Virus record (IMG/VR): IMGVR_UViG_3300028364_000001 | Span: 1 to 61,955 of that record | Length of the DNA: 61,955 nt | Origin: a virus | Reading direction: 5' to 3' (one strand) | In this document: in pieces, positions 1 to 61,955 of the stretch | How the letters are laid out: each line of letters opens with the position of its first letter | Position numbering within the stretch: the first letter of the stretch is position 1 | The notes under the pieces: generated by a model | Told to the model about the DNA's origin: nothing | The model's input: the letters and a program-made list of their open reading frames with translations, nothing else | Databases searched by the model: none | Position numbers and translations under genes: made by a program

Positions 1-117
1 CTGAGATATGTGCGCCTGCACAGTTACAACCCCATCAAAGTTGACCGTGATGCTGTCACTGGCCAAAGTGTAGTCCGAGTCTGTTGCGTCGTTTGTTCCG
101 CCGAACGGGATGTTTGC
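1..117. repeat. Terminal direct repeat, left copy (circular closure)
   Basis: Bases 1-117 are identical to 61839-61955. The reading frame of the tail-fibre gene continues without interruption from 1 to 61838, so the repeat is best read as the overlap of a circular or circularly permuted molecule rather than a biological terminal repeat. Unit length 61838 bp. Confidence 0.95.
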
Positions 118-501
118 GGCAGTGGCTGGGTTGATGTTAGTCGATGTGTCAGTGTTGCGAACTTGACAAAAGCTGAACACGCTGCCCGCCGCCCAAGCCG
201 GGATGCCGCCCGCAACTTTCAGTATTTGGCCTGTTGATCCAATTGGCAACCGCACAAATTGACCACCTGCACTTCGGTAGTAAGTGTCGCCCGTTGCGTC
301 CGATGTGACGTTGATCGCCGGGCTTGTCAGCGTCTTGTTCGTCAGAGTCTGTGTGGTCGCTGACAAAAGCGTATCGAGCGCAGACACCAAAAAGTTTACC
401 GTCTCTCCGCCCGGATCGTTCCCAGTGTCCGAAATATCGGTGCCAAGCAGCTTGTCGCCTGCCGCTGGCGTGGCGTTGGGGTATGTGTTGATTTTCGCCA
501 T
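1..501 (-). CDS. Tail fibre-like protein, N-terminal part (gene crosses the closure)
   Basis: ATG at 501..499. Read leftward and continued at 61838 down to the stop at 61578, the gene is 762 nt and encodes 253 residues. The first 60 residues contain the LTNKTLTSPAIN motif common in phage tail-fibre stalks, then GSTGQILKVAGGIPAW, another frequent fibre module. The C-terminal half is listed at the other window end. Role: receptor-binding or fibre accessory protein. It is followed by the repeat-rich fibre gene at 60595-61581. Confidence 0.8.
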   Translation of the reverse strand, partial: MAKINTYPNATPAAGDKLLGTDISDTGNDPGGETVNFLVSALDTLLSATTQTLTNKTLTSPAINVTSDATGDTYYRSAGGQFVRLPIGSTGQILKVAGGIPAWAAGSVFSFCQVRNTDTSTNINPATAANIPFGGTNDATDSDYTLASDSITVNFDGVVTVQAHISQ

Positions 502-504
502 GGC

Positions 505-951
505 TCAGGCGATGCGAATAATGGCGTCTGTTGCATTCGCCGTCGGGAACACAATCGTGAAGTCCCCCCCGGTGGACGTGCGGTCGTTCCCGAAATCCAG
601 CACAGCCACAACCGGGTTGGTGTACGTGTGGGTCGGGGTCGTGTTGTAGATCAGAGCCCCGCGCGCCGTGATGGTCGCCGTGGTGAACGTCAGGTCAGCA
701 AAGTCAGTGAACGCCGTCGTGCCCGTGGCTGTCGGGTTCACGCGGGTCAAGGTGCCACCGCCCGCGGTATAGGAACCAGAAGCCCCAACCTCGTTGGTCG
801 CCGTGTACGCCGTGGTCGCCGCTGTGAACGACGCGCTGTTGGTGTACATGGCCAACTTGAACGTGTCCCCGCCCGAGTTGCGGAAGTCGTGCACCCCTTC
901 TAGCAGTTGCTGCTTGAAGCTGGTAGCCATGAAGTTGCCGGTAAACGCCAT
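505..951 (-). CDS. Conserved virion protein, function unknown
   Basis: 148 residues from the ATG at 951, chosen because an AGGAG lies 8 bases upstream; an earlier start at 996 has no such site. The protein is Thr/Ala/Gly-rich and predicted beta-rich (ATITARGALIYN, FTIVFPTANA), like small structural proteins that sit between head-tail adaptors and fibres. No catalytic motif is visible. Neighbours: adaptor-type genes upstream, tail-fibre gene 4 bases downstream. Confidence 0.7.
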   Translation of the reverse strand: MAFTGNFMATSFKQQLLEGVHDFRNSGGDTFKLAMYTNSASFTAATTAYTATNEVGASGSYTAGGGTLTRVNPTATGTTAFTDFADLTFTTATITARGALIYNTTPTHTYTNPVVAVLDFGNDRTSTGGDFTIVFPTANATDAIIRIA

Positions 952-952
952 T

Positions 953-1237
953 TCAAAGTCTCCTGATAAGGTCTGCGAGTTCTGGATGCCCCGCATCCTT
1001 CAGCGCAGCATACACGGTTGTGCGGTCTGACGCGATAGCTTCTCTCAGGTAGCGCGCCACCACACTGCCGACCTCCCGCTTGTAGGCACGGGCTTGGTCC
1101 CGGATCTCCGGGGGCGCTGTGTCCGCGACGGATACGATCTTGTCCGCGCACCGCGCAGCGATCTCTTCAGGGGTAGCCCCTCGACCCGACGTTGTGTGCA
1201 CCATCACCCGGGGTGACGCCATCGTTCCTGCGTTCAT
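953..1237 (-). CDS. Small helical protein in the head-tail gene cluster
   Basis: 94 residues. ATG at 1237 overlaps the stop of the upstream gene (ATGA). The sequence is helical and mixed-charge, with a central region EEIAARCADKIVSVAD and a C-terminal LKDAGHPELADLIRRL. No family is recognised with certainty. Its position between an adaptor-like protein and a virion protein suggests a virion or assembly role. Confidence 0.65.
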   Translation of the reverse strand: MNAGTMASPRVMVHTTSGRGATPEEIAARCADKIVSVADTAPPEIRDQARAYKREVGSVVARYLREAIASDRTTVYAALKDAGHPELADLIRRL

Positions 1238-1881
1238 TCGACCCTCATATCCCCATCGCGGTAGCTGTCGCGCTTGCTCCGCACATCAATGATCCCCAGC
1301 TGGGCAAGGGCCTCGTCGTATCGGCCCTTGTAGACCGCCATCATGTCCGCGTCGCCCTTCATGAAGCTATACGCCTCGATCAGCGCGCCGTAGAGCAGCG
1401 CCGGAGCCGCGTTCTCGCCAAGCCATGACGTGCCCGCGTCCACTATAGATGCGGGGTCACGGTAATACTGCATCTCGACTTCGTAGTCCGCGTCGGGCGT
1501 GGGCCCCACCAAGAAGTACCCGGAGGGAGAGGCCGTATTGTCCCCGACGAACTGGGAATAGTATTTTGGCAGCCCTGTCACCGCCGGGTTGGGGTAGGCC
1601 TCCCGCATGAAGTTCATGTCCTTGTCGAGCAGGTAGGTGTAGACCCCTGCGGCGTTGATCACAGCCACAGAAAAGGCGGACAGGAAGTCGGTAGGGCGCG
1701 CGAGGTAGCGATTGCCAGACGTCAATGACCCTGAAGAATTGGCGCGGAACTCCGGGATGAGGACTGAGCGATAGATGCGGCTTTCGGCTTGCCGAACAAA
1801 CGTGGGAATGCTCGAAACGAAAGTCGCCTCGAAGTTCTCCGTGTATTCTTGGATCGCCAGCAGCAGCTCTGCATAGGTCAT
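1234..1881 (-). CDS. Phage adaptor (head-to-tail connector) protein
   Basis: 215 residues beginning MTYAELLLAIQEYTEN. The pattern of an N-terminal helix, RQAESRIYRSVLIPEFR, a central RYLARPTDFLS strand region and a C-terminal ALLYGALIEAYSFMKGDADM resembles the SU10-type phage adaptor family that attaches to the portal ring in short-tailed phages. It lies next to a second adaptor-like gene (2312-2977). The family assignment is from memory of motifs, not a search. Confidence 0.7.
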   Translation of the reverse strand: MTYAELLLAIQEYTENFEATFVSSIPTFVRQAESRIYRSVLIPEFRANSSGSLTSGNRYLARPTDFLSAFSVAVINAAGVYTYLLDKDMNFMREAYPNPAVTGLPKYYSQFVGDNTASPSGYFLVGPTPDADYEVEMQYYRDPASIVDAGTSWLGENAAPALLYGALIEAYSFMKGDADMMAVYKGRYDEALAQLGIIDVRSKRDSYRDGDMRVE

Positions 1882-1884
1882 GGC

Positions 1885-1992
1885 TTACCCGTTCTTGGTG
1901 AACTTGCCGCCCTTGGTGGCAGCGCCCATCCCACGAGAAGTGCCACCCGTCGAGGGTTTGGCAGTGGCCTTTGGGGTATCTGATTTTTTCAT
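1885..1992 (-). CDS. 35-residue Lys/Gly/Thr-rich mini-protein
   Basis: ATG at 1992 overlaps the stop of the upstream gene (ATGA), with GAGG upstream. The peptide starts MKKSDTPKATAKPSTGG and ends in GGKFTKNG. It is one of a run of short basic proteins in this head operon. No function can be assigned. Confidence 0.55.
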   Translation of the reverse strand: MKKSDTPKATAKPSTGGTSRGMGAATKGGKFTKNG

Positions 1993-2312
1993 GGCGCGTC
2001 CTCGGTGTTTACAGTTACGGCTCCCACAGAGCCTACCATATATTGAGCAGGATTCCACACAGGATTCCAACCCCACAGCGCGTTTGCTGCAGCTTGTGAC
2101 GTATCAGGGCGCGGATCGAAGAGCGACCGGGGGTCGTCCACCTTGAGCCGGCCTACGAAGTTCTGCGGGTGGTCGGGGTCGACCATGTCCTTCCCGATGC
2201 GAAAACCAGTCCGATGTCCGTCGCTAACCTCGTACACAAGATCCCTCAGAGGATACCTGAACCCCGTCCGGTCGCAGAACCCAAACGCTTTGGTTGCGCG
2301 TGCGTAGGTCAT
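1989..2312 (-). CDS. Conserved small phage protein, unknown function
   Basis: 107 residues starting MTYARATKAFGFCDRTGFRY. It has a CDRTGFRYPLRDL element and a C-terminal region rich in N, P and W (LWGWNPVWNPAQ). ATG at 2312 overlaps the upstream adaptor-like stop (TGATG), so translation is probably coupled. Proteins with this opening are frequent beside adaptor genes of marine phages. Structural role inferred only. Confidence 0.65.
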   Translation of the reverse strand: MTYARATKAFGFCDRTGFRYPLRDLVYEVSDGHRTGFRIGKDMVDPDHPQNFVGRLKVDDPRSLFDPRPDTSQAAANALWGWNPVWNPAQYMVGSVGAVTVNTEDAP

Positions 2313-2977
2313 CAGAACCCCCTGCCGCCCGTGGGCACGAACCTGACGGATGCACGATCCCGGTCCTCCCCGGCCGCGCGGTCAAACTGCGCCTCATACT
2401 CTGCTTGGAGCCGGGGGATACGCCCTTCTGCCTGCGGCCGCTTGCCCGCGATGTAATAAGCGAGGCCCGCCACGAGGGCGGGCACAAAGCGAGGTGGGAT
2501 GGACGTGACGTCGCCCCCGAGGCCTGATGCCAAGCCTTCGATGTACTTGAGCCGGTAGTAAACGAGGGTGTAGGCCTGCGTGCTGTCTGGCACGGGCCAG
2601 AGCGTCACCGTCGTGCCAGTGGCCCCGCGGTTCACGTAGATCTGGGTGGGGCGCGCGACCATCGCCTTGTTGGACTGCTGGGCATAGGTTGACACGCTGA
2701 TCCGCTCCAAGAACGTATCTTGCTGCCCGGTACGCAGCTGGTGTTCAATCAGGTCTATCGTGTCCACAGGCATCTCGTATGACGCAGTGCCCGCGGTGAG
2801 GGGGATCGTGCCCGCCTCGATGGTAAAAAGGTTCAGGCCCCGGTTGGCCCACTCCAGCGACAGCAGGTTCAGGCTGCGCCGAATAGTCTTCAAGTCGTAG
2901 CCTGAACGCATCTCGAGGCCAGCCCGCTCGAAGGCTTCCTCGAAGAGTTCTGAGAGGTCAGGTACGATGGCGGCCAT
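2312..2977 (-). CDS. Head-tail joining / tail accessory protein (P22 gp4-like or adaptor-like)
   Basis: 221 residues. The N-terminal helix DLSELFEEAFERAGLEMRSG is followed by LKTIRRSLNLLSLEWANRGLNLF, a strand-rich middle (GTASYEMPVDTIDLIEH) and a helical C-terminus that includes ALVAGLAYYIAGKRP. This order is typical of short-tailed phage tail accessory factors that extend the portal. It is a likely partner of the 1234-1881 adaptor. Confidence 0.7.
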   Translation of the reverse strand: MAAIVPDLSELFEEAFERAGLEMRSGYDLKTIRRSLNLLSLEWANRGLNLFTIEAGTIPLTAGTASYEMPVDTIDLIEHQLRTGQQDTFLERISVSTYAQQSNKAMVARPTQIYVNRGATGTTVTLWPVPDSTQAYTLVYYRLKYIEGLASGLGGDVTSIPPRFVPALVAGLAYYIAGKRPQAEGRIPRLQAEYEAQFDRAAGEDRDRASVRFVPTGGRGF

Positions 2978-2979
2978 GG

Positions 2980-3228
2980 TCAGTCCCTAAACTTCGCGGT
3001 CTTCTTCGCGATCTTCTTCGGCTGCTTCACGAACTGCTTGCCCTTGGCAGTGCCCGCGCGCTTCGCCTTCGTGGTGGCACTGTACTCTTTGGCAGACAGA
3101 GATTCACGCGCTTTCTTCGGCAGGTATCTTTCACCTGTGGCCTTGGCCCCTTGCGTCGAGGGTTTGCCGCTCTTGGTCCCCCAATCCTCCTTGCCCCAGC
3201 TCTTCAGGCTCTTCTGCGGCTTCTTCAC
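2980..3228 (-). CDS. Basic DUF5872-like protein
   Basis: 82 residues, start GTG at 3228 overlapping the upstream TGA (GTGA). The core KSLKSWGKEDWGTKSGKPS, then GERYLPKKA and QFVKQPKKIAKKTA, matches a widespread small basic family I recall as DUF5872-like. A DNA-binding or head-internal role is possible but unproven. It ends three bases before the adaptor-like gene. Confidence 0.65.
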   Translation of the reverse strand: MKKPQKSLKSWGKEDWGTKSGKPSTQGAKATGERYLPKKARESLSAKEYSATTKAKRAGTAKGKQFVKQPKKIAKKTAKFRD

Positions 3229-3413
3229 GAGGAATAGCCCCCGCCGGCCGCCTTGTATCGCTTGGCCAGCATCTGGGCTTTTCTGGCGCTCCATTGCCCC
3301 GGCGCACCACCTTTGCCTCCAGCCTTGATCGTGCCAAACAAACGTTTCCGCATGGCGGGCTTGGTATAGTTTCCGGCCTCGTTGACCTTGGATTTTGCGG
3401 GGGTCTTCGCCAT
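3225..3413 (-). CDS. Basic mini-protein with KAGGKGGAPGQWSARKAQ motif
   Basis: 62 residues, start ATG at 3413 in a TGATG overlap. The motif KPAMRKRLFGTIKAGGKG followed by SARKAQMLAKRYKAAGGGY recurs in marine phage genomes next to DUF5872-like genes. Strongly basic. Function unknown. Confidence 0.65.
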   Translation of the reverse strand: MAKTPAKSKVNEAGNYTKPAMRKRLFGTIKAGGKGGAPGQWSARKAQMLAKRYKAAGGGYSS

Positions 3414-3526
3414 CACTTAGCCTTTTTCTTCGACTTCTTCTTCGCCTTTTTCTTCTCGATCATTGCGAGGAAGCGGTCCTTGCCAGACATCTTGCTCTCG
3501 TCGGCCTTCTTGGTGGGCTTCTTCAT
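3413..3526 (-). CDS. 37-residue Lys-rich mini-protein
   Basis: ATG at 3526 overlaps the upstream stop (ATGA) and its own stop overlaps the next start (TGATG). MKKPTKKADESKMSGKDRF is followed by a tail made almost only of Lys and Ala. Both overlaps and the intact frame argue that it is translated. Function unknown; probably nucleic-acid binding by charge. Confidence 0.55.
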   Translation of the reverse strand: MKKPTKKADESKMSGKDRFLAMIEKKKAKKKSKKKAK

Positions 3527-3714
3527 CGCATGGCCCCCCGGGTCTTGCCCTTGACGCAGACGCCGTCGCCACGGGCCTTGCCACCCTTGGCCATCTTCTT
3601 GACCTTGCCGCCAGCCTTCATGGGGCTGACAGGCATCATCGGTTGAGCAGGCGTCATCGGCATAGCCATCTGATTGCCCATCATCTGATTGCCCATCATC
3701 GCACGGTTCATCAT
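3523..3714 (-). CDS. Met-rich small protein with GGKxxKMAKGGKxRGDG motif
   Basis: 63 residues, start ATG at 3714 with a GGGGGA site upstream. An N-terminal Met/Asn/Gln/Pro-rich stretch (MMGNQMMGNQMAMPM) leads to KAGGKVKKMAKGGKARGDGV and CVKGKTRG. The C-terminal motif is common in marine phage head operons. No enzymatic features are visible. Confidence 0.6.
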   Translation of the reverse strand: MMNRAMMGNQMMGNQMAMPMTPAQPMMPVSPMKAGGKVKKMAKGGKARGDGVCVKGKTRGAMR

Positions 3715-3728
3715 CGGGTATCCCCCAT

Positions 3729-3983
3729 CTAACACTTCCACGCCCTTAAACTTTTATTCACCCGGCTGTTCGGGTCAGCAGCCGTCTTCTTCGAGGTCAG
3801 CTTCTTCTTTAACCCCGTCATTCTGGCACAGAAGCTCTTCTTGCGAGCGCCTCCTTTTGGCTGTGGGGCCTTCAACCCCGGCTTCCCGGGATTGGCCTTG
3901 TTGTATGAGGCCCGCCCCTTGGCGTTCAGCCCGCCTTTGGCGCTCTTGCCTTCAGACCTTTGCCATGCCGGAGACTTGGCCAT
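3729..3983 (-). CDS. DUF6321-like basic protein
   Basis: 84 residues starting MAKSPAWQRSEGKSAKGG, then LNAKGRASYNKA and KKSFCARMTGLKKKL. The PAWxRxEGK...GGLNAKGRASY pattern is the one I associate with DUF6321, a short phage protein of unknown role. ATG at 3983 overlaps the upstream TGA. Very Lys-rich. Confidence 0.65.
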   Translation of the reverse strand: MAKSPAWQRSEGKSAKGGLNAKGRASYNKANPGKPGLKAPQPKGGARKKSFCARMTGLKKKLTSKKTAADPNSRVNKSLRAWKC

Positions 3984-4255
3984 CAGGCGTAATAGATTGT
4001 TGCAGAGGTGATATTGGTCGCCACGGACACAAACGGGTCGCCCGCAGAGAGAATACCCTCGTCAGGGATGTTTGCGATGTGCGTAGAGTCCGCAACAAAG
4101 TCCAAGTCCAAAAGGACTTCGCCCCCGTTACCGCTTGTGATCGTCAAGCGGCCCGCGGTGCCCCCGGTCGTTACGTGGACCTGACGAAGCCGGGCCCGGC
4201 CGACGACAAGCGCGCCAGTGCCAGTGACGCGCTTCATCTTGATGTCTGAGGACAT
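3983..4255 (-). CDS. Small beta-rich virion protein
   Basis: 90 residues: MKRVTGTGALVVGRARLRQVH, then alternating strand-like segments ending ATNITSATIYYA. The look is that of a small structural beta protein (possible decoration protein). Stop overlaps the next start. No conserved catalytic residues. Confidence 0.6.
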   Translation of the reverse strand: MSSDIKMKRVTGTGALVVGRARLRQVHVTTGGTAGRLTITSGNGGEVLLDLDFVADSTHIANIPDEGILSAGDPFVSVATNITSATIYYA

Positions 4256-4258
4256 GAC

Positions 4259-4390
4259 TTACTCCTTGGCTTTCTTGGCAGCCTTCTTGGCGGCGGGCTT
4301 CTTGGCAGGAACGGCTTCGGGCTCGGAAACTGCTCCGCGGGCCTTCAGTTCCTCGGCGGACGGAGCCGCCCAGACAATAGCTTTTTTCAT
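4259..4390 (-). CDS. 43-residue histone-like-tail mini-protein
   Basis: ATG at 4390, stop TAA at 4261..4259. The N-terminal half is acidic/neutral (SAEELKARGAVSEPEAVP); the C-terminal half is KKPAAKKAAKKAKE, resembling a histone H1-type tail. It sits in an unbroken series of short genes. A DNA-condensation role is speculation. Confidence 0.55.
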   Translation of the reverse strand: MKKAIVWAAPSAEELKARGAVSEPEAVPAKKPAAKKAAKKAKE

Positions 4391-4401
4391 GGGGGCTGTC
4401 C

Positions 4402-4638
4402 TTATGATGCTGCGATGGTTGCGCCGGTATCGGAGCGCTTCCAGTTTGTGCCGTCAGAAAAGGCGAGGATCGCTGCACCGGCTGCGCCGTTGGACACATA
4501 AATGAGCGTGCCTGCACCGGCGGTGGCGGCGGAAGGCGCGGCGGCCACAGTGTATGTGGGGAGCTTGATAGCCCCAATAACGTCCCCGGCGAAGCCGTTG
4601 GTCGCATTGACGGGGCCTGAGAAGGTAGTCGTACCCAT
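4402..4638 (-). CDS. Small virion protein (MGTTTFSGPV family)
   Basis: 78 residues: MGTTTFSGPVNATNGFAGDV, then AAAPSAATAGAGTLIYVSNGA and AFSDGTNWKRSDTG. This opening is shared by small capsid-cluster proteins of many marine phages and looks like a fibre- or decoration-type beta fold. First gene after the capsid terminator, with AGGAGA upstream. Confidence 0.65.
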   Translation of the reverse strand: MGTTTFSGPVNATNGFAGDVIGAIKLPTYTVAAAPSAATAGAGTLIYVSNGAAGAAILAFSDGTNWKRSDTGATIAAS

Positions 4639-4720
4639 GATGATCTCCTGTCTGGGTTAGGTCAGCGGCACAATGCACGCTGTCAGGGATAGCCTTGAGG
4701 ATACACTACCTCTTGACAAA

Positions 4721-4747
4721 AGAAAAGGCCCGCCGAAGCGGGCCTAA
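4721..4747 (-). terminator. Rho-independent terminator after the capsid gene
   Basis: Read on the minus strand: AGGCCCGC, loop TTCG, GCGGGCCT, then a run TTTTCTTTT. The eight-pair GC-rich stem with a UUCG tetraloop and T-run lies 27 bases downstream of the capsid stop. Genes further left would need read-through or another promoter. Confidence 0.85.
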
Positions 4748-4773
4748 TCATCTGATAACGCTTGATATTGCTA

Positions 4774-5679
4774 TCAGGCTCCCGGCGAGGCGTAGATGCC
4801 CAAGGGATCTGAGCACCCGAAAGAATATCTTTCGCGTGCTTTATAACGGACGTTCCCGGTGTCGAAGTCGCCGTCCATTGCAGTCGTCATCGCCGCCCGA
4901 ACAAAGTGTTTCATCCCGTTCGGCACGTCAGTTGTAAGGAACCACGCATCTGCATCAGTCAGGTAATGGTTGACGCGGTAGCCTTCAGGGATCGAGCCGT
5001 TGGTCTTCAAGGCGTTCAGATCGTTGTCAGCAGTGCCGACACGCAAGTCCGTCTGCAGCAGACGGGTTGCAACGAACATGAGGCCGGGCGGGATAATCAG
5101 CTTGCGAGGCATTGCAGCGATCAGCAGGCCACGCTCATCCACGTACCCCGCAATGTCGATCACAGCTTGCTCGAGAGCCGTCTCGTTCAGATCGACCGCA
5201 ACGCTGGGCCGGTTGGAGTTGGTCACGCCCGACACCGTCGGATGGGCCGTTGAGAACAAGGCAACCCCGTCCCCGGTCAGGAACGTGGTGAAGCCCGTAT
5301 TCAGCAGTGACGCTGCCTTGACCTGCTTGGTATAGGCCATGCCGCGAGCGAGCGCCTTGGTGTACCGGCTGGACAGGGAGTCGTAAAGGTTGTCTTCCAT
5401 CGCTTCTTCGGTGATGGCAAAACCCATTGCCACCGTCTCATGAACGTAACGTGCAACATAGGACTCTTGCGCGTTGTCATAGGACAGTGACTGTCCTTCG
5501 CTCTTGACGGGGGCTGCGCCGAAGCCCGACAACTTCAGCTCTTCTTCGTACGACCGCTCGGAGTTCTCGGTCTCGTAGATCTCCGAATGCTCATCTTCAT
5601 ACTTCGCATATTCCAGACCGAACAGCGCGTTCAGTCCGGGGAGAAGCTCTTTGAGGGCCTGTGCCCGTGAAATTGCCAT
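4774..5679 (-). CDS. Major capsid protein (HK97 fold, Mu gpT-like)
   Basis: 301 residues starting MAISRAQALKELLPGLNALF. Motifs expected of Mu gpT-type head proteins are visible: SDPLGIYASPGA at the C-terminus after FDTGNVRYKARERYSFG, the Thr-rich capsid-domain core, and the central VDERGLLIAAMPRKLIIPP segment typical of HK97 A-domain strands. The length fits the family. It is preceded by a decoration-like gene and scaffold and followed by a strong terminator, as expected for the most expressed head gene. Confidence 0.88.
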   Translation of the reverse strand: MAISRAQALKELLPGLNALFGLEYAKYEDEHSEIYETENSERSYEEELKLSGFGAAPVKSEGQSLSYDNAQESYVARYVHETVAMGFAITEEAMEDNLYDSLSSRYTKALARGMAYTKQVKAASLLNTGFTTFLTGDGVALFSTAHPTVSGVTNSNRPSVAVDLNETALEQAVIDIAGYVDERGLLIAAMPRKLIIPPGLMFVATRLLQTDLRVGTADNDLNALKTNGSIPEGYRVNHYLTDADAWFLTTDVPNGMKHFVRAAMTTAMDGDFDTGNVRYKARERYSFGCSDPLGIYASPGA

Positions 5680-5691
5680 GGTCAGTCCTCC

Positions 5692-6312
5692 TCAAAGGCC
5701 AACAGCGTTGGTCATGCTGTGGTAGCCGGGGTTAAACTTGACCAGAACATCTGGAAAAGCGTCAGTCAGCGGAGATACCGCCGATACGATGCGGAACGCC
5801 GCGGTCGTGGTGACCGTGGTGGATTCCAGCGCCGAGGTGGACACACCCAGCGCGACGTTGCCAGTCGAAGTGGACTGGGCGGCGGCAAAGAAGGTGTTGG
5901 CCCCGATGTCCGTCTGGTCGGCAACGCCGTCCAGCTGGGCTTGGAACAGGACGTCCGGATCGTCGACGACGAGCGCCTTGATCTGAGTGCCCGCAGGTGC
6001 AGCATAACCCGAAGGGTAACGCTGCGAGAAGACCAGCTGGCCTTCTGCGTTGATGTACTCACAACCCATGAAGACGCCCAGCGAGCCCGTGAGGGTCGTG
6101 CCGGTCGGCAGCGCGTTGGTGGTGCCGTTGGCGCCAGTTGCGGTAGACAAAGCAAGGAAGCCGTCCGCGCCGATGTGTACAACTTGCCCGACAAACAGGT
6201 TCGTTGCTTCACCGGCAGGGTCGATCAGGTACTGGGACATAGCCCCAGCATAAGGCATGCCGTCAGCGCGCTTCACGGGCTTCAGGCCATAGGGAGAGGC
6301 AGTAAGTGCCAT
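5692..6312 (-). CDS. Head structural / decoration-like protein
   Basis: 206 residues starting MALTASPYGLKPVKRADGMP. The beta-rich protein has the pattern VGQVVHIGADGFLALS, IKALVVDDPDVLFQAQLDG and VKFNPGYHSMTNAVGL seen in a capsid-associated protein found next to the capsid gene in many marine podoviruses. It ends 12 bases before the capsid gene with a shared ribosome-site context. Decoration role inferred. Confidence 0.7.
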   Translation of the reverse strand: MALTASPYGLKPVKRADGMPYAGAMSQYLIDPAGEATNLFVGQVVHIGADGFLALSTATGANGTTNALPTGTTLTGSLGVFMGCEYINAEGQLVFSQRYPSGYAAPAGTQIKALVVDDPDVLFQAQLDGVADQTDIGANTFFAAAQSTSTGNVALGVSTSALESTTVTTTAAFRIVSAVSPLTDAFPDVLVKFNPGYHSMTNAVGL

Positions 6313-6347
6313 TTCTCATCCTCCAGAATCGTATCGAGGAGGCAAGG

Positions 6348-6794
6348 TCAGCCCTTGCCAAACGAATTGCGGGACGAACGCTCCGGCGCAAGCACGGGCA
6401 TCCGTGGGTCAGACTCCTTCATGTAGTTCCGGTCGACTGCGTCCATCTGGGCTTTCGCCTGCTGGGCCTGACCGTGAATACGTCGGGTTGCCTGTTTGTC
6501 GGGGATGCTGCAGAGCAACAGGCCTCCAACTTCAATGTTTTCCGGGAACCGGGAGTCCACGTCAGACATGATCTTCAGTTCGGGGAACTCCTTGGCGAGG
6601 ACAGGGACGTAGCCTTCACGAAAGCGGCGTGAGACGTTTGCCATGTCAGCGTTGCCAACGGCAGAAGTGCGAACCCACCGGAAATGGATACCATCTCGTG
6701 GTTCGGGGGAGGGGAGCATAGATTCGCGTTTCCACGGCGTGTCGTGGGCGTTGGCTTCCCGCGTCTCAGAATCTCTGGGGGTACGATCAGCCAT
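6348..6794 (-). CDS. Conserved head-cluster protein, unknown function
   Basis: 148 residues. The N-terminal third is charged and probably disordered (RDSETREANAHDTPWKRES); the middle holds FRWVRTSAVGNADMANVSRRF and IEVGGLLLCSIPD; the C-terminal part is helical and polar. Always-next-to-scaffold proteins of this type occur in marine podoviruses. ATG overlaps the end of the scaffold gene by 8 bases. Confidence 0.65.
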   Translation of the reverse strand: MADRTPRDSETREANAHDTPWKRESMLPSPEPRDGIHFRWVRTSAVGNADMANVSRRFREGYVPVLAKEFPELKIMSDVDSRFPENIEVGGLLLCSIPDKQATRRIHGQAQQAKAQMDAVDRNYMKESDPRMPVLAPERSSRNSFGKG

Positions 6795-7695
6795 TCTTCA
6801 GCTCCTTGATGATCTGCGCCGCATACTGCTCTACCGTCAACCCGAGTTTCTTGGCGAGAGAAACCTGAGTCGCTGTCAACGTGACCTTGCGTGGTGCTGC
6901 TGCGGTACTTCTACCGCCGGGGGCCACCACGGAGCCCGGCTGCTTCCGAGGCGTTGACTCCTCGGGAGACGCGAACTTGTCTGGAAACCGCTGTCGCATA
7001 GCGGTGTCTATCTGAGTATAGTACGCTTCACTGTCTGGCGCAACACCTTCTCCAATCGCCCGCTCGTGGACGCCGAACGCGAGAGCCGTCATCTCCTTGT
7101 CCACACCGAACCAATCGTTCGTGGTGGCCCATGCTTCCGCACGGGGCGAGGGTTTTGCCACCACTGGGCGCGCAGGCTGTGGGGCCGGGGTAGTGGCGGC
7201 GGTTTGCTGTGGCTGGGGCGGCCGGTACGACGCAAGCCGTCCCTCTTCGCCCTTGATGGCCACCAGCTCGGCGCTTGCTGCCACGAACGCCTTGGAGTCA
7301 CCGGCCTCGTGGGCCGCTTCCATCTTGGCCGTCACCTGCTCCAGCTGGGATCTGACACGGCCTTGCGCCTGTGTCACGAACGCTGCGTCGCCGTCGGCGA
7401 GGCGCTTGCGGTAGCCAGTGATCTCGTCCTGCTGTTTCTGGGCGTAAGAAACAGCCTCGTCCCGCAGGCGGGTGGACTCTTCCGCACGGCGGCGCTCTTC
7501 GTGAAACTCGTACTTGAGCTTGCTGATGCGCTTCTTCACGCTGTCAGAATACTGCTCCAGATCGTCGTCTTCCGGGATATCGGGCGTGGCGCCTTCAGCA
7601 CGGCGCGGTCGGCCCTTGTCATCCGCAGGTGTGTCATCGACAATTTCGATCTCGAAGTCGTCGTCTTCAGCGGGCTTCTTGTTGGTATCGGTCAT
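6787..7695 (-). CDS. Scaffolding-like protein
   Basis: 302 residues. An acidic N-terminus (EDDDFEIEIVDDTPADDKG), a long charged coiled-coil (about residues 45-150, including KKRISKLKYEFHEERRRAEES), a Pro/Ala linker, and a basic helical C-terminus with SLAKKLGLTVEQYAAQIIKEL. An acidic coiled-coil with a basic C-terminal helix is the hallmark of capsid scaffolds, which bind capsid protein during assembly and leave. Position between portal and capsid fits. ATG overlaps the GroES-like stop. Confidence 0.75.
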   Translation of the reverse strand: MTDTNKKPAEDDDFEIEIVDDTPADDKGRPRRAEGATPDIPEDDDLEQYSDSVKKRISKLKYEFHEERRRAEESTRLRDEAVSYAQKQQDEITGYRKRLADGDAAFVTQAQGRVRSQLEQVTAKMEAAHEAGDSKAFVAASAELVAIKGEEGRLASYRPPQPQQTAATTPAPQPARPVVAKPSPRAEAWATTNDWFGVDKEMTALAFGVHERAIGEGVAPDSEAYYTQIDTAMRQRFPDKFASPEESTPRKQPGSVVAPGGRSTAAAPRKVTLTATQVSLAKKLGLTVEQYAAQIIKELKNG

Positions 7696-8063
7696 GCGCG
7701 GCTGTACCCCCGTGGGTCTTCGACGACCGCTTCCACGGTATCGTCATTGATGATGCGGAACTCTTTCCCGTGTACCTTGAAGCGGGTGCCGGAATACGAA
7801 CGGAAGATGATGAAGTCCTCCGCTTTGCACCAAGGCCCGCCGGGAAATTTCGTCTGGTCTGCGTAGGCGTCGTCGCCCAGCGCAAGGACGTACCCGATGA
7901 CGGAGGCGGTCTCTTCGGCCTCACGACGCTCATCAGGGAGGTGTACCCCCCCTTCAGTCGTCTTGTTCATTTGGGGGACGGCGATCAAGAGCTTGTAGCC
8001 CTTGGGGACGGGAAGTTTTGCGCGCAACTCCGCGTCGACTTTTGGATCGGATGGCGTAAGCAT
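7692..8063 (-). CDS. GroES-like co-chaperonin
   Basis: 123 residues. After a short leader, VPKGYKLLIAVPQMNKTTEGG corresponds to the first strand and mobile-loop region of Cpn10. The middle has a SVIGYVLALGDDAY turn, the usual G-x-V-x-x-x-G segment of GroES; DFIIFRSYSGTRFKVHGKEF gives the last strand pair. In phages such proteins act with the host GroEL to fold the capsid protein (as T4 gp31). It lies between portal and scaffold and overlaps the scaffold start by ATGA. Confidence 0.75.
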   Translation of the reverse strand: MLTPSDPKVDAELRAKLPVPKGYKLLIAVPQMNKTTEGGVHLPDERREAEETASVIGYVLALGDDAYADQTKFPGGPWCKAEDFIIFRSYSGTRFKVHGKEFRIINDDTVEAVVEDPRGYSRA

Positions 8064-8147
8064 GGTCTCTCCGCAGCGTTTAAGGTACGCCGTTACCTAG
8101 CGTGAGTTTGTCCCACGGTATGGGGTCATATAATAGCGAGAAGCAGT

Positions 8148-8330
8148 TTATTCTTCAAGTTGCTTCTTTTCGATGTCGGCGATCTCCGCCAGCACCATAT
8201 CCAAGGCCCCGATAGCCCCCACTGTCTTGGCGTAGGCCACGTAATCGACGGCACCCCCCGTAGCCAGATAGTCCGCGAGGTCGTTGCGCTGCAGGGTGAG
8301 TATGTGACGGAGGCGTTCAATGATTTCCAT
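8148..8330 (-). CDS. Small helical protein in the portal-scaffold interval
   Basis: 60 residues from the ATG at 8330 (TGATG overlap with the upstream gene). MEIIERLRHILTLQRNDLAD then AIGALDMVLAEIADIEKKQL; two predicted amphipathic helices. No family recognised. The 84 bases between it and the GroES-like gene hold no recognisable gene. Confidence 0.6.
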   Translation of the reverse strand: MEIIERLRHILTLQRNDLADYLATGGAVDYVAYAKTVGAIGALDMVLAEIADIEKKQLEE

Positions 8331-8608
8331 CAAACGGCCTCGTAGGTCGCAGCGAAGATGTCGGGCTTGCAGGCATAGAACTCACCCTGAATGCCCTTGA
8401 TGATCCAGTCGCCCTCGGTGGCAACGTGTTTTGCGCGCCCATCCGTGCCATCTTCCATCGTGACGATATCGGCCTCAGCCTTTGCGCCGGGGTGCCGCGC
8501 TTTGCGAATGTTTCTCAGCACAGGGCAAAACTCGTGCAACGCTGACATGTCGCCCAAATAGAGGAATTGCATTGCTTCGATGACGACAGGCTTCTTGCGG
8601 TATTTCAT
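8330..8608 (-). CDS. PGDYG-like phage protein, unknown function
   Basis: 92 residues from the ATG at 8608. It opens MKYRKKPVVIEAMQFLYLGD and continues with EGDWIIKGIQGEFYACKPDI, the defining pattern of a very common small phage protein whose function is not established. ATGA overlap with the upstream 39-residue gene. Confidence 0.75.
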   Translation of the reverse strand: MKYRKKPVVIEAMQFLYLGDMSALHEFCPVLRNIRKARHPGAKAEADIVTMEDGTDGRAKHVATEGDWIIKGIQGEFYACKPDIFAATYEAV

Positions 8609-8724
8609 GGTTTTTCCTTCACCTTGTGCGGCCACCGGCCAATGATCAGCCCAAACACCCATGGCGCCGCCCACCCGGGCAGAGGGATGTTATCGAACAC
8701 CCACGCGGCAATACGACCTGTCAT
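8605..8724 (-). CDS. 39-residue small membrane-like peptide
   Basis: ATG at 8724 overlaps the portal stop (ATGA), and the stop overlaps the next ATG. The middle NIPLPGWAAPWVFGLIIG is hydrophobic and long enough for one membrane segment, followed by a basic end (RWPHKVKEKP). The two coupled overlaps support that it is real. Confidence 0.55.
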   Translation of the reverse strand: MTGRIAAWVFDNIPLPGWAAPWVFGLIIGRWPHKVKEKP

Positions 8725-11168
8725 GCTTTTCCTCCCTTACGTGCCAACTCCTTGGCGATGTCGATGCCCATGGCGAGCCCCTTGGCCTTGTCTTCCCGTG
8801 TCGCGTTGGTCGCGTCCTCTGCGACCCGCACCCCGAGCCGGGCGCCCTCGCGCTTGTCCTCGGCCGCGATCCGTTCCCGCTGGACAGCCGAGCCGTCGGC
8901 GGCCTTCATCGCGTCGAGCTCGAGACGCTTGGTCTTGATCTCCGCATCGAGCCTGATCTTCATCTCTTCGAGCTCCAGCTCCTTCAGCTGGATCTGCGTG
9001 AGCGGGTCCTTGGCCACCTGCTCGGCCTGCTGCTGTGCAGCCTCGGCCTGATTTTCCTGCAAGAGCTTGCCCGCCGCCGCAGCCACGAGCCTTGACAGCT
9101 CCACCTCGACGTCCTCGGGCAGGGGCTCGTCCTCGGCTGGCAGGGGCACACCCAGCTGGGCTTCCAACGCCTTGCGGTATCCCAGCGCCACGTGCTCGGT
9201 GATATGCGCAGCCAGAGCACTCTTGATTGCCCCGGCGAACGGGGACTGGCCGACGATCTGTGCCAGCTTGGGGTCCTGCGCGGCAGCCATGTGCACTGCG
9301 ATGTGCGCCTCGTGATCCTGATACAGGAACGCCTTGACCGGCTCCTGCTTGAGGACGGCCACGTTCTCCGCCACCGGGTCTTTCGGCTTCAGCTCACTTG
9401 GCAGCTTGATGATCTCCGAGGCGTCTTGGATACCCAGCACCTCCAGCATCTGCCGGTGCAGCAGTCCCATGTCGTACAGCTGCGGGGCCTGCGTCGAGAG
9501 CTGGAGAGCTGCCTGATACTGCATGATGCGCTGTGCGGTGGTTGCCGCGTTGGGGTCCGACACCGGGATGATGTCCACTCCCGAGCCAAAGTCCTTCGAC
9601 CGGTCGAAGTCCTCGTCGTCAAAGTAGTCGTATTGGCCAGACATGAAATCGCCGATCACCCGGGCGAGCAGCCGCAGCTCCTGCTTCATAGCGGCGTGCA
9701 GGCGGTGTTGGATGCCCGACATCACCTTCATGTTGCGCTCGAGGAGCGCCAGTGTGGTCCCGACCGGGGCCTGTGCGCTCATATCGCTGACCTGCAGGTC
9801 CGCCATGGAGCTGATCCGGCGGCCTTCCTGCACCACGTTGCCCAGCAGCTGGTACAAGACCACGCTTGGTTCCTTGTAAGGCATCGGGAACAGGGAGTCG
9901 CGGAGCGATCCGCCCACGATGTCCACGTCACGCCACTCGCCCGGCTTCAGGGGGCTGTTGTCCCCCTTGATGCGCAAGGATCGCGACTTCAGACCGGCGG
10001 GCAGGTTTGACAGCGTACCCGCGTCGATCAGCTGGCGGAGAATGGATGTGGCGGATTTCGTGAGGCCGCCCACAAGGTGCGTGAGACCCGTGCCATAGAA
10101 CCCCATCCCCGGGAGGTAGGGGTAGTGGGCGAAGTGCAACCGCTTGGTCTTGGTCTCGTCTTCTTCGTACCAGTTACGGTAGATGGCCAGCACCTTCCTT
10201 GAGGTGAGGTCGATGGTGACGACGTAGGGCCGGTCGATCTCCTCCGGGTCGTCAAGCGGCTCAGGGAGCGAGATGTCGACGTGCATCTCAAGCAGAGTGT
10301 GCCGCTCTTCGTCCTCGGTCGGGATATCCACGCCGGTGATCTTGGCGTAGGCCTCCTCGATGTCGGTGGTCTCCCGCACGGGGCTGTCGAGGGCCTCGTC
10401 CAAGTAGAGCCCTGCCACCTGCAGCTTGCGCACCTCGTTGGATGTCCGTTTCATCACGTGGGTGTAGCGGGGGCAGTCCTCCAGCCCGGCGGCGCCGTAG
10501 GACACGACGAAGTCCTCGGCCTGCACAAACACCGACCGCGGCCGCTTCATGGACGGATCGTAATAGACCTTCTTGAACGCGGAACCCGCCAGAGGGAGCT
10601 TGAACAGCATGCTCTCGGTCTCTTCGCGATACCCCGGCATGCGCTCGGTGATCTGGTAGTTCAGCTCCTGCTCGACCCGCTTGGCCTGCTCGACCTTCTC
10701 CCGGGTGGATTTACCCATAATCTTGGTCTTGGCCGGGCCCCCGGAGGGCATCATCTCGCCCATGGCCTGCGCTTGGAACCGCACGACAGCCTCGGCCAGC
10801 ATGGGGTGGAACACGCCGGATGCGCCGTCCCACGGCTCCATGCGGTCCTCGATCTTCATCCCGAGCAGCTCCAGCCCCTTGATGTATGACTCTGCCCAGT
10901 CCGCGCGGCTGCGGCGGTCCATCTCGAACCCGGTGATGAGATCCGAGGCGAGCTCTGCAAGAGCCTCCTCGTCGACGAACTCCGCGAGGTTGGCGTCGTG
11001 CTCCATGCTTTCAGGAGGGGTATCCGTCTCATCGCCGAACTCTACCGTGACGCTGCCATCCTCGCCTTCAATGGTGATAGACTCCGGGTCAAGGAGTTCG
11101 ATCTCCATGTCAGGCAGGTCTTCCTGAGCCAGAAAGTCTGACGGCTGCATCGGCTTCTCAATCGCCAT
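8721..11168 (-). CDS. Portal protein
   Basis: 815 residues, the DNA-entry ring subunit at the capsid vertex. It has an acidic N-terminus, then a typical portal core (ADWAESYIKGLELLGMKIED, MLFKLPLAGSAFKKVYYDP, HFAHYPYLPGMGFYGTGLTH, LKPGEWRDVDIVGGSLRDSL). A long charged helical C-terminus (about 690-800) probably forms the barrel or crown. The length fits large podovirus portals. It is downstream of the terminase and upstream of the co-chaperonin and scaffold. Confidence 0.85.
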   Translation of the reverse strand: MAIEKPMQPSDFLAQEDLPDMEIELLDPESITIEGEDGSVTVEFGDETDTPPESMEHDANLAEFVDEEALAELASDLITGFEMDRRSRADWAESYIKGLELLGMKIEDRMEPWDGASGVFHPMLAEAVVRFQAQAMGEMMPSGGPAKTKIMGKSTREKVEQAKRVEQELNYQITERMPGYREETESMLFKLPLAGSAFKKVYYDPSMKRPRSVFVQAEDFVVSYGAAGLEDCPRYTHVMKRTSNEVRKLQVAGLYLDEALDSPVRETTDIEEAYAKITGVDIPTEDEERHTLLEMHVDISLPEPLDDPEEIDRPYVVTIDLTSRKVLAIYRNWYEEDETKTKRLHFAHYPYLPGMGFYGTGLTHLVGGLTKSATSILRQLIDAGTLSNLPAGLKSRSLRIKGDNSPLKPGEWRDVDIVGGSLRDSLFPMPYKEPSVVLYQLLGNVVQEGRRISSMADLQVSDMSAQAPVGTTLALLERNMKVMSGIQHRLHAAMKQELRLLARVIGDFMSGQYDYFDDEDFDRSKDFGSGVDIIPVSDPNAATTAQRIMQYQAALQLSTQAPQLYDMGLLHRQMLEVLGIQDASEIIKLPSELKPKDPVAENVAVLKQEPVKAFLYQDHEAHIAVHMAAAQDPKLAQIVGQSPFAGAIKSALAAHITEHVALGYRKALEAQLGVPLPAEDEPLPEDVEVELSRLVAAAAGKLLQENQAEAAQQQAEQVAKDPLTQIQLKELELEEMKIRLDAEIKTKRLELDAMKAADGSAVQRERIAAEDKREGARLGVRVAEDATNATREDKAKGLAMGIDIAKELARKGGKA

Positions 11169-11173
11169 GTTTA

Positions 11174-11677
11174 TTACCTCTGCTGCTGCCCGAAGAACCT
11201 GCCCGGTCCTCCGTCGTAAAACCCGCGATCTTCGCCGGACATGCGCTGCTCGGCAAGCCCTGAAATCCCGGTACCCTTACCTGACAGCCCCCTGCCTTTA
11301 CCGGCACCGGGTATGCCCATACCTCCTCCGAGCGCCATCTGGGCTCGCTCCCGCGTGGCGGCCTGCGCCGCGGCCAGTGCGTCGAAGTTCGGGGTGTTGA
11401 TGTTGATCTGCATGCCTGTAGGTGGAGCCTGCGGCGCTGCCATCATCTCTTGGGACGGCCGCACCCTGTTCAAGAGTTGTGACCCGTATAACTGCTGGGC
11501 GCTGGGAAGTAGCTGCGCCAGCCCCTGTGGCATGGCTTGTGGCATGGCCTGCTGGGGCGCCATGCCTTGCGGCATACCCGGTGGGGGCGCCATGCCTTGC
11601 GGCATACCCGGTGGGGGCGCCATGCCTTGCGGCATACCCGGTGGGGGCGCCATCCCCCCGCCTGTTGAAAACTCCAT
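11174..11677 (-). CDS. Met/Pro/Gln-rich protein with GMPQGMAPPP repeats
   Basis: 167 residues. The N-terminal 30 residues are three perfect ten-residue repeats (GMPQGMAPPP). The middle is Gln/Pro-rich; the C-terminus is Gly/Arg-rich (GKGRGLSGKGTGISG). Low complexity throughout; no fold is evident. It lies between terminase/11740-11952 and portal, where short-tailed phages often carry a structural or assembly factor. Confidence 0.55.
   Translation of the reverse strand: MEFSTGGGMAPPPGMPQGMAPPPGMPQGMAPPPGMPQGMAPQQAMPQAMPQGLAQLLPSAQQLYGSQLLNRVRPSQEMMAAPQAPPTGMQININTPNFDALAAAQAATRERAQMALGGGMGIPGAGKGRGLSGKGTGISGLAEQRMSGEDRGFYDGGPGRFFGQQQR
11561..11650. repeat. Three perfect 30-bp tandem repeats
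   Basis: Three identical 30-bp units in frame within the gene at 11174-11677, each coding ten residues. Copy number is likely to vary by slippage or recombination. Confidence 0.95.
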
Positions 11678-11739
11678 GGCTTACCTCGTCAGCATGTATG
11701 TTGGCCGCACTATAACAGCAAAGTGGCCTTGAGCGGAAG

Positions 11740-11952
11740 TCACTTGCTGGAGCCCTCTTCAGGGCTAATGAAGGCGTATGTCCGCTCAAGGTTCCTGATG
11801 CTGGCGTTGAGCATGTCGATCTCGGTTTTCACGAAGTGCGGGAGCTTGCGATGCGCAGTGTGCGCCCCGCTCTGGAGGAGCCTGCGCCGCCGCTTCCACA
11901 ACTCTGTGTATCTCGCCTGCATCTCAGTAGTAGGCTGCACGTTTCGGGACAT
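11740..11952 (-). CDS. Small charged helical protein downstream of terminase
   Basis: 70 residues from the ATG at 11952, inside the end of the terminase gene (29-base overlap). MQARYTELWKRRRRLLQSG then FVKTEIDMLNASIRNLERTY; helical and basic in the middle. No family recognised; the conserved position suggests a packaging or portal-related helper. Confidence 0.55.
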   Translation of the reverse strand: MSRNVQPTTEMQARYTELWKRRRRLLQSGAHTAHRKLPHFVKTEIDMLNASIRNLERTYAFISPEEGSSK

Positions 11953-14900
11953 ATTCGGTCTCGTCCTCATCCTCGTCTGTGGGCAGGCGGATAAACCCGC
12001 CCTGTCGGAACCTCGTCAGGGCCATCACTGCGGTATCCGCGAGGTCATCGTGGGCGCCGACCGGGAAACTCGCGATCTCCTCCACCAGCTCCTCGGCCCA
12101 ACGGGTCGTCGGCACCCAGACGATGCCTGCCAGCACGATATCTGCCACGGCCTGCATGCGCGCGAACTTGTTACCCGACCCACGGTGGGGGGTAAACTCC
12201 TGCAGCATCATGCCTGTGCGCCGCAATTCTTGAAACAGTGCCACCCCGGAGCTCTTTTTCTCCACGATGAACGCATCCGGCTCCCACTTCTGGTACAGCT
12301 CCGTGGCCAGCGCCCTCAGTTCAGGGTATTCGACCCGGCGCCGCACCGCGTCCAGCAGGATCAGGTTGTTCGTGCGCTCTTCCTCATGAAAAAACACGCC
12401 CCACGTGGTGATCGCGGTATAGTCGGCCTGTTCTTTCTGCTCCGCAGCAGCATCAAGTGCCATGATGATGTAATCCACCTCTGGTGGCTCGGTTCCCGTC
12501 CATATCCGCCACCATTCTCGTTTGATGAGCGCTGAACCTTCCGCCGTGGGGTCCTGCTGGTACTGGGCGTTCCACTGGAACGTGGGCATCGAGGCCTGCG
12601 TGCGGTGCAAGGCTGCCAGATCGAAGAACGCGGGCCACAACGCCTTCTCCTTGATCGTCCCATCAGGCTGCTTGATCTCCATGATGGCTGGAAACTCGAC
12701 CACCTCGTACTGATCGGCGTTGTCGTTCTGGGTCATGTCCTGCACGACTCGCCCCGTAAGGTCCAGGACATGCCAGCGAGTGTTATGGCTCACCAGCCCG
12801 TTCGCTATGAAGTTCTCCGTGCGGTTTATCTGGACATCGAACACTTCTTCCCGCCCTGCAGGGGTGATCGACTCAATCTGGTCTTCGGTGAAGTCGCAGG
12901 TACTCGGCAACCGCAAGGGCGGTCTCTGCAGTTTTTGCGTATCCGGCGGCAAGGTTGCAGTCGTTGCAGAGCAGGGCTCTGACATACCCTCCCTCGTGAC
13001 AGTGATCGACGCACAGTTTGTTGTTCCAGTGCGCCCGGGTGTTGTGCTTGCTGGGGGGTTGCTTGCAGATAGCACACTTGCCCTCTTGGGCGACCAGCAT
13101 CCTGTCGTGCTCCTCCATACTAAGCCCGTACCGGTGTTTAAGATGTATCCTGCGTCTGTCTTCGGGGCTCTGACTCCTCTTTCCAGATGCCCACAGGCTT
13201 TTGTTATAGTGGCTTCTGCAAAACCCTTTAGCTTTCGCAGGGGCATCACAGCCTTCGATAGAGCAGCTCTGGCCCACGTGCTTCCCCCAGTGACCCACAC
13301 CGCGCCGGGGCGCGTCGGGGTTCTTCCGGTGGTAGCAGTCGAAGGATTTGTGAGCCCCTCACTTGCTCCGCTTGGTTGTCGCGCTAGATGGGCGGTCGCA
13401 TCCTTCAGCGATACAACGAAATCCCCCGTCCTCAAGTCTTTCAGGCGTACCCATGCAGTCTCTCCCGTTTGTGTGCGGACCAAGAACGGATGTCGTTCGT
13501 TCGCCCTCACAACAATACCAGAAGTCATCTTGATTGCATATATGCAATCTATACCATTTGACTGATGGTTCACCACCTTCTCATAGTCTAGGCGCCCGTC
13601 GTCATATGTCGCAACGACGTCTCCGACGCGGATATCCCGCAGGGGCTTCCCGCGCCCGTCCTGCATGAGGACCGGGGTGTCGCCTGTCATGCACTGGACC
13701 AACGCCACGCAGCCCCCGGGCATGAGGCGTGTCCGCGCGCCGAAGGTGAACCATTGATATGCCTTGTCGAACACCTCGAAATTGCCCGCCAGCACGTCCT
13801 GCTCGGAGTGTGGGTCGTCGATGATCAGCATGTCCGCACCGCGCCCGGCCAGACTTGAGCCCACACCGGTGGCGTAATACTCGGACCCGTGGTTCGTGCT
13901 CCACCGGCCAGCCGACTTGGAGTCCTGTGCGAGGGTGATCCCTGCGAATATCTCCTGATACCGCGTGTCATTCATCAGGTTCCGCACCTTGCGGCCGAAG
14001 TCCACCGCCAGATCGGTGGTGTGGGACACCATCATGACCTTCTTGCCGGGGTTACGCCCAATGTACCACGCGGGGTAGTATATGGAGACAAGCTGCGAGT
14101 TGTGCGTGGGTGTCAGATTCCGGCCTACCAGATACAGCCCGTCCGGGCTGTCTACCTGAATGCAGTGCCCCACCTCCCCGTTGGGGTTCAGCCGGATAGC
14201 TGCGATTGCCTTCCTGCGCTGCGGGGCCAACCGTTTTATATGTTTGTGGGGGATGTGCACCGGTATATCAATGGTGGGCTGGAAACCCACATAATACACG
14301 ACTTGCCTGCCCACGATCCCGCTCGTCGATGTCGTTGGCGGTTGCTCATACATATAGGGCGCCTGCCCAAGCCCTGTCAGCATCTCCAGCAGGGAGTCCT
14401 TCAACGGGGCAGAACACGTGGCGATCCGCACGCGCCCGGTGCTGCGCTCGACGTGCCCGTCAGTGTCGATGAGCCCCGCCAAGAGATCGAGCCTCTGCTC
14501 CAGAGATGCCCTTATGTAGATGTCGGGTATGTGCTTGTTCCCCAACACCCCCACGTGCCGGAGAGTCTGTTTTATCCCTTGGTAGCAAAACCCTGCTGAT
14601 ATGACCCCGGTATCCTTGTGCACAGCCTCCCAAGTTACGCGAAACCCTCGGCGCTGCAGCTCTGCTCTAGGCTGCGGGTAGTCCGGGTGATATACGAAGT
14701 CAGGGTGCGTCGCCCGGCCGTCCCCTAACCAAACCCCCAAAAAGTATGGGTCCAGAGGCAGCTCTGCCACGGGAAACTCCAGAGGCGTGATTTCAGGTAG
14801 CTGGTATTGGAACCGATTGCCGTTGGTGAGGTTACGTGGCTGGCCAGCTGTGGGCCCGACCCTGCTTGGCTCTAGGAACCATTGGGTCTCCTGTGTTTCC

Positions 14901-15406
14901 CACACCCTTTTCGGGCGACTGTACACAGTCCACTCATGGGCCCCATGGCAGCGTATGGTATCCCCGTTGGTGAACTCCACCTCGTAGTCCGCAGGAGCGG
15001 TGTCGGACACTGCAAGCACCTCGACAGGTTCGCCCGACGGGTGAAACACATAGTCCCCTACCTGAAGCTCCCCGTGAGTTCTCCATCCGGCTGGTGTAAG
15101 GACGGGCGTGCTGTCTGCTACAAGTTTGCCGTGGCGAGGAGGCATGTTCACTGCCACCCGGTCCTTGGCGCCGTTATCCAGTGCCATAAGCTGGTCAGCG
15201 AGGATGCGGTGGTGTCGTCCCACCTTATAGTCAGGCTGCATATATTTGCAGAACGCGATCAAGTCGTCGTAGGCCGCTTGCCGGGCCGAGCGATCCTGCA
15301 GGTCGGAGACCATGGCCTCCACCTCCGCCGCCTCGTCGTGCGTCAGCTGGTCGATGTTTGCCAGCAAGGTGCGCAGCTCGGCTTCGGAGAACCCAACGTC
15401 AGACAT
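11924..15406 (-). CDS. terL: Large terminase subunit, interrupted by two inteins
   Basis: 1160 residues before splicing, about 514 after removal of inteins at residues 95-436 and 572-875. The extein has the DNA-packaging ATPase motifs: PPRHGK|SQ (Walker A, split by intein 1), MLIIDDPHSE (Walker B) and Q|TRWH (motif III, split by intein 2). It also has a C-terminal nuclease with MALDAAAEQ, FIVEKKSSG and HDDLADTAVMA. Both inteins sit in highly conserved catalytic motifs, so splicing should be essential for packaging. Its ATG overlaps the TGA of the upstream 53-residue gene (TGATG). Confidence 0.93.
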   Translation of the reverse strand: MSDVGFSEAELRTLLANIDQLTHDEAAEVEAMVSDLQDRSARQAAYDDLIAFCKYMQPDYKVGRHHRILADQLMALDNGAKDRVAVNMPPRHGKLVADSTPVLTPAGWRTHGELQVGDYVFHPSGEPVEVLAVSDTAPADYEVEFTNGDTIRCHGAHEWTVYSRPKRVWETQETQWFLEPSRVGPTAGQPRNLTNGNRFQYQLPEITPLEFPVAELPLDPYFLGVWLGDGRATHPDFVYHPDYPQPRAELQRRGFRVTWEAVHKDTGVISAGFCYQGIKQTLRHVGVLGNKHIPDIYIRASLEQRLDLLAGLIDTDGHVERSTGRVRIATCSAPLKDSLLEMLTGLGQAPYMYEQPPTTSTSGIVGRQVVYYVGFQPTIDIPVHIPHKHIKRLAPQRRKAIAAIRLNPNGEVGHCIQVDSPDGLYLVGRNLTPTHNSQLVSIYYPAWYIGRNPGKKVMMVSHTTDLAVDFGRKVRNLMNDTRYQEIFAGITLAQDSKSAGRWSTNHGSEYYATGVGSSLAGRGADMLIIDDPHSEQDVLAGNFEVFDKAYQWFTFGARTRLMPGGCVALVQCMTGDTPVLMQDGRGKPLRDIRVGDVVATYDDGRLDYEKVVNHQSNGIDCIYAIKMTSGIVVRANERHPFLVRTQTGETAWVRLKDLRTGDFVVSLKDATAHLARQPSGASEGLTNPSTATTGRTPTRPGAVWVTGGSTWARAALSKAVMPLRKLKGFAEATITKACGHLERGVRAPKTDAGYILNTGTGLVWRSTTGCWSPKRASVLSASNPPASTTPGRTGTTNCASITVTREGMSEPCSATTATLPPDTQKLQRPPLRLPSTCDFTEDQIESITPAGREEVFDVQINRTENFIANGLVSHNTRWHVLDLTGRVVQDMTQNDNADQYEVVEFPAIMEIKQPDGTIKEKALWPAFFDLAALHRTQASMPTFQWNAQYQQDPTAEGSALIKREWWRIWTGTEPPEVDYIIMALDAAAEQKEQADYTAITTWGVFFHEEERTNNLILLDAVRRRVEYPELRALATELYQKWEPDAFIVEKKSSGVALFQELRRTGMMLQEFTPHRGSGNKFARMQAVADIVLAGIVWVPTTRWAEELVEEIASFPVGAHDDLADTAVMALTRFRQGGFIRLPTDEDEDETEYVPKRAAYY
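12782..13693 (-). mobile_element. Intein 2 of TerL (TRWH motif), linker also encodes an endonuclease out of frame
   Basis: 304 residues, starting Cys (CMTGDTPVLMQDG) and ending VSHN before Thr of TRWH. Block A, block B (ANERHPFLV) and block F (EEVFDVQINRTENFIANG) are present, so it should be a class 1 intein. In its own frame the roughly 145-residue linker is a Thr/Ser/Pro-rich sequence with no recognisable fold. The same DNA read two bases later encodes an endonuclease VII-like protein. Confidence 0.88.
12873..13298 (-). CDS. Endonuclease VII/HNH-like homing endonuclease nested out of frame in TerL intein 2
   Basis: 141 codons from a GTG at 13298, same strand as terL but shifted. Zn ligands: CSIEGC...CRSH, then CAICKQPP...LCVDHCHEGG and LLCNDCN, the pattern of recombination endonuclease VII-type HNH proteins. 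The stop falls just as the intein C-terminal splicing block begins. In the same frame upstream, an ATG at 13454 with GGGAGA before it starts another C-x3-GC finger but meets a TGA at 13361-13359. The 5' end may therefore be nonsense-mutated, and the GTG start is uncertain. Confidence 0.75.
   Translation of the reverse strand: MGHWGKHVGQSCSIEGCDAPAKAKGFCRSHYNKSLWASGKRSQSPEDRRRIHLKHRYGLSMEEHDRMLVAQEGKCAICKQPPSKHNTRAHWNNKLCVDHCHEGGYVRALLCNDCNLAAGYAKTAETALAVAEYLRLHRRPD
14099..15124 (-). mobile_element. Intein 1 of TerL (Walker A), class 3-like, with in-frame LAGLIDADG domain
   Basis: 342 residues between K and S of the P-loop. The first residue is Leu, not Cys/Ser/Ala, yet the block A pattern (STPVLTPAGW...GELQVGD) is clear. 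The class 3 hallmark triad is present: Trp65 two residues after the block B His (HGAHEW), Cys321 at block F position 4 (GHCIQV) and Thr340 before the terminal His-Asn. Two dodecapeptide motifs (FLGVWLGDG and LAGLIDTDG) show an in-frame homing endonuclease. The downstream extein residue is Ser. Confidence 0.85.
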
Positions 15407-15567
15407 CAGTGGCAGTCCCGATCACGCCCGTCCAAGGCGTTGTGCACAAACAAGTCGAGGACCTCCTCGTCACGCACCGGTTTGCACCAGCAGTTGCGGG
15501 ATATCTCGTGCTCCTTGGTGTCGCTGCCGGGAACGACGTGGAAGTCGGTTTTCCTGTCCCTACTCAT
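15406..15567 (-). CDS. 53-residue conserved protein upstream of TerL
   Basis: ATG at 15567; stop overlaps the terL start (TGATG). MSRDRKTDFHVVPGSDTKEH then ISRNCWCKPVRDEE. The HVVP...HEIS...CWC pattern matches a small conserved protein seen in other phage terminase neighbourhoods. CWC plus nearby His could bind a metal. Function unknown. Confidence 0.65.
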   Translation of the reverse strand: MSRDRKTDFHVVPGSDTKEHEISRNCWCKPVRDEEVLDLFVHNALDGRDRDCH

Positions 15568-15970
15568 CTGCGACGTCTCTCGTGATCAGCTCTTCGGCGG
15601 CCGTCAGGCGCTCCTGCAGCCACTGCACGTCTTCGGCGTTGTCCACGTTGGTCCATGTGTGGATCTGTCCTGACTGACGCACGACGATTATGGCGGACAC
15701 GTCAGGTTCGCACGCGTGGCGCCCCATCCGCTCGCGCGCGAAGTCCACCAAGTCGTTGCCCATGACATGGGTGACGGGGTTATCTCCTTCCCACGCAGTG
15801 TCTGGCAGCTCCGGCACGTACCAGCCGCCCTCTGCACCTACGATCAGGCTGCTGCAGGCGGTGCACGTGAGGACCCCCTCGCCGCCCAACGCGAAGCTGG
15901 CACAACCGCAGCCGCACACCCACACCACCTCGGGTGGAGCTTTCGATGGGAACGCGATCACTTCACTCAT
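15560..15970 (-). CDS. Zinc-ribbon protein, unknown function
   Basis: 136 residues from the ATG at 15970. The N-terminal CGCGC and CTAC cysteines (residues about 18-40) form a likely zinc ribbon; the rest is mixed, with VSAIIVVRQSGQIHTW. It overlaps both the small terminase gene and the next gene by 8 bases, indicating one tight operon. Confidence 0.65.
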   Translation of the reverse strand: MSEVIAFPSKAPPEVVWVCGCGCASFALGGEGVLTCTACSSLIVGAEGGWYVPELPDTAWEGDNPVTHVMGNDLVDFARERMGRHACEPDVSAIIVVRQSGQIHTWTNVDNAEDVQWLQERLTAAEELITRDVADE

Positions 15971-16541
15971 CGTAGTCTTCCTCCTCCGGTTCTTCTGGCT
16001 CATCATCTATGAAGTCTGCGTCCTCGACCGTCAGCAGCTGCTGCAGCTTGGCACGCAGTCGATCCTTCACGTCGTCGGTAGTCTGGTGGGTGACCGTGAC
16101 CTCACGCTTCTCGTTGAACAGGCCCACGTCGCCAATCTTGCCGAGCAGCTCCAAGGCGCGCAACCGCACCCGCGGGTCAGGGTTCTCCGTCTCGACCACC
16201 AGCTTGTTGGTCACGAGGAACCGCACCTGCTGTGCTTCCTGCACCACCTTGTGGCCGAACTCCTGCAAGATGTGTTCTGTGAGCAGCAGGGCCGCCGGGG
16301 TCTGCTTGAGCAGTCCAAGGGCCGCAGCCTTCAACATCAGCTCACCCGGCTCCTGCGCCGCCTGCCGGGTGATCCCCGCCGCATAGTCGAGATCTGCATC
16401 TGTGGGGGCGAAGGTGAGACCTGCCTCGGCAAGCAGCCGGGCCGTGGCCGCAGCGGCCTTCAGTGTCGGCACGAACCGATCAAATTCATCGTTGTCGGGC
16501 ATTGGCATATCTACCTCAGGCGTCAGGCATATCATCGTCAT
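15963..16541 (-). CDS. terS: Small terminase subunit-like protein
   Basis: 192 residues. Start ATG at 16541 chosen because AGGAGG lies five bases upstream; an earlier in-frame start has none. Helical, with NPDPRVRLRALELLGKIGDV, a pattern seen in small terminases that recognise the packaging site and load TerL. The C-terminus is very acidic (DDEPEEPEEEDYDE). Position two genes before terL supports the role. Confidence 0.7.
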   Translation of the reverse strand: MTMICLTPEVDMPMPDNDEFDRFVPTLKAAAATARLLAEAGLTFAPTDADLDYAAGITRQAAQEPGELMLKAAALGLLKQTPAALLLTEHILQEFGHKVVQEAQQVRFLVTNKLVVETENPDPRVRLRALELLGKIGDVGLFNEKREVTVTHQTTDDVKDRLRAKLQQLLTVEDADFIDDEPEEPEEEDYDE

Positions 16542-16660
16542 CAGCGCCTCCTGACACAATATAGCCCCCCTTGGCAGAAAAGGGGAGTACCTAAATAAAA
16601 CAGGGGGTGGGGGTCTTCTGAGGGTGGCGACCGGCTGAAAAAATAATCAGGGGTGGGGGT
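16542..16660. repeat. Gap with duplicated G-rich motif
   Basis: The interval between the small terminase and HTH genes has two copies of CAGGGGTGGGGGTCT (one with an extra G), near 16601 and 16648, and a short stem CCCCTT/AAGGGG near 16565-16582. No gene is visible. Possible regulatory or packaging-site element. Confidence 0.4.
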
Positions 16661-16864
16661 CTATGCTTCGCCCCTGCGCACCGAGACCATCAGTCTGAGC
16701 GTATAAGCCATGACTGGGCCAACAGCACGATGCTGGGGATCGTAAGGGTTCTCGTAGCGCCGGATCGTGCGCCCCCCATTCGCACCCATCCCCCACTCGT
16801 CAGCCAGCTCCTGCTCGTCGAAGCCAAGGTATTTGCGAGCGGCTTTGAACTCCGAAGGCGTCAT
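16661..16864 (-). CDS. XRE-type helix-turn-helix protein
   Basis: 67 residues: MTPSEFKAARKYLGFDEQEL, then ADEWGMGANGGRTIRRYE. The helix pattern matches HTH_XRE domains, with the recognition helix at about residues 28-40. It could regulate the divergent promoters just to its right, or act in packaging. ATGA overlap with the upstream membrane protein gene. Confidence 0.7.
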   Translation of the reverse strand: MTPSEFKAARKYLGFDEQELADEWGMGANGGRTIRRYENPYDPQHRAVGPVMAYTLRLMVSVRRGEA

Positions 16865-17016
16865 GCACCAAACCCTATCAGTGCCCCTAGCACTGCGCCC
16901 ACGACGATGAACCCTGACCAGAGCTGTTCCCCTGTTGCGGTCCCTTCGATGACGGACACGGCCATGCCCGTGAAGTAGCCCACTGCTGCACCTGCGAGTG
17001 CGCCCACGACGATCAT
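16861..17016 (-). CDS. Small two-helix membrane protein (glycine-zipper type)
   Basis: 51 residues from the ATG at 17016 (AAGGAG upstream). Two Gly/Ala-rich hydrophobic segments (VGALAGAAVGYFTGMAVSV and FIVVGAVLGALIGFG) joined by a short polar loop. First gene of the late minus-strand operon. Possible inner-membrane factor; no family recognised. Confidence 0.65.
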   Translation of the reverse strand: MIVVGALAGAAVGYFTGMAVSVIEGTATGEQLWSGFIVVGAVLGALIGFGA

Positions 17017-17043
17017 ATTGTTGCTCCTTGGTTGCTGCCTCGT

Positions 17044-17073
17044 AATATATTGCACCTTATAGTGGTGTGTCAA
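17044..17073 (-). promoter_or_regulatory. Sigma70-like promoter for the late minus-strand operon
   Basis: On the minus strand TTGACA (17073..17068), 18-base spacer, TATATT (17049..17044), 28 bases before the ATG at 17016. A perfect -35 and near-consensus -10 suggest use of host RNA polymerase. Confidence 0.75.
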
Positions 17074-17265
17074 GGGGAATAGTGGTGGCTGGACATATAT
17101 AAAATATATGCTGCAACGCAGAAAAACTGAAAATGGTTCGTGTGGAATAGTAATATATACAGCGCCCCGCCCGCCCCCTCATATGGGGTGATACCCCCTG
17201 CGTGGGGTTCGCTGGATTCACCCTCAAAAACGACCCAGCCCCATTAGCCCGCTGGCCTAAGTCTA

Positions 17266-17294
17266 TTGATCTTAACCCAAGCCTATCCTATAAG
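17266..17294 (+). promoter_or_regulatory. Sigma70-like promoter for the 17352 gene
   Basis: TTGATC (17266-17271), 17-base spacer, TATAAG (17289-17294), 57 bases before the ATG. Confidence 0.7.
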
Positions 17295-17351
17295 TAGGTT
17301 GTCAGGACGGAATAACCCGTTCCCGACATTCAATCGAAAGCAAAACACACT

Positions 17352-18128
17352 ATGGAAAACACAATCAACACCCCCCGCGATACTTCAAACGATACCCCCC
17401 GCGATCTTTCCTTGATCCTTTCGACGATTCCATTGGCCATCCGCGCAATGGGGAAGGAAGCGACTGCCACTGTCGCCGCTGACACCGCCGCCATGGCGGT
17501 TCATGACGCGGCGGTAGCTACGTTCGGCACTGCGCGTTGTTTGACCGCCACGTCACGCGACAAGGACGCCACGCCTGTTGAGGCGCTGGCCTATATTGAC
17601 TGTAAGGAAGCGGCTGTCGCTGAAGTATGGGGCAAGGCGTTCGCTGACAAGGTAAACAATGGTGGCGCGGCAAAGGAAAAGATTGGCGCGCCCAAGCGTG
17701 GCATGGCGTCTAATACCCGTTCATACTGGCAACAACAAAAAGGCAAGGTTTGGAGCCGGATAACAGCACGCATTGCCAAGGTACTGGCAGAACGCCGTGC
17801 CGCACAGGATACGACAACCGGCGGCACGAAAGCACCAAACCGCAAGGCTGGGGTGGACGAACGCGCAATCGCCGCGCTAGGCGTACCGATGAAGGCAATT
17901 CGCAAGGCGATGGAATCGACCGATGGCAAGGGCGAACAACTGCCGCCCCATATCGACGCGAATGCTTTCCTTCGCTTGTCTGAATTGGCATTGCTTGCCT
18001 TGTCACCGATTCGTGCCAAGCAAGAGCAAGCCCGCATTGCCCTGACCGCGTATGATGCAGCGGTGTCGCTTGTGGGCAAGAGCAAGCCCCGCCCGACTGG
18101 CAAGCTGGCAAGCAAGCCCAAATCCTAA
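17352..18128 (+). CDS. Monocistronic early-type protein, unknown function
   Basis: 258 residues. Thr/Asp/Pro-rich start (two PRDTSNDTPRD-like segments), an Ala-rich helical N-terminal half, a basic middle (RSYWQQQKGKVWSRITARIAKV) that could contact nucleic acid, and a basic Pro-rich end. It has its own promoter and terminator and faces away from the late operon, so it may be an early host-takeover or regulatory gene. No family recognised. Confidence 0.75.
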   Translation: MENTINTPRDTSNDTPRDLSLILSTIPLAIRAMGKEATATVAADTAAMAVHDAAVATFGTARCLTATSRDKDATPVEALAYIDCKEAAVAEVWGKAFADKVNNGGAAKEKIGAPKRGMASNTRSYWQQQKGKVWSRITARIAKVLAERRAAQDTTTGGTKAPNRKAGVDERAIAALGVPMKAIRKAMESTDGKGEQLPPHIDANAFLRLSELALLALSPIRAKQEQARIALTAYDAAVSLVGKSKPRPTGKLASKPKS

Positions 18129-18137
18129 GATACAATT

Positions 18138-18169
18138 GCCCCTGTGCCGCAAGGCATGGGGGCTTTTTT
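18138..18169 (+). terminator. Rho-independent terminator after the 17352 gene
   Basis: GCCCCTGTGCC (18138-18148), loop GCAA, GGCATGGGGGC (18153-18163) with two G-T pairs, then TTTTTT. Located ten bases after the stop. Confidence 0.88.
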
Positions 18170-18194
18170 GTGTCCATTTTTTGGTTCCCTCACA

Positions 18195-18216
18195 GAAACC
18201 AGTTCCGTAGCAGGTA
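18195..18216. repeat. R repeat, copy 1 (GAAACCAGTTCCGTAGCAGG)
   Basis: One of three direct repeats with the core GAAACCAGTTyyGTdGCAG; see also 18262 and 18637. This copy lies beyond the last HNH-like gene, next to a hairpin copy at 18229, as if it bordered a lost cassette. Confidence 0.7.
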
Positions 18217-18228
18217 CGGGCCTGACCC

Positions 18229-18249
18229 ACTTAGGCGTCAGGACTAAGT
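18229..18249. repeat. Hairpin repeat H1 (orphan)
   Basis: ACTTAG, 9-base middle, CTAAGT. Read on the minus strand it equals the element at 19717 except for its last base. It stands alone with R copy 1 and no gene. Confidence 0.75.
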
Positions 18250-18261
18250 GCCGCGCGGGCC

Positions 18262-18290
18262 GGAAACCAGTTCTGTTGCAGCTGTGAGGC
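18262..18290. repeat. R repeat, copy 2
   Basis: GGAAACCAGTTCTGTTGCAG followed by CTGTGAGGC. It lies directly downstream (minus strand) of the gene at 18301-18618. Confidence 0.75.
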
Positions 18291-18300
18291 GAGGTGACGC

Positions 18301-18618
18301 CTAATCGTATCGACCGCTCTCGGCGAACAAGGGGAGATCCTCCCCCCACTCATTGGCGCGCTTCCGTGTGGCCACCATGGCGAGCTTCGCATCCCTGCGC
18401 AGATTGCTGAGGTGCTTGCCAGTTGTCGTGGTCTTGAGGGCTGTGGCACACCTGCTGCACACCGGGGCCAACGGATACCCCGCGCAGGCCACATCAGGAA
18501 AGCCAATAGGTGCGAGAAACAGGGAGCGGCCCGACAGTGGGCCTTGCCCACAACAATGACAGCTTGAGCCATATTGGCGGACCGCGAGGCCGCGCAGCAC
18601 AGTACGTTCGGAGGGCAT
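18301..18618 (-). CDS. HNH-like zinc protein, paralogue B
   Basis: 105 residues from the ATG at 18618 (AAAGGA upstream). Zinc pairs CHCCG and CSRC, with RQYGSSCHCCGQGPLSGRS and LFLAPIG. It aligns with the 18666-18974 protein over the N-terminal 70 residues. The histidine-rich segment of an HNH site is largely replaced, so nuclease activity is doubtful. Stop codon TAG lies in a half copy of the hairpin repeat. Confidence 0.65.
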   Translation of the reverse strand: MPSERTVLRGLAVRQYGSSCHCCGQGPLSGRSLFLAPIGFPDVACAGYPLAPVCSRCATALKTTTTGKHLSNLRRDAKLAMVATRKRANEWGEDLPLFAESGRYD

Positions 18619-18636
18619 GATGTGTCCTTTCAGGAT

Positions 18637-18665
18637 GGAAACCAGTTTTGTGGCAGCTGTGGGAC
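18637..18665. repeat. R repeat, copy 3
   Basis: GGAAACCAGTTTTGTGGCAG followed by CTGTGGGAC. It lies between the two paralogous HNH-like genes, in the leader of the downstream one. Confidence 0.75.
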
Positions 18666-18974
18666 TTAGTCCGCACGCCTATGTCCGTCGTCCGGCACCG
18701 GGGCGATCTTGTAGCCACCTATGGTGGCCTGCTCACGCGTTATTTCGATCATGGCGTTGGCACGTCTGCGCAAGGTCTGCACGATTGCCTTCCGTGTGAC
18801 CCCAGCCTTGAGGTGGTTGTGACACTCTTTACACAGTGGGATGTGGTGATGGTTGGGTCCGATAGGTAAAACGAACAAACCACGTCGATTTAGCGGTCCT
18901 ATGGCGCAAACTTTACAATGCGAACCGTAGTTTCTTATTGCCTGTGCTCGGTCTAGCTGGTGCTCAGTGGCCAT
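18666..18974 (-). CDS. HNH-like zinc protein, paralogue A
   Basis: 102 residues from the ATG at 18974, chosen for the AGGAAAGG upstream; an ATG at 19019 is weaker. RNYGSHCKVCAIGPLNRRG, LFVLPIG, then HHHIPLCKECHNHLK, the zinc-finger core of HNH nucleases. A basic helix follows (RKAIVQTLRRRANAM). The stop codon TAA lies inside a degenerate hairpin repeat. The gene probably acts on DNA; role in the phage unknown. Confidence 0.7.
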   Translation of the reverse strand: MATEHQLDRAQAIRNYGSHCKVCAIGPLNRRGLFVLPIGPNHHHIPLCKECHNHLKAGVTRKAIVQTLRRRANAMIEITREQATIGGYKIAPVPDDGHRRAD

Positions 18975-18989
18975 TTTGGGCCCTTTCCT

Positions 18990-19415
18990 AATGTTCTGAA
19001 ACCGACGAAAATCCGTCATCTGGAAAGTTTACATCAGTATCAAGAGTTCTGCAACAATAAATTATAGTTCCACAGGTCCTGATATCGATGTAAACTATTC
19101 TTATCTCGGGCCCCGGAACATTGGTTTTCGTTAGATATCAATGACTTAGCTTTTTCAATGTTTTGCAATGTTCCGGCCCAATGTTCGGCGTAAGTCATTG
19201 ATATTGCAGCGTTGTTGCAATGTTCCGCGATTTGAAGGGTAGGGGGGTGGCTTGAAAAACGAAATCAGCGAGAAACGGTCCGTTTTGCCAATGTTCAGCA
19301 CCGAGCACAAAAAAATGTAGTTGAGTACCCTAAATCCCGGAACATTTGCACATCCTCCTAACACATTGATATATATATATATATTTAAGAACATTACTAC
19401 AACAATAAGAACATT
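18990..19415. repeat. AATGTTC iteron cluster, candidate replication origin
   Basis: Nine exact AATGTTC heptamers in both orientations, starting at 18990, 19116(-), 19167, 19180, 19219, 19290, 19340(-), 19389(-) and 19409(-), several in the longer context GCAATGTTCCG. A 14-bp inverted repeat (19135-19148 and 19191-19204) encloses two of them. An alternating AT run (19369-19387) lies among the last copies. This is the usual make-up of an iteron-type origin or a multi-site operator. Confidence 0.6.
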
Positions 19416-19652
19416 GCTCGCCTGATACCTCCTGCAACCCCACGCTGCCGTGCCACGCCCGGTGCAACCCCACGCCACCACGCAACGCCACCTGATACCG
19501 AAATCAGTGTTAGAAATTCTATCTCCGTAGTTAGATTTTTTATCTACCCCACGACTAAGCCTCCGAGATAAAACTTCTATCTCTCCCCCAGCGATGCCAG
19601 TTTTACCGCCATAAACCACCAGAAGAAACCTCCCACTTTCAGAAGAAACTGC

Positions 19653-19680
19653 TTGATATAAGGTGCCGGAATGGTATTCT
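19653..19680 (+). promoter_or_regulatory. Sigma70-like promoter for the accessory operon
   Basis: TTGATA (19653-19658), 16-base spacer, TATTCT (19675-19680), 80 bases before the first gene and upstream of hairpin H2. Confidence 0.55.
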
Positions 19681-19716
19681 GATGGTAGAAAGACGAGTTA
19701 CCCCGGTGCCTAGACC

Positions 19717-19737
19717 ACTTAGTCCTGACGCCTAAGC
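19717..19737 (+). promoter_or_regulatory. Hairpin-leader element H2
   Basis: CTTAG (19718-19722) and CTAAG (19732-19736) arms, followed by CCAACCCAAAGAAAGG and the ATG at 19761. First plus-strand copy of the repeated intergenic element. Confidence 0.75.
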
Positions 19738-19760
19738 CAACCCAAAGAAAGGTTAACCCC

Positions 19761-19976
19761 ATGCCCAAGCAAGCCAAGAATGCGTCGATCACGTTCCAGA
19801 ACGTGACGAAAACCAAACTCCACACCGTCCAGTGCGATACAGCCTCCATCGGCCAGATCATCGAGTGGTACGCCGCGGCGCACTCCGGCGACCACATCAA
19901 CATCACCACGTGGTATCCCAAGCGCGAGATATGCCGCACGCTGAATGCGCCCCCCACCATTTTCCCCAAGCTCTGA
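19761..19976 (+). CDS. Small protein, unknown function
   Basis: 71 residues: MPKQAKNASITFQNVTKTKL, then CDTASIGQIIEWYAAAHSGD and ITTWYPKREICRTL. A compact alpha/beta protein by appearance; no family recognised. First gene after the accessory promoter. Confidence 0.6.
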   Translation: MPKQAKNASITFQNVTKTKLHTVQCDTASIGQIIEWYAAAHSGDHINITTWYPKREICRTLNAPPTIFPKL

Positions 19977-19990
19977 GAAAGGTCCTCACC

Positions 19991-20056
19991 ATGCCCGACC
20001 AGAAACCCCACTTAGTCCCCGTGCCTAAGCCAACAGAAGGAAGACCCCGATGCTAA
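19991..20056 (+). CDS. Possible 21-residue leader peptide across hairpin H3
   Basis: ATG at 19991 after GAGAAAGG; MPDQKPHLVPVPKPTEGRPR, stop TAA at 20054, overlapping the next gene start at 20050. The hairpin arms lie within this frame, so ribosome movement could affect folding. It may also be fortuitous. Confidence 0.3.
   Translation: MPDQKPHLVPVPKPTEGRPRC
20011..20029 (+). promoter_or_regulatory. Hairpin-leader element H3
   Basis: CTTAG (20011-20015) and CTAAG (20025-20029), followed by CCAACAGAAGGAAGA and the ATG at 20050. Confidence 0.65.
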
Positions 20057-20199
20057 AACTCAGAGCGTTCCTCAACGGCATGTTGGAGTTCCGCACAAGC
20101 TGGACGACAAACTATCCCGACGACGCCTTGATGGAAACCTACGACAGGGGCCGCGACCCCGCGCACCGGCTCACCTTTCGCAGATATGAAGAGCGTTGA
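20050..20199 (+). CDS. 49-residue conserved small protein
   Basis: MLKLRAFLNGMLEFRTSWTT, then DDALMETYDRGRDPAHRLTF. The D-x-x-L-x-x-x-Y-D-x-G-R-D-x-x-H-R-L-T-F pattern recurs in small proteins of alphaproteobacterial phages. Function unknown. Confidence 0.6.
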   Translation: MLKLRAFLNGMLEFRTSWTTNYPDDALMETYDRGRDPAHRLTFRRYEER

Positions 20200-20231
20200 C
20201 CCACCAACCAACCCAAAGAAAGGTTCACACC

Positions 20232-20324
20232 ATGCTTCTCAAGATCATGCTCGCCCTGCACTATCTGTTCCTCGCAGTGGCGCTATGGTTCCCCTTCCTC
20301 GCCTTCTGGTTCCTGACACCATGA
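20232..20324 (+). CDS. 30-residue single-span membrane peptide
   Basis: ATG at 20232 with the CCAACCCAAAGAAAGG leader; stop overlaps the next ATG. MLLKIMLALHYLFLAVALW is one continuous hydrophobic helix ending WFLTP. Could be a small toxin-like or holin-like peptide; no evidence for either beyond hydrophobicity. Confidence 0.5.
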   Translation: MLLKIMLALHYLFLAVALWFPFLAFWFLTP

Positions 20325-20521
20325 CCCCCTTCCACCCGGACTACGGGCTGGGCGACGAGCACCGCCTTGCAGCCTTGCGCTGTGCCGAAACCATTGGCCT
20401 CCGTCGTGCAGCGGCGGTGTTCAACGTGCACTTGTCATCCCTCTACAGGTGGCGAAAGAGCTACGACCCCGAGCTGCTGCGCTTCGCCGCGCGGCACGAG
20501 CAGCTTAGGCCTGACGCCTAA
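20321..20521 (+). CDS. Helix-turn-helix protein (transposase-/Hin-type HTH)
   Basis: 66 residues. AALRCAETIGLRRAAAVFNV followed by HLSSLYRWRKSYD has the spacing of an HTH of the Hin/IS3 type. The gene stop TAA at 20519 is part of the right arm of hairpin H4. Likely a small DNA-binding regulator. Confidence 0.6.
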   Translation: MTPFHPDYGLGDEHRLAALRCAETIGLRRAAAVFNVHLSSLYRWRKSYDPELLRFAARHEQLRPDA

Positions 20522-20523
20522 GC
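20503..20523 (+). promoter_or_regulatory. Hairpin-leader element H4
   Basis: GCTTAGGC, loop CTGAC, GCCTAAGC: a perfect eight-pair stem overlapping the stop of the HTH gene, followed by CCAAACAAAAGAAAGG and the ATG at 20547. Confidence 0.8.
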
Positions 20524-20546
20524 CAAACAAAAGAAAGGTTCACACC

Positions 20547-20750
20547 ATGCAAGTCCTCCAGATCCTGCGGGACATAAAGACACCCTCCGATGCCAGCGAA
20601 TGGCTCGCCGAACATGACAGCTGGCATCCCGACGACATCGTCGATCTTGCCGAGGAGGCACAGTTCGACCGCGCACACGACGCGAGCGACTACGAAGTGC
20701 TGCCGTGCAGCTGCTACGACGTGACCGTAACACTTAGGCCTCAGGTCTAA
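20547..20750 (+). CDS. Small acidic protein, unknown function
   Basis: 67 residues: MQVLQILRDIKTPSDASEWL, then SWHPDDIVDLAEEAQFDRAH and LPCSCYD. Acidic and helical. The last codons and stop lie in hairpin H5. No family recognised. Confidence 0.55.
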   Translation: MQVLQILRDIKTPSDASEWLAEHDSWHPDDIVDLAEEAQFDRAHDASDYEVLPCSCYDVTVTLRPQV

Positions 20751-20752
20751 GT
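20732..20752 (+). promoter_or_regulatory. Hairpin-leader element H5
   Basis: ACTTAGGCC, TCA, GGTCTAAGT: nine pairs with one G-T. Followed by CCACCCAAGAAAGG and the ATG at 20776. Confidence 0.75.
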
Positions 20753-20775
20753 CCACCCAAGAAAGGAATAACGAT

Positions 20776-20904
20776 ATGCCCTACAGAGTTCAGATCACCA
20801 AAGCCAAGTGGCGGGCCCTCGGAGGGTTCCGCAATTCCTCGCTGTTCCGCTCCCAGCGGGGCCAGCGGTGGGCATACTTTCGCCTGCTGGAGGGTCGGAC
20901 ATGA
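20776..20904 (+). CDS. 42-residue basic protein
   Basis: MPYRVQITKAKWRALGGFRN, then SSLFRSQRGQRWAYFRLLEG; six Arg in the last 20 residues. Stop overlaps the start of the first MIW-GDG gene (ATGA). Function unknown. Confidence 0.55.
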   Translation: MPYRVQITKAKWRALGGFRNSSLFRSQRGQRWAYFRLLEGRT

Positions 20905-21113
20905 TCTGGTCCTTCCTGCGCCCGCTGGTGCACCCCGCCGACATCTACGTCGACCGCGACGGGTACGGTTATGGCGACGGTGCATACAACGACATGCTTG
21001 GCCACTACGGCCAAGGTAGAGGCGACGGCGGGCCCGGTAATAGCCGCTCCCACGACACAGGCGAAGGCTTCTACTACGGCACAGGCTGCGGCTACGACGA
21101 CGACAACGACTGA
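20901..21113 (+). CDS. MIW-GDG family protein, copy 1
   Basis: 70 residues: MIWSFLRPLVHPADIYVDRD, then a Gly/Asp/Tyr/Asn-rich tail ending DDDND. This family has ten members in the window. All share an eleven-residue hydrophobic/aromatic start (MIWxFLRPLVW), with synonymous codon differences between copies that point to selection on the peptide, and a low-complexity GDGYG-type tail. This copy lacks the final W of the motif. Its stop TGA runs into hairpin H6. I know no function for the family. Confidence 0.7.
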   Translation: MIWSFLRPLVHPADIYVDRDGYGYGDGAYNDMLGHYGQGRGDGGPGNSRSHDTGEGFYYGTGCGYDDDND

Positions 21114-21133
21114 CTTAGTCATCCCGACTAGGT
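21113..21133 (+). promoter_or_regulatory. Hairpin-leader element H6
   Basis: ACTTAGTC, ATCCC, GACTAGGT (one G-T pair); first base is shared with the stop of copy 1. Followed by CCAACCCAAGGAG and the ATG at 21153. Confidence 0.8.
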
Positions 21134-21152
21134 CCAACCCAAGGAGATTACC

Positions 21153-21431
21153 ATGAACTTCAAGACCCCAACTCTCGCGATCCTCGTCATCACTGCTGGC
21201 CACGTCATGGTCGGCCGGGCGCGGAGCAACGACGACGGCTTCGTCGAACTGTTCGACGCACGCACCATCCGCAAGTGGGGGACGGCCAACGGCCTGAACC
21301 AATTGTATGATGGTCCCACCAGCGACACGGTGCTGGATGCCAAGGCACCTCTCATCTTGGTGCCGAATATCCACATCCTTTTCACCCTGCCTGTGAACGA
21401 GAGCGCAGCATGGATCGAAGCACTGGCATAA
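21153..21431 (+). CDS. Conserved accessory protein, unknown function
   Basis: 92 residues: MNFKTPTLAILVITAGHVMV, then RSNDDGFVELFDARTIRKWG and APLILVPNIHILFTLPVNES. Compact alpha/beta appearance, no catalytic motif. Stop and next start overlap as TAATGA. It forms a module with MIW-GDG copy 2. Confidence 0.6.
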   Translation: MNFKTPTLAILVITAGHVMVGRARSNDDGFVELFDARTIRKWGTANGLNQLYDGPTSDTVLDAKAPLILVPNIHILFTLPVNESAAWIEALA

Positions 21432-21625
21432 TGATCTGGGCGTTCTTGCGTCCGTTGGTGTGGCACAGGTCCCGATGGGGCGACGGCTACGGCGACGGCC
21501 ACGGCACCGGCTACGGCTACGGCTTCGGCTACGGCAACGGCTACGGCTACGGCGACGGCGACGGCAACGTCAACGGTAACGGCTACGGCGACGGCGACGG
21601 ATACAGCGGCGACGGCAACAACTGA
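21431..21625 (+). CDS. MIW-GDG family protein, copy 2
   Basis: 64 residues: MIWAFLRPLVWHRSRWGDGY, then a nearly pure alternation of Gly with Asp, Tyr, Asn (GYGYGFGYGNGYGYGDGDGN). The tail end DGDGYSGDG is shared with copy 7. The stop is fused to hairpin H7. Confidence 0.7.
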   Translation: MIWAFLRPLVWHRSRWGDGYGDGHGTGYGYGFGYGNGYGYGDGDGNVNGNGYGDGDGYSGDGNN

Positions 21626-21645
21626 CTTAGTCATCCCGACTAAGT
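21625..21645 (+). promoter_or_regulatory. Hairpin-leader element H7 (upstream of MoxR gene)
   Basis: ACTTAGTC, ATCCC, GACTAAGT: perfect eight-pair stem, the clearest form of the element. Followed by CCAACCAACTGAAGG and the ATG at 21668. Confidence 0.85.
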
Positions 21646-21667
21646 CCAACCAACTGAAGGACACGAC

Positions 21668-22768
21668 ATGACACGAGCAAACGCAATCTACGACGTCAGC
21701 CTTGACCAGTGCGCAAGCCTGATCGAGGCCTCGGGCAGCACGGTGACCTACCTGCTGCAAGGCGGGATCGGTATCGGCAAGTCCGCTTTGCTGGGCCAGA
21801 TCGGCAAGAGCATGCCCGGCCACCTGCAGGTCTACTTCGACTGCACGACCAAGGATCTTGGGGACATCATGATCCCCAACCTTGCCGAAGCTGCGGGCGG
21901 CACGCCCTACGTGCGGTTCGCGACCAACGAAGAACTGGGCATGCACCTGTGCGACCAGCCTATCATCCTGATGATCGACGAGCTGGGCAAGGCCAACCCC
22001 TCGGTGAAGAACGCACTGACCCGCATCCTCTACGAGCGCAAGATGGCCGGGTATACGATGCACCCCGACAGTATCGTGTTCGCCACCACCAACCTCGGTG
22101 CCGAAGGCGTTGGGGATATGCTGCTGCCCCACCAGTGGAACCGGATCTCGGTGCTGACTGTGCGCAAGCCCGACCACATGGAGTGGCTCGAATGGGGTAT
22201 CAGCAACGGGATCGACCACACCCTGCTGGGCTGGGTCCGCGACAACCCGCAGCTGTTCCAGTCCTTCGAGGACGTCAACGACGCAGAGCAGAACCCCTAT
22301 ATCTTCCACCCCCGGGACCCCAGCCGCAAGGCGTTCGTGACCGGCAGATCGCTGGAGAAGGCCAGCCACATCATCAAGGCCACCAAGGGCAAGGTGGACG
22401 ACATGACGCTGACTGCCGCCCTGATGGGCACGCTGGGGGACCGCGCGGCGATGGACCTGATGGCCTTCGTGCGACTGGCCAACGACCTGCCCAGCCATGC
22501 CTCGATCAAGAACGACCCGCTCAACGCCAAGGTGCCCGCCTCGGCCGCCGCAACGTGCATGGTGGTGTACCGGGCCTTGTCTACCATGGAGGCCGACTGG
22601 GTGGACAACTGGATGATTTACGTTGAGAGGTTGGACACCGAGGCCCAAGGCCTGTTCGCCAACGGCGTGCGGTCGCCCAAGTACGCCAAGCAGTCGGTGG
22701 TGTTGCTCAACAAGAGCTTCACTCGCTGGGTCCAGAGCAGGGCTTACCTCTTCGGCGCGGATCAGTGA
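21668..22768 (+). CDS. MoxR-type AAA+ ATPase
   Basis: 366 residues. Walker A GGIGIGKSAL (about 32-41), Walker B IILMIDELGK (D104, E105), sensor-1 region IVFATTNLGA, then a helical lid and C-terminal domain. MoxR/CobS-type ATPases work with VWA proteins to remodel or load metal into target complexes. The VWA partner is encoded at 24160. Followed by MIW-GDG copies 3 and 4 with only one base between stop and ATG. Confidence 0.85.
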   Translation: MTRANAIYDVSLDQCASLIEASGSTVTYLLQGGIGIGKSALLGQIGKSMPGHLQVYFDCTTKDLGDIMIPNLAEAAGGTPYVRFATNEELGMHLCDQPIILMIDELGKANPSVKNALTRILYERKMAGYTMHPDSIVFATTNLGAEGVGDMLLPHQWNRISVLTVRKPDHMEWLEWGISNGIDHTLLGWVRDNPQLFQSFEDVNDAEQNPYIFHPRDPSRKAFVTGRSLEKASHIIKATKGKVDDMTLTAALMGTLGDRAAMDLMAFVRLANDLPSHASIKNDPLNAKVPASAAATCMVVYRALSTMEADWVDNWMIYVERLDTEAQGLFANGVRSPKYAKQSVVLLNKSFTRWVQSRAYLFGADQ

Positions 22769-22769
22769 C

Positions 22770-22958
22770 ATGATCTGGTCCTTCCTGCGCCCGCTGGTGT
22801 GGTGCCTGTGCCGCTACGGTAGGGGCGACGACGCCCCTTTTGGGGACGGCTACTACGGCAGCAGCGGCGGCAACAGCTCTGGCGAAGGTTACAACTATGG
22901 GCATGGCGCCGGTGACCACTGCGATCTAGGCTGCGACTTCTACGGAGGTCGGGGATGA
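22770..22958 (+). CDS. MIW-GDG family protein, copy 3
   Basis: 62 residues: MIWSFLRPLVWCLCRYGRGD, then PFGDGYYGSSGG and GEGYNYGHGAGDH. The last two segments are nearly the same at DNA level as in copy 5, suggesting recent exchange. It contains four Cys. The stop overlaps copy 4 (ATGA). Confidence 0.68.
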   Translation: MIWSFLRPLVWCLCRYGRGDDAPFGDGYYGSSGGNSSGEGYNYGHGAGDHCDLGCDFYGGRG

Positions 22959-23173
22959 TCTGGTCCTTCCTGCGCCCGCTGGTGTGGAGTGTCGCCCCAT
23001 ATGGCTCAGGCACTAGAGGCTTCCTCCACGGCGAAGGCTTTGGCGATGGTGGCGGTTACGGCGGCAACGGCGATGGCTGGGGCTACCACGACAGTATGGG
23101 CCGTGGCTTTGGTTACTACAACGGTGACGGGGCCGGGTACGGCCTCGGCGACAAGAACGACGACATGACTTAG
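22955..23173 (+). CDS. MIW-GDG family protein, copy 4
   Basis: 72 residues: MIWSFLRPLVWSVAPYGSGT, tail with GYHDSMGRGFGYYNGDG, related to copy 6 (GYHDTEGRGFGRDNG). The stop is TAG within ACTTAG; only the left arm of the hairpin element is present here (23168-23174), directly followed by the CAACCAAGAAAGG leader. Confidence 0.68.
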   Translation: MIWSFLRPLVWSVAPYGSGTRGFLHGEGFGDGGGYGGNGDGWGYHDSMGRGFGYYNGDGAGYGLGDKNDDMT

Positions 23174-23197
23174 TGCAACCAAGAAAGGAATACTCCC

Positions 23198-23950
23198 ATG
23201 ATGGGACTTCGTATGCCGGACGTCAGGGGCGTCGGCACCTACGCGCAGGCCGCTGCACTGTTCGACAGGGCCAAGGAGCGCAAGAACCCCTACCACTCCG
23301 GCACACATGCCATACCCGGGCACAAGGTCACGTTCACAGGCCTGTCCAAGGCCGCCGACGGCACAATCAGATTCACCTATCACAGCACTGACGTGGTGGA
23401 GTGGCACCCCGACGACACCTGCACGCTGGACATCGGCTGGAAGAGCATAAGCACAGGCACGTTCGCTGATCGCTTTGCGCCTGTTGGGGTGGGCATCTAT
23501 GGAGCGTGCAAAGCCCTGCGTGTGGACGGCGTCTACTACAACCCACATGGCATTGTGCGCCTCGACGTGGAGGGACGGCTGACCCACGCCAGCGAAGACA
23601 CGCGCCCGATCCTTCAGGTGCGTGTAGACCGCAAGAAGGCAAAGGCTGCATCGGAGGAGTCTGGTCTCACGGCTTTCCTCGCATGGTACAAGCCCATGGC
23701 GGCCCTGCTGGGCAACGAGCAGATGCACAGGGAGAACCACTACAACTCGGACCTCGTTACGTCCTTGCTCTACAGGGATCAGTGGGAAAAGCTGCGCACC
23801 TGTAGCAGGCTTGCCGGTGCCCGGGCCCATGTCTCCGTCGTAGAGCGGGCTCTGCGCAAGGCCGTGTACGAGCGTTACGACGCCTACTACACCACGGAGC
23901 ACGCAAGCGCCCCCGATTACGGGTCGTTCACTGCGTGGACCCGGGAGTGA
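23198..23950 (+). CDS. Accessory protein, unknown function
   Basis: 250 residues. RMPDVRGVGTYAQAAALFDR at the start; a beta-rich middle (KVTFTGLSKAADGTIRFTYH, CTLDIGWKS); a helical C-terminal half with SGLTAFLAWYKPMAALLGNE. No known active site. It lies between the ATPase and VWA genes, so it may belong to the same system. Its stop overlaps MIW-GDG copy 5 by GTGA. Confidence 0.65.
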   Translation: MMGLRMPDVRGVGTYAQAAALFDRAKERKNPYHSGTHAIPGHKVTFTGLSKAADGTIRFTYHSTDVVEWHPDDTCTLDIGWKSISTGTFADRFAPVGVGIYGACKALRVDGVYYNPHGIVRLDVEGRLTHASEDTRPILQVRVDRKKAKAASEESGLTAFLAWYKPMAALLGNEQMHRENHYNSDLVTSLLYRDQWEKLRTCSRLAGARAHVSVVERALRKAVYERYDAYYTTEHASAPDYGSFTAWTRE

Positions 23951-24117
23951 TCTGGGCTTTCCTCCGTCCGCTGGTGTGGGCCAAGTACGCGTGGGACGGT
24001 GGCGGCGACGACTACCCTTTTGGGGACGGCTACTACGGCGACGGCGACGGCGACTGCTATGGCGAAGGTTACAACTATGGGCATGGCGCCGGTGACCACG
24101 ACGGAAACAGCAGATGA
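23947..24117 (+). CDS. MIW-GDG family protein, copy 5 (GTG start)
   Basis: 56 residues from GTG: (V)IWAFLRPLVWAKYAWDGG, PFGDGYYGDGDG, GEGYNYGHGAGDH. Start overlaps the previous stop (GTGA). Stop fused to hairpin H9. Confidence 0.66.
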   Translation: MIWAFLRPLVWAKYAWDGGGDDYPFGDGYYGDGDGDCYGEGYNYGHGAGDHDGNSR

Positions 24118-24137
24118 CTTAGTCATCCCGACTAGGT
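24117..24137 (+). promoter_or_regulatory. Hairpin-leader element H9 (upstream of VWA gene)
   Basis: ACTTAGTC, ATCCC, GACTAGGT; followed by CCAACCAAGAAAGG and the ATG at 24160. Confidence 0.8.
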
Positions 24138-24159
24138 CCAACCAAGAAAGGACGACCCC

Positions 24160-26319
24160 ATGTTTGGGAACGGAAAACTTACACCAGAGCAACGCCTCCA
24201 GAAGGCGGTCATTGCGATCATGCATCACGACAGATACCGCGCCTTGGCGGGGGTGCTGATGATCGGCAGTCGCAAGGTGGGCACCCATCTGGGTCGCACC
24301 GCTGTGGACACCGCCGCCACAAACGGCATGGACGAGATGTACAACCCCGATTTCATCACGTCGCTCAAGGACTCGGAGCTGCGGTTCCTCGTGCTGCACG
24401 AGAACTACCACAAGCTGTACAAGCACCTGACCACATGGCGGTGGATGTATCTGCGCCATAAGCAGGCGGCCAATGCTGCCTGCGTGGTCGGGGAGACCCT
24501 TATCACGATGGCAGACGGATCGTTTCGTGCCGCCGAAAACATTCGGGTTGGGGATAAGGTGCGGACCCCGTTTGGTCCTGCGCCCGTGCTCGCTGTCAAG
24601 GCCACTGACAACCGTCAAGTATGCGAACTTGACATGGGTATGGGATATAAACTACAATGTACCCCTGACCATAAACTACTGACGGATCGTGGATATGTCG
24701 AAGCCCAATGCCTCACAGAAGCGGATACAATCTACTTGGACGCCGGAGATGGACGCCTTTGTGAAGGAGAATCATGGCGTCATGCAGATCAAAGATATGG
24801 CCCCACACTTGGGGGTGACGGCAATGTCTGTGTACCACAGGCTGCGGAAGCTGGGCTTGGCGTCTACTCGGATGACCGTGAAACAGCAATCGCTGAAAGG
24901 CTTGGGTCTCTGGCAGCCTACGGACTGGGCGTACTTCGCCGGCTTGGTGGACGGGGAGGGCACGGTTACGTGCCAGATCACACAGGGCAAGTACCTGAGG
25001 CCAACACTATCCGTGACCAATACGAGCTACAGCTTAATGCTTTGGTTGGAGTCGCTGGGGATGTATTGTGTGCTGGCCCGAAACAACTACGGCAATATGT
25101 ACTGGAAGGCGGAGGTTTCGGGCTTCGGGATATTGCCGGTGCTGGAGGGGATACGCCCTTGGGTGAAGATACGGACCCGTCGCTACGATATACTCATGGA
25201 GATAATCCGCATCCGAACCTCGGCGGGCTACCGTTTCCAGCCGACTACCGCCATCATCTCCTTGTTAGCGGAATTGAAGGCCTTGAACCTGCGAGGCTCA
25301 CAGTTAGAAGATTCCTTGGCGAGAGCCGGAGAGTCTACGACATCACTACGCCCGCACAGTGTTTTGTTGCAAACGGGGTAGTCGTGCACAATTGCGATTT
25401 TGTCATCAACATCAAGCTGGTGGACGACAACAAGACTGACCGCTTCGCCACCATGACAGGGGGCCTGCTGATCGGCTGCTTCGACGAGAAATATAGAGAC
25501 TGGGACAGCGCTGCGGTGTTCCACGACCTGCTCAAGAACGCCAAGCAAGGCGGGGGTGGCGGCCAAGGCGAACCCGGCCAACCCGGCGAACCCGGCGAAG
25601 GCGAACCGGGCCAAGGCTTCGACGCCCACGACTGGGACGGGGCGCAGGACATGCCCGATGCTGACAAGCAGGCGCTGGCACGCGACATCGACGAGGCGAT
25701 CCGCCAAGGCGCGCTGATGGCAGGCAAGACCGGGTCAGGCGGTGACAGGTCACTTGATGATCTGATGCAGCCACAGGTGGACTGGCGCACGGCGCTGCGC
25801 GACTTCATCACCACGACCTGCGCAGGGTCTGACTTCTCCACGTGGAAGCGGCCCAACCGTCGCTTCATCGGCGCGGGCTACTACATGCCCAGTGGCATCA
25901 CGGAGCGTGTCAAGGATATCTGCGTGGCCGTGGACACCTCGGGGTCCATCAGAGGGCCGCAACTGGCATCGTTTCTGAGCGAGGTCCGGGGCATCGCCGA
26001 CTCCGTGCGGCCCGAGCGCATCCACCTGCTGTACTGGGACACGGCAGTGTGCCGCCACGAGGTGTATCTGGAGCAGGACCTGCACAACTTGGTCCAGTCG
26101 ACCAAGCCCGAGGGCGGCGGAGGCACCATGGTCGAGTGCGTGCCGGAGTTCCTCAACAAGATGGGGATCACCCCACAAGCGGTTATCGTGCTGACCGACG
26201 GCTACCTCGGCGGCAGCTGGGGCACGTGGACCTGTCCGGTCCTGTGGACCATCCTCGACAACAAGAGCGCCCGCCCTGACCACGGGGCAACGGTGCACAT
26301 CAAGGGTCACGAGCTGTGA
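24160..26319 (+). CDS. Metallopeptidase-VWA protein (DUF2201-like) interrupted by an intein
   Basis: 719 residues, 415 after removal of the intein at residues 108-411. The N-terminal domain has HENYH (residues 80-84), a zinc HExxH motif, and the split segment AANAA|CDFVIN. A Gly/Pro/Glu-rich linker (GQGEPGQPGEPGEG) follows. The C-terminal VWA-like domain has the metal-site motif DTSGS (D592) and later IVLTDGYLGG. This is the arrangement of DUF2201 proteins, partners of MoxR ATPases. Stop overlaps MIW-GDG copy 6 (GTGA). Confidence 0.85.
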   Translation: MFGNGKLTPEQRLQKAVIAIMHHDRYRALAGVLMIGSRKVGTHLGRTAVDTAATNGMDEMYNPDFITSLKDSELRFLVLHENYHKLYKHLTTWRWMYLRHKQAANAACVVGETLITMADGSFRAAENIRVGDKVRTPFGPAPVLAVKATDNRQVCELDMGMGYKLQCTPDHKLLTDRGYVEAQCLTEADTIYLDAGDGRLCEGESWRHADQRYGPTLGGDGNVCVPQAAEAGLGVYSDDRETAIAERLGSLAAYGLGVLRRLGGRGGHGYVPDHTGQVPEANTIRDQYELQLNALVGVAGDVLCAGPKQLRQYVLEGGGFGLRDIAGAGGDTPLGEDTDPSLRYTHGDNPHPNLGGLPFPADYRHHLLVSGIEGLEPARLTVRRFLGESRRVYDITTPAQCFVANGVVVHNCDFVINIKLVDDNKTDRFATMTGGLLIGCFDEKYRDWDSAAVFHDLLKNAKQGGGGGQGEPGQPGEPGEGEPGQGFDAHDWDGAQDMPDADKQALARDIDEAIRQGALMAGKTGSGGDRSLDDLMQPQVDWRTALRDFITTTCAGSDFSTWKRPNRRFIGAGYYMPSGITERVKDICVAVDTSGSIRGPQLASFLSEVRGIADSVRPERIHLLYWDTAVCRHEVYLEQDLHNLVQSTKPEGGGGTMVECVPEFLNKMGITPQAVIVLTDGYLGGSWGTWTCPVLWTILDNKSARPDHGATVHIKGHEL
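24481..25392 (+). mobile_element. Intein in the VWA protein, linker also encodes a LAGLIDADG enzyme out of frame
   Basis: 304 residues. Cys1 (CVVGETLITMADGS), block A ...IRVGDKV, block B CTPDHKLLT, block F RVYDITTPAQCFVANG, ends VVVHN before extein Cys. All splicing residues of a class 1 intein are present. The in-frame linker (about residues 80-275) has no recognisable fold; the +1 frame carries the endonuclease. Confidence 0.88.
24695..25381 (+). CDS. LAGLIDADG homing endonuclease nested out of frame in the VWA intein
   Basis: 228 residues from the ATG at 24695 (a GTG at 24689 is also possible), in the +1 frame relative to the VWA gene. The N-terminal TWTPEMDAFVKENHG and HLGVTAMSVYHRLRKLGL form an HTH. 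Then AYFAGLVDGEGTV is a LAGLIDADG motif, followed by a typical beta-rich core and ILMEIIRIR. Only one dodecapeptide is seen, so it should act as a dimer. The frame ends only 11 bases before the intein end. Ribosome site weak. Confidence 0.82.
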   Translation: MSKPNASQKRIQSTWTPEMDAFVKENHGVMQIKDMAPHLGVTAMSVYHRLRKLGLASTRMTVKQQSLKGLGLWQPTDWAYFAGLVDGEGTVTCQITQGKYLRPTLSVTNTSYSLMLWLESLGMYCVLARNNYGNMYWKAEVSGFGILPVLEGIRPWVKIRTRRYDILMEIIRIRTSAGYRFQPTTAIISLLAELKALNLRGSQLEDSLARAGESTTSLRPHSVLLQTG

Positions 26320-26537
26320 TCTGGAGCTTTCTCAAGCCGCTGGTGTGGTGGGGTGACAACTACGGCGATGGCCGCAACGGAGCCGACGGGAACGGTTATG
26401 GCGACAGCATCTTCGCATATGGAGGCGATGGGACGGATAGCCATGGCTTCGAGTACGGCAATGGTGACGGCGTCGGCTACCACGACACTGAAGGTCGCGG
26501 CTTCGGCCGTGACAATGGGAACGGAGGAAGGTCATGA
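26316..26537 (+). CDS. MIW-GDG family protein, copy 6 (GTG start)
   Basis: 73 residues from GTG: (V)IWSFLKPLVWWGDNYGDG. The only copy with Lys in place of the motif Arg, using codon AAG. The tail end GRGFGRDNGNGG resembles copy 9. The stop overlaps copy 7 (ATGA). Confidence 0.67.
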   Translation: MIWSFLKPLVWWGDNYGDGRNGADGNGYGDSIFAYGGDGTDSHGFEYGNGDGVGYHDTEGRGFGRDNGNGGRS

Positions 26538-26692
26538 TCTGGGCCTTCCTCAGACCGTTGGTGTGGTGCGAGACCCGCTACGGCGACGGCAACGGCTACG
26601 GCTACGGCGACGGCGACGGCAACGGCTACGGCGACGGCGACGGATACAGCGGCGACGGCGACGGCCGTGGTCGTGATGACTACCACAACTGA
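26534..26692 (+). CDS. MIW-GDG family protein, copy 7
   Basis: 52 residues, the shortest copy: MIWAFLRPLVWCETRYGDGN, then GYGYGDGDGNGYGDGDGYS. Preceded by GGAGGAAGG inside copy 6. Stop fused to hairpin H10. Confidence 0.67.
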   Translation: MIWAFLRPLVWCETRYGDGNGYGYGDGDGNGYGDGDGYSGDGDGRGRDDYHN

Positions 26693-26712
26693 CTTAGTCA
26701 TGAGGACTAAGC
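26692..26712 (+). promoter_or_regulatory. Hairpin-leader element H10
   Basis: CTTAGTC, ATGAG, GACTAAG: perfect seven-pair stem with a different loop. Followed by CCAACCAACCAACGAAGG and the ATG at 26738. Confidence 0.8.
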
Positions 26713-26737
26713 CCAACCAACCAACGAAGGACACGAC

Positions 26738-26971
26738 ATGTCAAAACCAACCCACCCACCCGCGTGGTCACTCGCCGAAGTGCAGACAGACGGAGGGGCG
26801 ATGATCACCCTTCACGTACCTGTGGCCCCGGGAATTGCTGAATATCTCGCCCAGAGGATGCGCGATACCGGGTTCCTGACCCTGCGGAATGACAAGGAGT
26901 CCCTCTCGATAGCGGCGGATCGTGTCGTCGCTTTCAAACTGACACGTATTGTAGGAGAGCAACCAACATGA
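26738..26971 (+). CDS. Small accessory protein, unknown function
   Basis: 77 residues: PAWSLAEVQTDGGAMITLHV, then GIAEYLAQRMRDTGFLTLRN and AADRVVAFKLTRI. Strand-helix-strand appearance. Stop overlaps the next ATG (ATGA). Confidence 0.6.
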   Translation: MSKPTHPPAWSLAEVQTDGGAMITLHVPVAPGIAEYLAQRMRDTGFLTLRNDKESLSIAADRVVAFKLTRIVGEQPT

Positions 26972-27795
26972 AACTTCCAGTATTCGACCGCAGCACTGCC
27001 CGCTGGGACCGCTTCCGGCGGTTCTACAACGAGCCCGAGCATAACCTGATCGTGTTCGAGAGCGGCGAGGTGATGCTCGCGTCGCGGGACTTCAAGCCCG
27101 ATCAGCGCGGGGTCAATCGCCCCCTTGGGCGGGGCGAGAGTGACCTGCGTGTGGTCAGCACCACCGACGGCGACTGCCCGGCATTGTCGCTTGGCAAGGA
27201 CAGCCTGACCCCAGAGAGCCTCGCGGTGCTCGCACTGTGCCGGCAGGACCCGACTGCGCTGGCAGCAAAGCCTCTGCCCAAGGTATGGATCGCCGAGGGT
27301 CTGTCACGGCAGCTGCTCGTCGACGCAAGCACCGGGCGCAGCGTGGGTATCGGTGGCGACAGGAGCGACAAGGGGCGCAACGCTGCGTGGCAGTGGGCAC
27401 CGTTCCCGGATGCGGAATACTACCGGCCCATGGCCTATATCCCCAGCCCACAGAGCAAGGCCGTCGGGGAGAACCTGAAGATCGCGGTGCCCGTAAAGCT
27501 GACCCCGGAGGAGAAGAAAGCCCTGAGCGACCTCCATGCGGCCTGCACCGCGTGGTGCGAGCTGTGCAGCTGGGACAGCGCGAAGATGGCACCGAAGTAT
27601 CACCGTGGCCGGTATGGCTACCGATACACGGGCGTTCGCTCCCTACACCAACCATGCCTGCCCAGCGAGTTGCCCGAGGGCGTGGAGTCGGAGCTCTCCG
27701 ATCTTGGGCCCGACCAGATCTTCCAGATCGCAACGCACGGGTTCGAACGCGCGACACACGATATGTGGGTAGAGTGCCTCTACGCAGCGATATGA
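26968..27795 (+). CDS. Accessory protein, unknown function
   Basis: 275 residues. MKLPVFDRSTARWDRFRRFY at the start, a central KVWIAEGLSRQLLVDASTGR, then LSDLHAACTAWCELCSWDSA with three Cys. No enzyme motif recognised. The stop overlaps MIW-GDG copy 8 (ATGA), making the longest module: one large gene followed by three family members. Confidence 0.62.
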   Translation: MKLPVFDRSTARWDRFRRFYNEPEHNLIVFESGEVMLASRDFKPDQRGVNRPLGRGESDLRVVSTTDGDCPALSLGKDSLTPESLAVLALCRQDPTALAAKPLPKVWIAEGLSRQLLVDASTGRSVGIGGDRSDKGRNAAWQWAPFPDAEYYRPMAYIPSPQSKAVGENLKIAVPVKLTPEEKKALSDLHAACTAWCELCSWDSAKMAPKYHRGRYGYRYTGVRSLHQPCLPSELPEGVESELSDLGPDQIFQIATHGFERATHDMWVECLYAAI

Positions 27796-28022
27796 TCTGG
27801 GCGTTCTTGCGACCGCTGGTGTGGAACAGGTCCGCTGACGGCTTCGGCTATGGCAACAACCACGGCACCGGGGCGGGCAAAGGTGACCTCAACGGTTGGA
27901 ATAGCGGCAACGGCCAAGGAGAGGGGTACAGCTGGCACGTCGGCGACGGCTACGGCTACGGATATGGCTTTGGCGAAGGCGACGGTGGTGACTACGACGA
28001 CGGAAACGGAGGTGACCTATGA
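27792..28022 (+). CDS. MIW-GDG family protein, copy 8
   Basis: 76 residues: MIWAFLRPLVWNRSADGFGY, then GNGQGEGYSWHVGDGYGYG and DDGNGGDL. The last residues NGGDL are shared with copy 9. The stop overlaps copy 9 (ATGA). Confidence 0.68.
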   Translation: MIWAFLRPLVWNRSADGFGYGNNHGTGAGKGDLNGWNSGNGQGEGYSWHVGDGYGYGYGFGEGDGGDYDDGNGGDL

Positions 28023-28258
28023 TCTGGATCTTCGCCCGACCGTTGGTGCTGCCCGGTGGCTGCTACGTCAGTGCCTTTGGGCAGCCGTTTGGCGATGGCG
28101 TATACAATAAAAACCTTGGCCATTATGGCCAAGGAAACGGCGATGGCAACGGCGACGGCTACGGCTTCGGCCATGATAGAGAGAATGAAGGCAGCGGCGA
28201 CGACTACGGCCACGGTCGCGGCTTCGGCCGTGGCAATGGGAATGGAGGTGACCTATGA
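28019..28258 (+). CDS. MIW-GDG family protein, copy 9
   Basis: 79 residues: MIWIFARPLVLPGGCYVSAF. It has the most divergent start motif. The segment GVYNKNLGHYGQGNGDG parallels copy 1 (GAYNDMLGHYGQGRGDG). The stop overlaps copy 10 (ATGA). Confidence 0.68.
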   Translation: MIWIFARPLVLPGGCYVSAFGQPFGDGVYNKNLGHYGQGNGDGNGDGYGFGHDRENEGSGDDYGHGRGFGRGNGNGGDL

Positions 28259-28494
28259 TCTGGATCTTCGTCCGACCGCTGGTGTGGCAGAGGCAGAACC
28301 GAGGCAATGGATACGACACCGCTTACAACAACGGCAGCGGCGCTGGTATGGGCGATGGTACGGACAGCAGCACGGACACCATCCACGGCTTTGGCAACGG
28401 CAACGGCTTTGGCGGCCACCACAACGGCTTTGGTAACGGCTCCAGCTGCTACGACGGAGGCAACGGCAAAGGCCGTGGTTTTCACCACCAATGA
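28255..28494 (+). CDS. MIW-GDG family protein, copy 10
   Basis: 79 residues: MIWIFVRPLVWQRQNRGNGY. The tail is richer in Asn, Thr, Ser and Phe (GFGNGNGFGGHHNGFGNG) than the others. Stop fused to hairpin H11. Confidence 0.67.
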   Translation: MIWIFVRPLVWQRQNRGNGYDTAYNNGSGAGMGDGTDSSTDTIHGFGNGNGFGGHHNGFGNGSSCYDGGNGKGRGFHHQ

Positions 28495-28514
28495 CTTAGT
28501 CATCCCGACTAAGT
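28494..28514 (+). promoter_or_regulatory. Hairpin-leader element H11
   Basis: ACTTAGTC, ATCCC, GACTAAGT: identical to H7. Followed by CCAACCAAAGGAAAG and the ATG at 28533. Last copy of the element. Confidence 0.85.
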
Positions 28515-28532
28515 CCAACCAAAGGAAAGACA

Positions 28533-29459
28533 ATGATCAATATCACAAACAGACCGACCCCTATCCAGCTGCCTGCGGGCTTCGGGCAGACGGCACCTTC
28601 GGTGTCCAGTGCTGCCATGCTGGTGGATCTGAGTATCTCGGTGTGGACCGCACGCAAGCGCGACAAGACGGCATCCGAGGCGGTGACCCGCTCCAGCGGT
28701 GCCGCAAGAGGTGTGGCCAGCGTGAACAAGAACCTGCTGGGCGACTGCGCAGAGCTGGACGCGGTGCAGAAGTTCTCGGAGAACGTGCGCAGCTTGCACC
28801 GGTCCATGACCATGCCATGGTCTGACCTTGGCCTCCGCCTGCTCCCCACGGCGCAGTTCTTCAAGTACCAGAAGCAGATGACGGCCATGCAGGACGAGTT
28901 CACGCGCCTGTCTGACGGGTTCCTCAGCGCATACAGCTACCAGATCGCTGCTTCGGAGCTGAAGCTGGGCACCCTGTTCAACTTGGGCGAGTACCCCACG
29001 GTCGACTCTATCCGGGACAAGTTTGCGTTCCGCATGAGCTTCGTGCCCCTGCCCGACGCAGGTGACTGGCGTGTGGAGATGGAAGCCGAGGCCAAGGCGG
29101 CCTTGCAGAAGGAGTATGCCTCCTACTTCGACACGCAGGTCAAGGCGGCGATGGATGACATCTGGGTCCGGCTGCGCGACACCCTGACCACACTGACCCG
29201 GCAGCTGGAGCCGACCGCGGATGGGGAGAAGGCCCGTCGCATCTACGACAGCGTCATCGAGAGGGCCAACGATCTCGTGGCCATGATGGAGACGTGCAAC
29301 ATCACGAAGGACCCGGCCATGGTGGAGATGCAGCGCGTCCTCAGCGAGACCCTCAACGGCACCTCTGCCACCACCCTGCGCGATAACCTCGACCACAAGG
29401 CCGACACGAAGAAGCGGCTGGACGCGGCCATCGCGGCCCTGCCCGGTCTGGGCTGGTAA
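28533..29459 (+). CDS. DUF3150-like protein associated with MoxR/VWA genes
   Basis: 308 residues. The segment MLVDLSISVWTARKRDKTAS near the start is the one I associate with DUF3150 proteins, often found beside MoxR and VWA genes. Mostly helical with a coiled middle (EMEAEAKAALQKEYASYFDT). It is probably the third component of the ATPase-VWA system. It is not followed by a MIW-GDG gene. Confidence 0.65.
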   Translation: MINITNRPTPIQLPAGFGQTAPSVSSAAMLVDLSISVWTARKRDKTASEAVTRSSGAARGVASVNKNLLGDCAELDAVQKFSENVRSLHRSMTMPWSDLGLRLLPTAQFFKYQKQMTAMQDEFTRLSDGFLSAYSYQIAASELKLGTLFNLGEYPTVDSIRDKFAFRMSFVPLPDAGDWRVEMEAEAKAALQKEYASYFDTQVKAAMDDIWVRLRDTLTTLTRQLEPTADGEKARRIYDSVIERANDLVAMMETCNITKDPAMVEMQRVLSETLNGTSATTLRDNLDHKADTKKRLDAAIAALPGLGW

Positions 29460-29460
29460 C

Positions 29461-29817
29461 ATGGGGAATGGAGAAAAGAAAAGCAAATGGCGAGCCCTCC
29501 GGGACTTGGTACAGACGGGGCACTCAATGGAGCAGCGCGTAGTGGTAACCCGCTGGATAGCCAAGGCCCACCCTTACCAGATCCGGGCGGAAGTCATGGA
29601 CGACAAGCGTGTCGTGCTACAACCATTCGACGATATATGGGTTGATGTGCTACCAACCGGCGACTATACTCTCGGCACCGAGCCCATGTGGGTGACCGAC
29701 CGATTGATGGCTTTGGGGCTTATGGAGATACCTCCGCCGCCCCGGCCCATCGAGGGTGTGGGGATACGAATGTCTGCAACGGTCTTCTGGATCATTGCCC
29801 CAACGAAGGAAAAGTAG
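29461..29817 (+). CDS. Hypothetical protein
   Basis: 118 residues starting one base after the previous stop. MGNGEKKSKWRALRDLVQTG, then PYQIRAEVMDDKRVVLQPFD and a Pro-rich end. No motif recognised. Stop overlaps the next GTG start (TAGTG). Confidence 0.55.
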   Translation: MGNGEKKSKWRALRDLVQTGHSMEQRVVVTRWIAKAHPYQIRAEVMDDKRVVLQPFDDIWVDVLPTGDYTLGTEPMWVTDRLMALGLMEIPPPPRPIEGVGIRMSATVFWIIAPTKEK

Positions 29818-30137
29818 TGGCCGACACCCCAGAGAAGAAAGTAAAGCGCAACGTCGTCTCCCTGCTGAAAGGCATGGGGGCGTACCACTTCTTCCCTACC
29901 ACCGGGGGCTACGGTGCCTCCGGGGTACCCGACATAGTAGGGTGCTACCAAGGCGTTTTCTTTGGCATCGAGTGCAAGGCGGGCAAGAACACCCCGACCC
30001 CGCTCCAGACCAAGAACCTCGCAGCTATCACGGCTGCGGGGGGCGTCGCCCTCGTGGTAAACGAGAACAACATCGCTGAGATCGCCATCACGCTGTACGC
30101 GGCGTCAGCTGCCAACAACAGGAAGATCGACCAATGA
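29817..30137 (+). CDS. VRR-NUC-type nuclease
   Basis: 106 residues from GTG at 29817 (AAGGAAA upstream). The PD-(D/E)xK core is visible: GVPDIVGCYQGVFFGIECKA, then TPLQTKNLAAITAAGGVALV. Small stand-alone VRR-NUC proteins are common in phages and are thought to act in recombination or junction processing. Confidence 0.8.
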   Translation: MADTPEKKVKRNVVSLLKGMGAYHFFPTTGGYGASGVPDIVGCYQGVFFGIECKAGKNTPTPLQTKNLAAITAAGGVALVVNENNIAEIAITLYAASAANNRKIDQ

Positions 30138-30598
30138 CGAGAATCACAATTACGCACCGACTACCTACCGGCACGACGTTTGCCGTGACTGCTGACGGGC
30201 CCCCCGAGGCAGTGTTCGTGTCAGGGCGCGTGGCCGACGTCGCTGGCGCCGAGATCGGGCTCACCTACGATGCTGATCTGGCTGCGAACCCGCGCGACAA
30301 CGAGCGCACCCCATGGCAGGCGCTGTCGATGAAAACCCTTGGCGGCCCGACACCCCGGGGCCGCGTGATGGAGGTGCTTGAGCTTGGCGGGGTGTGGACC
30401 CCTGCCGAGATGGCTGCGCAGATCTTGGGGGAGAACGAGGCATCCGTTCGTGGCACTCTGCTGGGGATCTTCAAGGATGGTGGCTGCGCCAAGTTCGAGC
30501 TGCGCACCTCGCCCGTCAGCGCCCTGCCCGCCAAGGAATGGTTCACCTGCACACCGGACGAGGCCGATGTCAGCGAGTGGGAGAACGAGGGATGCTGA
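30134..30598 (+). CDS. Hypothetical protein with possible winged-helix region
   Basis: 154 residues. Beta-rich N-terminus; middle GRVMEVLELGGVWTPAEMAA then EASVRGTLLGIFKDGGCAKF looks like a winged helix. ATGA overlap with the nuclease gene. Function unknown. Confidence 0.6.
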   Translation: MTRITITHRLPTGTTFAVTADGPPEAVFVSGRVADVAGAEIGLTYDADLAANPRDNERTPWQALSMKTLGGPTPRGRVMEVLELGGVWTPAEMAAQILGENEASVRGTLLGIFKDGGCAKFELRTSPVSALPAKEWFTCTPDEADVSEWENEGC

Positions 30599-30774
30599 CC
30601 TGCCCTGACTGCCCCGGGGCTCCCAAGCTGGTGGTCATCAACACCCGGCGGCGGACCTATGGGAAGACCGAGACCCTGCACCGGGCAAGACGGTGCATCG
30701 TGTGTAAGAAAGTGAAGTTCCATACAGTCGAGGTGCCCGCCGCGTGGGCCGACGACCTGTTCAACGAAGAATGA
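30592..30774 (+). CDS. Zinc-ribbon mini-protein
   Basis: 60 residues from the ATG at 30592. CPDC...CIVCK cysteine pairs with a basic stretch between them (NTRRRTYGKTETLHRARR). It resembles the NrdR-type N-terminal ribbon often encoded alone by phages. It overlaps the upstream gene by 7 bases. Confidence 0.65.
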   Translation: MLTCPDCPGAPKLVVINTRRRTYGKTETLHRARRCIVCKKVKFHTVEVPAAWADDLFNEE

Positions 30775-30787
30775 AAAGGAGAAAGCT

Positions 30788-30988
30788 ATGAGCAAGATTA
30801 ACAGAGGCAACCCCCTCACCCGCACAAGCGCCATCCGAGTGCTCAACATCAAGTTGCCATCGGTCGACTCGGAGGAGTCTTGGCGGCACGAGATCCAGCA
30901 GATGTGGGTCGACTCGCAGACCGGAGAGGAAACGTGGGTCGCGATACCCGTCGTCGAAGAGGACCGTTCGGGAGGGGACGACAAATGA
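30788..30988 (+). CDS. Small hypothetical protein
   Basis: 66 residues: MSKINRGNPLTRTSAIRVLN, then SWRHEIQQMWVDSQTGEETW. AAGGAG upstream. Stop overlaps the next ATG (ATGA). No family recognised. Confidence 0.55.
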   Translation: MSKINRGNPLTRTSAIRVLNIKLPSVDSEESWRHEIQQMWVDSQTGEETWVAIPVVEEDRSGGDDK

Positions 30989-31287
30989 CCTCAATGACCG
31001 AAGTTATATGCGGCAACAAAAAGTGCAAAAAGCCCTTTCAAGCGCGCACGGCAGATGTGGCGCGCGGCTGGGGCAAATTCTGCTCAAAATCTTGCAAGGC
31101 CCACAAGCAGGGGCGATTGCCAATGTCGAAAGAAACTCGCGCGATGTGGCGCGAATACAACAGGGAATTTCCCGACGATCACGCAAAGGATAATCGTAGC
31201 GAACACGAGATTATTCTGGATGAATTGGGAGAAAGCCCCGAGGAGAAATATGGTGGCAGCGGCGATGGAAGGATGTTCCAGTGGTGA
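30985..31287 (+). CDS. Zinc-finger protein, unknown function
   Basis: 100 residues. CGNKKCKKPF and CSKSCKAHKQG make a CxxxxC/CxxxC finger; an acidic helical half follows. ATG at 30985 in an ATGA overlap; GTGA overlap with the next gene. Confidence 0.6.
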   Translation: MTSMTEVICGNKKCKKPFQARTADVARGWGKFCSKSCKAHKQGRLPMSKETRAMWREYNREFPDDHAKDNRSEHEIILDELGESPEEKYGGSGDGRMFQW

Positions 31288-31496
31288 CGACCCAAGCACA
31301 AGAGAGACAGCGTGCCGTTGCCGTCGATGCGTTCATGACCTTTCAGGCGGACCTTGAGTTCGATCAGCTCTGCGACGCGTTCACTGCGGCCGCTGAGGCG
31401 CGACCCGATATCGACCCGGACCTGCTGACGGCCCTTGGCAACCGCCTGTGCCAGATGGCCGACGAAGTAGAACGTGAGCAAAGGAGAACGAGATGA
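31284..31496 (+). CDS. Small helical protein
   Basis: 70 residues from GTG at 31284. AVDAFMTFQADLEFDQLCDA, then LLTALGNRLCQMADEVEREQ; amphipathic helices. ATGA overlap with the next gene. Function unknown. Confidence 0.5.
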   Translation: MTTQAQERQRAVAVDAFMTFQADLEFDQLCDAFTAAAEARPDIDPDLLTALGNRLCQMADEVEREQRRTR

Positions 31497-31762
31497 ACAC
31501 CCGAGACGAAGCAGAAGCCAAGCGCGATGCCCTGCTGGCGCAGATGCGGGCCCCGGCACAGGTCAAGCCACTGGTCTGGGAGCGCCACCCTGTGGGCTGG
31601 ATCGCAGTGAGTGCGGGCTACGCCTACCACATCGACAGCCGGGGCAAGCGACCCCGCATAACAAAGGGGATATCGACCTGCCCCGAGTGCGAAGACTTGG
31701 AAGCGGCCAAGGACTGGTGCGAGGTCGACAACATCTCCCGGATACGGGGGGAGTTGGTGTGA
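31493..31762 (+). CDS. Conserved small phage protein
   Basis: 89 residues. VKPLVWERHPVGWIAVSAGY is a motif found in many short phage proteins of unknown role. The CPEC near the C-terminus may bind zinc with a later Cys. Confidence 0.6.
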   Translation: MNTRDEAEAKRDALLAQMRAPAQVKPLVWERHPVGWIAVSAGYAYHIDSRGKRPRITKGISTCPECEDLEAAKDWCEVDNISRIRGELV

Positions 31763-31950
31763 CCAAAGCGAAGCGTAAACCCCCCGCACAACCACAGCTC
31801 TTGGCGGCTCTGGCCCGGCTGACCCCGGCACAGCTGAGGGGTGCACACCGCATAGCTAAAGACCCCACACGGGGGCTGCGGCCATTCTTTACTGCCCCTT
31901 ACGCTATGATCGCCTTGCGCACAGCTGCGCAGCGTGATATGCTACCGTAA
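31759..31950 (+). CDS. Small basic protein
   Basis: 63 residues from GTG at 31759 (GTGA overlap). AKRKPPAQPQLLAALARLTP, then LRGAHRIAKDPTRGLRPFFT. Basic helical; possible nucleic-acid binding. No family recognised. Confidence 0.5.
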   Translation: MTKAKRKPPAQPQLLAALARLTPAQLRGAHRIAKDPTRGLRPFFTAPYAMIALRTAAQRDMLP

Positions 31951-31973
31951 ACAACAAACCACTGGAGTACACC

Positions 31974-32237
31974 ATGACCCCCGCATCGAAGATTGAGCAG
32001 CTCGCGCGGCTGTATTGCAAGGAGATCGGGGAGGACCCCGATAAAGAGTATCTGGCTTACAGGGGCCCCTTTACAGGGGCGGTCTACCGCCCCCGGTGGC
32101 AGAGCCACATAGACAAGGCGGCGGCCGCGCTCGAACCTATCGCGATGGAAGCGGCTTTGCGCCAGCTGGAAGCAACGGAGGTCGTAAGCCTCCACCACGA
32201 CGAGATACTTGCGAAACTGGAAGGGTGGGAGATATGA
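31974..32237 (+). CDS. Small hypothetical protein
   Basis: 87 residues, preceded by the AACCACTGGAG leader. SKIEQLARLYCKEIGEDPDK, then AAAALEPIAMEAALRQLEAT. Helical. Stop overlaps the next ATG (ATGA). Confidence 0.55.
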   Translation: MTPASKIEQLARLYCKEIGEDPDKEYLAYRGPFTGAVYRPRWQSHIDKAAAALEPIAMEAALRQLEATEVVSLHHDEILAKLEGWEI

Positions 32238-32530
32238 TTGAGAACCCCGACTACGTAGGGCTGGGCCGCGCGCTGGGTGCCGCCTACAACCAAGCAGCTG
32301 TTGGCAAAGGCAAGGAGCGCCACGCCAACGGCAAGCCTTTCGAGCGCCAGCCCATCATGGAGATCGCCCGCATGGTGGGGCCCGGCTACCAGCTCGGTCA
32401 GGCCATGAAGAAGTCGCAGGAAGCCGCTGGCATGCTGAACCGGGATGAGCCCGACCGGGCACAGGCCGAGATGCTCGGGGCCATCAACTATCTCGCAGCC
32501 TGCTGGCTGTACGTCGAGGAGACGAAATAG
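32234..32530 (+). CDS. Conserved protein with ERHANGKPFxxQPIM motif
   Basis: 98 residues. KGKERHANGKPFERQPIMEI and MVGPGYQLGQAMKKSQEA form a motif seen in phage proteins linked with nucleotide metabolism (dNTP pyrophosphohydrolase-like), though no metal site can be confirmed here. Stop overlaps the methyltransferase GTG start. Confidence 0.55.
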   Translation: MIENPDYVGLGRALGAAYNQAAVGKGKERHANGKPFERQPIMEIARMVGPGYQLGQAMKKSQEAAGMLNRDEPDRAQAEMLGAINYLAACWLYVEETK

Positions 32531-33270
32531 TGGACCAGAGCAGCTTTGCCCTATCGGACTGCATGGACTTCATGGCCCAGCAGCCAGCGAATGCTTTTTC
32601 CGCGGTAGTGACTTCGCCCCCGTATAACATAGGGGTTGACTACGGCGAGGCTTGCGACGACGCCCGCAGTTTGGAAGACTACGAAAGTTTCACAAAACAG
32701 TGGCTGGCAGCAGCCCTGCGGGTTGCCCCGGTCTTGGCCATAAACTTTGGGGCCAAGACATCTAACCCGGTGATGCTGTGCCACTTTGGGCTGTGGTGTC
32801 ACGAGGTGGGCCACCTCCAGCAGAGTATCACGTGGGCGAAAAGTGTGCATGTCGATGGGGTGTCCACAGGGCACTTCAAGCCAGTGAACTCTGAAAGGTA
32901 TCTCGCTAACGTAACCGAGCAGATACTGATAGTGTCCCGAGATGGGAACGCGCCTCTGAACAAACTGGCCGTCGGGGTTCCATACCAAGACAAGAGCAAC
33001 ATAGCTCGCAGGGGCCACGAACAAGACATCCGAGACAGGGGGAACCTGTGGTTCCTGCCCTACCCTACGAGACAGAAAAAACTCAGTCATCCGGCTACCT
33101 ACCCGGTGGTTCTCGCGGAAATGATGATGAAGTTGGTGGCGACGAGTGGGGTCATCTACGACCCATTCTGCGGTGTAGGGTCAACTCTGACAGCAGCAAA
33201 CCTACAGGGATGGGACTCGGTAGGGACGGATACCAAAGAATGGCGACCCCTTATTGAGGAGACGAAATAA
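32530..33270 (+). CDS. DNA methyltransferase (TSPPY type)
   Basis: 246 residues from GTG at 32530. Catalytic motif IV TSPPYNIG and cofactor motif I DPFCGVGSTLTAA in the order IV then I, so a beta-class amino-methyltransferase. It probably modifies adenine or N4-cytosine to protect phage DNA from host nucleases. No cognate restriction gene is nearby. Stop overlaps the exonuclease start (TAATG). Confidence 0.85.
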   Translation: MDQSSFALSDCMDFMAQQPANAFSAVVTSPPYNIGVDYGEACDDARSLEDYESFTKQWLAAALRVAPVLAINFGAKTSNPVMLCHFGLWCHEVGHLQQSITWAKSVHVDGVSTGHFKPVNSERYLANVTEQILIVSRDGNAPLNKLAVGVPYQDKSNIARRGHEQDIRDRGNLWFLPYPTRQKKLSHPATYPVVLAEMMMKLVATSGVIYDPFCGVGSTLTAANLQGWDSVGTDTKEWRPLIEETK

Positions 33271-33788
33271 TGCACATCATGCTCGACCTAGAGACCATGG
33301 GCACCCGCCCGGACGCACCGATCATCGCCATTGGCGCAGTGGCGTTCGACAAAGACGGCATTACCAGCCCGTTCTACGAGGTTATTGACCTTGCGTGGGC
33401 AGTGCGGGATGGGGCCACGATGAGCCCCGAGACAGTCATCTGGTGGCTGAAGCAGTCGGACGAAGCGCGCGCAGCCATCACCCGCAGGGGGATTGAGCCC
33501 AAGGTGGCGCTGGAGCGGTTCCGTCGGTTCGTTGAGCTGCACGGCGGCGACGGCATGTGGGGCAATGGTGCCAGCTTCGACAACGTGATCCTGTCTGAGG
33601 TGTACCTGCGGTTGGGTATGAAGGCCCCGTGGCCCTTCTGGACAGATCGCTGCTACCGCACTGTCAAGGGCATGTATCCTGACGTGCGGATGGAGCGCAG
33701 TGGCACCCACCACAACGCGCTGGACGATGCCCGCTCGCAGGCAGAGCACCTGATCGCTATCAGCGCCAAGCACGGCGACTTCTTGTGA
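33270..33788 (+). CDS. DnaQ-like 3'-5' exonuclease (Rv2179c type)
   Basis: 172 residues. LDLETMGTRPDAPIIAIGAV is Exo I (DxE), WGNGASFDNVIL is Exo II, and THHNALDDARSQAEHL is Exo III with H and D. The DEDDh arrangement and length match Rv2179c-like nucleases. GTGA overlap with the next gene. Likely RNA or DNA end processing. Confidence 0.82.
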   Translation: MHIMLDLETMGTRPDAPIIAIGAVAFDKDGITSPFYEVIDLAWAVRDGATMSPETVIWWLKQSDEARAAITRRGIEPKVALERFRRFVELHGGDGMWGNGASFDNVILSEVYLRLGMKAPWPFWTDRCYRTVKGMYPDVRMERSGTHHNALDDARSQAEHLIAISAKHGDFL

Positions 33789-34267
33789 GCGCGTGGGAAG
33801 CCCCCGGCGCAACAGACGATTGGTATACCCCCAAGTATATCTTTGACGCCTTGCGCGTTACCTTTGACCTCGACGTTGCCTCCCCTGAGGGAGGGCCGCA
33901 ACACGTGCCCTGTAAAGGCTGGATCAGCACAGACAGTCTGGCCGCGCAATGGCAAGGTTTTGTCTGGATGAACCCGCCCTTCGGAGGGCGCAACGGGCTG
34001 TCGCCGTGGCTGGACAAGTTCTTCCTGCATGGTAACGGCATTGCGCTGACGCCCGACCGCACAAGTGCGCCATGGTGGCAAGACGCCGCCAAGAAAAGCA
34101 AAGGGATGATGCTGGTGCTGGGCAAACCAAAGTTCGAGAGGCCCGATGGCTCTGTCGGCAAATCCCCCGGCCACGGCATAACCCTTTGGGCTGCGGGCAA
34201 ACGTGCCGATACTGTCCTGTCGAAGCGCGCTGGTGCCCTCGGCAGCTATTGGCGGAGGGTGCCGTGA
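33785..34267 (+). CDS. Phage DNA N6-adenine methyltransferase (Dam type)
   Basis: 160 residues from GTG at 33785. DDWYTPKYIFDALRVTFDLD is the family opening, with DVASPEGG nearby and the catalytic WMNPPFGG (NPPF/DPPY-type motif). Length fits phage Dam-like enzymes. Second methyltransferase in this operon; TGATG overlap with the polymerase start. Confidence 0.85.
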   Translation: MSAWEAPGATDDWYTPKYIFDALRVTFDLDVASPEGGPQHVPCKGWISTDSLAAQWQGFVWMNPPFGGRNGLSPWLDKFFLHGNGIALTPDRTSAPWWQDAAKKSKGMMLVLGKPKFERPDGSVGKSPGHGITLWAAGKRADTVLSKRAGALGSYWRRVP

Positions 34268-36156
34268 TGCGTCTGTTCCTCGACATCGAGGTCTACAAAA
34301 ACTACTTCTTGGCCCTGCTTATGGATGAGCAGGGTCGGACCCGCTATCTCGAGATATTTGAGGAGGAACTATCTGGCCTGAGCCCCGATGAGCTCTTGCA
34401 GATCATAACCCACGACGACGTTGAGCTGGTGACGTTCAATGGCAACACCTACGACGTTCCCATCCTGAGCTTTGCGCTGCTGAACTTGGACACCTACCTG
34501 ATCAAACGGGCGAGTGACCGGGTCATAAAAAACAACGTCAGACCTTGGCACTTCTACCGGGATAACAGCATCCGGGAGCCGGAGCTTAACCACATCGACC
34601 TGATCGACGTCGCCCCGGGCATGGTCAGTCTGAAGATATACGGCGGCCGCCTCCACAGCCCGAAACTGCAAGACCTGCCCATCGAGCACTCGGCCATGAT
34701 CCTGCGGGAGCAGGTGCCGATGCTGCGTCGTTACTGCCGCAACGATGTGCGTGTCACCCAGATGCTTTACGAAAATCTCAGGGGTCAGGTCGAACTGCGC
34801 CGCGTCATGAGCAAGACCTACGGTGTGGACCTGCGGTCAAAGTCCGACGCCCAGATAGCCGAGGCCGTGCTCAAGGCGGAGTACGCCCGCCTGACCGGCG
34901 CCCTGCCACCAAAGACAACACTTGCGGATAGCAGCTTCCTTTACGATCCCCCTGCCTATGTGCGCTTTTCCAGTCCTGAACTGAAGCACGTGCTGGAGAC
35001 GGTGCGTACCGCAGAGATGATCATCGACAACAAGACCGGGCATGTGAAGATGCCCAAGGAGATTGCGGCCCTGAAGATCGAGATCGGTGGAAGTCGATAC
35101 AAGATCGGTATCGGAGGTCTCCATAGCCAAGAGTCGGAGGTCACACATCTTTCTGACGAAGACGACGAGCTGATCGAAGAGGACGTCGAGAGCTACTACC
35201 CCCGGATGATGCTGAACATGGGTATGGAGCCGGGCGGGTTCGGTCGTCACTTCAACCCGGTGTTTGGGGGCATTCTTGAAGAGCGTTTATCGGCGAAACA
35301 CGCAGGTGATATGGTCAAGTCGAACGCTCTGAAGATTGTTCTCAACGGCACCTTTGGCAAGACATCCAGCCGCTACAGCACGCTCTACTCTCCAGACTTC
35401 ATGATCCGCACAACCATCACTGGCCAGCTGACCATCCTGATGCTGATCGAGGCGCTTGAGGCTTACGGGATACCTGTGATCTCGGCGAACACCGACGGCA
35501 TCGTGACAAAGTGCCCCCGGCACGAGCGTGAAGCCCTGCGGATCATCCTGCGGAAGTGGGAAAAACATACTGGGCTGAAGACCGAGGAGACCCTCTACAA
35601 GGCCCTCTACTCGCGTGACGTGAACAACTACATCGCGGTCAAAGCCGATGGAAAGGTCAAGGCCAAGGGGGTGTATGGGCCGCCCTCGATCTCGAAGAAC
35701 CCGCAGAACACCATCTGTGCGGAGGCCGTCATTGCGCATCTGACCACAGGTGCATCTATCCGGGATACGGTCCGGTCATGCGACGACATCACGAAGTTCC
35801 TCACGCTACGCACGGTGACGGGCGGTGCCGTGAAAGACGGGGAAGCGGTCGGCAAAGCGATCAGGTGGTACTATTCGACGCAAGAGTTCGGGTCCATTCA
35901 CTACGCCACAAACGGGAATACCGTGCCCCGTTCGGAAGGTGCTCGGCCCTTGATGGATCTGCCGGAAAGGTTCCCGTTCGATCTGGATTTTGAATGGTAC
36001 ATCCGTGAGTGCGAAGAGATACTGATGTCTCTTGGGGTGAAGGAGCGGCCCTTCGTCGAGAAGCTGCCCCGCAAGAATAGCAACGCGTGGAAGGCACTGC
36101 GCGACACTGGAAAAATCAGCGAGAACCGCAAAGGAGAATGGTCTTGGGTGACGTAA
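34267..36156 (+). CDS. DNA polymerase, family B-like, with 3'-5' exonuclease
   Basis: 629 residues from the ATG at 34267. Exonuclease motifs FLDIEVYKN (Exo I), TFNGNTYDVPIL (Exo II) and YCRNDVRVTQ (Exo III). Polymerase motif A EDVESYYPRMML, motif B KIVLNGTFGKTSS and motif C SANTDGIV. Motif C has Asn where most family B enzymes have the first Asp, which I recall in several phage polymerases of this subgroup. The replicative polymerase of the phage. Confidence 0.88.
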   Translation: MRLFLDIEVYKNYFLALLMDEQGRTRYLEIFEEELSGLSPDELLQIITHDDVELVTFNGNTYDVPILSFALLNLDTYLIKRASDRVIKNNVRPWHFYRDNSIREPELNHIDLIDVAPGMVSLKIYGGRLHSPKLQDLPIEHSAMILREQVPMLRRYCRNDVRVTQMLYENLRGQVELRRVMSKTYGVDLRSKSDAQIAEAVLKAEYARLTGALPPKTTLADSSFLYDPPAYVRFSSPELKHVLETVRTAEMIIDNKTGHVKMPKEIAALKIEIGGSRYKIGIGGLHSQESEVTHLSDEDDELIEEDVESYYPRMMLNMGMEPGGFGRHFNPVFGGILEERLSAKHAGDMVKSNALKIVLNGTFGKTSSRYSTLYSPDFMIRTTITGQLTILMLIEALEAYGIPVISANTDGIVTKCPRHEREALRIILRKWEKHTGLKTEETLYKALYSRDVNNYIAVKADGKVKAKGVYGPPSISKNPQNTICAEAVIAHLTTGASIRDTVRSCDDITKFLTLRTVTGGAVKDGEAVGKAIRWYYSTQEFGSIHYATNGNTVPRSEGARPLMDLPERFPFDLDFEWYIRECEEILMSLGVKERPFVEKLPRKNSNAWKALRDTGKISENRKGEWSWVT

Positions 36157-36824
36157 ACAAGCTACCGGCATGGTCGTTCAGCAGCCTCAAAGGCTTCCTG
36201 ACCTGCGCCAAACAATACTACCACACCCGTGTCACCAAGGAGTACACGAGCGCTCCGACGGCGGCCACCACCTACGGCACCGAGTTCCATGAGGCCTGCG
36301 AGAAATACGTGCGGGACGACACGCCGCTCGAAGGTCGCTTCGCTCATGTGAAGCCAGTGCTGGACGCGTTGAAGGCGATCAAGGGTGAGCGGTTATGCGA
36401 ACAGAAGATGGCCCTGAACACCAAGCTGGAGGGCTGTACGTTCTTCGCCAAGGACTGCTTCGTGCGTGGCATCGGTGACCTGATCATCCTGCAGCGTGCG
36501 AAAGGCGTGGCCTTCTACGTGGACTACAAGACCGGCAAGTCCAGCCGGTACGCAGACACCGGGCAGCTGGGGCTGATGGCCCTGATGATCTTCGCCCTGT
36601 ACCCCGAGATCAAGGAAGTGCGCGGGGCCCTGCTGTTCGTGGTGCCGAACCAGATGATAAAGGCCACCTACCTGCGGCGAGAGCGCAAGAAGATGTGGGC
36701 AGAGTGGCTGGCTGATTACTCCAAGCTGCTCGGAGCCTTCGAGACCGGCGTGTGGAACCCGAGCCCCTCGGGCCTGTGCCGCAACTATTGCCCTGTAACG
36801 GAGTGCCCACACCATGGCCAATGA
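36138..36824 (+). CDS. Cas4/RecB-like PD-(D/E)xK nuclease
   Basis: 228 residues from the ATG at 36138. A TTG at 36144 has better spacing (7 bases) from AAGGAG, so the start is uncertain. TCAKQYY gives the first Cys, GTEFHEA the His motif, GIGDLII the Asp and VDYKTGK the DxK; the cluster CRNYCPVTEC at the end completes a likely 4Fe-4S site. Acts on DNA ends in replication or recombination. Overlaps the polymerase end. Confidence 0.82.
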   Translation: MVLGDVNKLPAWSFSSLKGFLTCAKQYYHTRVTKEYTSAPTAATTYGTEFHEACEKYVRDDTPLEGRFAHVKPVLDALKAIKGERLCEQKMALNTKLEGCTFFAKDCFVRGIGDLIILQRAKGVAFYVDYKTGKSSRYADTGQLGLMALMIFALYPEIKEVRGALLFVVPNQMIKATYLRRERKKMWAEWLADYSKLLGAFETGVWNPSPSGLCRNYCPVTECPHHGQ

Positions 36825-36849
36825 GGTTGGTCCCTTGGGGCACCACCCG

Positions 36850-36858
36850 TGGTATAAG
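36850..36858 (+). promoter_or_regulatory. Possible extended -10 promoter
   Basis: TGGTATAAG then TAGG, the same TATAAGTAGG string as in the 17289 promoter, 30 bases before the 36888 gene. No convincing -35, so an extended -10 type if real. Confidence 0.4.
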
Positions 36859-36887
36859 TAGGCGAACAAGCTCTAAAGGAGGCTCCC

Positions 36888-37142
36888 ATGCCCTACACAA
36901 AATCGCCACGGCCCTACAAGCGCGAATACGAACTGCAGAAGGCGCGAGGGGAGCACGAGGGTCGCATGGAGCGGCAGCGCGCCCGCCGCGCGCTCGACAA
37001 GAAGGGCGTTTCCCGCAAGGGCAAGGACGTCAGCCACAAGAAAGCCATCGCCAAGGGCGGGAAGAACTCTGACGGCATCACGCTGGAAGCACCGTCGAAG
37101 AACCGCGCCCGTAACGGGCATAAAAAGGGCGAAAAGCCTTAA
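36888..37142 (+). CDS. Degenerate HNH-like basic protein
   Basis: 84 residues (AAAGGAGG upstream). RMERQRARRALDKKG, then KGKDVSHKKAIAKGGKNSDG and PSKNRARNGHKKG. The layout follows small HNH proteins (D-H-x-x-P-L-x-K-G-G-x-N) but with SHKKAI in place of DHxxPL, so nuclease activity is doubtful. Very basic. Confidence 0.6.
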   Translation: MPYTKSPRPYKREYELQKARGEHEGRMERQRARRALDKKGVSRKGKDVSHKKAIAKGGKNSDGITLEAPSKNRARNGHKKGEKP

Positions 37143-37156
37143 CCACTGGAGAGACC

Positions 37157-38698
37157 ATGCAGATCATCGACAACAAAGCCTTGCTCCTGCGCGTCAGGGA
37201 GCCTGCCCACATCATGGCGGCAGTAGACAAAGCGCACCTCGTGGGCCCCAACGAAGTGCTGGTGCGGTGGGACTTGGCCACAGCGCAGCGCCTGCGCGCC
37301 ATGAACATCAAGGTGCCGTCGCCCATAGAGGGGCGCTACCAGTGGACCGGCCTGCACAAGCCCATGGGGCACCAGAAGCAGACCGCGGCGTTCCTCACGC
37401 TGCACAAGAAGGCTTTCTGCTTCTCCGAGGCGGGGTCAGGCAAGACGGCCAGCACCATCTGGGCCGCAGACTTCCTGATGAAGACCAAACGCATCCGCAG
37501 GGTGCTGGTGATCTGCCCGGTGTCGATCATGGATGTAGCATGGAAGGGCGACCTCTTCAGCTTCGCCATGCACCGCACAGTGAGTATTGCCCACGGCACC
37601 CCTGTGAAGCGCAAGAAGATCATGGCGGAGGGCGCCGAGTTCGTGATCATCAACTACGACGGCGTCGCCATCGTGAAGGACGAGATCATCAAGGGCGGGT
37701 TCGACCTGATAATCGTCGACGAGGCCACGTCCTACAAGAATGCGCAGAGCAAGCGGTGGAAGGCCCTCAACGCGATCCTGAAGGCATGCCCGGACGCATG
37801 GTTGTGGATGATGACCGGCACGCCTGCCGCGCAGGGGCCAGAGGACGCGTACGGCTTGGCGAAGCTGGTGAACCCGACAGGGGTGCCCCGCACGTTCGGT
37901 TCCTTCAAGGACATGGTGATGATCAAGGTGACCCAGTTTAAGTGGGTGCCCCGAAGGGAGTCGGCCCTGATCGTGCACAAGGCCCTGCAGCCTGCGATCA
38001 GGTTCACCAAAGAGGAGTGCATGGACCTGCCCGACATGGTCTACGTCAAACGCACGGTCGAGCTCACCAAGCAGCAGAAAGTCTACTACGAGCGGCTGCG
38101 CAAGAACCTGCTGCTGGAGACGTCCGGGTCGGTGGTGACCGCCGTAAACGCTGCCGTGGGCATGAACAAGCTCCTGCAAATCAGCTGTGGCGCGGCCTAC
38201 GACGACGACGGCAACGTGTTGGAGTTCGATATCGGCAACCGATACGCGGTGCTGAAGGAGGTCATTGCCGAGGCGTCCAAGAAGGTTCTGGTGTTCGTGC
38301 CCTATACGCACATCACCGACATCTTGGTCGAGAAGATGCGGGCCGACGGTTACTCCGCGGACATCATCCGGGGCGACGTGCCTGTGAGCAAGCGCACCGA
38401 GATTTTCCAGAAGTTCCAGCGCGAGGCGGACCCGCAGGTCTTGCTGATCCAGCCACAGGCGGCAGCGCATGGCGTGACGCTGACGGCAGCGAACGTCGTG
38501 GTCTGGTGGGGGCCGACACCATCGCTGGAGATATATGCACAGGCCAACGCCCGCGTGCACCGCTCTGGCCAGACCCACAAGTGCACGGTGGTGCAGCTGC
38601 AGGGGTCGGCCGTCGAGAGGCACATCTACGACATGCTGGACGCCCGCGAAGGGAACCACACGAAACTTACGACCCTCTACAAACAAATGCTTGACTAG
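37157..38698 (+). CDS. SNF2/superfamily 2 helicase
   Basis: 513 residues. HQKQTAAFLTLHKKAFCFSE precedes Walker A GSGKTAST; LIIVDEATSYKN is the DEAx box; MMTGTPA is motif III; the C-terminal half has ANVVVWWGPTPSLE and ARVHRSGQTHKC, the motif VI R-x-x-R/H-x-G-Q signature of SNF2 enzymes. Probably remodels or unwinds DNA in phage replication. Preceded by the AACCACTGGAG leader. Confidence 0.87.
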   Translation: MQIIDNKALLLRVREPAHIMAAVDKAHLVGPNEVLVRWDLATAQRLRAMNIKVPSPIEGRYQWTGLHKPMGHQKQTAAFLTLHKKAFCFSEAGSGKTASTIWAADFLMKTKRIRRVLVICPVSIMDVAWKGDLFSFAMHRTVSIAHGTPVKRKKIMAEGAEFVIINYDGVAIVKDEIIKGGFDLIIVDEATSYKNAQSKRWKALNAILKACPDAWLWMMTGTPAAQGPEDAYGLAKLVNPTGVPRTFGSFKDMVMIKVTQFKWVPRRESALIVHKALQPAIRFTKEECMDLPDMVYVKRTVELTKQQKVYYERLRKNLLLETSGSVVTAVNAAVGMNKLLQISCGAAYDDDGNVLEFDIGNRYAVLKEVIAEASKKVLVFVPYTHITDILVEKMRADGYSADIIRGDVPVSKRTEIFQKFQREADPQVLLIQPQAAAHGVTLTAANVVVWWGPTPSLEIYAQANARVHRSGQTHKCTVVQLQGSAVERHIYDMLDAREGNHTKLTTLYKQMLD

Positions 38699-38746
38699 AC
38701 AACTGCGCACCATTAAATAAGCGCTATAGCCACTGGAGAACTGCAA

Positions 38747-39154
38747 ATGACATCCGAGACAACGGAGACCGTACAGGTCGGCAAGATGACGAAAGCCTAC
38801 GTTCGCATCCGCGATGCGAAGGCGAAGCTGAAGGCGGAGTATGACACCGCGGACAAAGTCTTCACCGAACAGATGGACACCATCAAACGCGCTTTGCTGG
38901 ACCACTGCAAGGAGCACGGGGTGGACTCTGTTCGCACGGAGAACGGGCTGTTCTACCGCTCTGTGAAGACCCGGTATTGGACCGGCGATTGGGCGGCCAT
39001 GCACGCCTTCATCATGGAGCACGGCCTGCCTGAGTTCCTCGAGAAGCGCCTGAACCAGACTGCGGTGAAGACGTATATCGAGGAGAACCCCGAAATCACT
39101 CTACCGGCGTTGAACGTCGACTCGGAGTACAACATTTCTGTGAGGAAAGCCTGA
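38747..39154 (+). CDS. Gp157-like replication-block protein
   Basis: 135 residues with the CCACTGGAG leader. KAYVRIRDAKAKLKAEYDTA is a coiled helix, followed by GVDSVRTENGLFYRSVKTRY and a C-terminal LPALNVDSEYNISVRKA. Similar layouts occur in Siphovirus Gp157-type proteins next to SSB genes. Function not established. TGATG overlap with the next gene. Confidence 0.62.
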   Translation: MTSETTETVQVGKMTKAYVRIRDAKAKLKAEYDTADKVFTEQMDTIKRALLDHCKEHGVDSVRTENGLFYRSVKTRYWTGDWAAMHAFIMEHGLPEFLEKRLNQTAVKTYIEENPEITLPALNVDSEYNISVRKA

Positions 39155-39381
39155 TGTCTACTGATACCCCCTATGTGACGCTGGAGGCTGCTGCGCAGTA
39201 TTTTCAGGTGTCGCTTTCCACATTCCGCGGCTGGGTAAAGAAGGGTGCGGTCCCCAAGGGTAGCTATATCCGACAGGGAGCCGTATACCGCTTCAACCTA
39301 CCTGCGGTAGTCACCGCGCTACAGGCCCACGCAGGGGCCGCGCAAGAGAAACCCACAACCACTGGAGACGACAATGAGTGA
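39154..39381 (+). CDS. Excisionase/MerR-type helix-turn-helix protein
   Basis: 75 residues. YVTLEAAAQYFQVSLSTFRG, then WVKKGAVPKGSYIRQGAVYR matches the winged HTH of the MerR/excisionase superfamily. With no integrase present, a transcriptional or replication role is more likely. It overlaps the next gene by 8 bases. Confidence 0.75.
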   Translation: MSTDTPYVTLEAAAQYFQVSLSTFRGWVKKGAVPKGSYIRQGAVYRFNLPAVVTALQAHAGAAQEKPTTTGDDNE

Positions 39382-40426
39382 CGCAATGACACTTTTCGGA
39401 GACGAAGGAAATTCGCTGGTGAGCAGTGATCTGTTCAAATCCCTGCTGGAGACCAACAAGACGCTTTCGGGTGGCCCCGGCGGCGGCGTTCCGCGTATCA
39501 GCATCAAGGGGGGTCGCTTCCGCGAGATGATCGGCGGCGAGCAGACACGCACGTTCAAGGGCGACAAGATCAACCTGATCATCGTGAACGCGGCACCGCT
39601 GGCACGCACCTATTACGAGGGCACCTACGACCCCAACAATGCGGCGCCACCGGTATGCTGGTCATCTGATACCCGGGTGCCGAGCCCTGACGTGCCTGAA
39701 GGTCAGAAGATGTCGGACAGCTGCTCGACATGCCCAATGAACATCAAGGGCTCCGGTCAGGGCGACAGCCGTGCATGCCGTTACAGCCAGCGCCTTGCTG
39801 TGGTGCTGGAGGGCGACGAAGACAACATGGTGTATCAGATGCAGCTGCCCGCCACGTCGATCTTCGGCGAGGCCCAGAAAGGCCTGATGGGCATGCAGGC
39901 CTATGCGAAGCTGCTGGGGGTGCACAACACGCCGATCACAGCCATCGTGACAGAGGTGGCCTTCGATACAGACAGTGAGACGCCGAAGCTATACTTCAAG
40001 CCTCTTCGCCCCCTCGAAGAGGACGAGCTGCGCATGGCGGTGGCCGCACGGGACAGCGAAGAGGCCAAGGCGGCGCTCACAATGACCGTGTCACAGGCAG
40101 ATGGCGTCAAGGCGAAGGCCCCGGCACCGAAGCCCAAGACCAAGGCCAAGGCTGCCCCGGTCGACCCCGACGATGACGAGGAAGAGGCTCCCAAGCCGAA
40201 GGCCAAGCCGACGCCCAAAGCCAAGGCCCCTCCGGTCGAGGATGACGACGAGGACGAAGAGCCCGCGCCAAAGCCGAAACCAAAGCCCAAGCCCGCACCG
40301 GTCGAGGACGAAGAGGAAGAAGAGCCTGTGAAGCGCACCACCAAGCCCACGCGCGCCGCAGAGACCAAGACGGATCTGGCCAGCATCATCGGCCAGTGGG
40401 ATGATGACGACGATGACGACGTATAA
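39374..40426 (+). CDS. ssDNA-binding protein-like, with acidic tail
   Basis: 350 residues. Beta-rich N-terminal 220 residues with a four-Cys zinc-type cluster (PVCWSSDT, CSTCPMN, ACRYSQ). Then about 90 residues of Lys/Pro/Ala alternating with Asp/Glu blocks, ending LASIIGQWDDDDDDDV, an acidic tail as used by SSBs to recruit partners. It lies directly before the primase-helicase. Called SSB-like by architecture and position. Confidence 0.65.
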   Translation: MSDAMTLFGDEGNSLVSSDLFKSLLETNKTLSGGPGGGVPRISIKGGRFREMIGGEQTRTFKGDKINLIIVNAAPLARTYYEGTYDPNNAAPPVCWSSDTRVPSPDVPEGQKMSDSCSTCPMNIKGSGQGDSRACRYSQRLAVVLEGDEDNMVYQMQLPATSIFGEAQKGLMGMQAYAKLLGVHNTPITAIVTEVAFDTDSETPKLYFKPLRPLEEDELRMAVAARDSEEAKAALTMTVSQADGVKAKAPAPKPKTKAKAAPVDPDDDEEEAPKPKAKPTPKAKAPPVEDDDEDEEPAPKPKPKPKPAPVEDEEEEEPVKRTTKPTRAAETKTDLASIIGQWDDDDDDDV

Positions 40427-40448
40427 GGTCGCGCGTCACTGACACGAA

Positions 40449-40484
40449 CCCGCTGAGGTAATAAGAACAATCGGCCTCAGCGGG
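40449..40484. promoter_or_regulatory. Ten-pair hairpin between SSB-like and primase genes
   Basis: CCCGCTGAGG (40449-40458) and CCTCAGCGGG (40475-40484), perfect, with a 16-base loop and no T-run. It lies in the only sizeable gap of the replication block, 24 bases before the primase ATG. Possible translational control, RNA-processing site or replication element. Confidence 0.7.
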
Positions 40485-40507
40485 CCATCATCCAAAGCGG
40501 GGCGGCT

Positions 40508-43387
40508 ATGGAAACGTTAGACTTCATACGGCAGGTCACTGGGGCCGCCGGGCACTACAGTGTTCTCGCGCTTGGGCCGACCAAGGGCAAGCGCATCCAG
40601 AAATTCTACACGACACCTGAAGCTGCACTCCATGCAGCGCACAATTTCGATGCCAACGGCAGCGATGCCTATTTCGCACTGGGGCGCTTCGCTTCCGACG
40701 ATAGTCGTGAGGCGGCCAACGTCACCGAGCTAGGGTCATTCTTCCTCGATCTGGACTGCGGGACGGGCAAGGATTACCCGGACCAAGCCGCTGCGCTGCA
40801 GGGCTTGCGGGGCTTCGTCAAGCAGCTGCGCCTGCCCAAGCCAATCATTGTGAACTCCGGCCGGGGCCTGCATGTGTACTGGCCGCTCACCACCGCGGTG
40901 CCCTATGCAAGCTGGCTGCCTGTGGCGCTCAGGTTCAAGTCGGCCTGCAAGGCGCTGGGTTTCCGCTGCGACACGACAGCGACGTCAGACGCCGCACGGG
41001 TCCTGCGCGTACCGGGTACGCGCAACCACAAGGACAACCCCCCGAAACCGGTGGGGATACTGGCCAACGGGGAGCACGTGAAGACCTCGCTGGAGATGTT
41101 CGATGCGTGCGTGGCCCCTCACTCGACGGTCGCTGTGCCTTCAGGGCTGTTCGCTGACCCCAACGCAACGGTTTCGGCGGCGGCAAGGGCCACGGCAGGC
41201 ACCAGCGCTGTCATGGACGCCCTGCGGGGCAATATAGAGGCCTCGTTCAAGAAGATCGCCCGCAAGACCGCTGCAGGCACCGGCTGCGCACAGATAGGTG
41301 CCATGCTGACAGACCCTACCCAAGTGTCGGAACCTCTTTGGCGGGCCGGGCTGTCCATCGCGGCACACTGCGCCGAGCAAGAGGCGATCCACTGGCTGTC
41401 GTCAGGCCACCCGGAGTACGACGCCGAAGACACGGCGCACAAGGCGTCCCATATCAAGGGTCCCTACCTCTGTGTGCGGTTCGACGAGCTGAACCCCGGC
41501 GGCTGCGAAGGCTGCCCGCACTGGGGCAAGATCAAGTCGCCTATCGTGCTGGGAAATTCGCTGATCGAGTCCGAGGGACCGGTGGAACTGTCGATGGCAC
41601 CAACAGGGGTGAAGGCAACCCCAGAAGTCTTCACCGATGGCAAGACTCCTTTCCCTGACTTGCCAAGCCCCTACACCCGAGGCAAAAAGGGGGGCATATA
41701 CTACACGACCCGCGATGCTGACGGCGTAGAGGATCAAAAGCTGGTATGGCTGCATGACATCTATGTGGTACGACGTCTGGTTGACCCTGAGCAGGGGGAG
41801 GTTGTCGAGATGCGGTGCCACCTGCCCCAAGACGGTGCACGCACGTTCGTCGTGCCGCTCTACGCCGTCACATCGAAAGAAGAATTTCGCCGGGCCCTGT
41901 CGATGCAGGGCGTGGCCGCTATCGGCAAAGAAGTGGACGCACTTATGCAGTACACACAATCATGGGTGAGAGAATTGCAACAGCTATCACAAGCAGACAA
42001 TGCCCACCGCCAGTTCGGCTGGATCGGTGAGTTCAACGGGTTCGTGCTGGGCGACAAGGTTGTCCAAGCGGGTCGGATCGAACACAATTCCCCCGCCGCT
42101 GGCACGCGCGGGCTGACGGAGTTCTTCGCCCCCAAAGGGACGATGGAAGGGTGGAAGGAGACAATGGCCTTCTACAACAAGCCCGGGTTCGAGCTGCACC
42201 AGCTAATTGTCTGTGCCGGGTTCGGGTCGGCCCTGATGAAGTTCATGCCAGAGAGCGCGGCTCTCCTGCACCTGTGGTCCAAGGACTCCGGTTTCGGCAA
42301 GACAACGGCCCAGCTCGCGGCGCTGTCGATCTGGGGGAACCCCAAGAAGCTGATCCTAGATGAGCGGGACACCCACAACTCCCGCATGAACCGCGCCGAC
42401 GTGATGCACAGTATCCCTGTGTGCATGGACGAGGTGACCAACATCCGCGCCGACCACGCCTCGGACCTGATCTACCAAGCGACCGGCGGCCAGCAACGGA
42501 ACCGGATGTCGTCCAGCGGCAACGCCGAGCGCTATCGCGGAGACCCATGGAACCTGCTGTTCATCACCTCGGGCAACGCCAGCCTGATCGACAAGGTGGC
42601 CAGCGCCAAGGCAATGCCGAAAGCAGAGGCACAGCGGGTGCTTGAGATCGAGGTGGGGCGGCTGTTCTCGGAGAAGTCCGACAAGGAGGAGACTGACAAG
42701 TTCAGCAGGGACCTGCTCACGCACTACGGTCATGCCGGTGTGCCCTTTGTGCAGTACGTCCTTCAGCACCTGCAGGAAGTCCAGATGCTGGTGCAGACCA
42801 TCCAGCGCCAGATCGACACCACCGCGAATCTGGGGCCAGAGAACCGCTTCTGGTCGGCCGCCATGGCAGCGTCTATTGCGGCCGCAGTGATCTGCAACCA
42901 CCTCGGCCTGCTCGACTATGATGTGAAAACCCTGCGGGATTATGTCGTTGCCAAGGTGCTCCGCCCCAACCAGCAGGCGAGCGGTGACCTTACGATTGAC
43001 GCCGTGGCGCTGGTCAACGAGTACGTCTACGAAAACTGGGGCCGCATCCTGCAGATCAAATCGACCATAGACCTCCGGGCCAAGAACACCGCCGCCACCA
43101 TGGAGCATATGTCTGTGCCCGAGCAGATGCCCCGCAGCACCGATTTCGCCGGGCGGTACGAGACGGACATCAAGCAGCTGTACCTGCTGATCCGACCATT
43201 CAAGGAGTGGTTGTCCGAGCAACAGATTAACTATGCGTCGGTGCAAGAGGAGCTTATGAAGAAGGTGAAGGCCAAGAAGACGCGCATACGGCTGTCCAAA
43301 GGCACCTCGATGAACCTGCCCCCGGTGGATGTGCTGAGTATACCCATGGAGTTTGAGGCGCCCAATGACAGTGCGGACCCTACTTGA
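40508..43387 (+). CDS. Primase-helicase (AEP primase fused to P-loop helicase)
   Basis: 959 residues. The N-terminal archaeo-eukaryotic-type primase has FFLDLDCGTGKD (DxD), NSGRGLHVYWPL (SGxGxHxYW) and ARVLRVPGTRNHKD. The C-terminal ATPase has SGFGKTTAQ (about residue 597) and VCMDEVTNI (Walker B), then IYQATGGQQRNRM. The arrangement is that of DUF927-type phage primase-helicases. Opens replication forks and makes primers for the polymerase at 34267. Confidence 0.85.
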   Translation: METLDFIRQVTGAAGHYSVLALGPTKGKRIQKFYTTPEAALHAAHNFDANGSDAYFALGRFASDDSREAANVTELGSFFLDLDCGTGKDYPDQAAALQGLRGFVKQLRLPKPIIVNSGRGLHVYWPLTTAVPYASWLPVALRFKSACKALGFRCDTTATSDAARVLRVPGTRNHKDNPPKPVGILANGEHVKTSLEMFDACVAPHSTVAVPSGLFADPNATVSAAARATAGTSAVMDALRGNIEASFKKIARKTAAGTGCAQIGAMLTDPTQVSEPLWRAGLSIAAHCAEQEAIHWLSSGHPEYDAEDTAHKASHIKGPYLCVRFDELNPGGCEGCPHWGKIKSPIVLGNSLIESEGPVELSMAPTGVKATPEVFTDGKTPFPDLPSPYTRGKKGGIYYTTRDADGVEDQKLVWLHDIYVVRRLVDPEQGEVVEMRCHLPQDGARTFVVPLYAVTSKEEFRRALSMQGVAAIGKEVDALMQYTQSWVRELQQLSQADNAHRQFGWIGEFNGFVLGDKVVQAGRIEHNSPAAGTRGLTEFFAPKGTMEGWKETMAFYNKPGFELHQLIVCAGFGSALMKFMPESAALLHLWSKDSGFGKTTAQLAALSIWGNPKKLILDERDTHNSRMNRADVMHSIPVCMDEVTNIRADHASDLIYQATGGQQRNRMSSSGNAERYRGDPWNLLFITSGNASLIDKVASAKAMPKAEAQRVLEIEVGRLFSEKSDKEETDKFSRDLLTHYGHAGVPFVQYVLQHLQEVQMLVQTIQRQIDTTANLGPENRFWSAAMAASIAAAVICNHLGLLDYDVKTLRDYVVAKVLRPNQQASGDLTIDAVALVNEYVYENWGRILQIKSTIDLRAKNTAATMEHMSVPEQMPRSTDFAGRYETDIKQLYLLIRPFKEWLSEQQINYASVQEELMKKVKAKKTRIRLSKGTSMNLPPVDVLSIPMEFEAPNDSADPT

Positions 43388-43586
43388 CCTCTGCCCCGAT
43401 GGGCTGAGGATCGTCGTTCCTTGGAAGAAGCTCTATCCGGGGATGTCGGTGTTCGTGCCCTGCATAGACGCCCGTGCCTGCCAGTTGCAGGCAGAGGAGA
43501 TCGCCCGGCGCTTGGAGATCCGTGTCGCCTGCCGCCGGGCCTTCAAAGACCACATTTTGGGGTTGCGTATATGGCGCACCCCATGA
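43365..43586 (+). CDS. Small protein ending the replication operon
   Basis: 73 residues from the ATG at 43365, overlapping the primase end by 23 bases. LCPDGLRIVVPWKKLYPGMS, then CQLQAEEIARRLEIRVACRR. Strand-helix-strand, basic end. No family recognised. Confidence 0.6.
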   Translation: MTVRTLLDLCPDGLRIVVPWKKLYPGMSVFVPCIDARACQLQAEEIARRLEIRVACRRAFKDHILGLRIWRTP

Positions 43587-43646
43587 TATAGTCCACTAGA
43601 CGGAACCCCCTTGTTCTTTCTGTCGCCCCTCCCAGTGGACCGCCTA

Positions 43647-43680
43647 GCCCGCTCTTCCTCCCCGAAGAGCGGGCCTTTTT
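43647..43680 (+). terminator. Rho-independent terminator of the replication block
   Basis: GCCCGCTCTT (43647-43656), 8-base loop, AAGAGCGGGC (43665-43674), then CTTTTT. A perfect ten-pair stem between convergent gene blocks. On the minus strand no T-run follows, so it works mainly for the plus strand. Confidence 0.88.
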
Positions 43681-46600
43681 CATCCTTGGTAGTCGGTGAA
43701 CCGGGCTCGCACTTCGTTCACCAGTCGCGCGTTGAACGACACCCCGTTGAAGGTCCGCTCGTTGGTGCTGTCCCGGCTCCGCATGGAGCTTGCGAGGAAC
43801 TCGCGATCCACCGCCAAATACGGGTGATCCTCATTGTAGGCAGCTATGTCCTCCATCAGCTCACGCAGTGCCTCTCGGTTGCCCTCACGCAGTGCCATCT
43901 CGTAGCGATCTGCCAGAGCCGACCGCCGCTCCACGACGCCGCGCTCGAACCGCTTGCGTGCAGAGTTGACCTCCTGCGTAGCGACGATCTCTGCGGGCGC
44001 AAAGCCGATGGCCTGCGCGAGGAGGTGGCCGGGGTGAATATCTTCCACGATGCTGTCTCCGGCACGGGTCAGTGACCCCTCGTTTGCGTACCGCCCGCTC
44101 CTCAAGATATACCGGAGCGCTGCGGGCGAGGCCGACTCGATGCCCCGCTGCCATTCGCCAGAAGCCATGTCGTTGATGCCGCGCTCGAGGTTCATGTACG
44201 TGCCGACGGCAGGGCCGCCGAACACTTCGGCGAGGGTCCACAGACTGGACTGGTCCTTGTCGATCATCGGCTCCCGGAAGAGCACATCTGCCAGACCCAC
44301 GCGGGGCGCGACGCTGACGCCAAGGGTATAGTCGAGTATCCCCCTGTACATGCCGTCACCCAACCCCTCCCGCACAACCGACTCGAACCGGGGCTCGTCG
44401 TCATCGGCGAACAGCAGGTTGTACAGCAGTGCGACCACCCCAAATACGGGCAGACCTGCGACACCGGACAAGAGTGTTGTGGCCCCCAAGAGGCCGCCCA
44501 GCTGCTTTGCGGCGATCATCTTTGCTTCAGGGGACTGGTCCTTGAGTGCCCGCTTCGCAGTATCGAACAGCAAGGCGTACATGGACACCCCGTACCGCTT
44601 GTACATGAACACGACGGAGCCGAGCCCATTCTGGGCAATGCGCGGGGTGGACGCTGCCGCGGTCCCACCGTTTATCATCTCTGTGAGGTAGACGGCCTGC
44701 TTGGCAGCGTTGCGCATGACGTCCGGGGTGAGCGCGGTGCCCGCCGCCTCAAGCCTGCCCAGCTCGAGGAAGTAGGACGATGCCAGTGCGACCTCCCGGT
44801 TGGCGCGCTCCGAGTGATGCAGCATCCAGCCTGTTGCGCGGTTGAATTTCTCCGAGACGGCCTTCGTGCCGTCGATGTCCATGATGTCGAACGTGATGGA
44901 CCTGTTGAACTGACCATTGGTTCGCCCGACCTCCACGAGGTATCGCAGCTTCTTCATCTCGTCCGATTGATCCGGGCTGTTGAAGTCATAGTTCTCCAGC
45001 GAGGGCTGTGCAGCCACCCGCTCCCGCACCAGCCCGGTGCCGTCGGGGTTGTAGGCGTCGATCTCCCGCATCATGCCGCTCCCTGCGATCAACCGTGTCG
45101 CTGCGCCCATGGCACGCGTGGTCTCCCGGTAGCCGTACTTTGCACCGAGGAAGGGCAGGCCGATCATGGGCATCTGCATGAGGTTCAGCATGGCTGTCGA
45201 GATGTTGAAGCCAAGGGTCATGTTGAACGCAACCGACCGGAGCGTTTGTGACCAGCCCGGCAGATCAGGGTTCGTGCCGAAATCAGCGAACGCGTCAAGT
45301 TGATCGCGAAGCTGCTTGATCTTGGGCGTCTCCGAGATCCCGCCCTGCTGGGCCTCTCCAGCGAACCGGCTCTTGAGCGCGGCGAACTTCGAGCCATACT
45401 TCAGCCGAACGATGTTCCGCGCGAGCGTGTTGGCCTTCGTCGTGTTGGTGTGGATCGCGTCCTTGTTGAAGCCCAACGTGCCTTTCCGCTGCCGGTAGGA
45501 CTGCAGGAACGACGTTTCCGGCACCGTGTCGAGGTAGAGGTTGGTGACCAGCCGAACAGTATCCTCGTCCACATTGGCCGCCCGGAGCTGGTTGTTGAGT
45601 TTTGCCACGAACGATGCCGGTGGCGCGTTGGCGAAGCCGTCGCTGTCGAGCCGCAGCATCTGCTTGAAGTTGGCGGCCTGTGTCGCGGGATCGCTTTCCA
45701 GCTCGGTCTGTGCACGGGCACGGGCTGTCTGCGTCTCGAACGCCTCGACGAAATACTCGACCGATCCGCTACGGGGGTCGTAGGCGTTGTAGGACAGCCA
45801 ATAGTCGCCGCTCCGCCCCAGTGCAAAGTAAACGGAAAGCTGGTCTTTCGCGGTGAGCTGCTTGTAGAGGTCGTTCCGCACCCGTGATCGAACCTGTGCG
45901 TCAGGGATGGCCGACTCGAGGCGGGCATCGAGCGCCGTCATGAGGTCAGCATGCAGCGTGCGGAACACGTTGCGGAGACCACGGTATTCGGCCTGCCCCG
46001 AAGGGCCCACGGCGTTCCAGTCGGCCATCACGGCGCGGTACTGCTGCATCCGGTCTGTGTCGGACCCATATGCCTTCAAGGCGGCAGCCCCGGTGATCTC
46101 GGGGTCCACCTGATAGAGCGTGGAGTAGTTGATGAGCGCGTTGAACCTGTCCACGAGGTCGCGGTTGCCGCTGGCCCATTGGCCTATCTTGTTGTTCAGG
46201 GCCGTTGTCCGCTCGAGCACCCGCGCGATTTCTCCGTTGGCCTCGTTCACCAGCTCGTTCAGCCGGGGCGCGCTCGGAAAGTATGGCTCAGCCACCTGCA
46301 CCAGATAGTGCAGGGGCGTCAGGCGCAGCACAGCCTCCTTGAACAAGGAATTGGTCCCGAGCCTCGCTTCTGCGCCCGCATCAGTCAGGATCTCCGTGAG
46401 CCTGCCCATGCGCGCCTTGTTCGCCTCCACCGTGTCGGCGTTCACCAGATTGGAGAGCAGGCGCTTCTCGGTGCCTTTACGGTGTGCCATGTAGAGGGCA
46501 CCGGAGTTCCGCGACTCAGGCGATGGCGCCAGCATCCCCATGATGATCTCGTCACCCCGGGACAAGGCGGAGCCCATGATGCGCTGGTTCATGCCGAGCA

Positions 46601-49600
46601 GGCGGCGCACGTAGTTGCTGAGGGCATGCAGCACCCGGTCCAGCGCGGAGATGTTCTTCCCCCGCTCGTTCAGCTGGGCCAGAGACTGGCGGAACTTGAC
46701 GCTGGCCAGCACCTCTGCGGCGAACTCCTGCAGGTTTGTGGTGCCGTAGGCCGCCCCCAGACCGGGCTTCGTGTTGGTGAACAGCGTCTTCAGCTGCATT
46801 GTCAGCGGGTGACCGGGCTTGGAGAGCGTCGTGGACACCGCCGCGTGTGTCATCTCGTGCAGCACCGTGTGGAAGTTCAGGCCCGTGTTCACGTCGAGTG
46901 AGATTGTGTTCGTCGCCGGATCGAACTTGCCAGAGGCGGGTGATCCGTCCTCGGCCGTGAGATCGTTCACCAACTCCACCTTCGTCGTGCCAGTCACGCG
47001 GGACAGCGACCGGGCAATGCGCGCCACGCCAGAGCTTTCGGCAGTGGCCGCTATGGCTTCAAGGGCACCTTTCAGGTTGCCCCCGATCAGGAGGCGTCGC
47101 ACGCTTGGCAGTATGGGGCGGTCGAGCCCCGTGGCGGCGTCGGTCTTGAGGGCAAAGCCCTGCTGCTTGGAGTAGGCCCACCCGTCGTATATCTCCATCA
47201 TGTCCGCGTCTGACAGAGCCTCTTGTTCCGCTTTGGTATAGATGTCGCCGAGGAACACCTCGAAGCCAGTTTTACCCTTTAGCCGTGTGGTGTCGCGGCC
47301 AGTGGGCGCGGGCGTCTGGAGCGCAGGCGGCAGGGTTGTGGCCCCGAGGGCTCTTGCCGCACTGTCTTCTGCTTGTCCCGCTGCGAGGGCGCCGCGCACG
47401 GCCCCTACCGTAACAGGCATACCCGCCAAGATATCGTCGTTCTGCTTTGCCTCAGCTTCAAGAGCCTGCTGTGTCTGAGCAACCGGGTCGGCACCGCGCT
47501 TGCCGCGCACAGAGATGCGAACCCCTGACATCCGGGCGTCTTGCCGGGCTTTGCGGAACGCTGCCCGCACCGGGGGCGACATCCGTGTGAGTGCCCACTT
47601 GCCTGCCAACATGGCTGCGTCTTGCCCCATGCCTGCATAGAACGCAGAAGCCACGGGGCTGTCCCCGCGCTTGTCGAAAGTCTTGGGGGCGAGCACTGAC
47701 TGTGATGCGATCTCTTCCATCGCCTCTGTGGGGTTGGTGAACTTGGAGAAGAATTTCTTTGCCGCTTTCTCCTCTGGGGTCTTGGCCCCGCGCCGCGTGA
47801 GCAGCGAGAGGATCAGGCTCTTGTCTGTGGAGTCCGTGACATCGGGACGGTCGGCCACCTCGTTCAGCCCAAGGAAGTCCTGCTGTGCCTGCGACATTGC
47901 GCTTCGCACCCGTGCTGCGATCTCAGCGCCAAGCGCACTGCTATCGTTCGGCTGTGCGGCCGATGTGGATATCGCCGCCGATGGCACCGGTGCCGAAGCT
48001 GTGCCACGCACCCCTTGCGGGATAGTCTGCCCAGCCGTGCCCAAGGCAGCGCCGGGGATGGTGCCGCTCATGGGCCCATAATCAGGCAAAGGCACAACAG
48101 GCGCGGCTGGGGGCGGGGGCGCAGGTGTTTCGGCAACAGGTGCCACAGGCGGCTCGACCACAGGTGCCGGAGCAGGTGCCATCGCCGCACGGATCGCTTC
48201 TTGTCTCTCGGGCGGCACAAATTCGTTGGTCGTCAGCTTGTTGAGGAGCTCCTGCACGCCGGGGTCAGACAGGGGCTTGCCGCCCAGTGCCGAGGTGTTT
48301 TCAGCTGCTTTGGTGGGGGCGGCCCCCTTGGAGAAACCGAAAGACTGCATGAACGCCGGAGTGAACAACTGCTCTGGGGCTGCCTCAGGCTCTGCAGCGA
48401 TGGCATCAGCGGAAGCGATAACTGGCGCGACAACGGGCGTAGCCTGTGCTGGCTCTTCGATCTGCGCCTCCGGGGCGGGCGCCACTGCGTCTTTTACGGC
48501 AGCCTGCTCCGCGGGGGTGAGCTGCGTCCCTTGTGGAGCGGGGGTCCTCTCGACGTCAGGGCCAGATCGCTTCTTCTCGGCCCCAAGGAACGCCGTGGTG
48601 TTGGCCTGCCATGCAGAGAGCGCGACTGGATCTTCGGCCGAGGGCACGCCGATACGATTCCGTACCTGCTGCACGAACTCGTTTCGGAGCTGGATGCGTT
48701 CGTTCCTTGCAGCGTTGCGGGTCAGGTCCTTGATCGTGTCCCCGAGATCCTTGGCGCTCTCCGCTGCGGTCTTGCCCTTGGCAGCGTCGGCCAAGATCCG
48801 TCTCTGCACCCCGAAGGCTTCCGCCTGTGCAAACGCTGTCTCTTGGGTTTGCTGCAGCTGCGTCAGCGCCCCGAAGGCATCGCCCGCAACGGCCGGCCGC
48901 ATCTCCATGCCCGTGGGCAGGAGCATCTGCTCGTCGTCGAACGGCTCTTCTGCAATGGGGCCCTCTGCAAGGGGATCGACAGCACCTGCCTCTGGTGGCA
49001 CACCAGCTTCTGCGAGGGGGACAACAGGCGCTGCCGCAGCGGCGCTGGCACCGCGCCGCCTGCCGGGCAATACCAGCTCAACGAGCGCTCCCACAATGGC
49101 ACCGACACCGCCGCCCAGCGCCGCAGCCTCGCCGATCCCGCCAAGGGCGTCCTGCTCTGGATCATAGACGCCTTGAGCAATGAGGTTCTGCGCCACTTCC
49201 TGCGCGGCTTCCTGCAGTGCTTCTTCGCCACTCTGCTGGAGGATACGGCCCAGTGAGCCTTTCAGCCCCTGCGTTGTTGCAAGCCCAAGGCGACGGGTCA
49301 GTCGTGAGACAGGGATGAAGTCGAACGAACCGGGGATGAGGCCCAGCGCAGCCGAGAGACTGCGCTCGTCTACCGTGGCATCGGCCGCACGGGCCCGTTC
49401 AGATGCTTCACCTGCACCAGCCGCAGCCGCGAGCCCGATACCGGCACCGGGGCCGCCTATCAGCGTGGCCCCAACGATACCGCCGAAAGAGCCGACGCCT
49501 TCCGACAGCGTGCCTACGAGGTTGTCTTCGAGCCCGATATCCGCTTGGGGCGACAGGTTGTATGACGTGCGGCGGATGGCCTCCCGCGTCGGATCTTCAA

Positions 49601-49886
49601 GCCGCTCAGGGAGCAGGGCGGCGGCACCGAGGGCACCTGTCTCCAGAATGCCAACACCACCGCGAACCAGACCCTTGGGTATCTCCCCGAGGATGTTGCC
49701 AAGGCCCGAGCCTTCGTCGTAGCCGAGAGAGCCGTATCTCTGCTCATAATCTGTCTGGAAGCCCTGTTCAGTCTGGCTGATGAAGCTGTCGATTCGCTGC
49801 TGCTCATCGACCGTGGGCGTGTCCCCGAGGATGTTGATCCGATAGCCTCTACCGCTGATCGGGCCGGGAACGGTGATGATAGCCAT
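43680..49886 (-). CDS. Giant ejection-type virion protein with HExxH metallopeptidase motif
   Basis: 2068 residues from the ATG at 49886 (GGAGG upstream). A helical N-terminus with Ala/Gly-rich hydrophobic segments (residues about 75-285), a long Pro/Ala/Gln linker (about 460-650), then TVLHEMTHAAV with zinc motif HEMTH at 1010-1014. A helical C-terminal half follows with FNISTAMLNLMQMPMIGLPF and VFMYKRYGVSMYALLF, resembling large polyvalent proteins (LPD38 type). Likely an internal virion protein ejected into the host, able to cut a substrate. Confidence 0.75.
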   Translation of the reverse strand: MAIITVPGPISGRGYRINILGDTPTVDEQQRIDSFISQTEQGFQTDYEQRYGSLGYDEGSGLGNILGEIPKGLVRGGVGILETGALGAAALLPERLEDPTREAIRRTSYNLSPQADIGLEDNLVGTLSEGVGSFGGIVGATLIGGPGAGIGLAAAAGAGEASERARAADATVDERSLSAALGLIPGSFDFIPVSRLTRRLGLATTQGLKGSLGRILQQSGEEALQEAAQEVAQNLIAQGVYDPEQDALGGIGEAAALGGGVGAIVGALVELVLPGRRRGASAAAAAPVVPLAEAGVPPEAGAVDPLAEGPIAEEPFDDEQMLLPTGMEMRPAVAGDAFGALTQLQQTQETAFAQAEAFGVQRRILADAAKGKTAAESAKDLGDTIKDLTRNAARNERIQLRNEFVQQVRNRIGVPSAEDPVALSAWQANTTAFLGAEKKRSGPDVERTPAPQGTQLTPAEQAAVKDAVAPAPEAQIEEPAQATPVVAPVIASADAIAAEPEAAPEQLFTPAFMQSFGFSKGAAPTKAAENTSALGGKPLSDPGVQELLNKLTTNEFVPPERQEAIRAAMAPAPAPVVEPPVAPVAETPAPPPPAAPVVPLPDYGPMSGTIPGAALGTAGQTIPQGVRGTASAPVPSAAISTSAAQPNDSSALGAEIAARVRSAMSQAQQDFLGLNEVADRPDVTDSTDKSLILSLLTRRGAKTPEEKAAKKFFSKFTNPTEAMEEIASQSVLAPKTFDKRGDSPVASAFYAGMGQDAAMLAGKWALTRMSPPVRAAFRKARQDARMSGVRISVRGKRGADPVAQTQQALEAEAKQNDDILAGMPVTVGAVRGALAAGQAEDSAARALGATTLPPALQTPAPTGRDTTRLKGKTGFEVFLGDIYTKAEQEALSDADMMEIYDGWAYSKQQGFALKTDAATGLDRPILPSVRRLLIGGNLKGALEAIAATAESSGVARIARSLSRVTGTTKVELVNDLTAEDGSPASGKFDPATNTISLDVNTGLNFHTVLHEMTHAAVSTTLSKPGHPLTMQLKTLFTNTKPGLGAAYGTTNLQEFAAEVLASVKFRQSLAQLNERGKNISALDRVLHALSNYVRRLLGMNQRIMGSALSRGDEIIMGMLAPSPESRNSGALYMAHRKGTEKRLLSNLVNADTVEANKARMGRLTEILTDAGAEARLGTNSLFKEAVLRLTPLHYLVQVAEPYFPSAPRLNELVNEANGEIARVLERTTALNNKIGQWASGNRDLVDRFNALINYSTLYQVDPEITGAAALKAYGSDTDRMQQYRAVMADWNAVGPSGQAEYRGLRNVFRTLHADLMTALDARLESAIPDAQVRSRVRNDLYKQLTAKDQLSVYFALGRSGDYWLSYNAYDPRSGSVEYFVEAFETQTARARAQTELESDPATQAANFKQMLRLDSDGFANAPPASFVAKLNNQLRAANVDEDTVRLVTNLYLDTVPETSFLQSYRQRKGTLGFNKDAIHTNTTKANTLARNIVRLKYGSKFAALKSRFAGEAQQGGISETPKIKQLRDQLDAFADFGTNPDLPGWSQTLRSVAFNMTLGFNISTAMLNLMQMPMIGLPFLGAKYGYRETTRAMGAATRLIAGSGMMREIDAYNPDGTGLVRERVAAQPSLENYDFNSPDQSDEMKKLRYLVEVGRTNGQFNRSITFDIMDIDGTKAVSEKFNRATGWMLHHSERANREVALASSYFLELGRLEAAGTALTPDVMRNAAKQAVYLTEMINGGTAAASTPRIAQNGLGSVVFMYKRYGVSMYALLFDTAKRALKDQSPEAKMIAAKQLGGLLGATTLLSGVAGLPVFGVVALLYNLLFADDDEPRFESVVREGLGDGMYRGILDYTLGVSVAPRVGLADVLFREPMIDKDQSSLWTLAEVFGGPAVGTYMNLERGINDMASGEWQRGIESASPAALRYILRSGRYANEGSLTRAGDSIVEDIHPGHLLAQAIGFAPAEIVATQEVNSARKRFERGVVERRSALADRYEMALREGNREALRELMEDIAAYNEDHPYLAVDREFLASSMRSRDSTNERTFNGVSFNARLVNEVRARFTDYQG

Positions 49887-49915
49887 ACTGCGCCTCCATG
49901 GTTGAGACGCAGTAT
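49885..49915 (-). promoter_or_regulatory. Hairpin holding the ribosome site of the 2068-residue gene
   Basis: On the minus strand ATACTGCG and CGCAGTAT form a perfect eight-pair stem. The 15-base loop holds GGAGG, and the last two bases of the right arm (AT) are the first two of the start codon. It could limit translation of this very large gene. Confidence 0.65.
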
Positions 49916-49942
49916 ACGCACGTTTGGGCGTCTTCGCTAGTC

Positions 49943-51730
49943 TTAGCCTGCTGCGTCGAAGGCTAGGGCCGGGGCACTGCCGCCGCCAGCGTTGAGGCCT
50001 AGTATACTCATACGCTGGCGGTCTATCTCGCTTTGCTGGGCCACCATTGCCTCGTATTGATCTATCGTTGCGGGGTTGGGCATACCGTCGATGCCCACCA
50101 TGCCGCTGATCTGCTCGCCAAGCATGGCCGATGCGCTCGTGAGGTTGTCGAAATACTGGTCCATCGACCGGAACCCGCCGACGCCACCGCCACTCCCCCC
50201 ACCACCGGCGGCGCGGGCTTGGGCCATGGCCAACTGCTGCTGCGCCAACTGCGCCCCAAAACGCTGCTCCATCAACCCTATGCGGCTTTCCTCAGCGTCG
50301 TCACGGCTGCCCCGGAACGCAGCGAGGCCCGTGGCCCCTGCTTCGCCGAGTGCGCCACCAAGCGTCGGCTGGGTGGACGACATGAGGGCCATACCGGCTT
50401 GGGCCAGTGCCAACCACTTGTCCTGCTCCGCACGCTCTTCACTACGAGTGATGGCATCAGTGAGCTCTTGCTCGTAGGAAGACATGCCCCCTGTACCAGC
50501 GGGGGCACTACCGCCGCCCGATCCGCCACCAGAGCCTGCACCGGCAGGTATGCCTGCGGGACCGCCGACGGTTGGCGCTGCTGCGGGATCTGCGGCAGGG
50601 TCCACCGCTGCGGGATCTGCAGCAGGCTCTGATGGGGCTTCGGAGGGCGTTCGAGGAGCTGGGATGACCGAACGGGGCGCAGCCTCTGTCATGGAGCTAG
50701 GCAGGCCTGAAAGCTCAAGAGGCAGGTCGGAGACGCGGGCCGACTGCTGGAGTGCCGTCCTGACGGCAGGCGTGTTCAGTTCGGTTGCCCCAACAAGGTT
50801 GGTTCCATCTTGCACTTGCCGGTCGTTGGCTATGGCCCGCAAGCCTGTAGCGAGCCCCGCGCCGCCCCCGCCTGCGCCAAGCGCCGTCCTAATAGCAGGC
50901 GTATTGAGCTCGGTTGCGCCCACGTTAAGTTGAGCAGGCCTTTGCCCACCCGTCAGGTCGAGATCGACCGGTGCAAAAGGCACGTCGAGGTTTGGGGGTA
51001 TCAGTGGCCCGCTCATTGCGACCGGGGGGAGACCGGGCAAGTTGCGTGGAGGCACCATCGGCCCAGTGACTTGGGGCGGTGGTGCAGGGGGCACTGGATC
51101 AGCGAAAGGATCAGGCCGTGAGGCGCTCTCGGAATAGCTGGGGTTTACCCCACCACCCGTCGGGGGGATGATGCTCGAGATGAAGTCTTGCCGGGTGACC
51201 GGTCCTGTCACGCTGTTGCCCTGCATCTCGATGCGGGCCAGCTCGCTCCGCCGCGCCTCGTCGGACATCTGTGCCCATATCTGCGAAGGTCGAAGCCCCA
51301 TGCGGGCCGCTTGCGCCTGCACGGCAGGATCGCGGAACCATGGCATCGGCGGCTCGTCAGAAACAAACCCGCCCTCCTGCATCCTCTGCACCGGGGCGGC
51401 CCCTTGTTGGGCCTGAGGCATCCCTTGCGGGGCTTGGGGCAGAGCACCGATCCCGCTGTTACCCACGATGTCTGACTGGGGTGCCATGGCCATGGCCATA
51501 CGGCCCAGCCCCTGCTGGGGCATGCCTGCAGCGGCGACGGCCTCTTCGGCCACGGTTGACTGGGGGCCCTGCTGCTCGCGCGCCGCCATCTCATCGCGCA
51601 TGGATTTGCGGCGGGTGATCTCCGACAGCACAAGATATTGTGGCATTTGCCCGGAAGGCATCTGCATCTCGGACACGAGCTGCTGCTCTGACAGCCCTTT
51701 GAGCTTGTCCTGCTGGTCGAGGATATTCAT
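49943..51730 (-). CDS. Internal virion-like protein, low complexity
   Basis: 595 residues. N-terminal helical MNILDQQDKLKGLSEQQLVS and LVLSEITRRKSMRDEMAARE, a motif often found upstream of giant ejection proteins in marine podoviruses. The middle is Pro/Gly/Ala-rich; the C-terminal part is helical (EQELTDAITRSEERAEQDKW, LMEQRFGAQLAQQQLAMAQA). Stop lies 57 bases before the 2068-residue gene. Virion role inferred. Confidence 0.62.
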   Translation of the reverse strand: MNILDQQDKLKGLSEQQLVSEMQMPSGQMPQYLVLSEITRRKSMRDEMAAREQQGPQSTVAEEAVAAAGMPQQGLGRMAMAMAPQSDIVGNSGIGALPQAPQGMPQAQQGAAPVQRMQEGGFVSDEPPMPWFRDPAVQAQAARMGLRPSQIWAQMSDEARRSELARIEMQGNSVTGPVTRQDFISSIIPPTGGGVNPSYSESASRPDPFADPVPPAPPPQVTGPMVPPRNLPGLPPVAMSGPLIPPNLDVPFAPVDLDLTGGQRPAQLNVGATELNTPAIRTALGAGGGGAGLATGLRAIANDRQVQDGTNLVGATELNTPAVRTALQQSARVSDLPLELSGLPSSMTEAAPRSVIPAPRTPSEAPSEPAADPAAVDPAADPAAAPTVGGPAGIPAGAGSGGGSGGGSAPAGTGGMSSYEQELTDAITRSEERAEQDKWLALAQAGMALMSSTQPTLGGALGEAGATGLAAFRGSRDDAEESRIGLMEQRFGAQLAQQQLAMAQARAAGGGGSGGGVGGFRSMDQYFDNLTSASAMLGEQISGMVGIDGMPNPATIDQYEAMVAQQSEIDRQRMSILGLNAGGGSAPALAFDAAG

Positions 51731-52779
51731 TACTGCATCCCTCTGTAGAGCCCGAGGGCCGAGATACCCATGCCCAACGCCTGCTGCACCGGGTTGTAGG
51801 GAGTCTGCGTGCTGGTGCTACCCGCTGGCTGCACGGGCAGGCCGTTGATCATGGCCGAGAACTGCTGCAGCTGCTCCATCGGATAGCCTTGCTGGCGTAG
51901 GAAGTCCTGATAGGCGATGTCCAAGCCCGCCTGATCGCGCGCCTCGTTGGACCGCCCCATGACCTCAAGCAGCTGCGCTGCTTGGATGTCGCCTGATCGA
52001 GCCTGCTCTGACAGGGCCGCAAGCTGCTGTGCCATACCGCTGGACTGCGCAAGGGCGTCCAGACCGAACTGATCGCGTGCCAGACCTTCCCCCGCACGCG
52101 CACCCTGCACCCGCCCAAGCTCGCCAGCCTGCGCCTGCTGCGTTGCAAACCCTGCGTTGCGATCAGCCTCGAACATCCGCTGCGCGTCGCTATAGGCGTT
52201 CGACAAACCTTCAGCTTGGATCTGCCCGGTGCGGGTCAGCAGGTCGCGCTCGGCCATTGCCTCTTGCACAGCTTGACGAGAGCCTCCGAAGGCCCCCGCT
52301 TGGATGGCGCCAGCGTTCCGGGACTGCTGTGCGATCTGATAGTCTGTGGCAGCTTGCTGCTTCTGGATATCCACCACGTTCTGCATGAACGGGTTCATGT
52401 ATTGCGCGACGGCGTCCCCGGTGAACTGCTGCGTCGGGGAGAAGCCGAACTCCGAAAACTGAGCGTTTGGCTGTCCGCCCATACCTTGCGTGGCGAGCGC
52501 GTTATTCGCCGTCAGACCTGTGGCGAGGTCCAGCCCCGGCTGCCCGTTGGTAGCGAGGTCCCGCACCATCTGCTGCGAGTCGAGCGTATCCCCCGTCTGC
52601 CCAGTCAGCCGTGCTCCCCCGTAGGGGATATATGGTGCCTGCGACGCAGCTTCGCCCCGGATGAGCATCCGCTCGAAATACGGCTTGAACTCGTCAGGGA
52701 TGTTCTGCTGCGTTACCGTCGATGTGGTATTCCCGGTCTGACTGACCTGCTGAGGTTGGCTTCCACCTTTACCGCCCAT
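51730..52779 (-). CDS. Internal virion-like protein, Gln-rich helical
   Basis: 349 residues. SQTGNTTSTVTQQNIPDEFK then PYFERMLIRGEAAS at the start; the middle AGAIQAGAFGGSRQAVQEAM with AERDLLTRTGQIQ is typical of podovirus core or ejection proteins. Stop overlaps the next ATG (TAATG). Probable partner of the neighbouring two virion proteins. Confidence 0.65.
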   Translation of the reverse strand: MGGKGGSQPQQVSQTGNTTSTVTQQNIPDEFKPYFERMLIRGEAASQAPYIPYGGARLTGQTGDTLDSQQMVRDLATNGQPGLDLATGLTANNALATQGMGGQPNAQFSEFGFSPTQQFTGDAVAQYMNPFMQNVVDIQKQQAATDYQIAQQSRNAGAIQAGAFGGSRQAVQEAMAERDLLTRTGQIQAEGLSNAYSDAQRMFEADRNAGFATQQAQAGELGRVQGARAGEGLARDQFGLDALAQSSGMAQQLAALSEQARSGDIQAAQLLEVMGRSNEARDQAGLDIAYQDFLRQQGYPMEQLQQFSAMINGLPVQPAGSTSTQTPYNPVQQALGMGISALGLYRGMQ

Positions 52780-53200
52780 CGTCTAGCTCCATCCTGAACG
52801 CCACATACTCTCGGCGCCAACCCTCTTTGCCAAGCCACCGCATCCAAGCCTCGCGACCATAGCCTTCCATGTGCGCGCAATCGTTGCGGGCGGCATGCTC
52901 TTTCATAACACGCATCGCCAGACTGAACCACACCTTCATGCGCGTGCCGCCGATCCAGTCGAGCGCCATGGCGCGTCGCTGGGGGTATTCGATCACGCGC
53001 GAGGTTATTGTCGCCGTGATGGTGCCGTCTACCGTGACAACCCATATCACATAGGCCCCCAGATAGGCACCCTCCAGAATGTCAGAAACGACGAGCTTGT
53101 CCGGTGCAGTGAGCACCGCCTTCGCAAGCATCGGCTCCACCACAGGCCAGATCGTAGCGAGGTGCTCGCGCGGCACCGCGAGGCACTGGACATCGCTCAT
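52769..53200 (-). CDS. GNAT-like protein in the virion cluster
   Basis: 143 residues. VSDILEGAYLGAYVIWVVTV, then AMALDWIGGTRMKVWFSLAM and HMEGYGREAWMRWLGKEGW match the GNAT fold as seen in phage structural clusters, without a clear acetyl-CoA loop (R/Q-x-x-G-x-G/A). It may have lost enzyme activity. ATGA overlap with the upstream gene. Confidence 0.65.
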   Translation of the reverse strand: MSDVQCLAVPREHLATIWPVVEPMLAKAVLTAPDKLVVSDILEGAYLGAYVIWVVTVDGTITATITSRVIEYPQRRAMALDWIGGTRMKVWFSLAMRVMKEHAARNDCAHMEGYGREAWMRWLGKEGWRREYVAFRMELDDGR

Positions 53201-54420
53201 GCGGCTACCCGTCGCTTCGCAGCAGTGGCCGCCCCTGCACCGGCGTCGTTGACCTCGTCGAGGAACCCGTCCCCAAACTGTCGCTCGAGGGCGTCGGAGG
53301 CGTCTTTTCGCATCACGAACTCCCCGTCCGACAGCAGCACGTCGCCCGAGCCATCATCCATCCGTGCAGGCACCTTGTCGTCTGTGCCCGAGCCGTCGCC
53401 GACACCGCGAACCTCACCGTTCTCGCCACTGCGGAACCGCTCGGCTGTCTCGTCCACTGCCCCAGACCGCACCTTGCTCACGAGATCGCGGAGCGCTTCC
53501 TCGCCGTAGGCGGCAAGGAACATGCCAAGTGCGGCTTCAGGCTGCGGGGAGTTCCCCTTTATAGCCGCCACAGCGGCGGACACGATCTCGCGCTCGTTGG
53601 GTTGTGGCGACGGCCGACCGCCCTGCTGCGGCATCTCTCCACCTTCGGCCAAGGCAACAATGCCCCCGCGTGCAAGGCGGACTGGCCCGAGCCCGGGCAT
53701 GTCGGGGTTTGCAAACCGCGAGATCATGCCCCCATTGGCAAAGCGCCCTATGCTTCGGTTGTAGTCGATGATGTCCCTCGCCGACTGCGGAGTGCTGATC
53801 CCGTAGTCGAACTCACCAGATACGCCGGGCTGGTAATCTGAGCCGGGTATCATGGGTGTTCTTGGGATTGGCGACATCTCGGTCTTTGCATTCTGGTTCT
53901 CTTCGCCTTCTTCCCCGCCGCCGCCGCGACTCCCGAACATCCCGGCAAGCGCTGGCCCCGCCATGGCGCCAAGGCCCGCGCCTATACCTGTGGGAGACAT
54001 CGCAAACGCCTTGGCGTCGCCAAACATATTGCCCAGCATGCCCCCGGGCGCAGCTGGTGGGGGGAGCAACTCAGCCCCTGACAGCCCAGCAATCCCCGGG
54101 TTCCCCGGAGCAAGAGCCGTCGATGCGTTAGCACCTGTTCCCGTGGCGATCTGGCCCGGTTGCAGTGCAGCCTCTGCACCCGCACCGCCGCCTCCGAACA
54201 GTCCGCCCTCTGTACCCGCACCACCAGCGCCTCCGAGCAGAGGGCCCAGCAGAGACCCCCCAGCGAACGCGCCAAGCCCGGTAAGCAAGCCTTGTTCGAG
54301 GTCCCCTGTCTGTATTGCACCGCCAACACCTGCACCAAGAGCGCTCGCTGCGAGCGCCGACATGCCCGTGCCAGCCAGCAGCTGTGGGGCAAGGAAGGAA
54401 AATAGAAGGGGCAGTGCCAT
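53197..54420 (-). CDS. Virion-cluster protein with Gly/Ala-rich N-terminal half
   Basis: 407 residues. The first 170 are Gly/Ala-rich with hydrophobic stretches (LLFSFLAPQLLAGTGMSALA, GAGLGAMAGPALAGMFGSRG). Then DYNRSIGRFANGGMISRFAN and GPVRLARGGIVALAEGGEMP, a motif common in phage internal proteins, and SDGEFVMRKDASDALERQFG near the C-terminus. A membrane-active or ejection role is plausible. Confidence 0.6.
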   Translation of the reverse strand: MALPLLFSFLAPQLLAGTGMSALAASALGAGVGGAIQTGDLEQGLLTGLGAFAGGSLLGPLLGGAGGAGTEGGLFGGGGAGAEAALQPGQIATGTGANASTALAPGNPGIAGLSGAELLPPPAAPGGMLGNMFGDAKAFAMSPTGIGAGLGAMAGPALAGMFGSRGGGGEEGEENQNAKTEMSPIPRTPMIPGSDYQPGVSGEFDYGISTPQSARDIIDYNRSIGRFANGGMISRFANPDMPGLGPVRLARGGIVALAEGGEMPQQGGRPSPQPNEREIVSAAVAAIKGNSPQPEAALGMFLAAYGEEALRDLVSKVRSGAVDETAERFRSGENGEVRGVGDGSGTDDKVPARMDDGSGDVLLSDGEFVMRKDASDALERQFGDGFLDEVNDAGAGAATAAKRRVAA

Positions 54421-54476
54421 GGGTCATCTCCTGAAGGCTTGGCGCAGAATAGCAAGATTTTACAGAGAAGGATAGC

Positions 54477-54728
54477 TCACACCACGATGCGAAGTTCTCC
54501 GGCAGCGGTCTTGTATACGTCGTTCACGGACAGGCCCCCCGTGACGGCGGCCGCATTGTTGGCGAAGATCGGCAGGTTCAGCAGGCGCAGAGTAGACATC
54601 ACCCCCGGGCCGGGGTTGTTGACCTGCTGCACAAACACGGAAAACGCACGGGTGACCTGTGCAAAATATCGCTGATCGTACGCTGGCGGGGGTGCTGCAA
54701 AAAACGGTGCCGGGTTGGAAGAAGCCAT
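54477..54728 (-). CDS. Small virion protein
   Basis: 83 residues from the ATG at 54728, overlapping the upstream stop (TAATG). MASSNPAPFFAAPPPAYDQR, then VQQVNNPGPGVMSTLRLLNL and VNDVYKTAAGELRIVV. The beta-type C-terminus suggests a small structural protein. No family recognised. Confidence 0.6.
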   Translation of the reverse strand: MASSNPAPFFAAPPPAYDQRYFAQVTRAFSVFVQQVNNPGPGVMSTLRLLNLPIFANNAAAVTGGLSVNDVYKTAAGELRIVV

Positions 54729-56593
54729 TATCGCCTCCCATCTGTGCGAACTTCGAGCCGGGGGCTGCCCAGCCGCCACGCGGTCCCGGTCTGCGCCGAC
54801 TCCACCCGCAAGGACAAAGACCTCCCCCTGATGCGGATAAAGAGCTGGTCGGTGAACCGCTCGACAGGTAGTGTGGCCGTCTTGACCACAGGGTTCGAGT
54901 CTGCGCCGCTGAAGGCGTCGCCCGGGAAGTTTCTTGCAGAGATGCTCATGGTGGCAGTGGCGTCGGTGGCGGTAGACGCCCGGAATGTGATATCGGGGAT
55001 AAGTCGTGAGGCGAACATGAACTGATCGCCCTCGCCCATGTCGACCACGCTGGACTCGATGTAGGGGTTGAGTGGCGCAGGCGGGTTGACGCTGCCATCA
55101 TCCAGACCGAACTCTTGGAAGTACACCTCTCCGTCACTTGTCGAGGCCAGAGGGTACTGCACCAGCCCGGTGTCCGCCCACGCCGTCCTGTTCATGGTGC
55201 CGTAATACCAGAGCTTCTGGGCGTAGTTGTACACGACATAGCGGTCGTTGTTCAGGCTGGCCGCAGAGGGGTAGAACCACCAGATCTCCGAGAACCCGCT
55301 GTTGTGCCCCGTGCATATCTTGGCACCCTGTATCCGGTTGATGTTGCTGAACACATACTCCTTCACATCGCAGGGGAGCGGCGTCACCGAGCCATCGTAT
55401 ATGTGGAAGTCGCCAAGACCCATCCAGTATACCGCATCGCCCACGGCAAGCACTGCGTTCGGCCCGATCAGGGAAACCCCCGAGGCGACCTCTTGGGTGC
55501 TGAATGTGAACGGCGGCCCGACAAACTGCATGGCGTGCAGCGACATATCGGTAAAGACCGCGATCTGCTGCTTGGTCTGCACCGCGGCTATGAACGTGGA
55601 GCCCGACCCCAGCCGGATCTCCCCGGCGGTGTTTGTGGCGCTCGTGACGTCCCAGTCGAGCAAGGTCTCTTGGCTGGAAAACCGGATCAGAAGGGGGTCC
55701 GCAACGCCTGCCGAGAACTGACTGTCGCAGCCGAAAGCGATGGTATGCCGGTCCCGCTCCGACACGATCACCTGCTGTGCAACTGTCGGGGCTTCAGAGG
55801 ACCCCACCAGCGCAGCGATGTTGACTGCCCGCGCTGCGAACCCTGCGCTTGTATCCCACAGGAATATACCCCCACCCCTCGGGCAGATGAGCAGGTCTTC
55901 CCCAAAGTTGTCTTCGCTCCATATCCGCAGCTGGGCGCCAACGATGCTGACATCAGCGGCAGAACCCCAACCGCCTCGTGACCACGCGCCTGCGCCCCAA
56001 CCGCTGCCCAGAGAGGTGCTGTCGAGGCCCACCGTGAGCTGGTATACAGCGATAGTGCTCGCGCCCCCGTCTCCGCTGTCTGAGGCGTTTGCAGCGGCGG
56101 TCAGGCTGATTGTGTAGTTGTTGGCATCGACAATGCTCGCGATCTGGTGCTCTGTGTTGAGCACTGCTGCAGTCACCACGCCCCCGAGCGAGGCTGCGCT
56201 TGAAAAGGTTACGAAGTCGTTCAGCGAGGCCCCATGCGCGGTGTCGGTCACGGTCAGCACAGTAGACCCGTTGGTGGCCGCAAAGGTGGCGTCCCCTGCG
56301 GCCGTGGTTGCCCTGATCGGAGTGATGTCGTTCGGTGCGCCGCCTTCGAGGACGTAATACTTGAGCTGCGTCCCTGACCCGATGTAGGTGTCTCCGTCCA
56401 GCGAAGCCCATGGGAACAGGCTGCGGGGCACCCCGAGCATGGCTTGCCGGGTGTACTGCTCCCACCCTCCGATAGTCTCGGGGAGCCCCGCGCGGAACCT
56501 GATCTTGTCGCCGTCGATCCACCCGCCCTCGTTCGTATAGGCCGTGGTCTCGCGGTTGATGCCCGGACGGAACTGCAGCTTGATGAATGGCAT
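54728..56593 (-). CDS. Propeller-like tail hub / DNA stabilisation-type protein
   Basis: 621 residues from the ATG at 56593 (AGGAGA upstream); longer frames lack a site. Opens MPFIKLQFRPGINRETTAYT with GGWIDGDKIRFRAG, a hallmark of a large beta protein in short-tailed marine phages comparable to P22 gp10 or T7 gp12. Repeated strand patterns (DRHTIAFGCD, IAVFTDMSLHAM, YWMGLGDFHIYDG, VVYNYAQKLWYYG) suggest a beta-propeller that closes the tail. Confidence 0.75.
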   Translation of the reverse strand: MPFIKLQFRPGINRETTAYTNEGGWIDGDKIRFRAGLPETIGGWEQYTRQAMLGVPRSLFPWASLDGDTYIGSGTQLKYYVLEGGAPNDITPIRATTAAGDATFAATNGSTVLTVTDTAHGASLNDFVTFSSAASLGGVVTAAVLNTEHQIASIVDANNYTISLTAAANASDSGDGGASTIAVYQLTVGLDSTSLGSGWGAGAWSRGGWGSAADVSIVGAQLRIWSEDNFGEDLLICPRGGGIFLWDTSAGFAARAVNIAALVGSSEAPTVAQQVIVSERDRHTIAFGCDSQFSAGVADPLLIRFSSQETLLDWDVTSATNTAGEIRLGSGSTFIAAVQTKQQIAVFTDMSLHAMQFVGPPFTFSTQEVASGVSLIGPNAVLAVGDAVYWMGLGDFHIYDGSVTPLPCDVKEYVFSNINRIQGAKICTGHNSGFSEIWWFYPSAASLNNDRYVVYNYAQKLWYYGTMNRTAWADTGLVQYPLASTSDGEVYFQEFGLDDGSVNPPAPLNPYIESSVVDMGEGDQFMFASRLIPDITFRASTATDATATMSISARNFPGDAFSGADSNPVVKTATLPVERFTDQLFIRIRGRSLSLRVESAQTGTAWRLGSPRLEVRTDGRR

Positions 56594-56621
56594 GGGGTTC
56601 TCCTGTGGCGAGAATATACCG

Positions 56622-56819
56622 CTAAATAAGCCCCGCGTCGATAGGCTGGGCGGACGGGCTACAACGCCTCGCCCGCCAAACGACATTCGCCGCGCACCGC
56701 CAAGACCGCAGGGCCAAAGTGGCCACGCAATGTGTCTGGTCCATGATGTCTCGGCTGGCAAAGGTCCGACAGGTGACAGCCATACCGGACTGCAGACATA
56801 CGATCATGACCGCGATCAT
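56622..56819 (-). CDS. 65-residue Cys-rich protein after the spanins
   Basis: ATG at 56819 overlaps the outer spanin stop (ATGA). MIAVMIVCLQSGMAVTCRTF, then DQTHCVATLALRSWRCAANV; five Cys and a hydrophobic start that could be a signal. Coupling to the lysis cassette supports reality. Function unknown. Confidence 0.5.
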   Translation of the reverse strand: MIAVMIVCLQSGMAVTCRTFASRDIMDQTHCVATLALRSWRCAANVVWRARRCSPSAQPIDAGLI

Positions 56820-57052
56820 CGGGCGCACCCCGCGTCGAGTTCTGCAATCAGCCTGTCGCCTGTCACCACGAGCAAAGGCGTGCCTTCGGCCAATAGTGCG
56901 GCGGCATGAGCGTCGGTCGACTCCGCGGTCCGCACACAAATTGCATCAAGGCTTGGGCGTGCGGTGCCGCAGGCGCTGACGAGCAGCAGCAGCATCAAGG
57001 CTGCGCACTTGGTCGATACGCCGCCCGGTCTCAAGGCCATCTTGGATTGCAT
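56816..57052 (-). CDS. Outer-membrane spanin lipoprotein (Rz1-like)
   Basis: 78 residues from the ATG at 57052. A basic start then CAALMLLLLVSACGTARPSL: signal with lipobox VSAC. The short periplasmic part has further Cys. The gene begins inside the inner spanin gene in another frame, the classical Rz/Rz1 arrangement. The pair fuses inner and outer membranes at the end of lysis. Confidence 0.8.
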   Translation of the reverse strand: MQSKMALRPGGVSTKCAALMLLLLVSACGTARPSLDAICVRTAESTDAHAAALLAEGTPLLVVTGDRLIAELDAGCAR

Positions 57053-57170
57053 CGTCTCGCTCCTCCTTTTTACCTTCGCGCTTGCCGCGCATCCGTCCGA
57101 ATATCTGGCCACCAATTGCGCCGATTGCCAGTGCGATCAGGCCGACGATTCCTGCGATGATTTCCGTCAT
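56946..57170 (-). CDS. Inner-membrane spanin (Rz-like)
   Basis: 74 residues from the ATG at 57170, ATGA overlap with the holin stop. One N-terminal membrane helix (IIAGIVGLIALAIGAIGGQI), then a charged helix (KREGKKEERDDAIQDGLETG). Shorter than lambda Rz but with the same order of parts. Embeds most of the outer spanin gene. Confidence 0.77.
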   Translation of the reverse strand: MTEIIAGIVGLIALAIGAIGGQIFGRMRGKREGKKEERDDAIQDGLETGRRIDQVRSLDAAAARQRLRHRTPKP

Positions 57171-57373
57171 GTGTCGTCTCCTTGCTTCACCAATCGCCCG
57201 ATCATGCCAAGCACCAGCAGCGCGCCCGTGACCCACGCGGCGGTGTCATCGCCAGCGCGCGCCTTGAGGTCGTCGGGGATAAACACCCACGCGCCCTGCA
57301 ATGCGAAGGCGGCACCCATTGCTTGCATAGATATCCAGCGCCACCACCGGCGCGCATCGTCTACGAATTTCAT
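57167..57373 (-). CDS. Holin
   Basis: 68 residues. MKFVDDARRWWRWISMQAMG, a first membrane helix up to WVFIP, a polar turn with DDLKARAGDD, then AAWVTGALLVLGMIGRLV as the second helix. Size and position next to amidase and spanins fit a small two-span holin that sets lysis time. ATGA overlaps on both sides. Confidence 0.78.
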   Translation of the reverse strand: MKFVDDARRWWRWISMQAMGAAFALQGAWVFIPDDLKARAGDDTAAWVTGALLVLGMIGRLVKQGDDT

Positions 57374-57609
57374 GTGCCACCTCCGGGCGCGCGTTCTTGG
57401 CCTTTATGGATTCCATACACGACCCATTTGTCGTATCCGCTGTGAAGCGCGCCCGTGGCATGCCGCCAAAACGCTTGGTGACGATCAACCTGTATCGCGT
57501 GATAAACGCCACGAAAATACCGAATGATTGGCAGGCGCTTCCATGCTGGGGCTGTTGGCATAACCCACCCGTTTGCCGTGCCATCCTGTAGCCAGTGGTG
57601 CATGCTCAT
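57370..57609 (-). CDS. Small lysis-cluster protein, unknown function
   Basis: 79 residues. MHHWLQDGTANGWVMPTAPA, then RYFRGVYHAIQVDRHQAFWR and GYDKWVVYGIHKG. Aromatic and His-rich, no membrane helix. Between amidase and holin with ATGA overlaps on both sides. Possibly a lysis regulator; no proof. Confidence 0.6.
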   Translation of the reverse strand: MSMHHWLQDGTANGWVMPTAPAWKRLPIIRYFRGVYHAIQVDRHQAFWRHATGALHSGYDKWVVYGIHKGQERAPGGGT

Positions 57610-58181
57610 GTGCGCTTGCCTTTAATAAGGGATGCCAGCAATTCAAGGATACGCGTCAGCCAGCCTTGCCGCTCACTTTGAGCGGGTTTCTGCACCACAA
57701 CGGGCGCGGGGCGAGCCGTGGGGGCCTTGTGCGCCACCCCTGCCCACCACGCAGCCGCATCATAGCCGGGGCACTGCGTGGCCGCTCCGGGCATGTCGCG
57801 ATGGCCTTCGACTTTGGCGTTGGGGAAGCGCGCCAGCAACTCACGGATCAGCGCGATCTGTGCCTTGATCTGGGCCGGAGTCCGGTTGTCAACTCCCACA
57901 TTTGGCGCAGCTAGGGTAACGCCGCCCTCAAGGCAGATGCCGACCGACGCACTGTTTTCGCCCTGCGAATGCGCGCCGGTTTCAAATCGCCCCGGCTGAG
58001 ACAGATCGCGGCCAGTCTCAACCTCCCCGCTTTTGCGGATGAAGTAATGATAGCCGATTTCGCGGAACCCGCGCTGGCGGTGCATCTTGTCAATATCGGC
58101 GGCGGTGAAGTCGCTTTCAATCGGTGTCGCGCTGTAGTGCTGCACGATCCAGCGAACCTGACTATCTGGTTTATAGGTCAT
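57606..58181 (-). CDS. N-acetylmuramoyl-L-alanine amidase (endolysin)
   Basis: 191 residues from the ATG at 58181. The T7 lysozyme-type amidase fold: WIVQHYSATP (first zinc His), GYHYFIRKSGEVETGRDLSQ, GICLEGG, VEGHRDMPG (second His) and TQCPGYD (zinc Cys). A Pro-rich linker and a short hydrophobic C-terminus (LTRILELLASLIKG) follow. Cuts the cell wall at lysis. ATGA overlap with the upstream membrane protein. Confidence 0.9.
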   Translation of the reverse strand: MTYKPDSQVRWIVQHYSATPIESDFTAADIDKMHRQRGFREIGYHYFIRKSGEVETGRDLSQPGRFETGAHSQGENSASVGICLEGGVTLAAPNVGVDNRTPAQIKAQIALIRELLARFPNAKVEGHRDMPGAATQCPGYDAAAWWAGVAHKAPTARPAPVVVQKPAQSERQGWLTRILELLASLIKGKRT

Positions 58182-58507
58182 TGAAACCACCCCACGATAA
58201 AATCCTTGAAGAAAACGATCACGAACGTCGCCAGCGCCCCGATAAATCCCATGACGATCATTATCCCGGCCAGTTTGCCGCGCCACGACGTTACAAGATC
58301 AGTGACAGGCTCGATCCTGTCTAGCCGTCGCAGGATGTCGTCCTGACTGTTCTGCATTTTGGAAAGGTCATCGCTGACTGCTTTGCGGGCCAGTTCGGTT
58401 TCCTTTGATGCCTCTTTGCGCTCTTTGTAATCTTCCTCAAAGCGACGTTCCAGCCGCACAAGGATAGCAGTGTTGGCGGCCATTTCTGCGGCAACGGATG
58501 TAGGCAT
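58178..58507 (-). CDS. Coiled-coil protein with C-terminal membrane helix (XhlA-like)
   Basis: 109 residues. ANTAILVRLERRFEEDYKER and a long charged coil up to DDILRRLDRIEP, then KLAGIMIVMGFIGALATFVIV as a membrane span. This is the layout of haemolysin XhlA/DUF1515-type proteins that assist or regulate lysis. It sits directly before the amidase. Confidence 0.7.
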   Translation of the reverse strand: MPTSVAAEMAANTAILVRLERRFEEDYKERKEASKETELARKAVSDDLSKMQNSQDDILRRLDRIEPVTDLVTSWRGKLAGIMIVMGFIGALATFVIVFFKDFIVGWFQ

Positions 58508-58758
58508 TAGGTTTCCCCTTCAATTTCAGTCAACAGGGCTTTCGCGTCTAGGATGTCGGCCTGTAATGACCGCGCGCAATGGTTGGGGTTGCGCTGCCAG
58601 AAGAACACTGCGTCGATCAGTTTTTCGCGCCTGCGCTTCTGGCGGTGCATCCGCGCGCTGACGCTTTCGTTTGGTCCCGTCTCCGTCAAGTCGCGCGCCG
58701 TCATAACGTTGAGAAGCTGCGACAAGGCTGACCCGATCATGATGAGGCGCTGCATCAT
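58507..58758 (-). CDS. Small hypothetical protein in the lysis region
   Basis: 83 residues (or 82 from a second ATG). MTARDLTETGPNESVSARMH, then KRRREKLIDAVFFWQRNPNH. Basic, helical. TAATG overlap with the next gene. Similar short proteins precede lysis genes in alphaproteobacterial phages; role unknown. Confidence 0.6.
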   Translation of the reverse strand: MMQRLIMIGSALSQLLNVMTARDLTETGPNESVSARMHRQKRRREKLIDAVFFWQRNPNHCARSLQADILDAKALLTEIEGET

Positions 58759-59351
58759 GGCCAGTATTTATCATCGGTGTAGTTTGACGGGATCGGGTCC
58801 ATGGCCTTGACTGTGCGGCCCGCGAAGATGTGCGCGCTCTGGTTCGTCGCCGCCGCATTTCCGAACGCAAAACACGTCTGTGCGTCCATCGTGGTCAGCG
58901 TGTTGTCAGCGGCAATCCATGTAAAGTCAGCCGCGCCACCGTGCCACCGCAGATTGCCCGCCGCCGCGCCCGCACCCATGGCAAACCCGGCAAGGGTTGC
59001 CGCGCCCGTGATCCGCGCGAGGCTTGCAGTGTCGCAGTCGTATGACTTGCCAGCGAAAGTGAATGTCGTGCCAAGGCGGCGGTCACGCTCTGCATTTACG
59101 GCGGCGCGGGCTTGGGCCAGTTGCTCAGCGGCTGTCGGCTCCGGTTCCGGTTCCGGCTCTGGCTCCGGCTGGACAATAGCCCAACGCTTGCCGTCCCATT
59201 GCGCGCGCTCTTTACCTGTCAATTCTGGCGGGTTCCCAGCGTCAACGCTCCCCGCTGGCAAGTGAAACACCCCCGGCTCCAGCGGGCTTTCGTCTGCCGT
59301 GGTGAAGCCTGCAAAGAAACCGTCTGCGTCAAGCTGAATTACTGTTTTCAT
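58755..59351 (-). CDS. DUF4376-type tail fibre assembly-like protein
   Basis: 198 residues. Beta N-terminus (MKTVIQLDADGFFAGFTTAD), an EPEPEP repeat, then AQARAAVNAERDRRLGTTFT with YDCDTASLARITGAA, the defining DUF4376 segment found in tail-fibre neighbours. It may cap or fold fibres. Located just after the collar-domain fibre gene. Confidence 0.75.
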   Translation of the reverse strand: MKTVIQLDADGFFAGFTTADESPLEPGVFHLPAGSVDAGNPPELTGKERAQWDGKRWAIVQPEPEPEPEPEPTAAEQLAQARAAVNAERDRRLGTTFTFAGKSYDCDTASLARITGAATLAGFAMGAGAAAGNLRWHGGAADFTWIAADNTLTTMDAQTCFAFGNAAATNQSAHIFAGRTVKAMDPIPSNYTDDKYWP

Positions 59352-59360
59352 TGTCAGACC

Positions 59361-60584
59361 TCAAAAGAAGATTACTGCGAGAAGGGCGATGTTTCGTGGG
59401 CGGGTTTCCGATCCGCCGGTTGATCCTGTATCGACAGTACCGGCGCTAGGACCACCGGCACCGGGCTCTATGCCGCCAAAGCCGCCAAAGCCGCTATTTA
59501 TAGTCACCGTGTGTGCGTGTGCTTGGAGCAGAGCGGCCTGCGCCGAACCGAACGCGCGCCCGGAGTCAATTCCGCGCCCATCATCCCAGCCGCGCGCAAA
59601 CTCGCCGCGCATGTCGGGAACGTTAAATGTGGTCGAGCCGTTGCCCGCACCAAAGGTTGTTCCGATCACCGCAAACAATGCCTCATAGGTGGTGCGCGAA
59701 ACCGCTGCGCCGTTGGCCTTGAGCGTTCCGGTCGGCGCGGTGCTGACGGCATACCAAGCGACTTCACCTGCGCGTGATGTTCCCCCCGCCGCCACCTCCG
59801 TCAGCACAAACTCCGTTGTCGCAAGCTGCGTTGTGTTCGTCGCCGCCGCCGCCGTAGGTCCAGCAGGGACGCCCGTAAACGTAGGGCTGGCGAGGGCAGC
59901 CTTGGCGTCAAGCTGCGTCTGGAGCCCGCCTGTCACGCCGTCCACAAAGTTCAGCTCCGCCGTCGAGGCCGTTACCCCGTCGAGGACGTTTATCTCTGCC
60001 GTCGAGGCCGTTACCCCGTCGAGGACGTTTATCTCTGCCGCGGTGGCCGTCAGGCCCAGATTCGTCAGCGCGACAGCGGCAGTCGAAGCCCCAGTGCCCC
60101 CGTCTGCAACGGCGAGGTCAACGATACCAGTGATGGTACCGCCCGTGATCGCTACCGCCCCCATGGCAAGGGCATCGAACATATTGAGCACAGCCGCCCC
60201 AGACCCGCCGCCGTTGCAATAGATCGCAGCTGCATTGCCTGCCAGAACCGTGACGTTGGCCCCGGACCCTTGCGAGAACACCGCCGATTGGTCGCTGGCG
60301 TTGGTCACGAAGTAGATCTTCTGGGCGTCGTTGGGCGCCACAGTGATGGTGTGGGCACCGCCGGGCGACCCCGTGAGACGCAAGAACTTGGTCTGGCCAT
60401 CCGAGAGCGTGCCATCGGCTGTCGTCAGTGTGGACGTGGCCCCCACAAGCGTGAGCGATACAGCTCCGTTTATCGCCCGGTCCACGATGTCCATGTTGAG
60501 ATTGATGGTGTTACCCCACGTGCCTGACTGTTCGCCAGAGCCGGGCTTCTCTACACCGAGGTTCGTTGTATAGGTACTCGGCAT
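59361..60584 (-). CDS. Tail fibre with C-terminal tail-collar domain
   Basis: 407 residues. MPSTYTTNLGVEKPGSGEQS and GTWGNTINLNMDI form a common fibre N-terminus. The shaft has TAEINVLDGVTAS repeats and ALASPTFTGVP. The end is a collar domain: GEVAWYAVSTAPTGTLKANG, FNVPDMRGEFARGWDD and ETRPRNIALLAVI. Host recognition. Confidence 0.87.
   Translation of the reverse strand: MPSTYTTNLGVEKPGSGEQSGTWGNTINLNMDIVDRAINGAVSLTLVGATSTLTTADGTLSDGQTKFLRLTGSPGGAHTITVAPNDAQKIYFVTNASDQSAVFSQGSGANVTVLAGNAAAIYCNGGGSGAAVLNMFDALAMGAVAITGGTITGIVDLAVADGGTGASTAAVALTNLGLTATAAEINVLDGVTASTAEINVLDGVTASTAELNFVDGVTGGLQTQLDAKAALASPTFTGVPAGPTAAAATNTTQLATTEFVLTEVAAGGTSRAGEVAWYAVSTAPTGTLKANGAAVSRTTYEALFAVIGTTFGAGNGSTTFNVPDMRGEFARGWDDGRGIDSGRAFGSAQAALLQAHAHTVTINSGFGGFGGIEPGAGGPSAGTVDTGSTGGSETRPRNIALLAVIFF
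59962..60039. repeat. Two perfect 39-bp repeats in the fibre gene
   Basis: Two adjacent identical 39-bp units, each coding 13 residues of the shaft (TAEINVLDGVTAS register). Suggests unequal exchange in the fibre shaft. Confidence 0.92.
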
Positions 60585-60594
60585 GGTCTAGGCC

Positions 60595-61581
60595 TCACGC
60601 TGCAATGGTGACCCATGTGGGGGTCTGGTTCGGATTATCGGGAGAATACCCCGGATCTTGGTTTGGGGCAATGCCCACGTAGCCGGGCACCTGATCGGGG
60701 TTCTCGTTGCTCCATACAAGGGTGATGCCCACCCCGCCTACGGCGGCTGTCCCGACAACGGGGGCAACGGCGGAACCTGCGGTAGTGACTGCACCCGCGG
60801 AGCCTGCGGCCGTCACGCCAGTGACCCCAACAGTGATACGGAGCTGGATCGCAACATCGCCTACAGCGCTTGTAGCCGCTACACCAGTGATGGAAACGGA
60901 AACACCAACTGGGACTACGGCATCGCCTATGGAGCCTGTAGCTGCTACGCCGACAACGAGAGCAACAGCCGAACCTGCGGCATCGACCGCCCCAACGGCA
61001 GCTATGCCCTCCACGCCAGTGACAGCCGTGAGCGCGGTGGCGATGACAGTGACTGCGTCGATGGAGCTTGTAGCCGCTACGCCTGTGGGGGCAACCACCG
61101 CAGTGCCAAACGTAGAAACAGTGCCTACAGCGCCAGCAGCCGCCAGACCTGTGACTGGGCTGATCGCGGAAGCCGCAGTAGTAACCGTGCCGACAGCGCT
61201 GGTGCCCGCTGCGCCAGTGACTGCGACGGTAATCCCGAGCGGTAGCGTGACATCGCCCACGTCGCCCGTGGCCGCTACGCCTGTGATGGAAACGGAAACC
61301 CCAAGCTGGAGTGTTACATCGCCCACGGCACCTGTGGCCGCTACACCAGTGATGGAAACGGAAACACCAACTGGGACTACGGCATCGCCTACTGCACCTG
61401 ATGCCGCCACGCCCGTGACGGAAACGGAAACACCAACTGGGACTACGGCATCGCCTACTGCACCTGATGCCGCCACGCCCGTGACGGAAACAGAGATATT
61501 GCCGCCACCTTCGTCGAGCAGTCGGTTACCGCTTTCGTCGAGTAGTTCGTTGCCGCTTTCGTCTAGGAGGCGGGTGGTCAT
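60595..61581 (-). CDS. Repeat-rich fibre-like protein
   Basis: 328 residues. It opens with three LLDESGN-type repeats, then about a dozen units of roughly 22 residues with the core SVTGVAASGAVGDAVVPVG. The C-terminus is Pro/Asn-rich (NPDQVPGYVGIAPNQDPG). Regular beta repeats without Cys suggest a fibre or surface protein. Between two fibre genes. Confidence 0.72.
   Translation of the reverse strand: MTTRLLDESGNELLDESGNRLLDEGGGNISVSVTGVAASGAVGDAVVPVGVSVSVTGVAASGAVGDAVVPVGVSVSITGVAATGAVGDVTLQLGVSVSITGVAATGDVGDVTLPLGITVAVTGAAGTSAVGTVTTAASAISPVTGLAAAGAVGTVSTFGTAVVAPTGVAATSSIDAVTVIATALTAVTGVEGIAAVGAVDAAGSAVALVVGVAATGSIGDAVVPVGVSVSITGVAATSAVGDVAIQLRITVGVTGVTAAGSAGAVTTAGSAVAPVVGTAAVGGVGITLVWSNENPDQVPGYVGIAPNQDPGYSPDNPNQTPTWVTIAA
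61354..61485. repeat. Two perfect 66-bp repeats in the repeat-rich fibre gene
   Basis: Two adjacent identical 66-bp units (22 residues), starting at 61354 and 61420. Other units are more diverged, so these are the newest duplication. Confidence 0.9.
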
Positions 61582-61955
61582 GTGCGCCGTTCGACGGTTA
61601 CTTGGCTTTCGCCTGCTATTTGGTTAACGGTGCCAGATGCCGCGCGCTCTTCACCCTGAACGCGGATAACATCTCCGTCCGACACAGCGAACGTGGCACT
61701 CATATGCGACGATGACTCATTATGGTCGTCGGCATTCCTGATGTAACCCGTCTGTCCCACGCCACTGACCTTAGTATTATTATTTGTAATCCAGATACCG
61801 ACGTTTGGTCGCACCATTGGCACGCCCTGAGGTATGCTCTGAGATATGTGCGCCTGCACAGTTACAACCCCATCAAAGTTGACCGTGATGCTGTCACTGG
61901 CCAAAGTGTAGTCCGAGTCTGTTGCGTCGTTTGTTCCGCCGAACGGGATGTTTGC
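61578..61955 (-). CDS. Tail fibre-like protein, C-terminal part (gene crosses the closure)
   Basis: Continuation of the gene starting at 501. The unique part is 61578-61838; 61839-61955 is the duplicated end. Residues ITVNFDGVVTVQAHISQSIP, then GIWITNNNTKVSGV and FAVSDGDVIRVQGEE look like a C1q/TNF-like jelly-roll fibre tip. The apparent start near 61904 is only a TTG inside the gene. Stop overlaps the next start (ATGA). Confidence 0.8.
   Translation of the reverse strand, partial: ANIPFGGTNDATDSDYTLASDSITVNFDGVVTVQAHISQSIPQGVPMVRPNVGIWITNNNTKVSGVGQTGYIRNADDHNESSSHMSATFAVSDGDVIRVQGEERAASGTVNQIAGESQVTVERRT
61839..61955. repeat. Terminal direct repeat, right copy (circular closure)
   Basis: Exact copy of bases 1-117. 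The packaging ends of the real virion DNA cannot be read from this. Confidence 0.95.

Follow-up and report, generated by a model that had tools for sequence, protein, structure and literature searches.

Inteins are the standard example of two activities joined in a single polypeptide, and among the split inteins known as 'fractured genes' a free-standing endonuclease gene lies between the two intein halves. In canonical inteins with a homing endonuclease (HEN) a LAGLIDADG or HNH domain is encoded in frame, its DNA lying between splicing blocks B and F (PMC6801210). Out-of-frame HNH genes in phage insertions have already been published: the ShiLan domain and the Pacc40 insertion are such genes within phage methylase genes, where the insertion is stop-free in the host frame, a zinc-finger HNH is encoded in another frame and the distribution is homing-like (PMC11855218, 2025). 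These insertions are without a detectable splicing domain or intron and without a recognisable ribosome-binding site. The closest described inteins are those of the terminase large subunit (TerL) at site TerL6-f in cluster B3/B4 mycobacteriophages, of which that of Chandler gp6 is reported to splice in an MBP-intein-GFP reporter (PMC5050341). The endonuclease tests of that paper concern two different inteins in which a HEN domain can be identified, and its accessible parts make no mention of a hidden out-of-frame nuclease gene.

The intein described here (intein 2) occupies the same C-motif site and belongs to the same family as the TerL6-f inteins, and in Chandler the nested gene is likewise present, with an identical register. 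Its nuclease DNA lies between blocks B and F as in canonical HEN inteins, however the nuclease is encoded in a different frame as a polypeptide of its own and need not fold within the intein. As in the 'fractured genes' a separate nuclease gene sits between two intein halves, but those host genes are split into two parts whereas here one continuous host frame is overlapped by the nuclease gene. Unlike in ShiLan and Pacc40 the host frame is a true intein and most members have a Shine-Dalgarno (SD)-like motif, and a gene of this kind within a true intein is a new variation on the published theme. The arrangement was not found described in the literature searched; two works lay outside that search, the preprint 10.1101/2025.01.02.630785 (Gosselin, Arsenault and Gogarten), entitled as a work on actinobacteriophage inteins with a 'Non-Canonical Architecture', and Gorbalenya 1998. 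Both are cited in PMC11855218 for overlapping frames in actinobacteriophages, the preprint in support of such frames being frequent there, and part of the arrangement in the actinobacteriophage members may already be described in them, so that priority is uncertain.

The window, meaning the whole stretch of DNA analysed, is a viral record 61,955 bases in length, in which terL is a single continuous ORF on the minus strand despite its two inteins. The features of the locus, in window positions and with a slash marking the end of an intein, are as follows.

11924-15406, minus strand: terL, terminase large subunit, two inteins, 1160 aa precursor (Terminase_6C 9e-11, Pfam, aa 983-1131; empty-site homologues of the joined exteins)
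12782-13693, minus strand: intein 2, 304 aa, Cys1...SHN/T, at the TerL C-motif, TerL6-f in PMC5050341 (Pfam Intein_splicing; alignment)
13385-13693, minus strand: N-terminal splicing half of intein 2, residues 1-103 (AlphaFold pLDDT 88-97, Hint fold)
12782-12898, minus strand: C-terminal splicing half of intein 2, residues 266-304 (pLDDT 93-97; PDB sequence match to the NpuDnaB intein, 6e-15)
12899-13384, minus strand: overlap of a disordered linker, read in the intein frame, with the nuclease gene of frame +2 (pLDDT about 33; open in 56 of 56 lineages)
12873-13298, minus strand: nested endonuclease VII/HNH ORF, 141 codons, GTG 13298 to TGA (PF02945 4.3e-16; conserved zinc and catalytic residues)
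12894-13145, minus strand: endonuclease VII domain proper, nested protein residues 52-135 (Pfam match range)
13209-13265, minus strand: zinc finger C-x4-C-x9-C-x2-H, nested protein residues 12-30 (C12, C17, C27 and H30 invariant in the family)
13452-13454, minus strand: ancestral nested start ATG, on the TGG of the intein's conserved Trp81 (position common to 91 of 94 loci)
13462-13466, minus strand: GGGAG, SD-like, upstream of the ancestral start (from the sequence; motif in 69 of 93 loci)
13359-13361, minus strand: in-frame TGA of the nested frame at the position of a zinc-finger Cys codon (TGC in contigs L003, L004 and L005; identical in L002)

Intein 2 runs from aa 572 of the TerL ORF (Cys, CMTGDTPVL) to aa 875 (SHN/TRWH) and is inserted before TRWH, a precise insertion in a conserved host motif of which intein-less alleles exist. 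The original prediction of an intein at TRWH with Cys1, blocks A, B and F and a terminal His-Asn is borne out by the Intein_splicing profile (aa 605-875 of the ORF, 1.7e-15, Pfam), the modelled Hint fold and the alignment. The class 1 features Cys1, block B RHPF, C-terminal FIAN, SHN/T and N304 are all present, and in an alignment of 32 members they are invariant or nearly so. The best PDB matches of the model are the Ssp and Npu DnaB and Mtu RecA mini-inteins (Foldseek, E down to 2e-9), with AlphaFold confidence above pLDDT 88 for residues 1-103 and 266-304 and about 33 for residues 104-265. Judged from these profiles and models the splicing domain is an intact Hint domain and splicing of the window copy is predicted.

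Read in a frame offset by two bases (+2), the linker encodes an endonuclease VII-like zinc protein as had been predicted, with a score against Endonuclease_7 (PF02945) of 59.0 bits (4.3e-16) compared with a curated cut-off of 23.6, a PDB profile match and conserved zinc ligands. Its best solved relative is T4 endonuclease VII (PF02945; PDB 1e7d, 1en7; profile E 7e-8), which also ranks first in a fold search of modest scores (Foldseek, E 0.011). The two share a zinc-binding CxxC...CxxC core and a DH...N motif, represented in the nested protein by C75, C78, D98, H99, C111, C114 and N115, which are invariant in the family; the residue equivalence was drawn from the PDB profile alignment and general knowledge. 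Unlike the T4 enzyme the nested nuclease has extra N-terminal zinc fingers, one being present in many of its relatives, lacks the long C-terminal part, lies in an intein and is presumed to act in site-specific homing as opposed to junction resolution. The stop TGA (12875-12873) falls just 5' of the C-terminal splicing block, again as predicted.

The gene of about 141 codons that had been proposed is present as an ORF from GTG 13298 to 12873 but is N-terminally truncated relative to its relatives, and the proposed span 13454-12873 is not one open frame in the window, being interrupted by the TGA at 13361-13359 where relatives have a Cys codon. In L004 the ancestral ATG opens an intact nested gene of 193 codons. 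Contig L002 is identical to the window over 7,880 bases and this confirms the TGA base, but L002 may be the same virus. Comparison of the window with L004 gives 9 amino-acid changes in the 52 codons before GTG 13298 (an even 5, 4 and 6 changes by codon position) and 4 in the 141-codon core (2, 2 and 9), a difference with a Fisher p of 0.0012 on small numbers, whereas the divergence of the two parts is similar in 40 other pairs, at 0.23 and 0.19. On these small numbers the N-terminal part looks released from constraint with the core still constrained. No SD-like motif was seen before GTG 13298. From its sequence the 141-codon ORF is a truncated form whose N-terminal zinc finger was lost through the TGA, and this allele may yield a shortened nuclease from GTG 13298 or may be a gene entering decay.

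In order to place the locus in its family we collected about 100 loci by searches based on the nested protein, on the N-half of the intein and on phage records, and analysed the 94 that have a complete nested region. The same +2 register is found in 94 of 94 and the intein frame is open from Cys1 to N/T-R-W in 91, the exceptions being L108 and L147, which have a frame break, and L172, which is open with a divergent end motif. Every locus with a nested nuclease has this register except L007, where the intein N-half and the nuclease share one frame and terL carries several frame breaks, as expected of poor assembly. Members include the complete isolate genomes Phlyer, Chandler, Vincenzo, Angelicage, Nordenberg and phi1_186018 and dozens of independent contigs; the nested gene of Chandler has 152 codons and begins with a GTG on the Trp codon. 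After dereplication at <75% nested identity the intein frame is stop-free over 150-200 codons in all 56 lineages, compared with 12.2 expected under synonymous shuffling, while the third frame of the same lineages holds 3-36 stops and the equivalent frame is open in 0 of 68 free-standing endonuclease VII controls from outside the intein family. The region codes in two frames. As the lineages share ancestry and are not fully independent, a summed log10 P of -53 exaggerates the strength of the evidence and should not be taken for a probability. For the window by itself, the intein frame would stay open by chance in about 12% of synonymous-shuffling trials of the nested gene (about 0.12), so that the case rests on the family and one window is not convincing. 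Taken across the family, this comparative evidence indicates that the out-of-frame layout is ancient and maintained and no reading accident.

The distribution of the element was assessed from its empty sites. A precise empty site is spanned by 73 contigs, the closest of which (L179) is 88% identical with identity lowest within 30 bases either side of the junction, a dip in this one pair such as short co-conversion would leave. Among cluster B3 mycobacteriophages the empty site occurs in at least 28 records with 98-99.6% identity to the joined flanks of Chandler, and intein-less sister phages include Daisy, Kamiyu and Bernardo, so near-identical phages differ in the presence of the element, and empty sites in such sister phages indicate mobility. 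Divergent phages resemble each other more in the intein and nuclease than in the exteins, with extein identities of, for example, 20-28% against nuclease identities of 58-66% (28% and 66% for L097 and L168). Matches in Gordonia and Mycobacterium phages and in bacterial contigs of Anaerolineae, Gallionellaceae, Nonomuraea, Mycolicibacterium and others show, at the level of sequence matches, a broad range for the family.

Our main reading, to which we give a probability of roughly 0.85, is that of a mobile intein whose homing endonuclease has been set apart from the intein polypeptide through the use of a different reading frame. The TerL frame would provide the Hint domain and a long disordered linker where homing endonuclease domains usually sit, and the precursor would splice to release mature TerL. 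Frame +2 would be translated from its own start, an ATG or GTG on the Trp TGG usually with an SD-like motif, into a separate zinc-finger endonuclease VII/HNH nuclease that would cut intein-less terL alleles at or near the C-motif insertion site, and repair from the intein-bearing copy would transfer the intein. The nuclease gene is encoded within the element that it would mobilise, this element is present or absent among close relatives, and the nuclease probably spreads the insert. The core of the original prediction is further backed by the roughly 100 loci, the conserved start, the ribosome-binding-like motif and the codon-position bias described below. Every computational check applied to this core was passed, and neither of the outcomes named beforehand as refuting it was obtained, the nested frame matching the profile and the family member Chandler gp6 being reported to splice. 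What we infer is that the nested gene is translated, that its product cuts specifically and that homing follows, the last being a step of this kind since endonuclease VII is known above all for resolving branched DNA.

The nested gene could instead be a working resolvase of branched DNA kept with terL for the benefit of the phage rather than for homing, a reading we consider unlikely though it fares best among the alternatives. T4 endonuclease VII clears DNA for packaging, and it is the closest solved relative of a nuclease that has a long-conserved catalytic motif and is housed in the gene of the packaging motor. The whole element is however absent from near-identical sister phages, several relatives have deleted the nuclease only, and a RuvC-like resolvase gene lies a few genes away in the Phlyer, Vincenzo, phi1_186018 and Chandler loci. 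The location inside an intein and the spread between divergent TerLs also fit a mobile element better.

The pattern of substitution bears on whether the nested frame is alive. Mismatches per nested codon position are 0.38, 0.36 and 0.59 among 11 lineages, and sum to 1281, 784 and 2552 over 40 closer pairs. The most variable site is nested position 3, which is position 2 of the intein frame, and this points to purifying selection on the nuclease with the intein-frame linker mainly having to stay open. The linker contains 37% S, T, P and A compared with 22% in the N-half because the nested wobble base is the second position of the intein codon. In the mini-inteins L148 (140 aa) and L116 (144 aa) the nuclease is deleted with the TerL frame preserved, indicating that the splicing part is kept without the nuclease. 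Both frames are maintained.

A dead relic, in which a once in-frame endonuclease domain was frameshifted out and is no longer expressed, is in our view less probable again than the resolvase. Such an origin would agree with endonuclease domains normally being in frame in inteins (PMC6801210), with the TGA of the window copy and with L007, which has the nuclease and N-half in one frame. Set against this are the register, start codon and SD-like motif conserved over 56 lineages and the excess of change at nested third positions, and the several frame breaks of the L007 terL resemble poor assembly. An in-frame endonuclease VII ancestor was not found among the weaker TerL intein relatives of Caulobacter, Brevundimonas, Corynebacterium and Acinetobacter phages, and inspection of the long alternative-frame ORFs in these inteins revealed no recognisable nested endonuclease VII.

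The start of the nested gene is conserved. A start codon stands at one homologous position in 91 of 94 loci (ATG in 84, GTG in 7), composed of the last base of the preceding codon and the TG of the TGG for an invariant intein Trp, and in 82 loci it is the only in-frame start. GGAG, GAGG or AGGA precedes it in 69 of 93 loci compared with 7.5% at control positions. Frameshifting is common in phages and the N-half ends within the nested frame, so a nuclease made without its own start as a fusion to the N-half by programmed frameshifting has to be weighed. It ranks marginally below the relic in our estimation, set against a start codon with an SD-like motif at the same position in nearly all loci and nested-frame stops upstream of the start in the members inspected. 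From this sequence evidence a conserved start of its own appears to explain nested expression better than frameshifting or leaderless initiation. An assembly artefact concealing true sequences with the nuclease in frame might be suspected from the intein frame breaks in three loci (L007, L108 and L147) but is refuted by the isolate genomes named above. These have the same register, as do dozens of contigs that are independent of one another, and it is not credible that each would contain two compensating errors of one kind.

Two other inteins lie in the window. Intein 1 of TerL (15124-14099, minus strand, aa 95-436, 342 aa) follows the P-loop lysine (HGK/S), begins at a Leu, and as its LAGLIDADG motifs are encoded in the TerL frame this second intein of the same gene is not an out-of-frame case. 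It seems to show a class 3 Trp-Cys-Thr pattern. In relative L005 the intein at the same P-loop site is only 33% identical, which suggests that the allele was exchanged between close phages. The DUF2201/VWA-domain gene carries an intein of 305 aa (24478-25392, plus strand; matched to the splicing domain at 6e-9, narrowly above the Pfam cut-off), which we take to be the other case for which the same architecture with a different nuclease family had been claimed. A nested +1-frame ORF of 230 codons is indeed present (24689-25381, plus strand), but its LAGLIDADG-like stretch does not reach the Pfam cut-off (E 0.053), and both frames are open in the sole relative found (L178/L264, 97% nucleotide identity). 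This nested ORF has a possible helix-turn-helix segment. From its sequence the nested nuclease here is suggestive and not established; were it real the layout would have arisen at least twice with unrelated nucleases. The claim that both inteins are exactly 304 residues does not hold for this 305 aa intein, and with a family range of 140-305 aa near-equality of length means nothing. Elsewhere in the data, tandem GMAPPPGMPQ-type repeats (11420-11680, minus strand) occupy the start of ORF 11677-11174 downstream of terL, and Corynebacterium phage Stickynote (L261:1788-2204) has a free-standing HNH gene just before a terL with a mini-intein.

The finding that stands is larger than first noted, a long-lived intein family with an overlapping and separately started nuclease gene. 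It offers an example of dual-frame coding in phages that is long-lived and well sampled, and a ready laboratory system in Mycobacterium smegmatis mc2 155, where Chandler-type phages can be set against sister phages with a near-identical empty site. The natural deletion derivatives L148:953-1372, L116:1775-2206 and L111:1769-2443, in which the nested nuclease is partly or wholly gone and the TerL frame is open, are ready-made splicing controls. With some reserve we lean towards the broader view of a widespread intein class in phages of several bacterial phyla, mobilised by a nuclease independently translated from the overlapping linker frame so that splicing and homing evolve as two proteins, to which a second, LAGLIDADG-like type in the DUF2201 gene of the same phage may have arrived independently. 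On this reading a homing nuclease can lie hidden in the linker of an intein as an overlapping gene with its own initiation, and as in-frame protein searches miss such a gene, inteins filed as endonuclease-less may be mobile.

Follow-up and report, generated by a model that had tools for sequence, protein, structure and literature searches.

A phage intein in a DUF2201 gene with a predicted LAGLIDADG homing endonuclease encoded in a second reading frame

The DNA analysed in this study is the complete IMG/VR virus record IMGVR_UViG_3300028364_000001; its 61,955 bases (61% G+C) are called the window here, coordinates are positions in it, and loci compared with it bear L numbers. A plus-strand gene at 24160–26319 encodes a DUF2201 protein, a putative metallopeptidase with a VWA-like domain (719 aa with its intein; PF13203, 69.5 bits; PF09967, 58.3 bits), and an AAA_5 (MoxR-like) gene (PF07728) lies upstream at 21653–22768. 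Seven plus-strand copies of a 31-bp element, GATCTGG.CTTTCCTC.G.CCG.TGGTGTGG, were found at gene ends (21433, 22772, 22957, 23949, 26536, 27794 and 28257). Short Gly/Tyr/Asp-rich ORFs follow several of these copies, and related copies of the element are present in L004 and L022.

The DUF2201 gene contains an insert of 304 codons (24481–25392, plus strand; ANAA^...HN^CDF) directly 3′ of an HExxH-like motif. This frame, frame 0, is open without a stop and, as the initial annotation had claimed, holds all splicing blocks of an intein. The residues typical of class-1 inteins are present, with a nucleophile at position 1 (Cys1), the TxxH of block B (TPDH at residues 61–64), block F VYDITTP, the C-terminal HN (H303 and N304), and a Cys at the +1 position that may be Cys, Ser or Thr. 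PF14890 (Intein_splicing) scored 36.3 bits, above its 35.8 cut-off, and the intein-end models TIGR01445 and TIGR01443 reached their own cut-offs. In the AF2 model of frame 0, the Hint N-terminal half with blocks A and B (residues 1–90; 24481–24750) has a pLDDT of 73–91 and resembles mini-inteins in Foldseek, and the Hint C-terminal part with blocks F and G and the terminal HN (residues ~265–305; 25273–25392; matched by TIGR01443) has a pLDDT of 82–89 over residues 271–305. Mini-inteins were the top Foldseek matches of the whole model (DnaB and RecA mini-inteins, E 4e-6). Between these ends lies a linker of 174 residues (91–264; 24751–25272) that is predicted to be disordered (pLDDT ~25); a profile search of it found no family match, in line with the earlier view that it lacks a recognisable fold. 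We regard the insert as a class-1 intein with a predicted Hint domain, which would be expected to splice. A self-splicing intron was also considered and rejected, as positions 23900–26400 had no Rfam match and the splicing frame is open; an Rfam search of seven related loci likewise found no intron, the sole match being an unrelated int-alpA RNA in L130.

In the +1 frame of the same strand, an ORF of 228 aa runs from ATG to TAG at 24695–25381. Residues 15–55 of its product (24737–24859) form a predicted HTH region, with helices at 17–26, 32–39 and 43–52 and matches to PHROG regulators. A LAGLIDADG motif, AGLVDGEG, follows at 24938–24961, in which the acidic Glu88 is kept and D86-G-E88-G is invariant in 25 aligned sequences. 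I-MsoI and I-CreI are sequence relatives of the product. Its AF2 model shows a LAGLIDADG fold (mean pLDDT 81) with the alpha-beta-beta-alpha-beta-beta-alpha order of the I-CreI type, and its best Foldseek matches are all of the I-CreI/I-MsoI/I-CvuI type (I-CreI, E 1.3e-7). The profile search suggested by the initial annotation succeeded for the Hint side and gave only a weak match for the endonuclease side: LAGLIDADG_3 scored 14.2 bits, under its curated cut-off of 22.5, which is a detection threshold and not a defining trait, and a profile search alone would therefore have missed this enzyme. The same model gave 24.2 bits, over the cut-off, for the related endonuclease of L249. The family score being insufficient by itself, the window enzyme was classed by its fold, its motif and its similarity to I-CreI and I-MsoI. 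These features agree with the HTH and LAGLIDADG reading first given to this frame, and point to an I-CreI-like homing endonuclease that presumably cleaves DNA. A plasmid search using the endonuclease gave no match.

The canonical arrangement, in which the endonuclease lies in the splicing frame, is not found here. At either end the endonuclease ORF runs into Hint blocks, so dual coding extends beyond the linker, although ordered residues (blocks with pLDDT >=70) are encoded in both frames by only about 30 of its 684 nt.

An independent contig, IMGVR_UViG_3300037294_000532 (L128, identical with L002/L003), carries an intein 97.5% identical in nucleotides to that of the window, with zero indels over 915 nt, both frames intact and an endonuclease 96% identical. 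The similarity ends sharply at the intein boundaries, and the exteins share only 60% aa identity. The window's insertion site is empty in L004, whose extein is 90% identical in amino acids to that of the window, and in L012 (86.9% in a tblastn match); the more distant homologues, L005, L007 and L009 among them, are likewise intein-free there. A near-identical intein in a divergent extein, together with empty sites in close relatives, is the pattern that recent homing typically leaves behind, and it is by homing that the DUF2201 intein appears to have moved. As for the differences between the window and L128 inteins, 20 of 23 fall within 297 nt (24710–25006), and the next 297 nt are identical; this clustering may reflect mosaic recombination or selection that differs along the intein. 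In L248 (3458–5819), a related free-standing HTH-LAGLIDADG ORF interrupts a DUF2201 gene near position 93 of the profile, not far from the position (~89) at which the window has its intein; neither an intein nor an Rfam intron was found at this split gene.

Searches of IMG/VR with endonuclease alignments revealed further loci of this kind. In nine distinct contigs, window and L128 included, with G+C of 0.34–0.64 and from two gene families, the LAGLIDADG ORF is always +1 of the intein. Five (L129, L130, L245, L249 and L258) have it at one common site of a glycosyltransferase gene, L269 at another site of a glycosyltransferase gene, where the matched part lacks the HTH, and L244 (G+C 0.34) in a DUF2201 gene at a site other than the window's. 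Relatives with an in-frame endonuclease, which would have argued against an out-of-frame gene, did not turn up: none was found at the same site among the DUF2201 loci or the LAGLIDADG loci searched. The endonuclease tree supports the glycosyltransferase-intein group and lacks resolution in its deeper branches; it neither establishes nor excludes a single origin of these inteins. The +1 LAGLIDADG version was found in metagenome-derived contigs only, and isolate phages carry HNH and antisense versions.

The arrangement is not an isolated case and has a second example in the same genome. The terminase large subunit gene, on the minus strand, contains two inteins. Intein 2 (12782–13693; PF14890, 58.6 bits) has an open splicing frame of 304 codons and an in-frame linker of no recognisable family, and an Endonuclease VII/HNH gene (12873–13454; PF02945, 59 bits) lies in its +2 frame. 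The HNH start (ATG or GTG), at intein nt 237–240, is kept in every sequence checked, and most sequences have a Shine-Dalgarno-like sequence ahead of it. Relatives of the HNH occur at 79 IMG/VR loci examined, of which the closest ten all have it in the +2 frame of terminase inteins, the intein frame of one of them (L053) being just partly open; the remaining loci have no open overlapping frame. The +2 HNH in a terminase intein also occurs in the isolate Gordonia phages Angelicage, Sedona and Fosterous and in the Mycobacterium phages Vincenzo, Phlyer and phi1_186018. That the layout recurs in many unrelated phages shows that it is neither a freak nor an error. Terminase intein 1 (14099–15124, minus strand) offers an internal contrast, with a LAGLIDADG endonuclease in the same frame as the intein (PF14528, 27.9–30.5 bits). 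It sits at a Walker A-like GK^S, seemingly starts with Leu rather than Cys, Ser or Ala, and is possibly a class-3-like intein.

We consider it highly probable that the DUF2201 insert is a mobile class-1 intein of two-frame design, in which frame 0 serves splicing and frame +1 is a separate endonuclease gene. This reading is built on the two reading frames, the two predicted folds, the horizontal transfer, the recurrence and the frame-specific constraint, and reaches from them to splicing, cleavage, promoter use and the mode of translation start. Frame 0 would be translated within the DUF2201 precursor, and the Hint ends would fold together and splice out the complete 304-residue intein, whose middle may be a mere disordered spacer bound to stay stop-free. 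The HTH and I-CreI-like enzyme encoded in frame +1, presumably a homodimer, would cut host-gene alleles that lack the intein, and repair would then copy the intein into them. As to origin, a homing-endonuclease gene was probably inserted out of frame into a mini-intein, after which selection would have kept frame 0 open and conserved the protein of frame +1. The single-motif I-CreI-type fold is typical of intron and free-standing genes, not of intein-fused enzymes. This fits the entry as an independent gene that the initial annotation had proposed.

The endonuclease would most likely be made from its own promoter in the coding part of the Hint N-terminal half. A candidate, TTGACA-N18-TACAAT (24629–24658, plus strand), identified as a consensus match, lies 36 nt 5′ of ATG 24695 and is the sole sigma-70 match of at least 11/12 on the plus strand of the window (p=0.007 vs shuffles). 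Comparable promoter-like sites occur at the equivalent place in L245 (11/12) and in L130 and L258 (10/12); no strong site was found there in four of the eight lineages (L129, L244, L249 and L269). The alternative is that a +1 ribosomal frameshift after block B makes a fusion of N-extein, Hint N-terminal half and endonuclease, so that the latter is not an independent gene. Such a frameshift needs no internal ribosome-binding site, and ATG 24695 has no strong Shine-Dalgarno sequence upstream. Yet an ATG stands directly ahead of the HTH in the window, L129, L130, L244, L245, L249 and L258, it is preceded by a promoter-like site in several loci, and the endonuclease of L258 has a strong Shine-Dalgarno sequence (−13.5 kcal/mol); we judge frameshifting unlikely. 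A promoter test of the HNH family showed no enrichment, L054 excepted. The promoter-like sites of the LAGLIDADG type favour an own promoter, and the conserved internal start of the HNH type favours internal initiation; both modes are proposed from sequence.

Homing endonucleases commonly decay, and the +1 ORF might be a dying relic whose expression or activity is lost. The same phage provides a precedent in its terminase-intein HNH gene, where a nonsense codon near 13360, after the conserved start, truncates the N-terminal zinc-finger part, with intact copies existing elsewhere. The LAGLIDADG ORF, by comparison, is full-length with its motif acid intact, and a near-identical copy is found in a distant phage. 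Moreover, of the 22 changes between the window and L128, 11 are silent in the endonuclease frame, where 6.1 were expected (P=0.017); this excess argues against decay, and a relic seems improbable to us. The frame-specific comparison of relatives proposed at the outset thus bore out constraint on the endonuclease. In the intein frame, 6 of the 22 changes are synonymous vs 6.7 expected, and the linker accordingly appears, from this comparison, to be constrained only to remain open. Every divergent pair has a higher identity in the endonuclease frame than in the intein frame, with third codon positions the most variable: L129 and L130 share 46% in the former and 19% in the linker of the latter, and in their endonuclease codons variation is 0.70 at third positions vs 0.43 and 0.38 at the others.

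High G+C, without selection, might also account for the open intein frame across the endonuclease. The window has 61% G+C, and in G+C-rich phages the probability of an open frame over the +2 HNH, with the HNH protein fixed, is often high (0.05–1.0). For the LAGLIDADG type, synonymous codons of the endonuclease were permuted and stops were counted in the intein frame. With endonuclease protein and codon usage fixed, 0.5% of permutations left the intein frame of the window open (P=0.005); the third frame has 14 stops. Each of the nine contigs has 0 stops in the intein frame vs 4.0–12.8 expected (P 0.007 to <0.0002 each), including L244, L258, L269 and L130, of G+C 0.34–0.46, for which 6–13 were expected. 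These low-G+C relatives contradict a G+C accident, which we hold to be very improbable for the LAGLIDADG case, and they agree with the earlier suggestion that the intein frame is kept free of stops. A sequencing or assembly indel that shifted an in-frame endonuclease out of frame has a negligible chance of being the cause, since it would require two compensating indels, L128 is an independent contig with no indel, and seven further divergent loci have the endonuclease in the same relative frame.

The two-frame intein was compared with known systems. The initial annotation had allowed that similar cases might be published, and this holds for insertions that are not inteins. The ShiLan domain and the Pacc40 insertion in actinophage DNA methylases (Arsenault et al. 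2025, PMC11855218) also have a homing-type endonuclease out of frame in a stop-free host ORF and are mobile between divergent phages. Their endonucleases are HNH, and neither insert contains a Hint or splicing domain; both are believed to remain part of the protein, whereas the DUF2201 carrier is an intein with a Hint domain and a LAGLIDADG enzyme. Lone LAGLIDADG enzymes in phage methylases (Gosselin et al. 2023, PMC9957025), as in DotProduct (L026, 1107–3098) and Ailee (L025, 1107–2981), are ~25% identical to the window endonuclease, and in these two records they likewise occupy the +1 frame of a host gene whose own frame is open; they lie in an insertion without a Hint domain, not in an intein, and the aligned part lacks the N-terminal HTH. 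The intein version, a continuous and functional-looking intein with an endonuclease overprinted in another frame, was not found among the papers searched. Two works are cited by PMC11855218 on overlapping frames, namely a 2025 preprint about inteins of actinobacteriophages with non-canonical architecture and Gorbalenya 1998, which concerns non-canonical inteins. The terminase-intein HNH layout may be covered by the former (10.1101/2025.01.02.630785), the title of which refers to non-canonical architecture.

Canonical inteins (PI-SceI type, and terminase intein 1 of the same phage) share with the DUF2201 intein the Hint domain, a conserved insertion site and horizontal transfer, but have the endonuclease fused in the splicing frame. 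The terminase inteins of Gordonia and Mycobacterium phages (Angelicage, Vincenzo, Phlyer) are also true inteins with an out-of-frame endonuclease, which differs in its Endonuclease VII fold, its +2 frame and its host gene. Dassa and co-workers reportedly described fractured genes in 2009, in which split inteins flank a free-standing endonuclease gene. There, too, the endonuclease is an ORF of its own between intein halves, but the intein frame is broken by it and trans splicing is needed, whereas frame 0 of the DUF2201 intein is continuous throughout. L046 and L047 have arrangements resembling a split intein around a free-standing endonuclease.

The textbook intein is a single polypeptide with a fused endonuclease. 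If the present reading is true, endonuclease expression is uncoupled from splicing; with splicing and mobility encoded by separate frames of one piece of DNA, the two could be expressed and decay independently. The nonsense codon in the terminase HNH gene beside a splicing frame that is still open would be an example of such decay. Homing genes would also have a route into mini-inteins that does not depend on the right frame, and the origin of endonuclease-bearing and split inteins would become testable. Inteins scored as endonuclease-less owing to an unrecognisable linker may hide an endonuclease in another frame. We lean slightly towards a broader proposal, namely that inteins repeatedly gain an overprinted homing endonuclease gene in any alternative frame (+1 LAGLIDADG, +2 HNH, antisense LAGLIDADG), expressed from a promoter or start that it has within the Hint-coding part, and that these form a distinct, widespread intein class linking mini-inteins with fractured split-intein genes.

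In the Gordonia phages Barsten and Nordenberg, a Mu-F-like minor capsid gene (L322, 968–4075; L323, 959–4066) contains an intein, and a related LAGLIDADG is encoded antisense to this intein. The intein was called there from visible end motifs together with Hint_2 and Vint matches just under cut-off.
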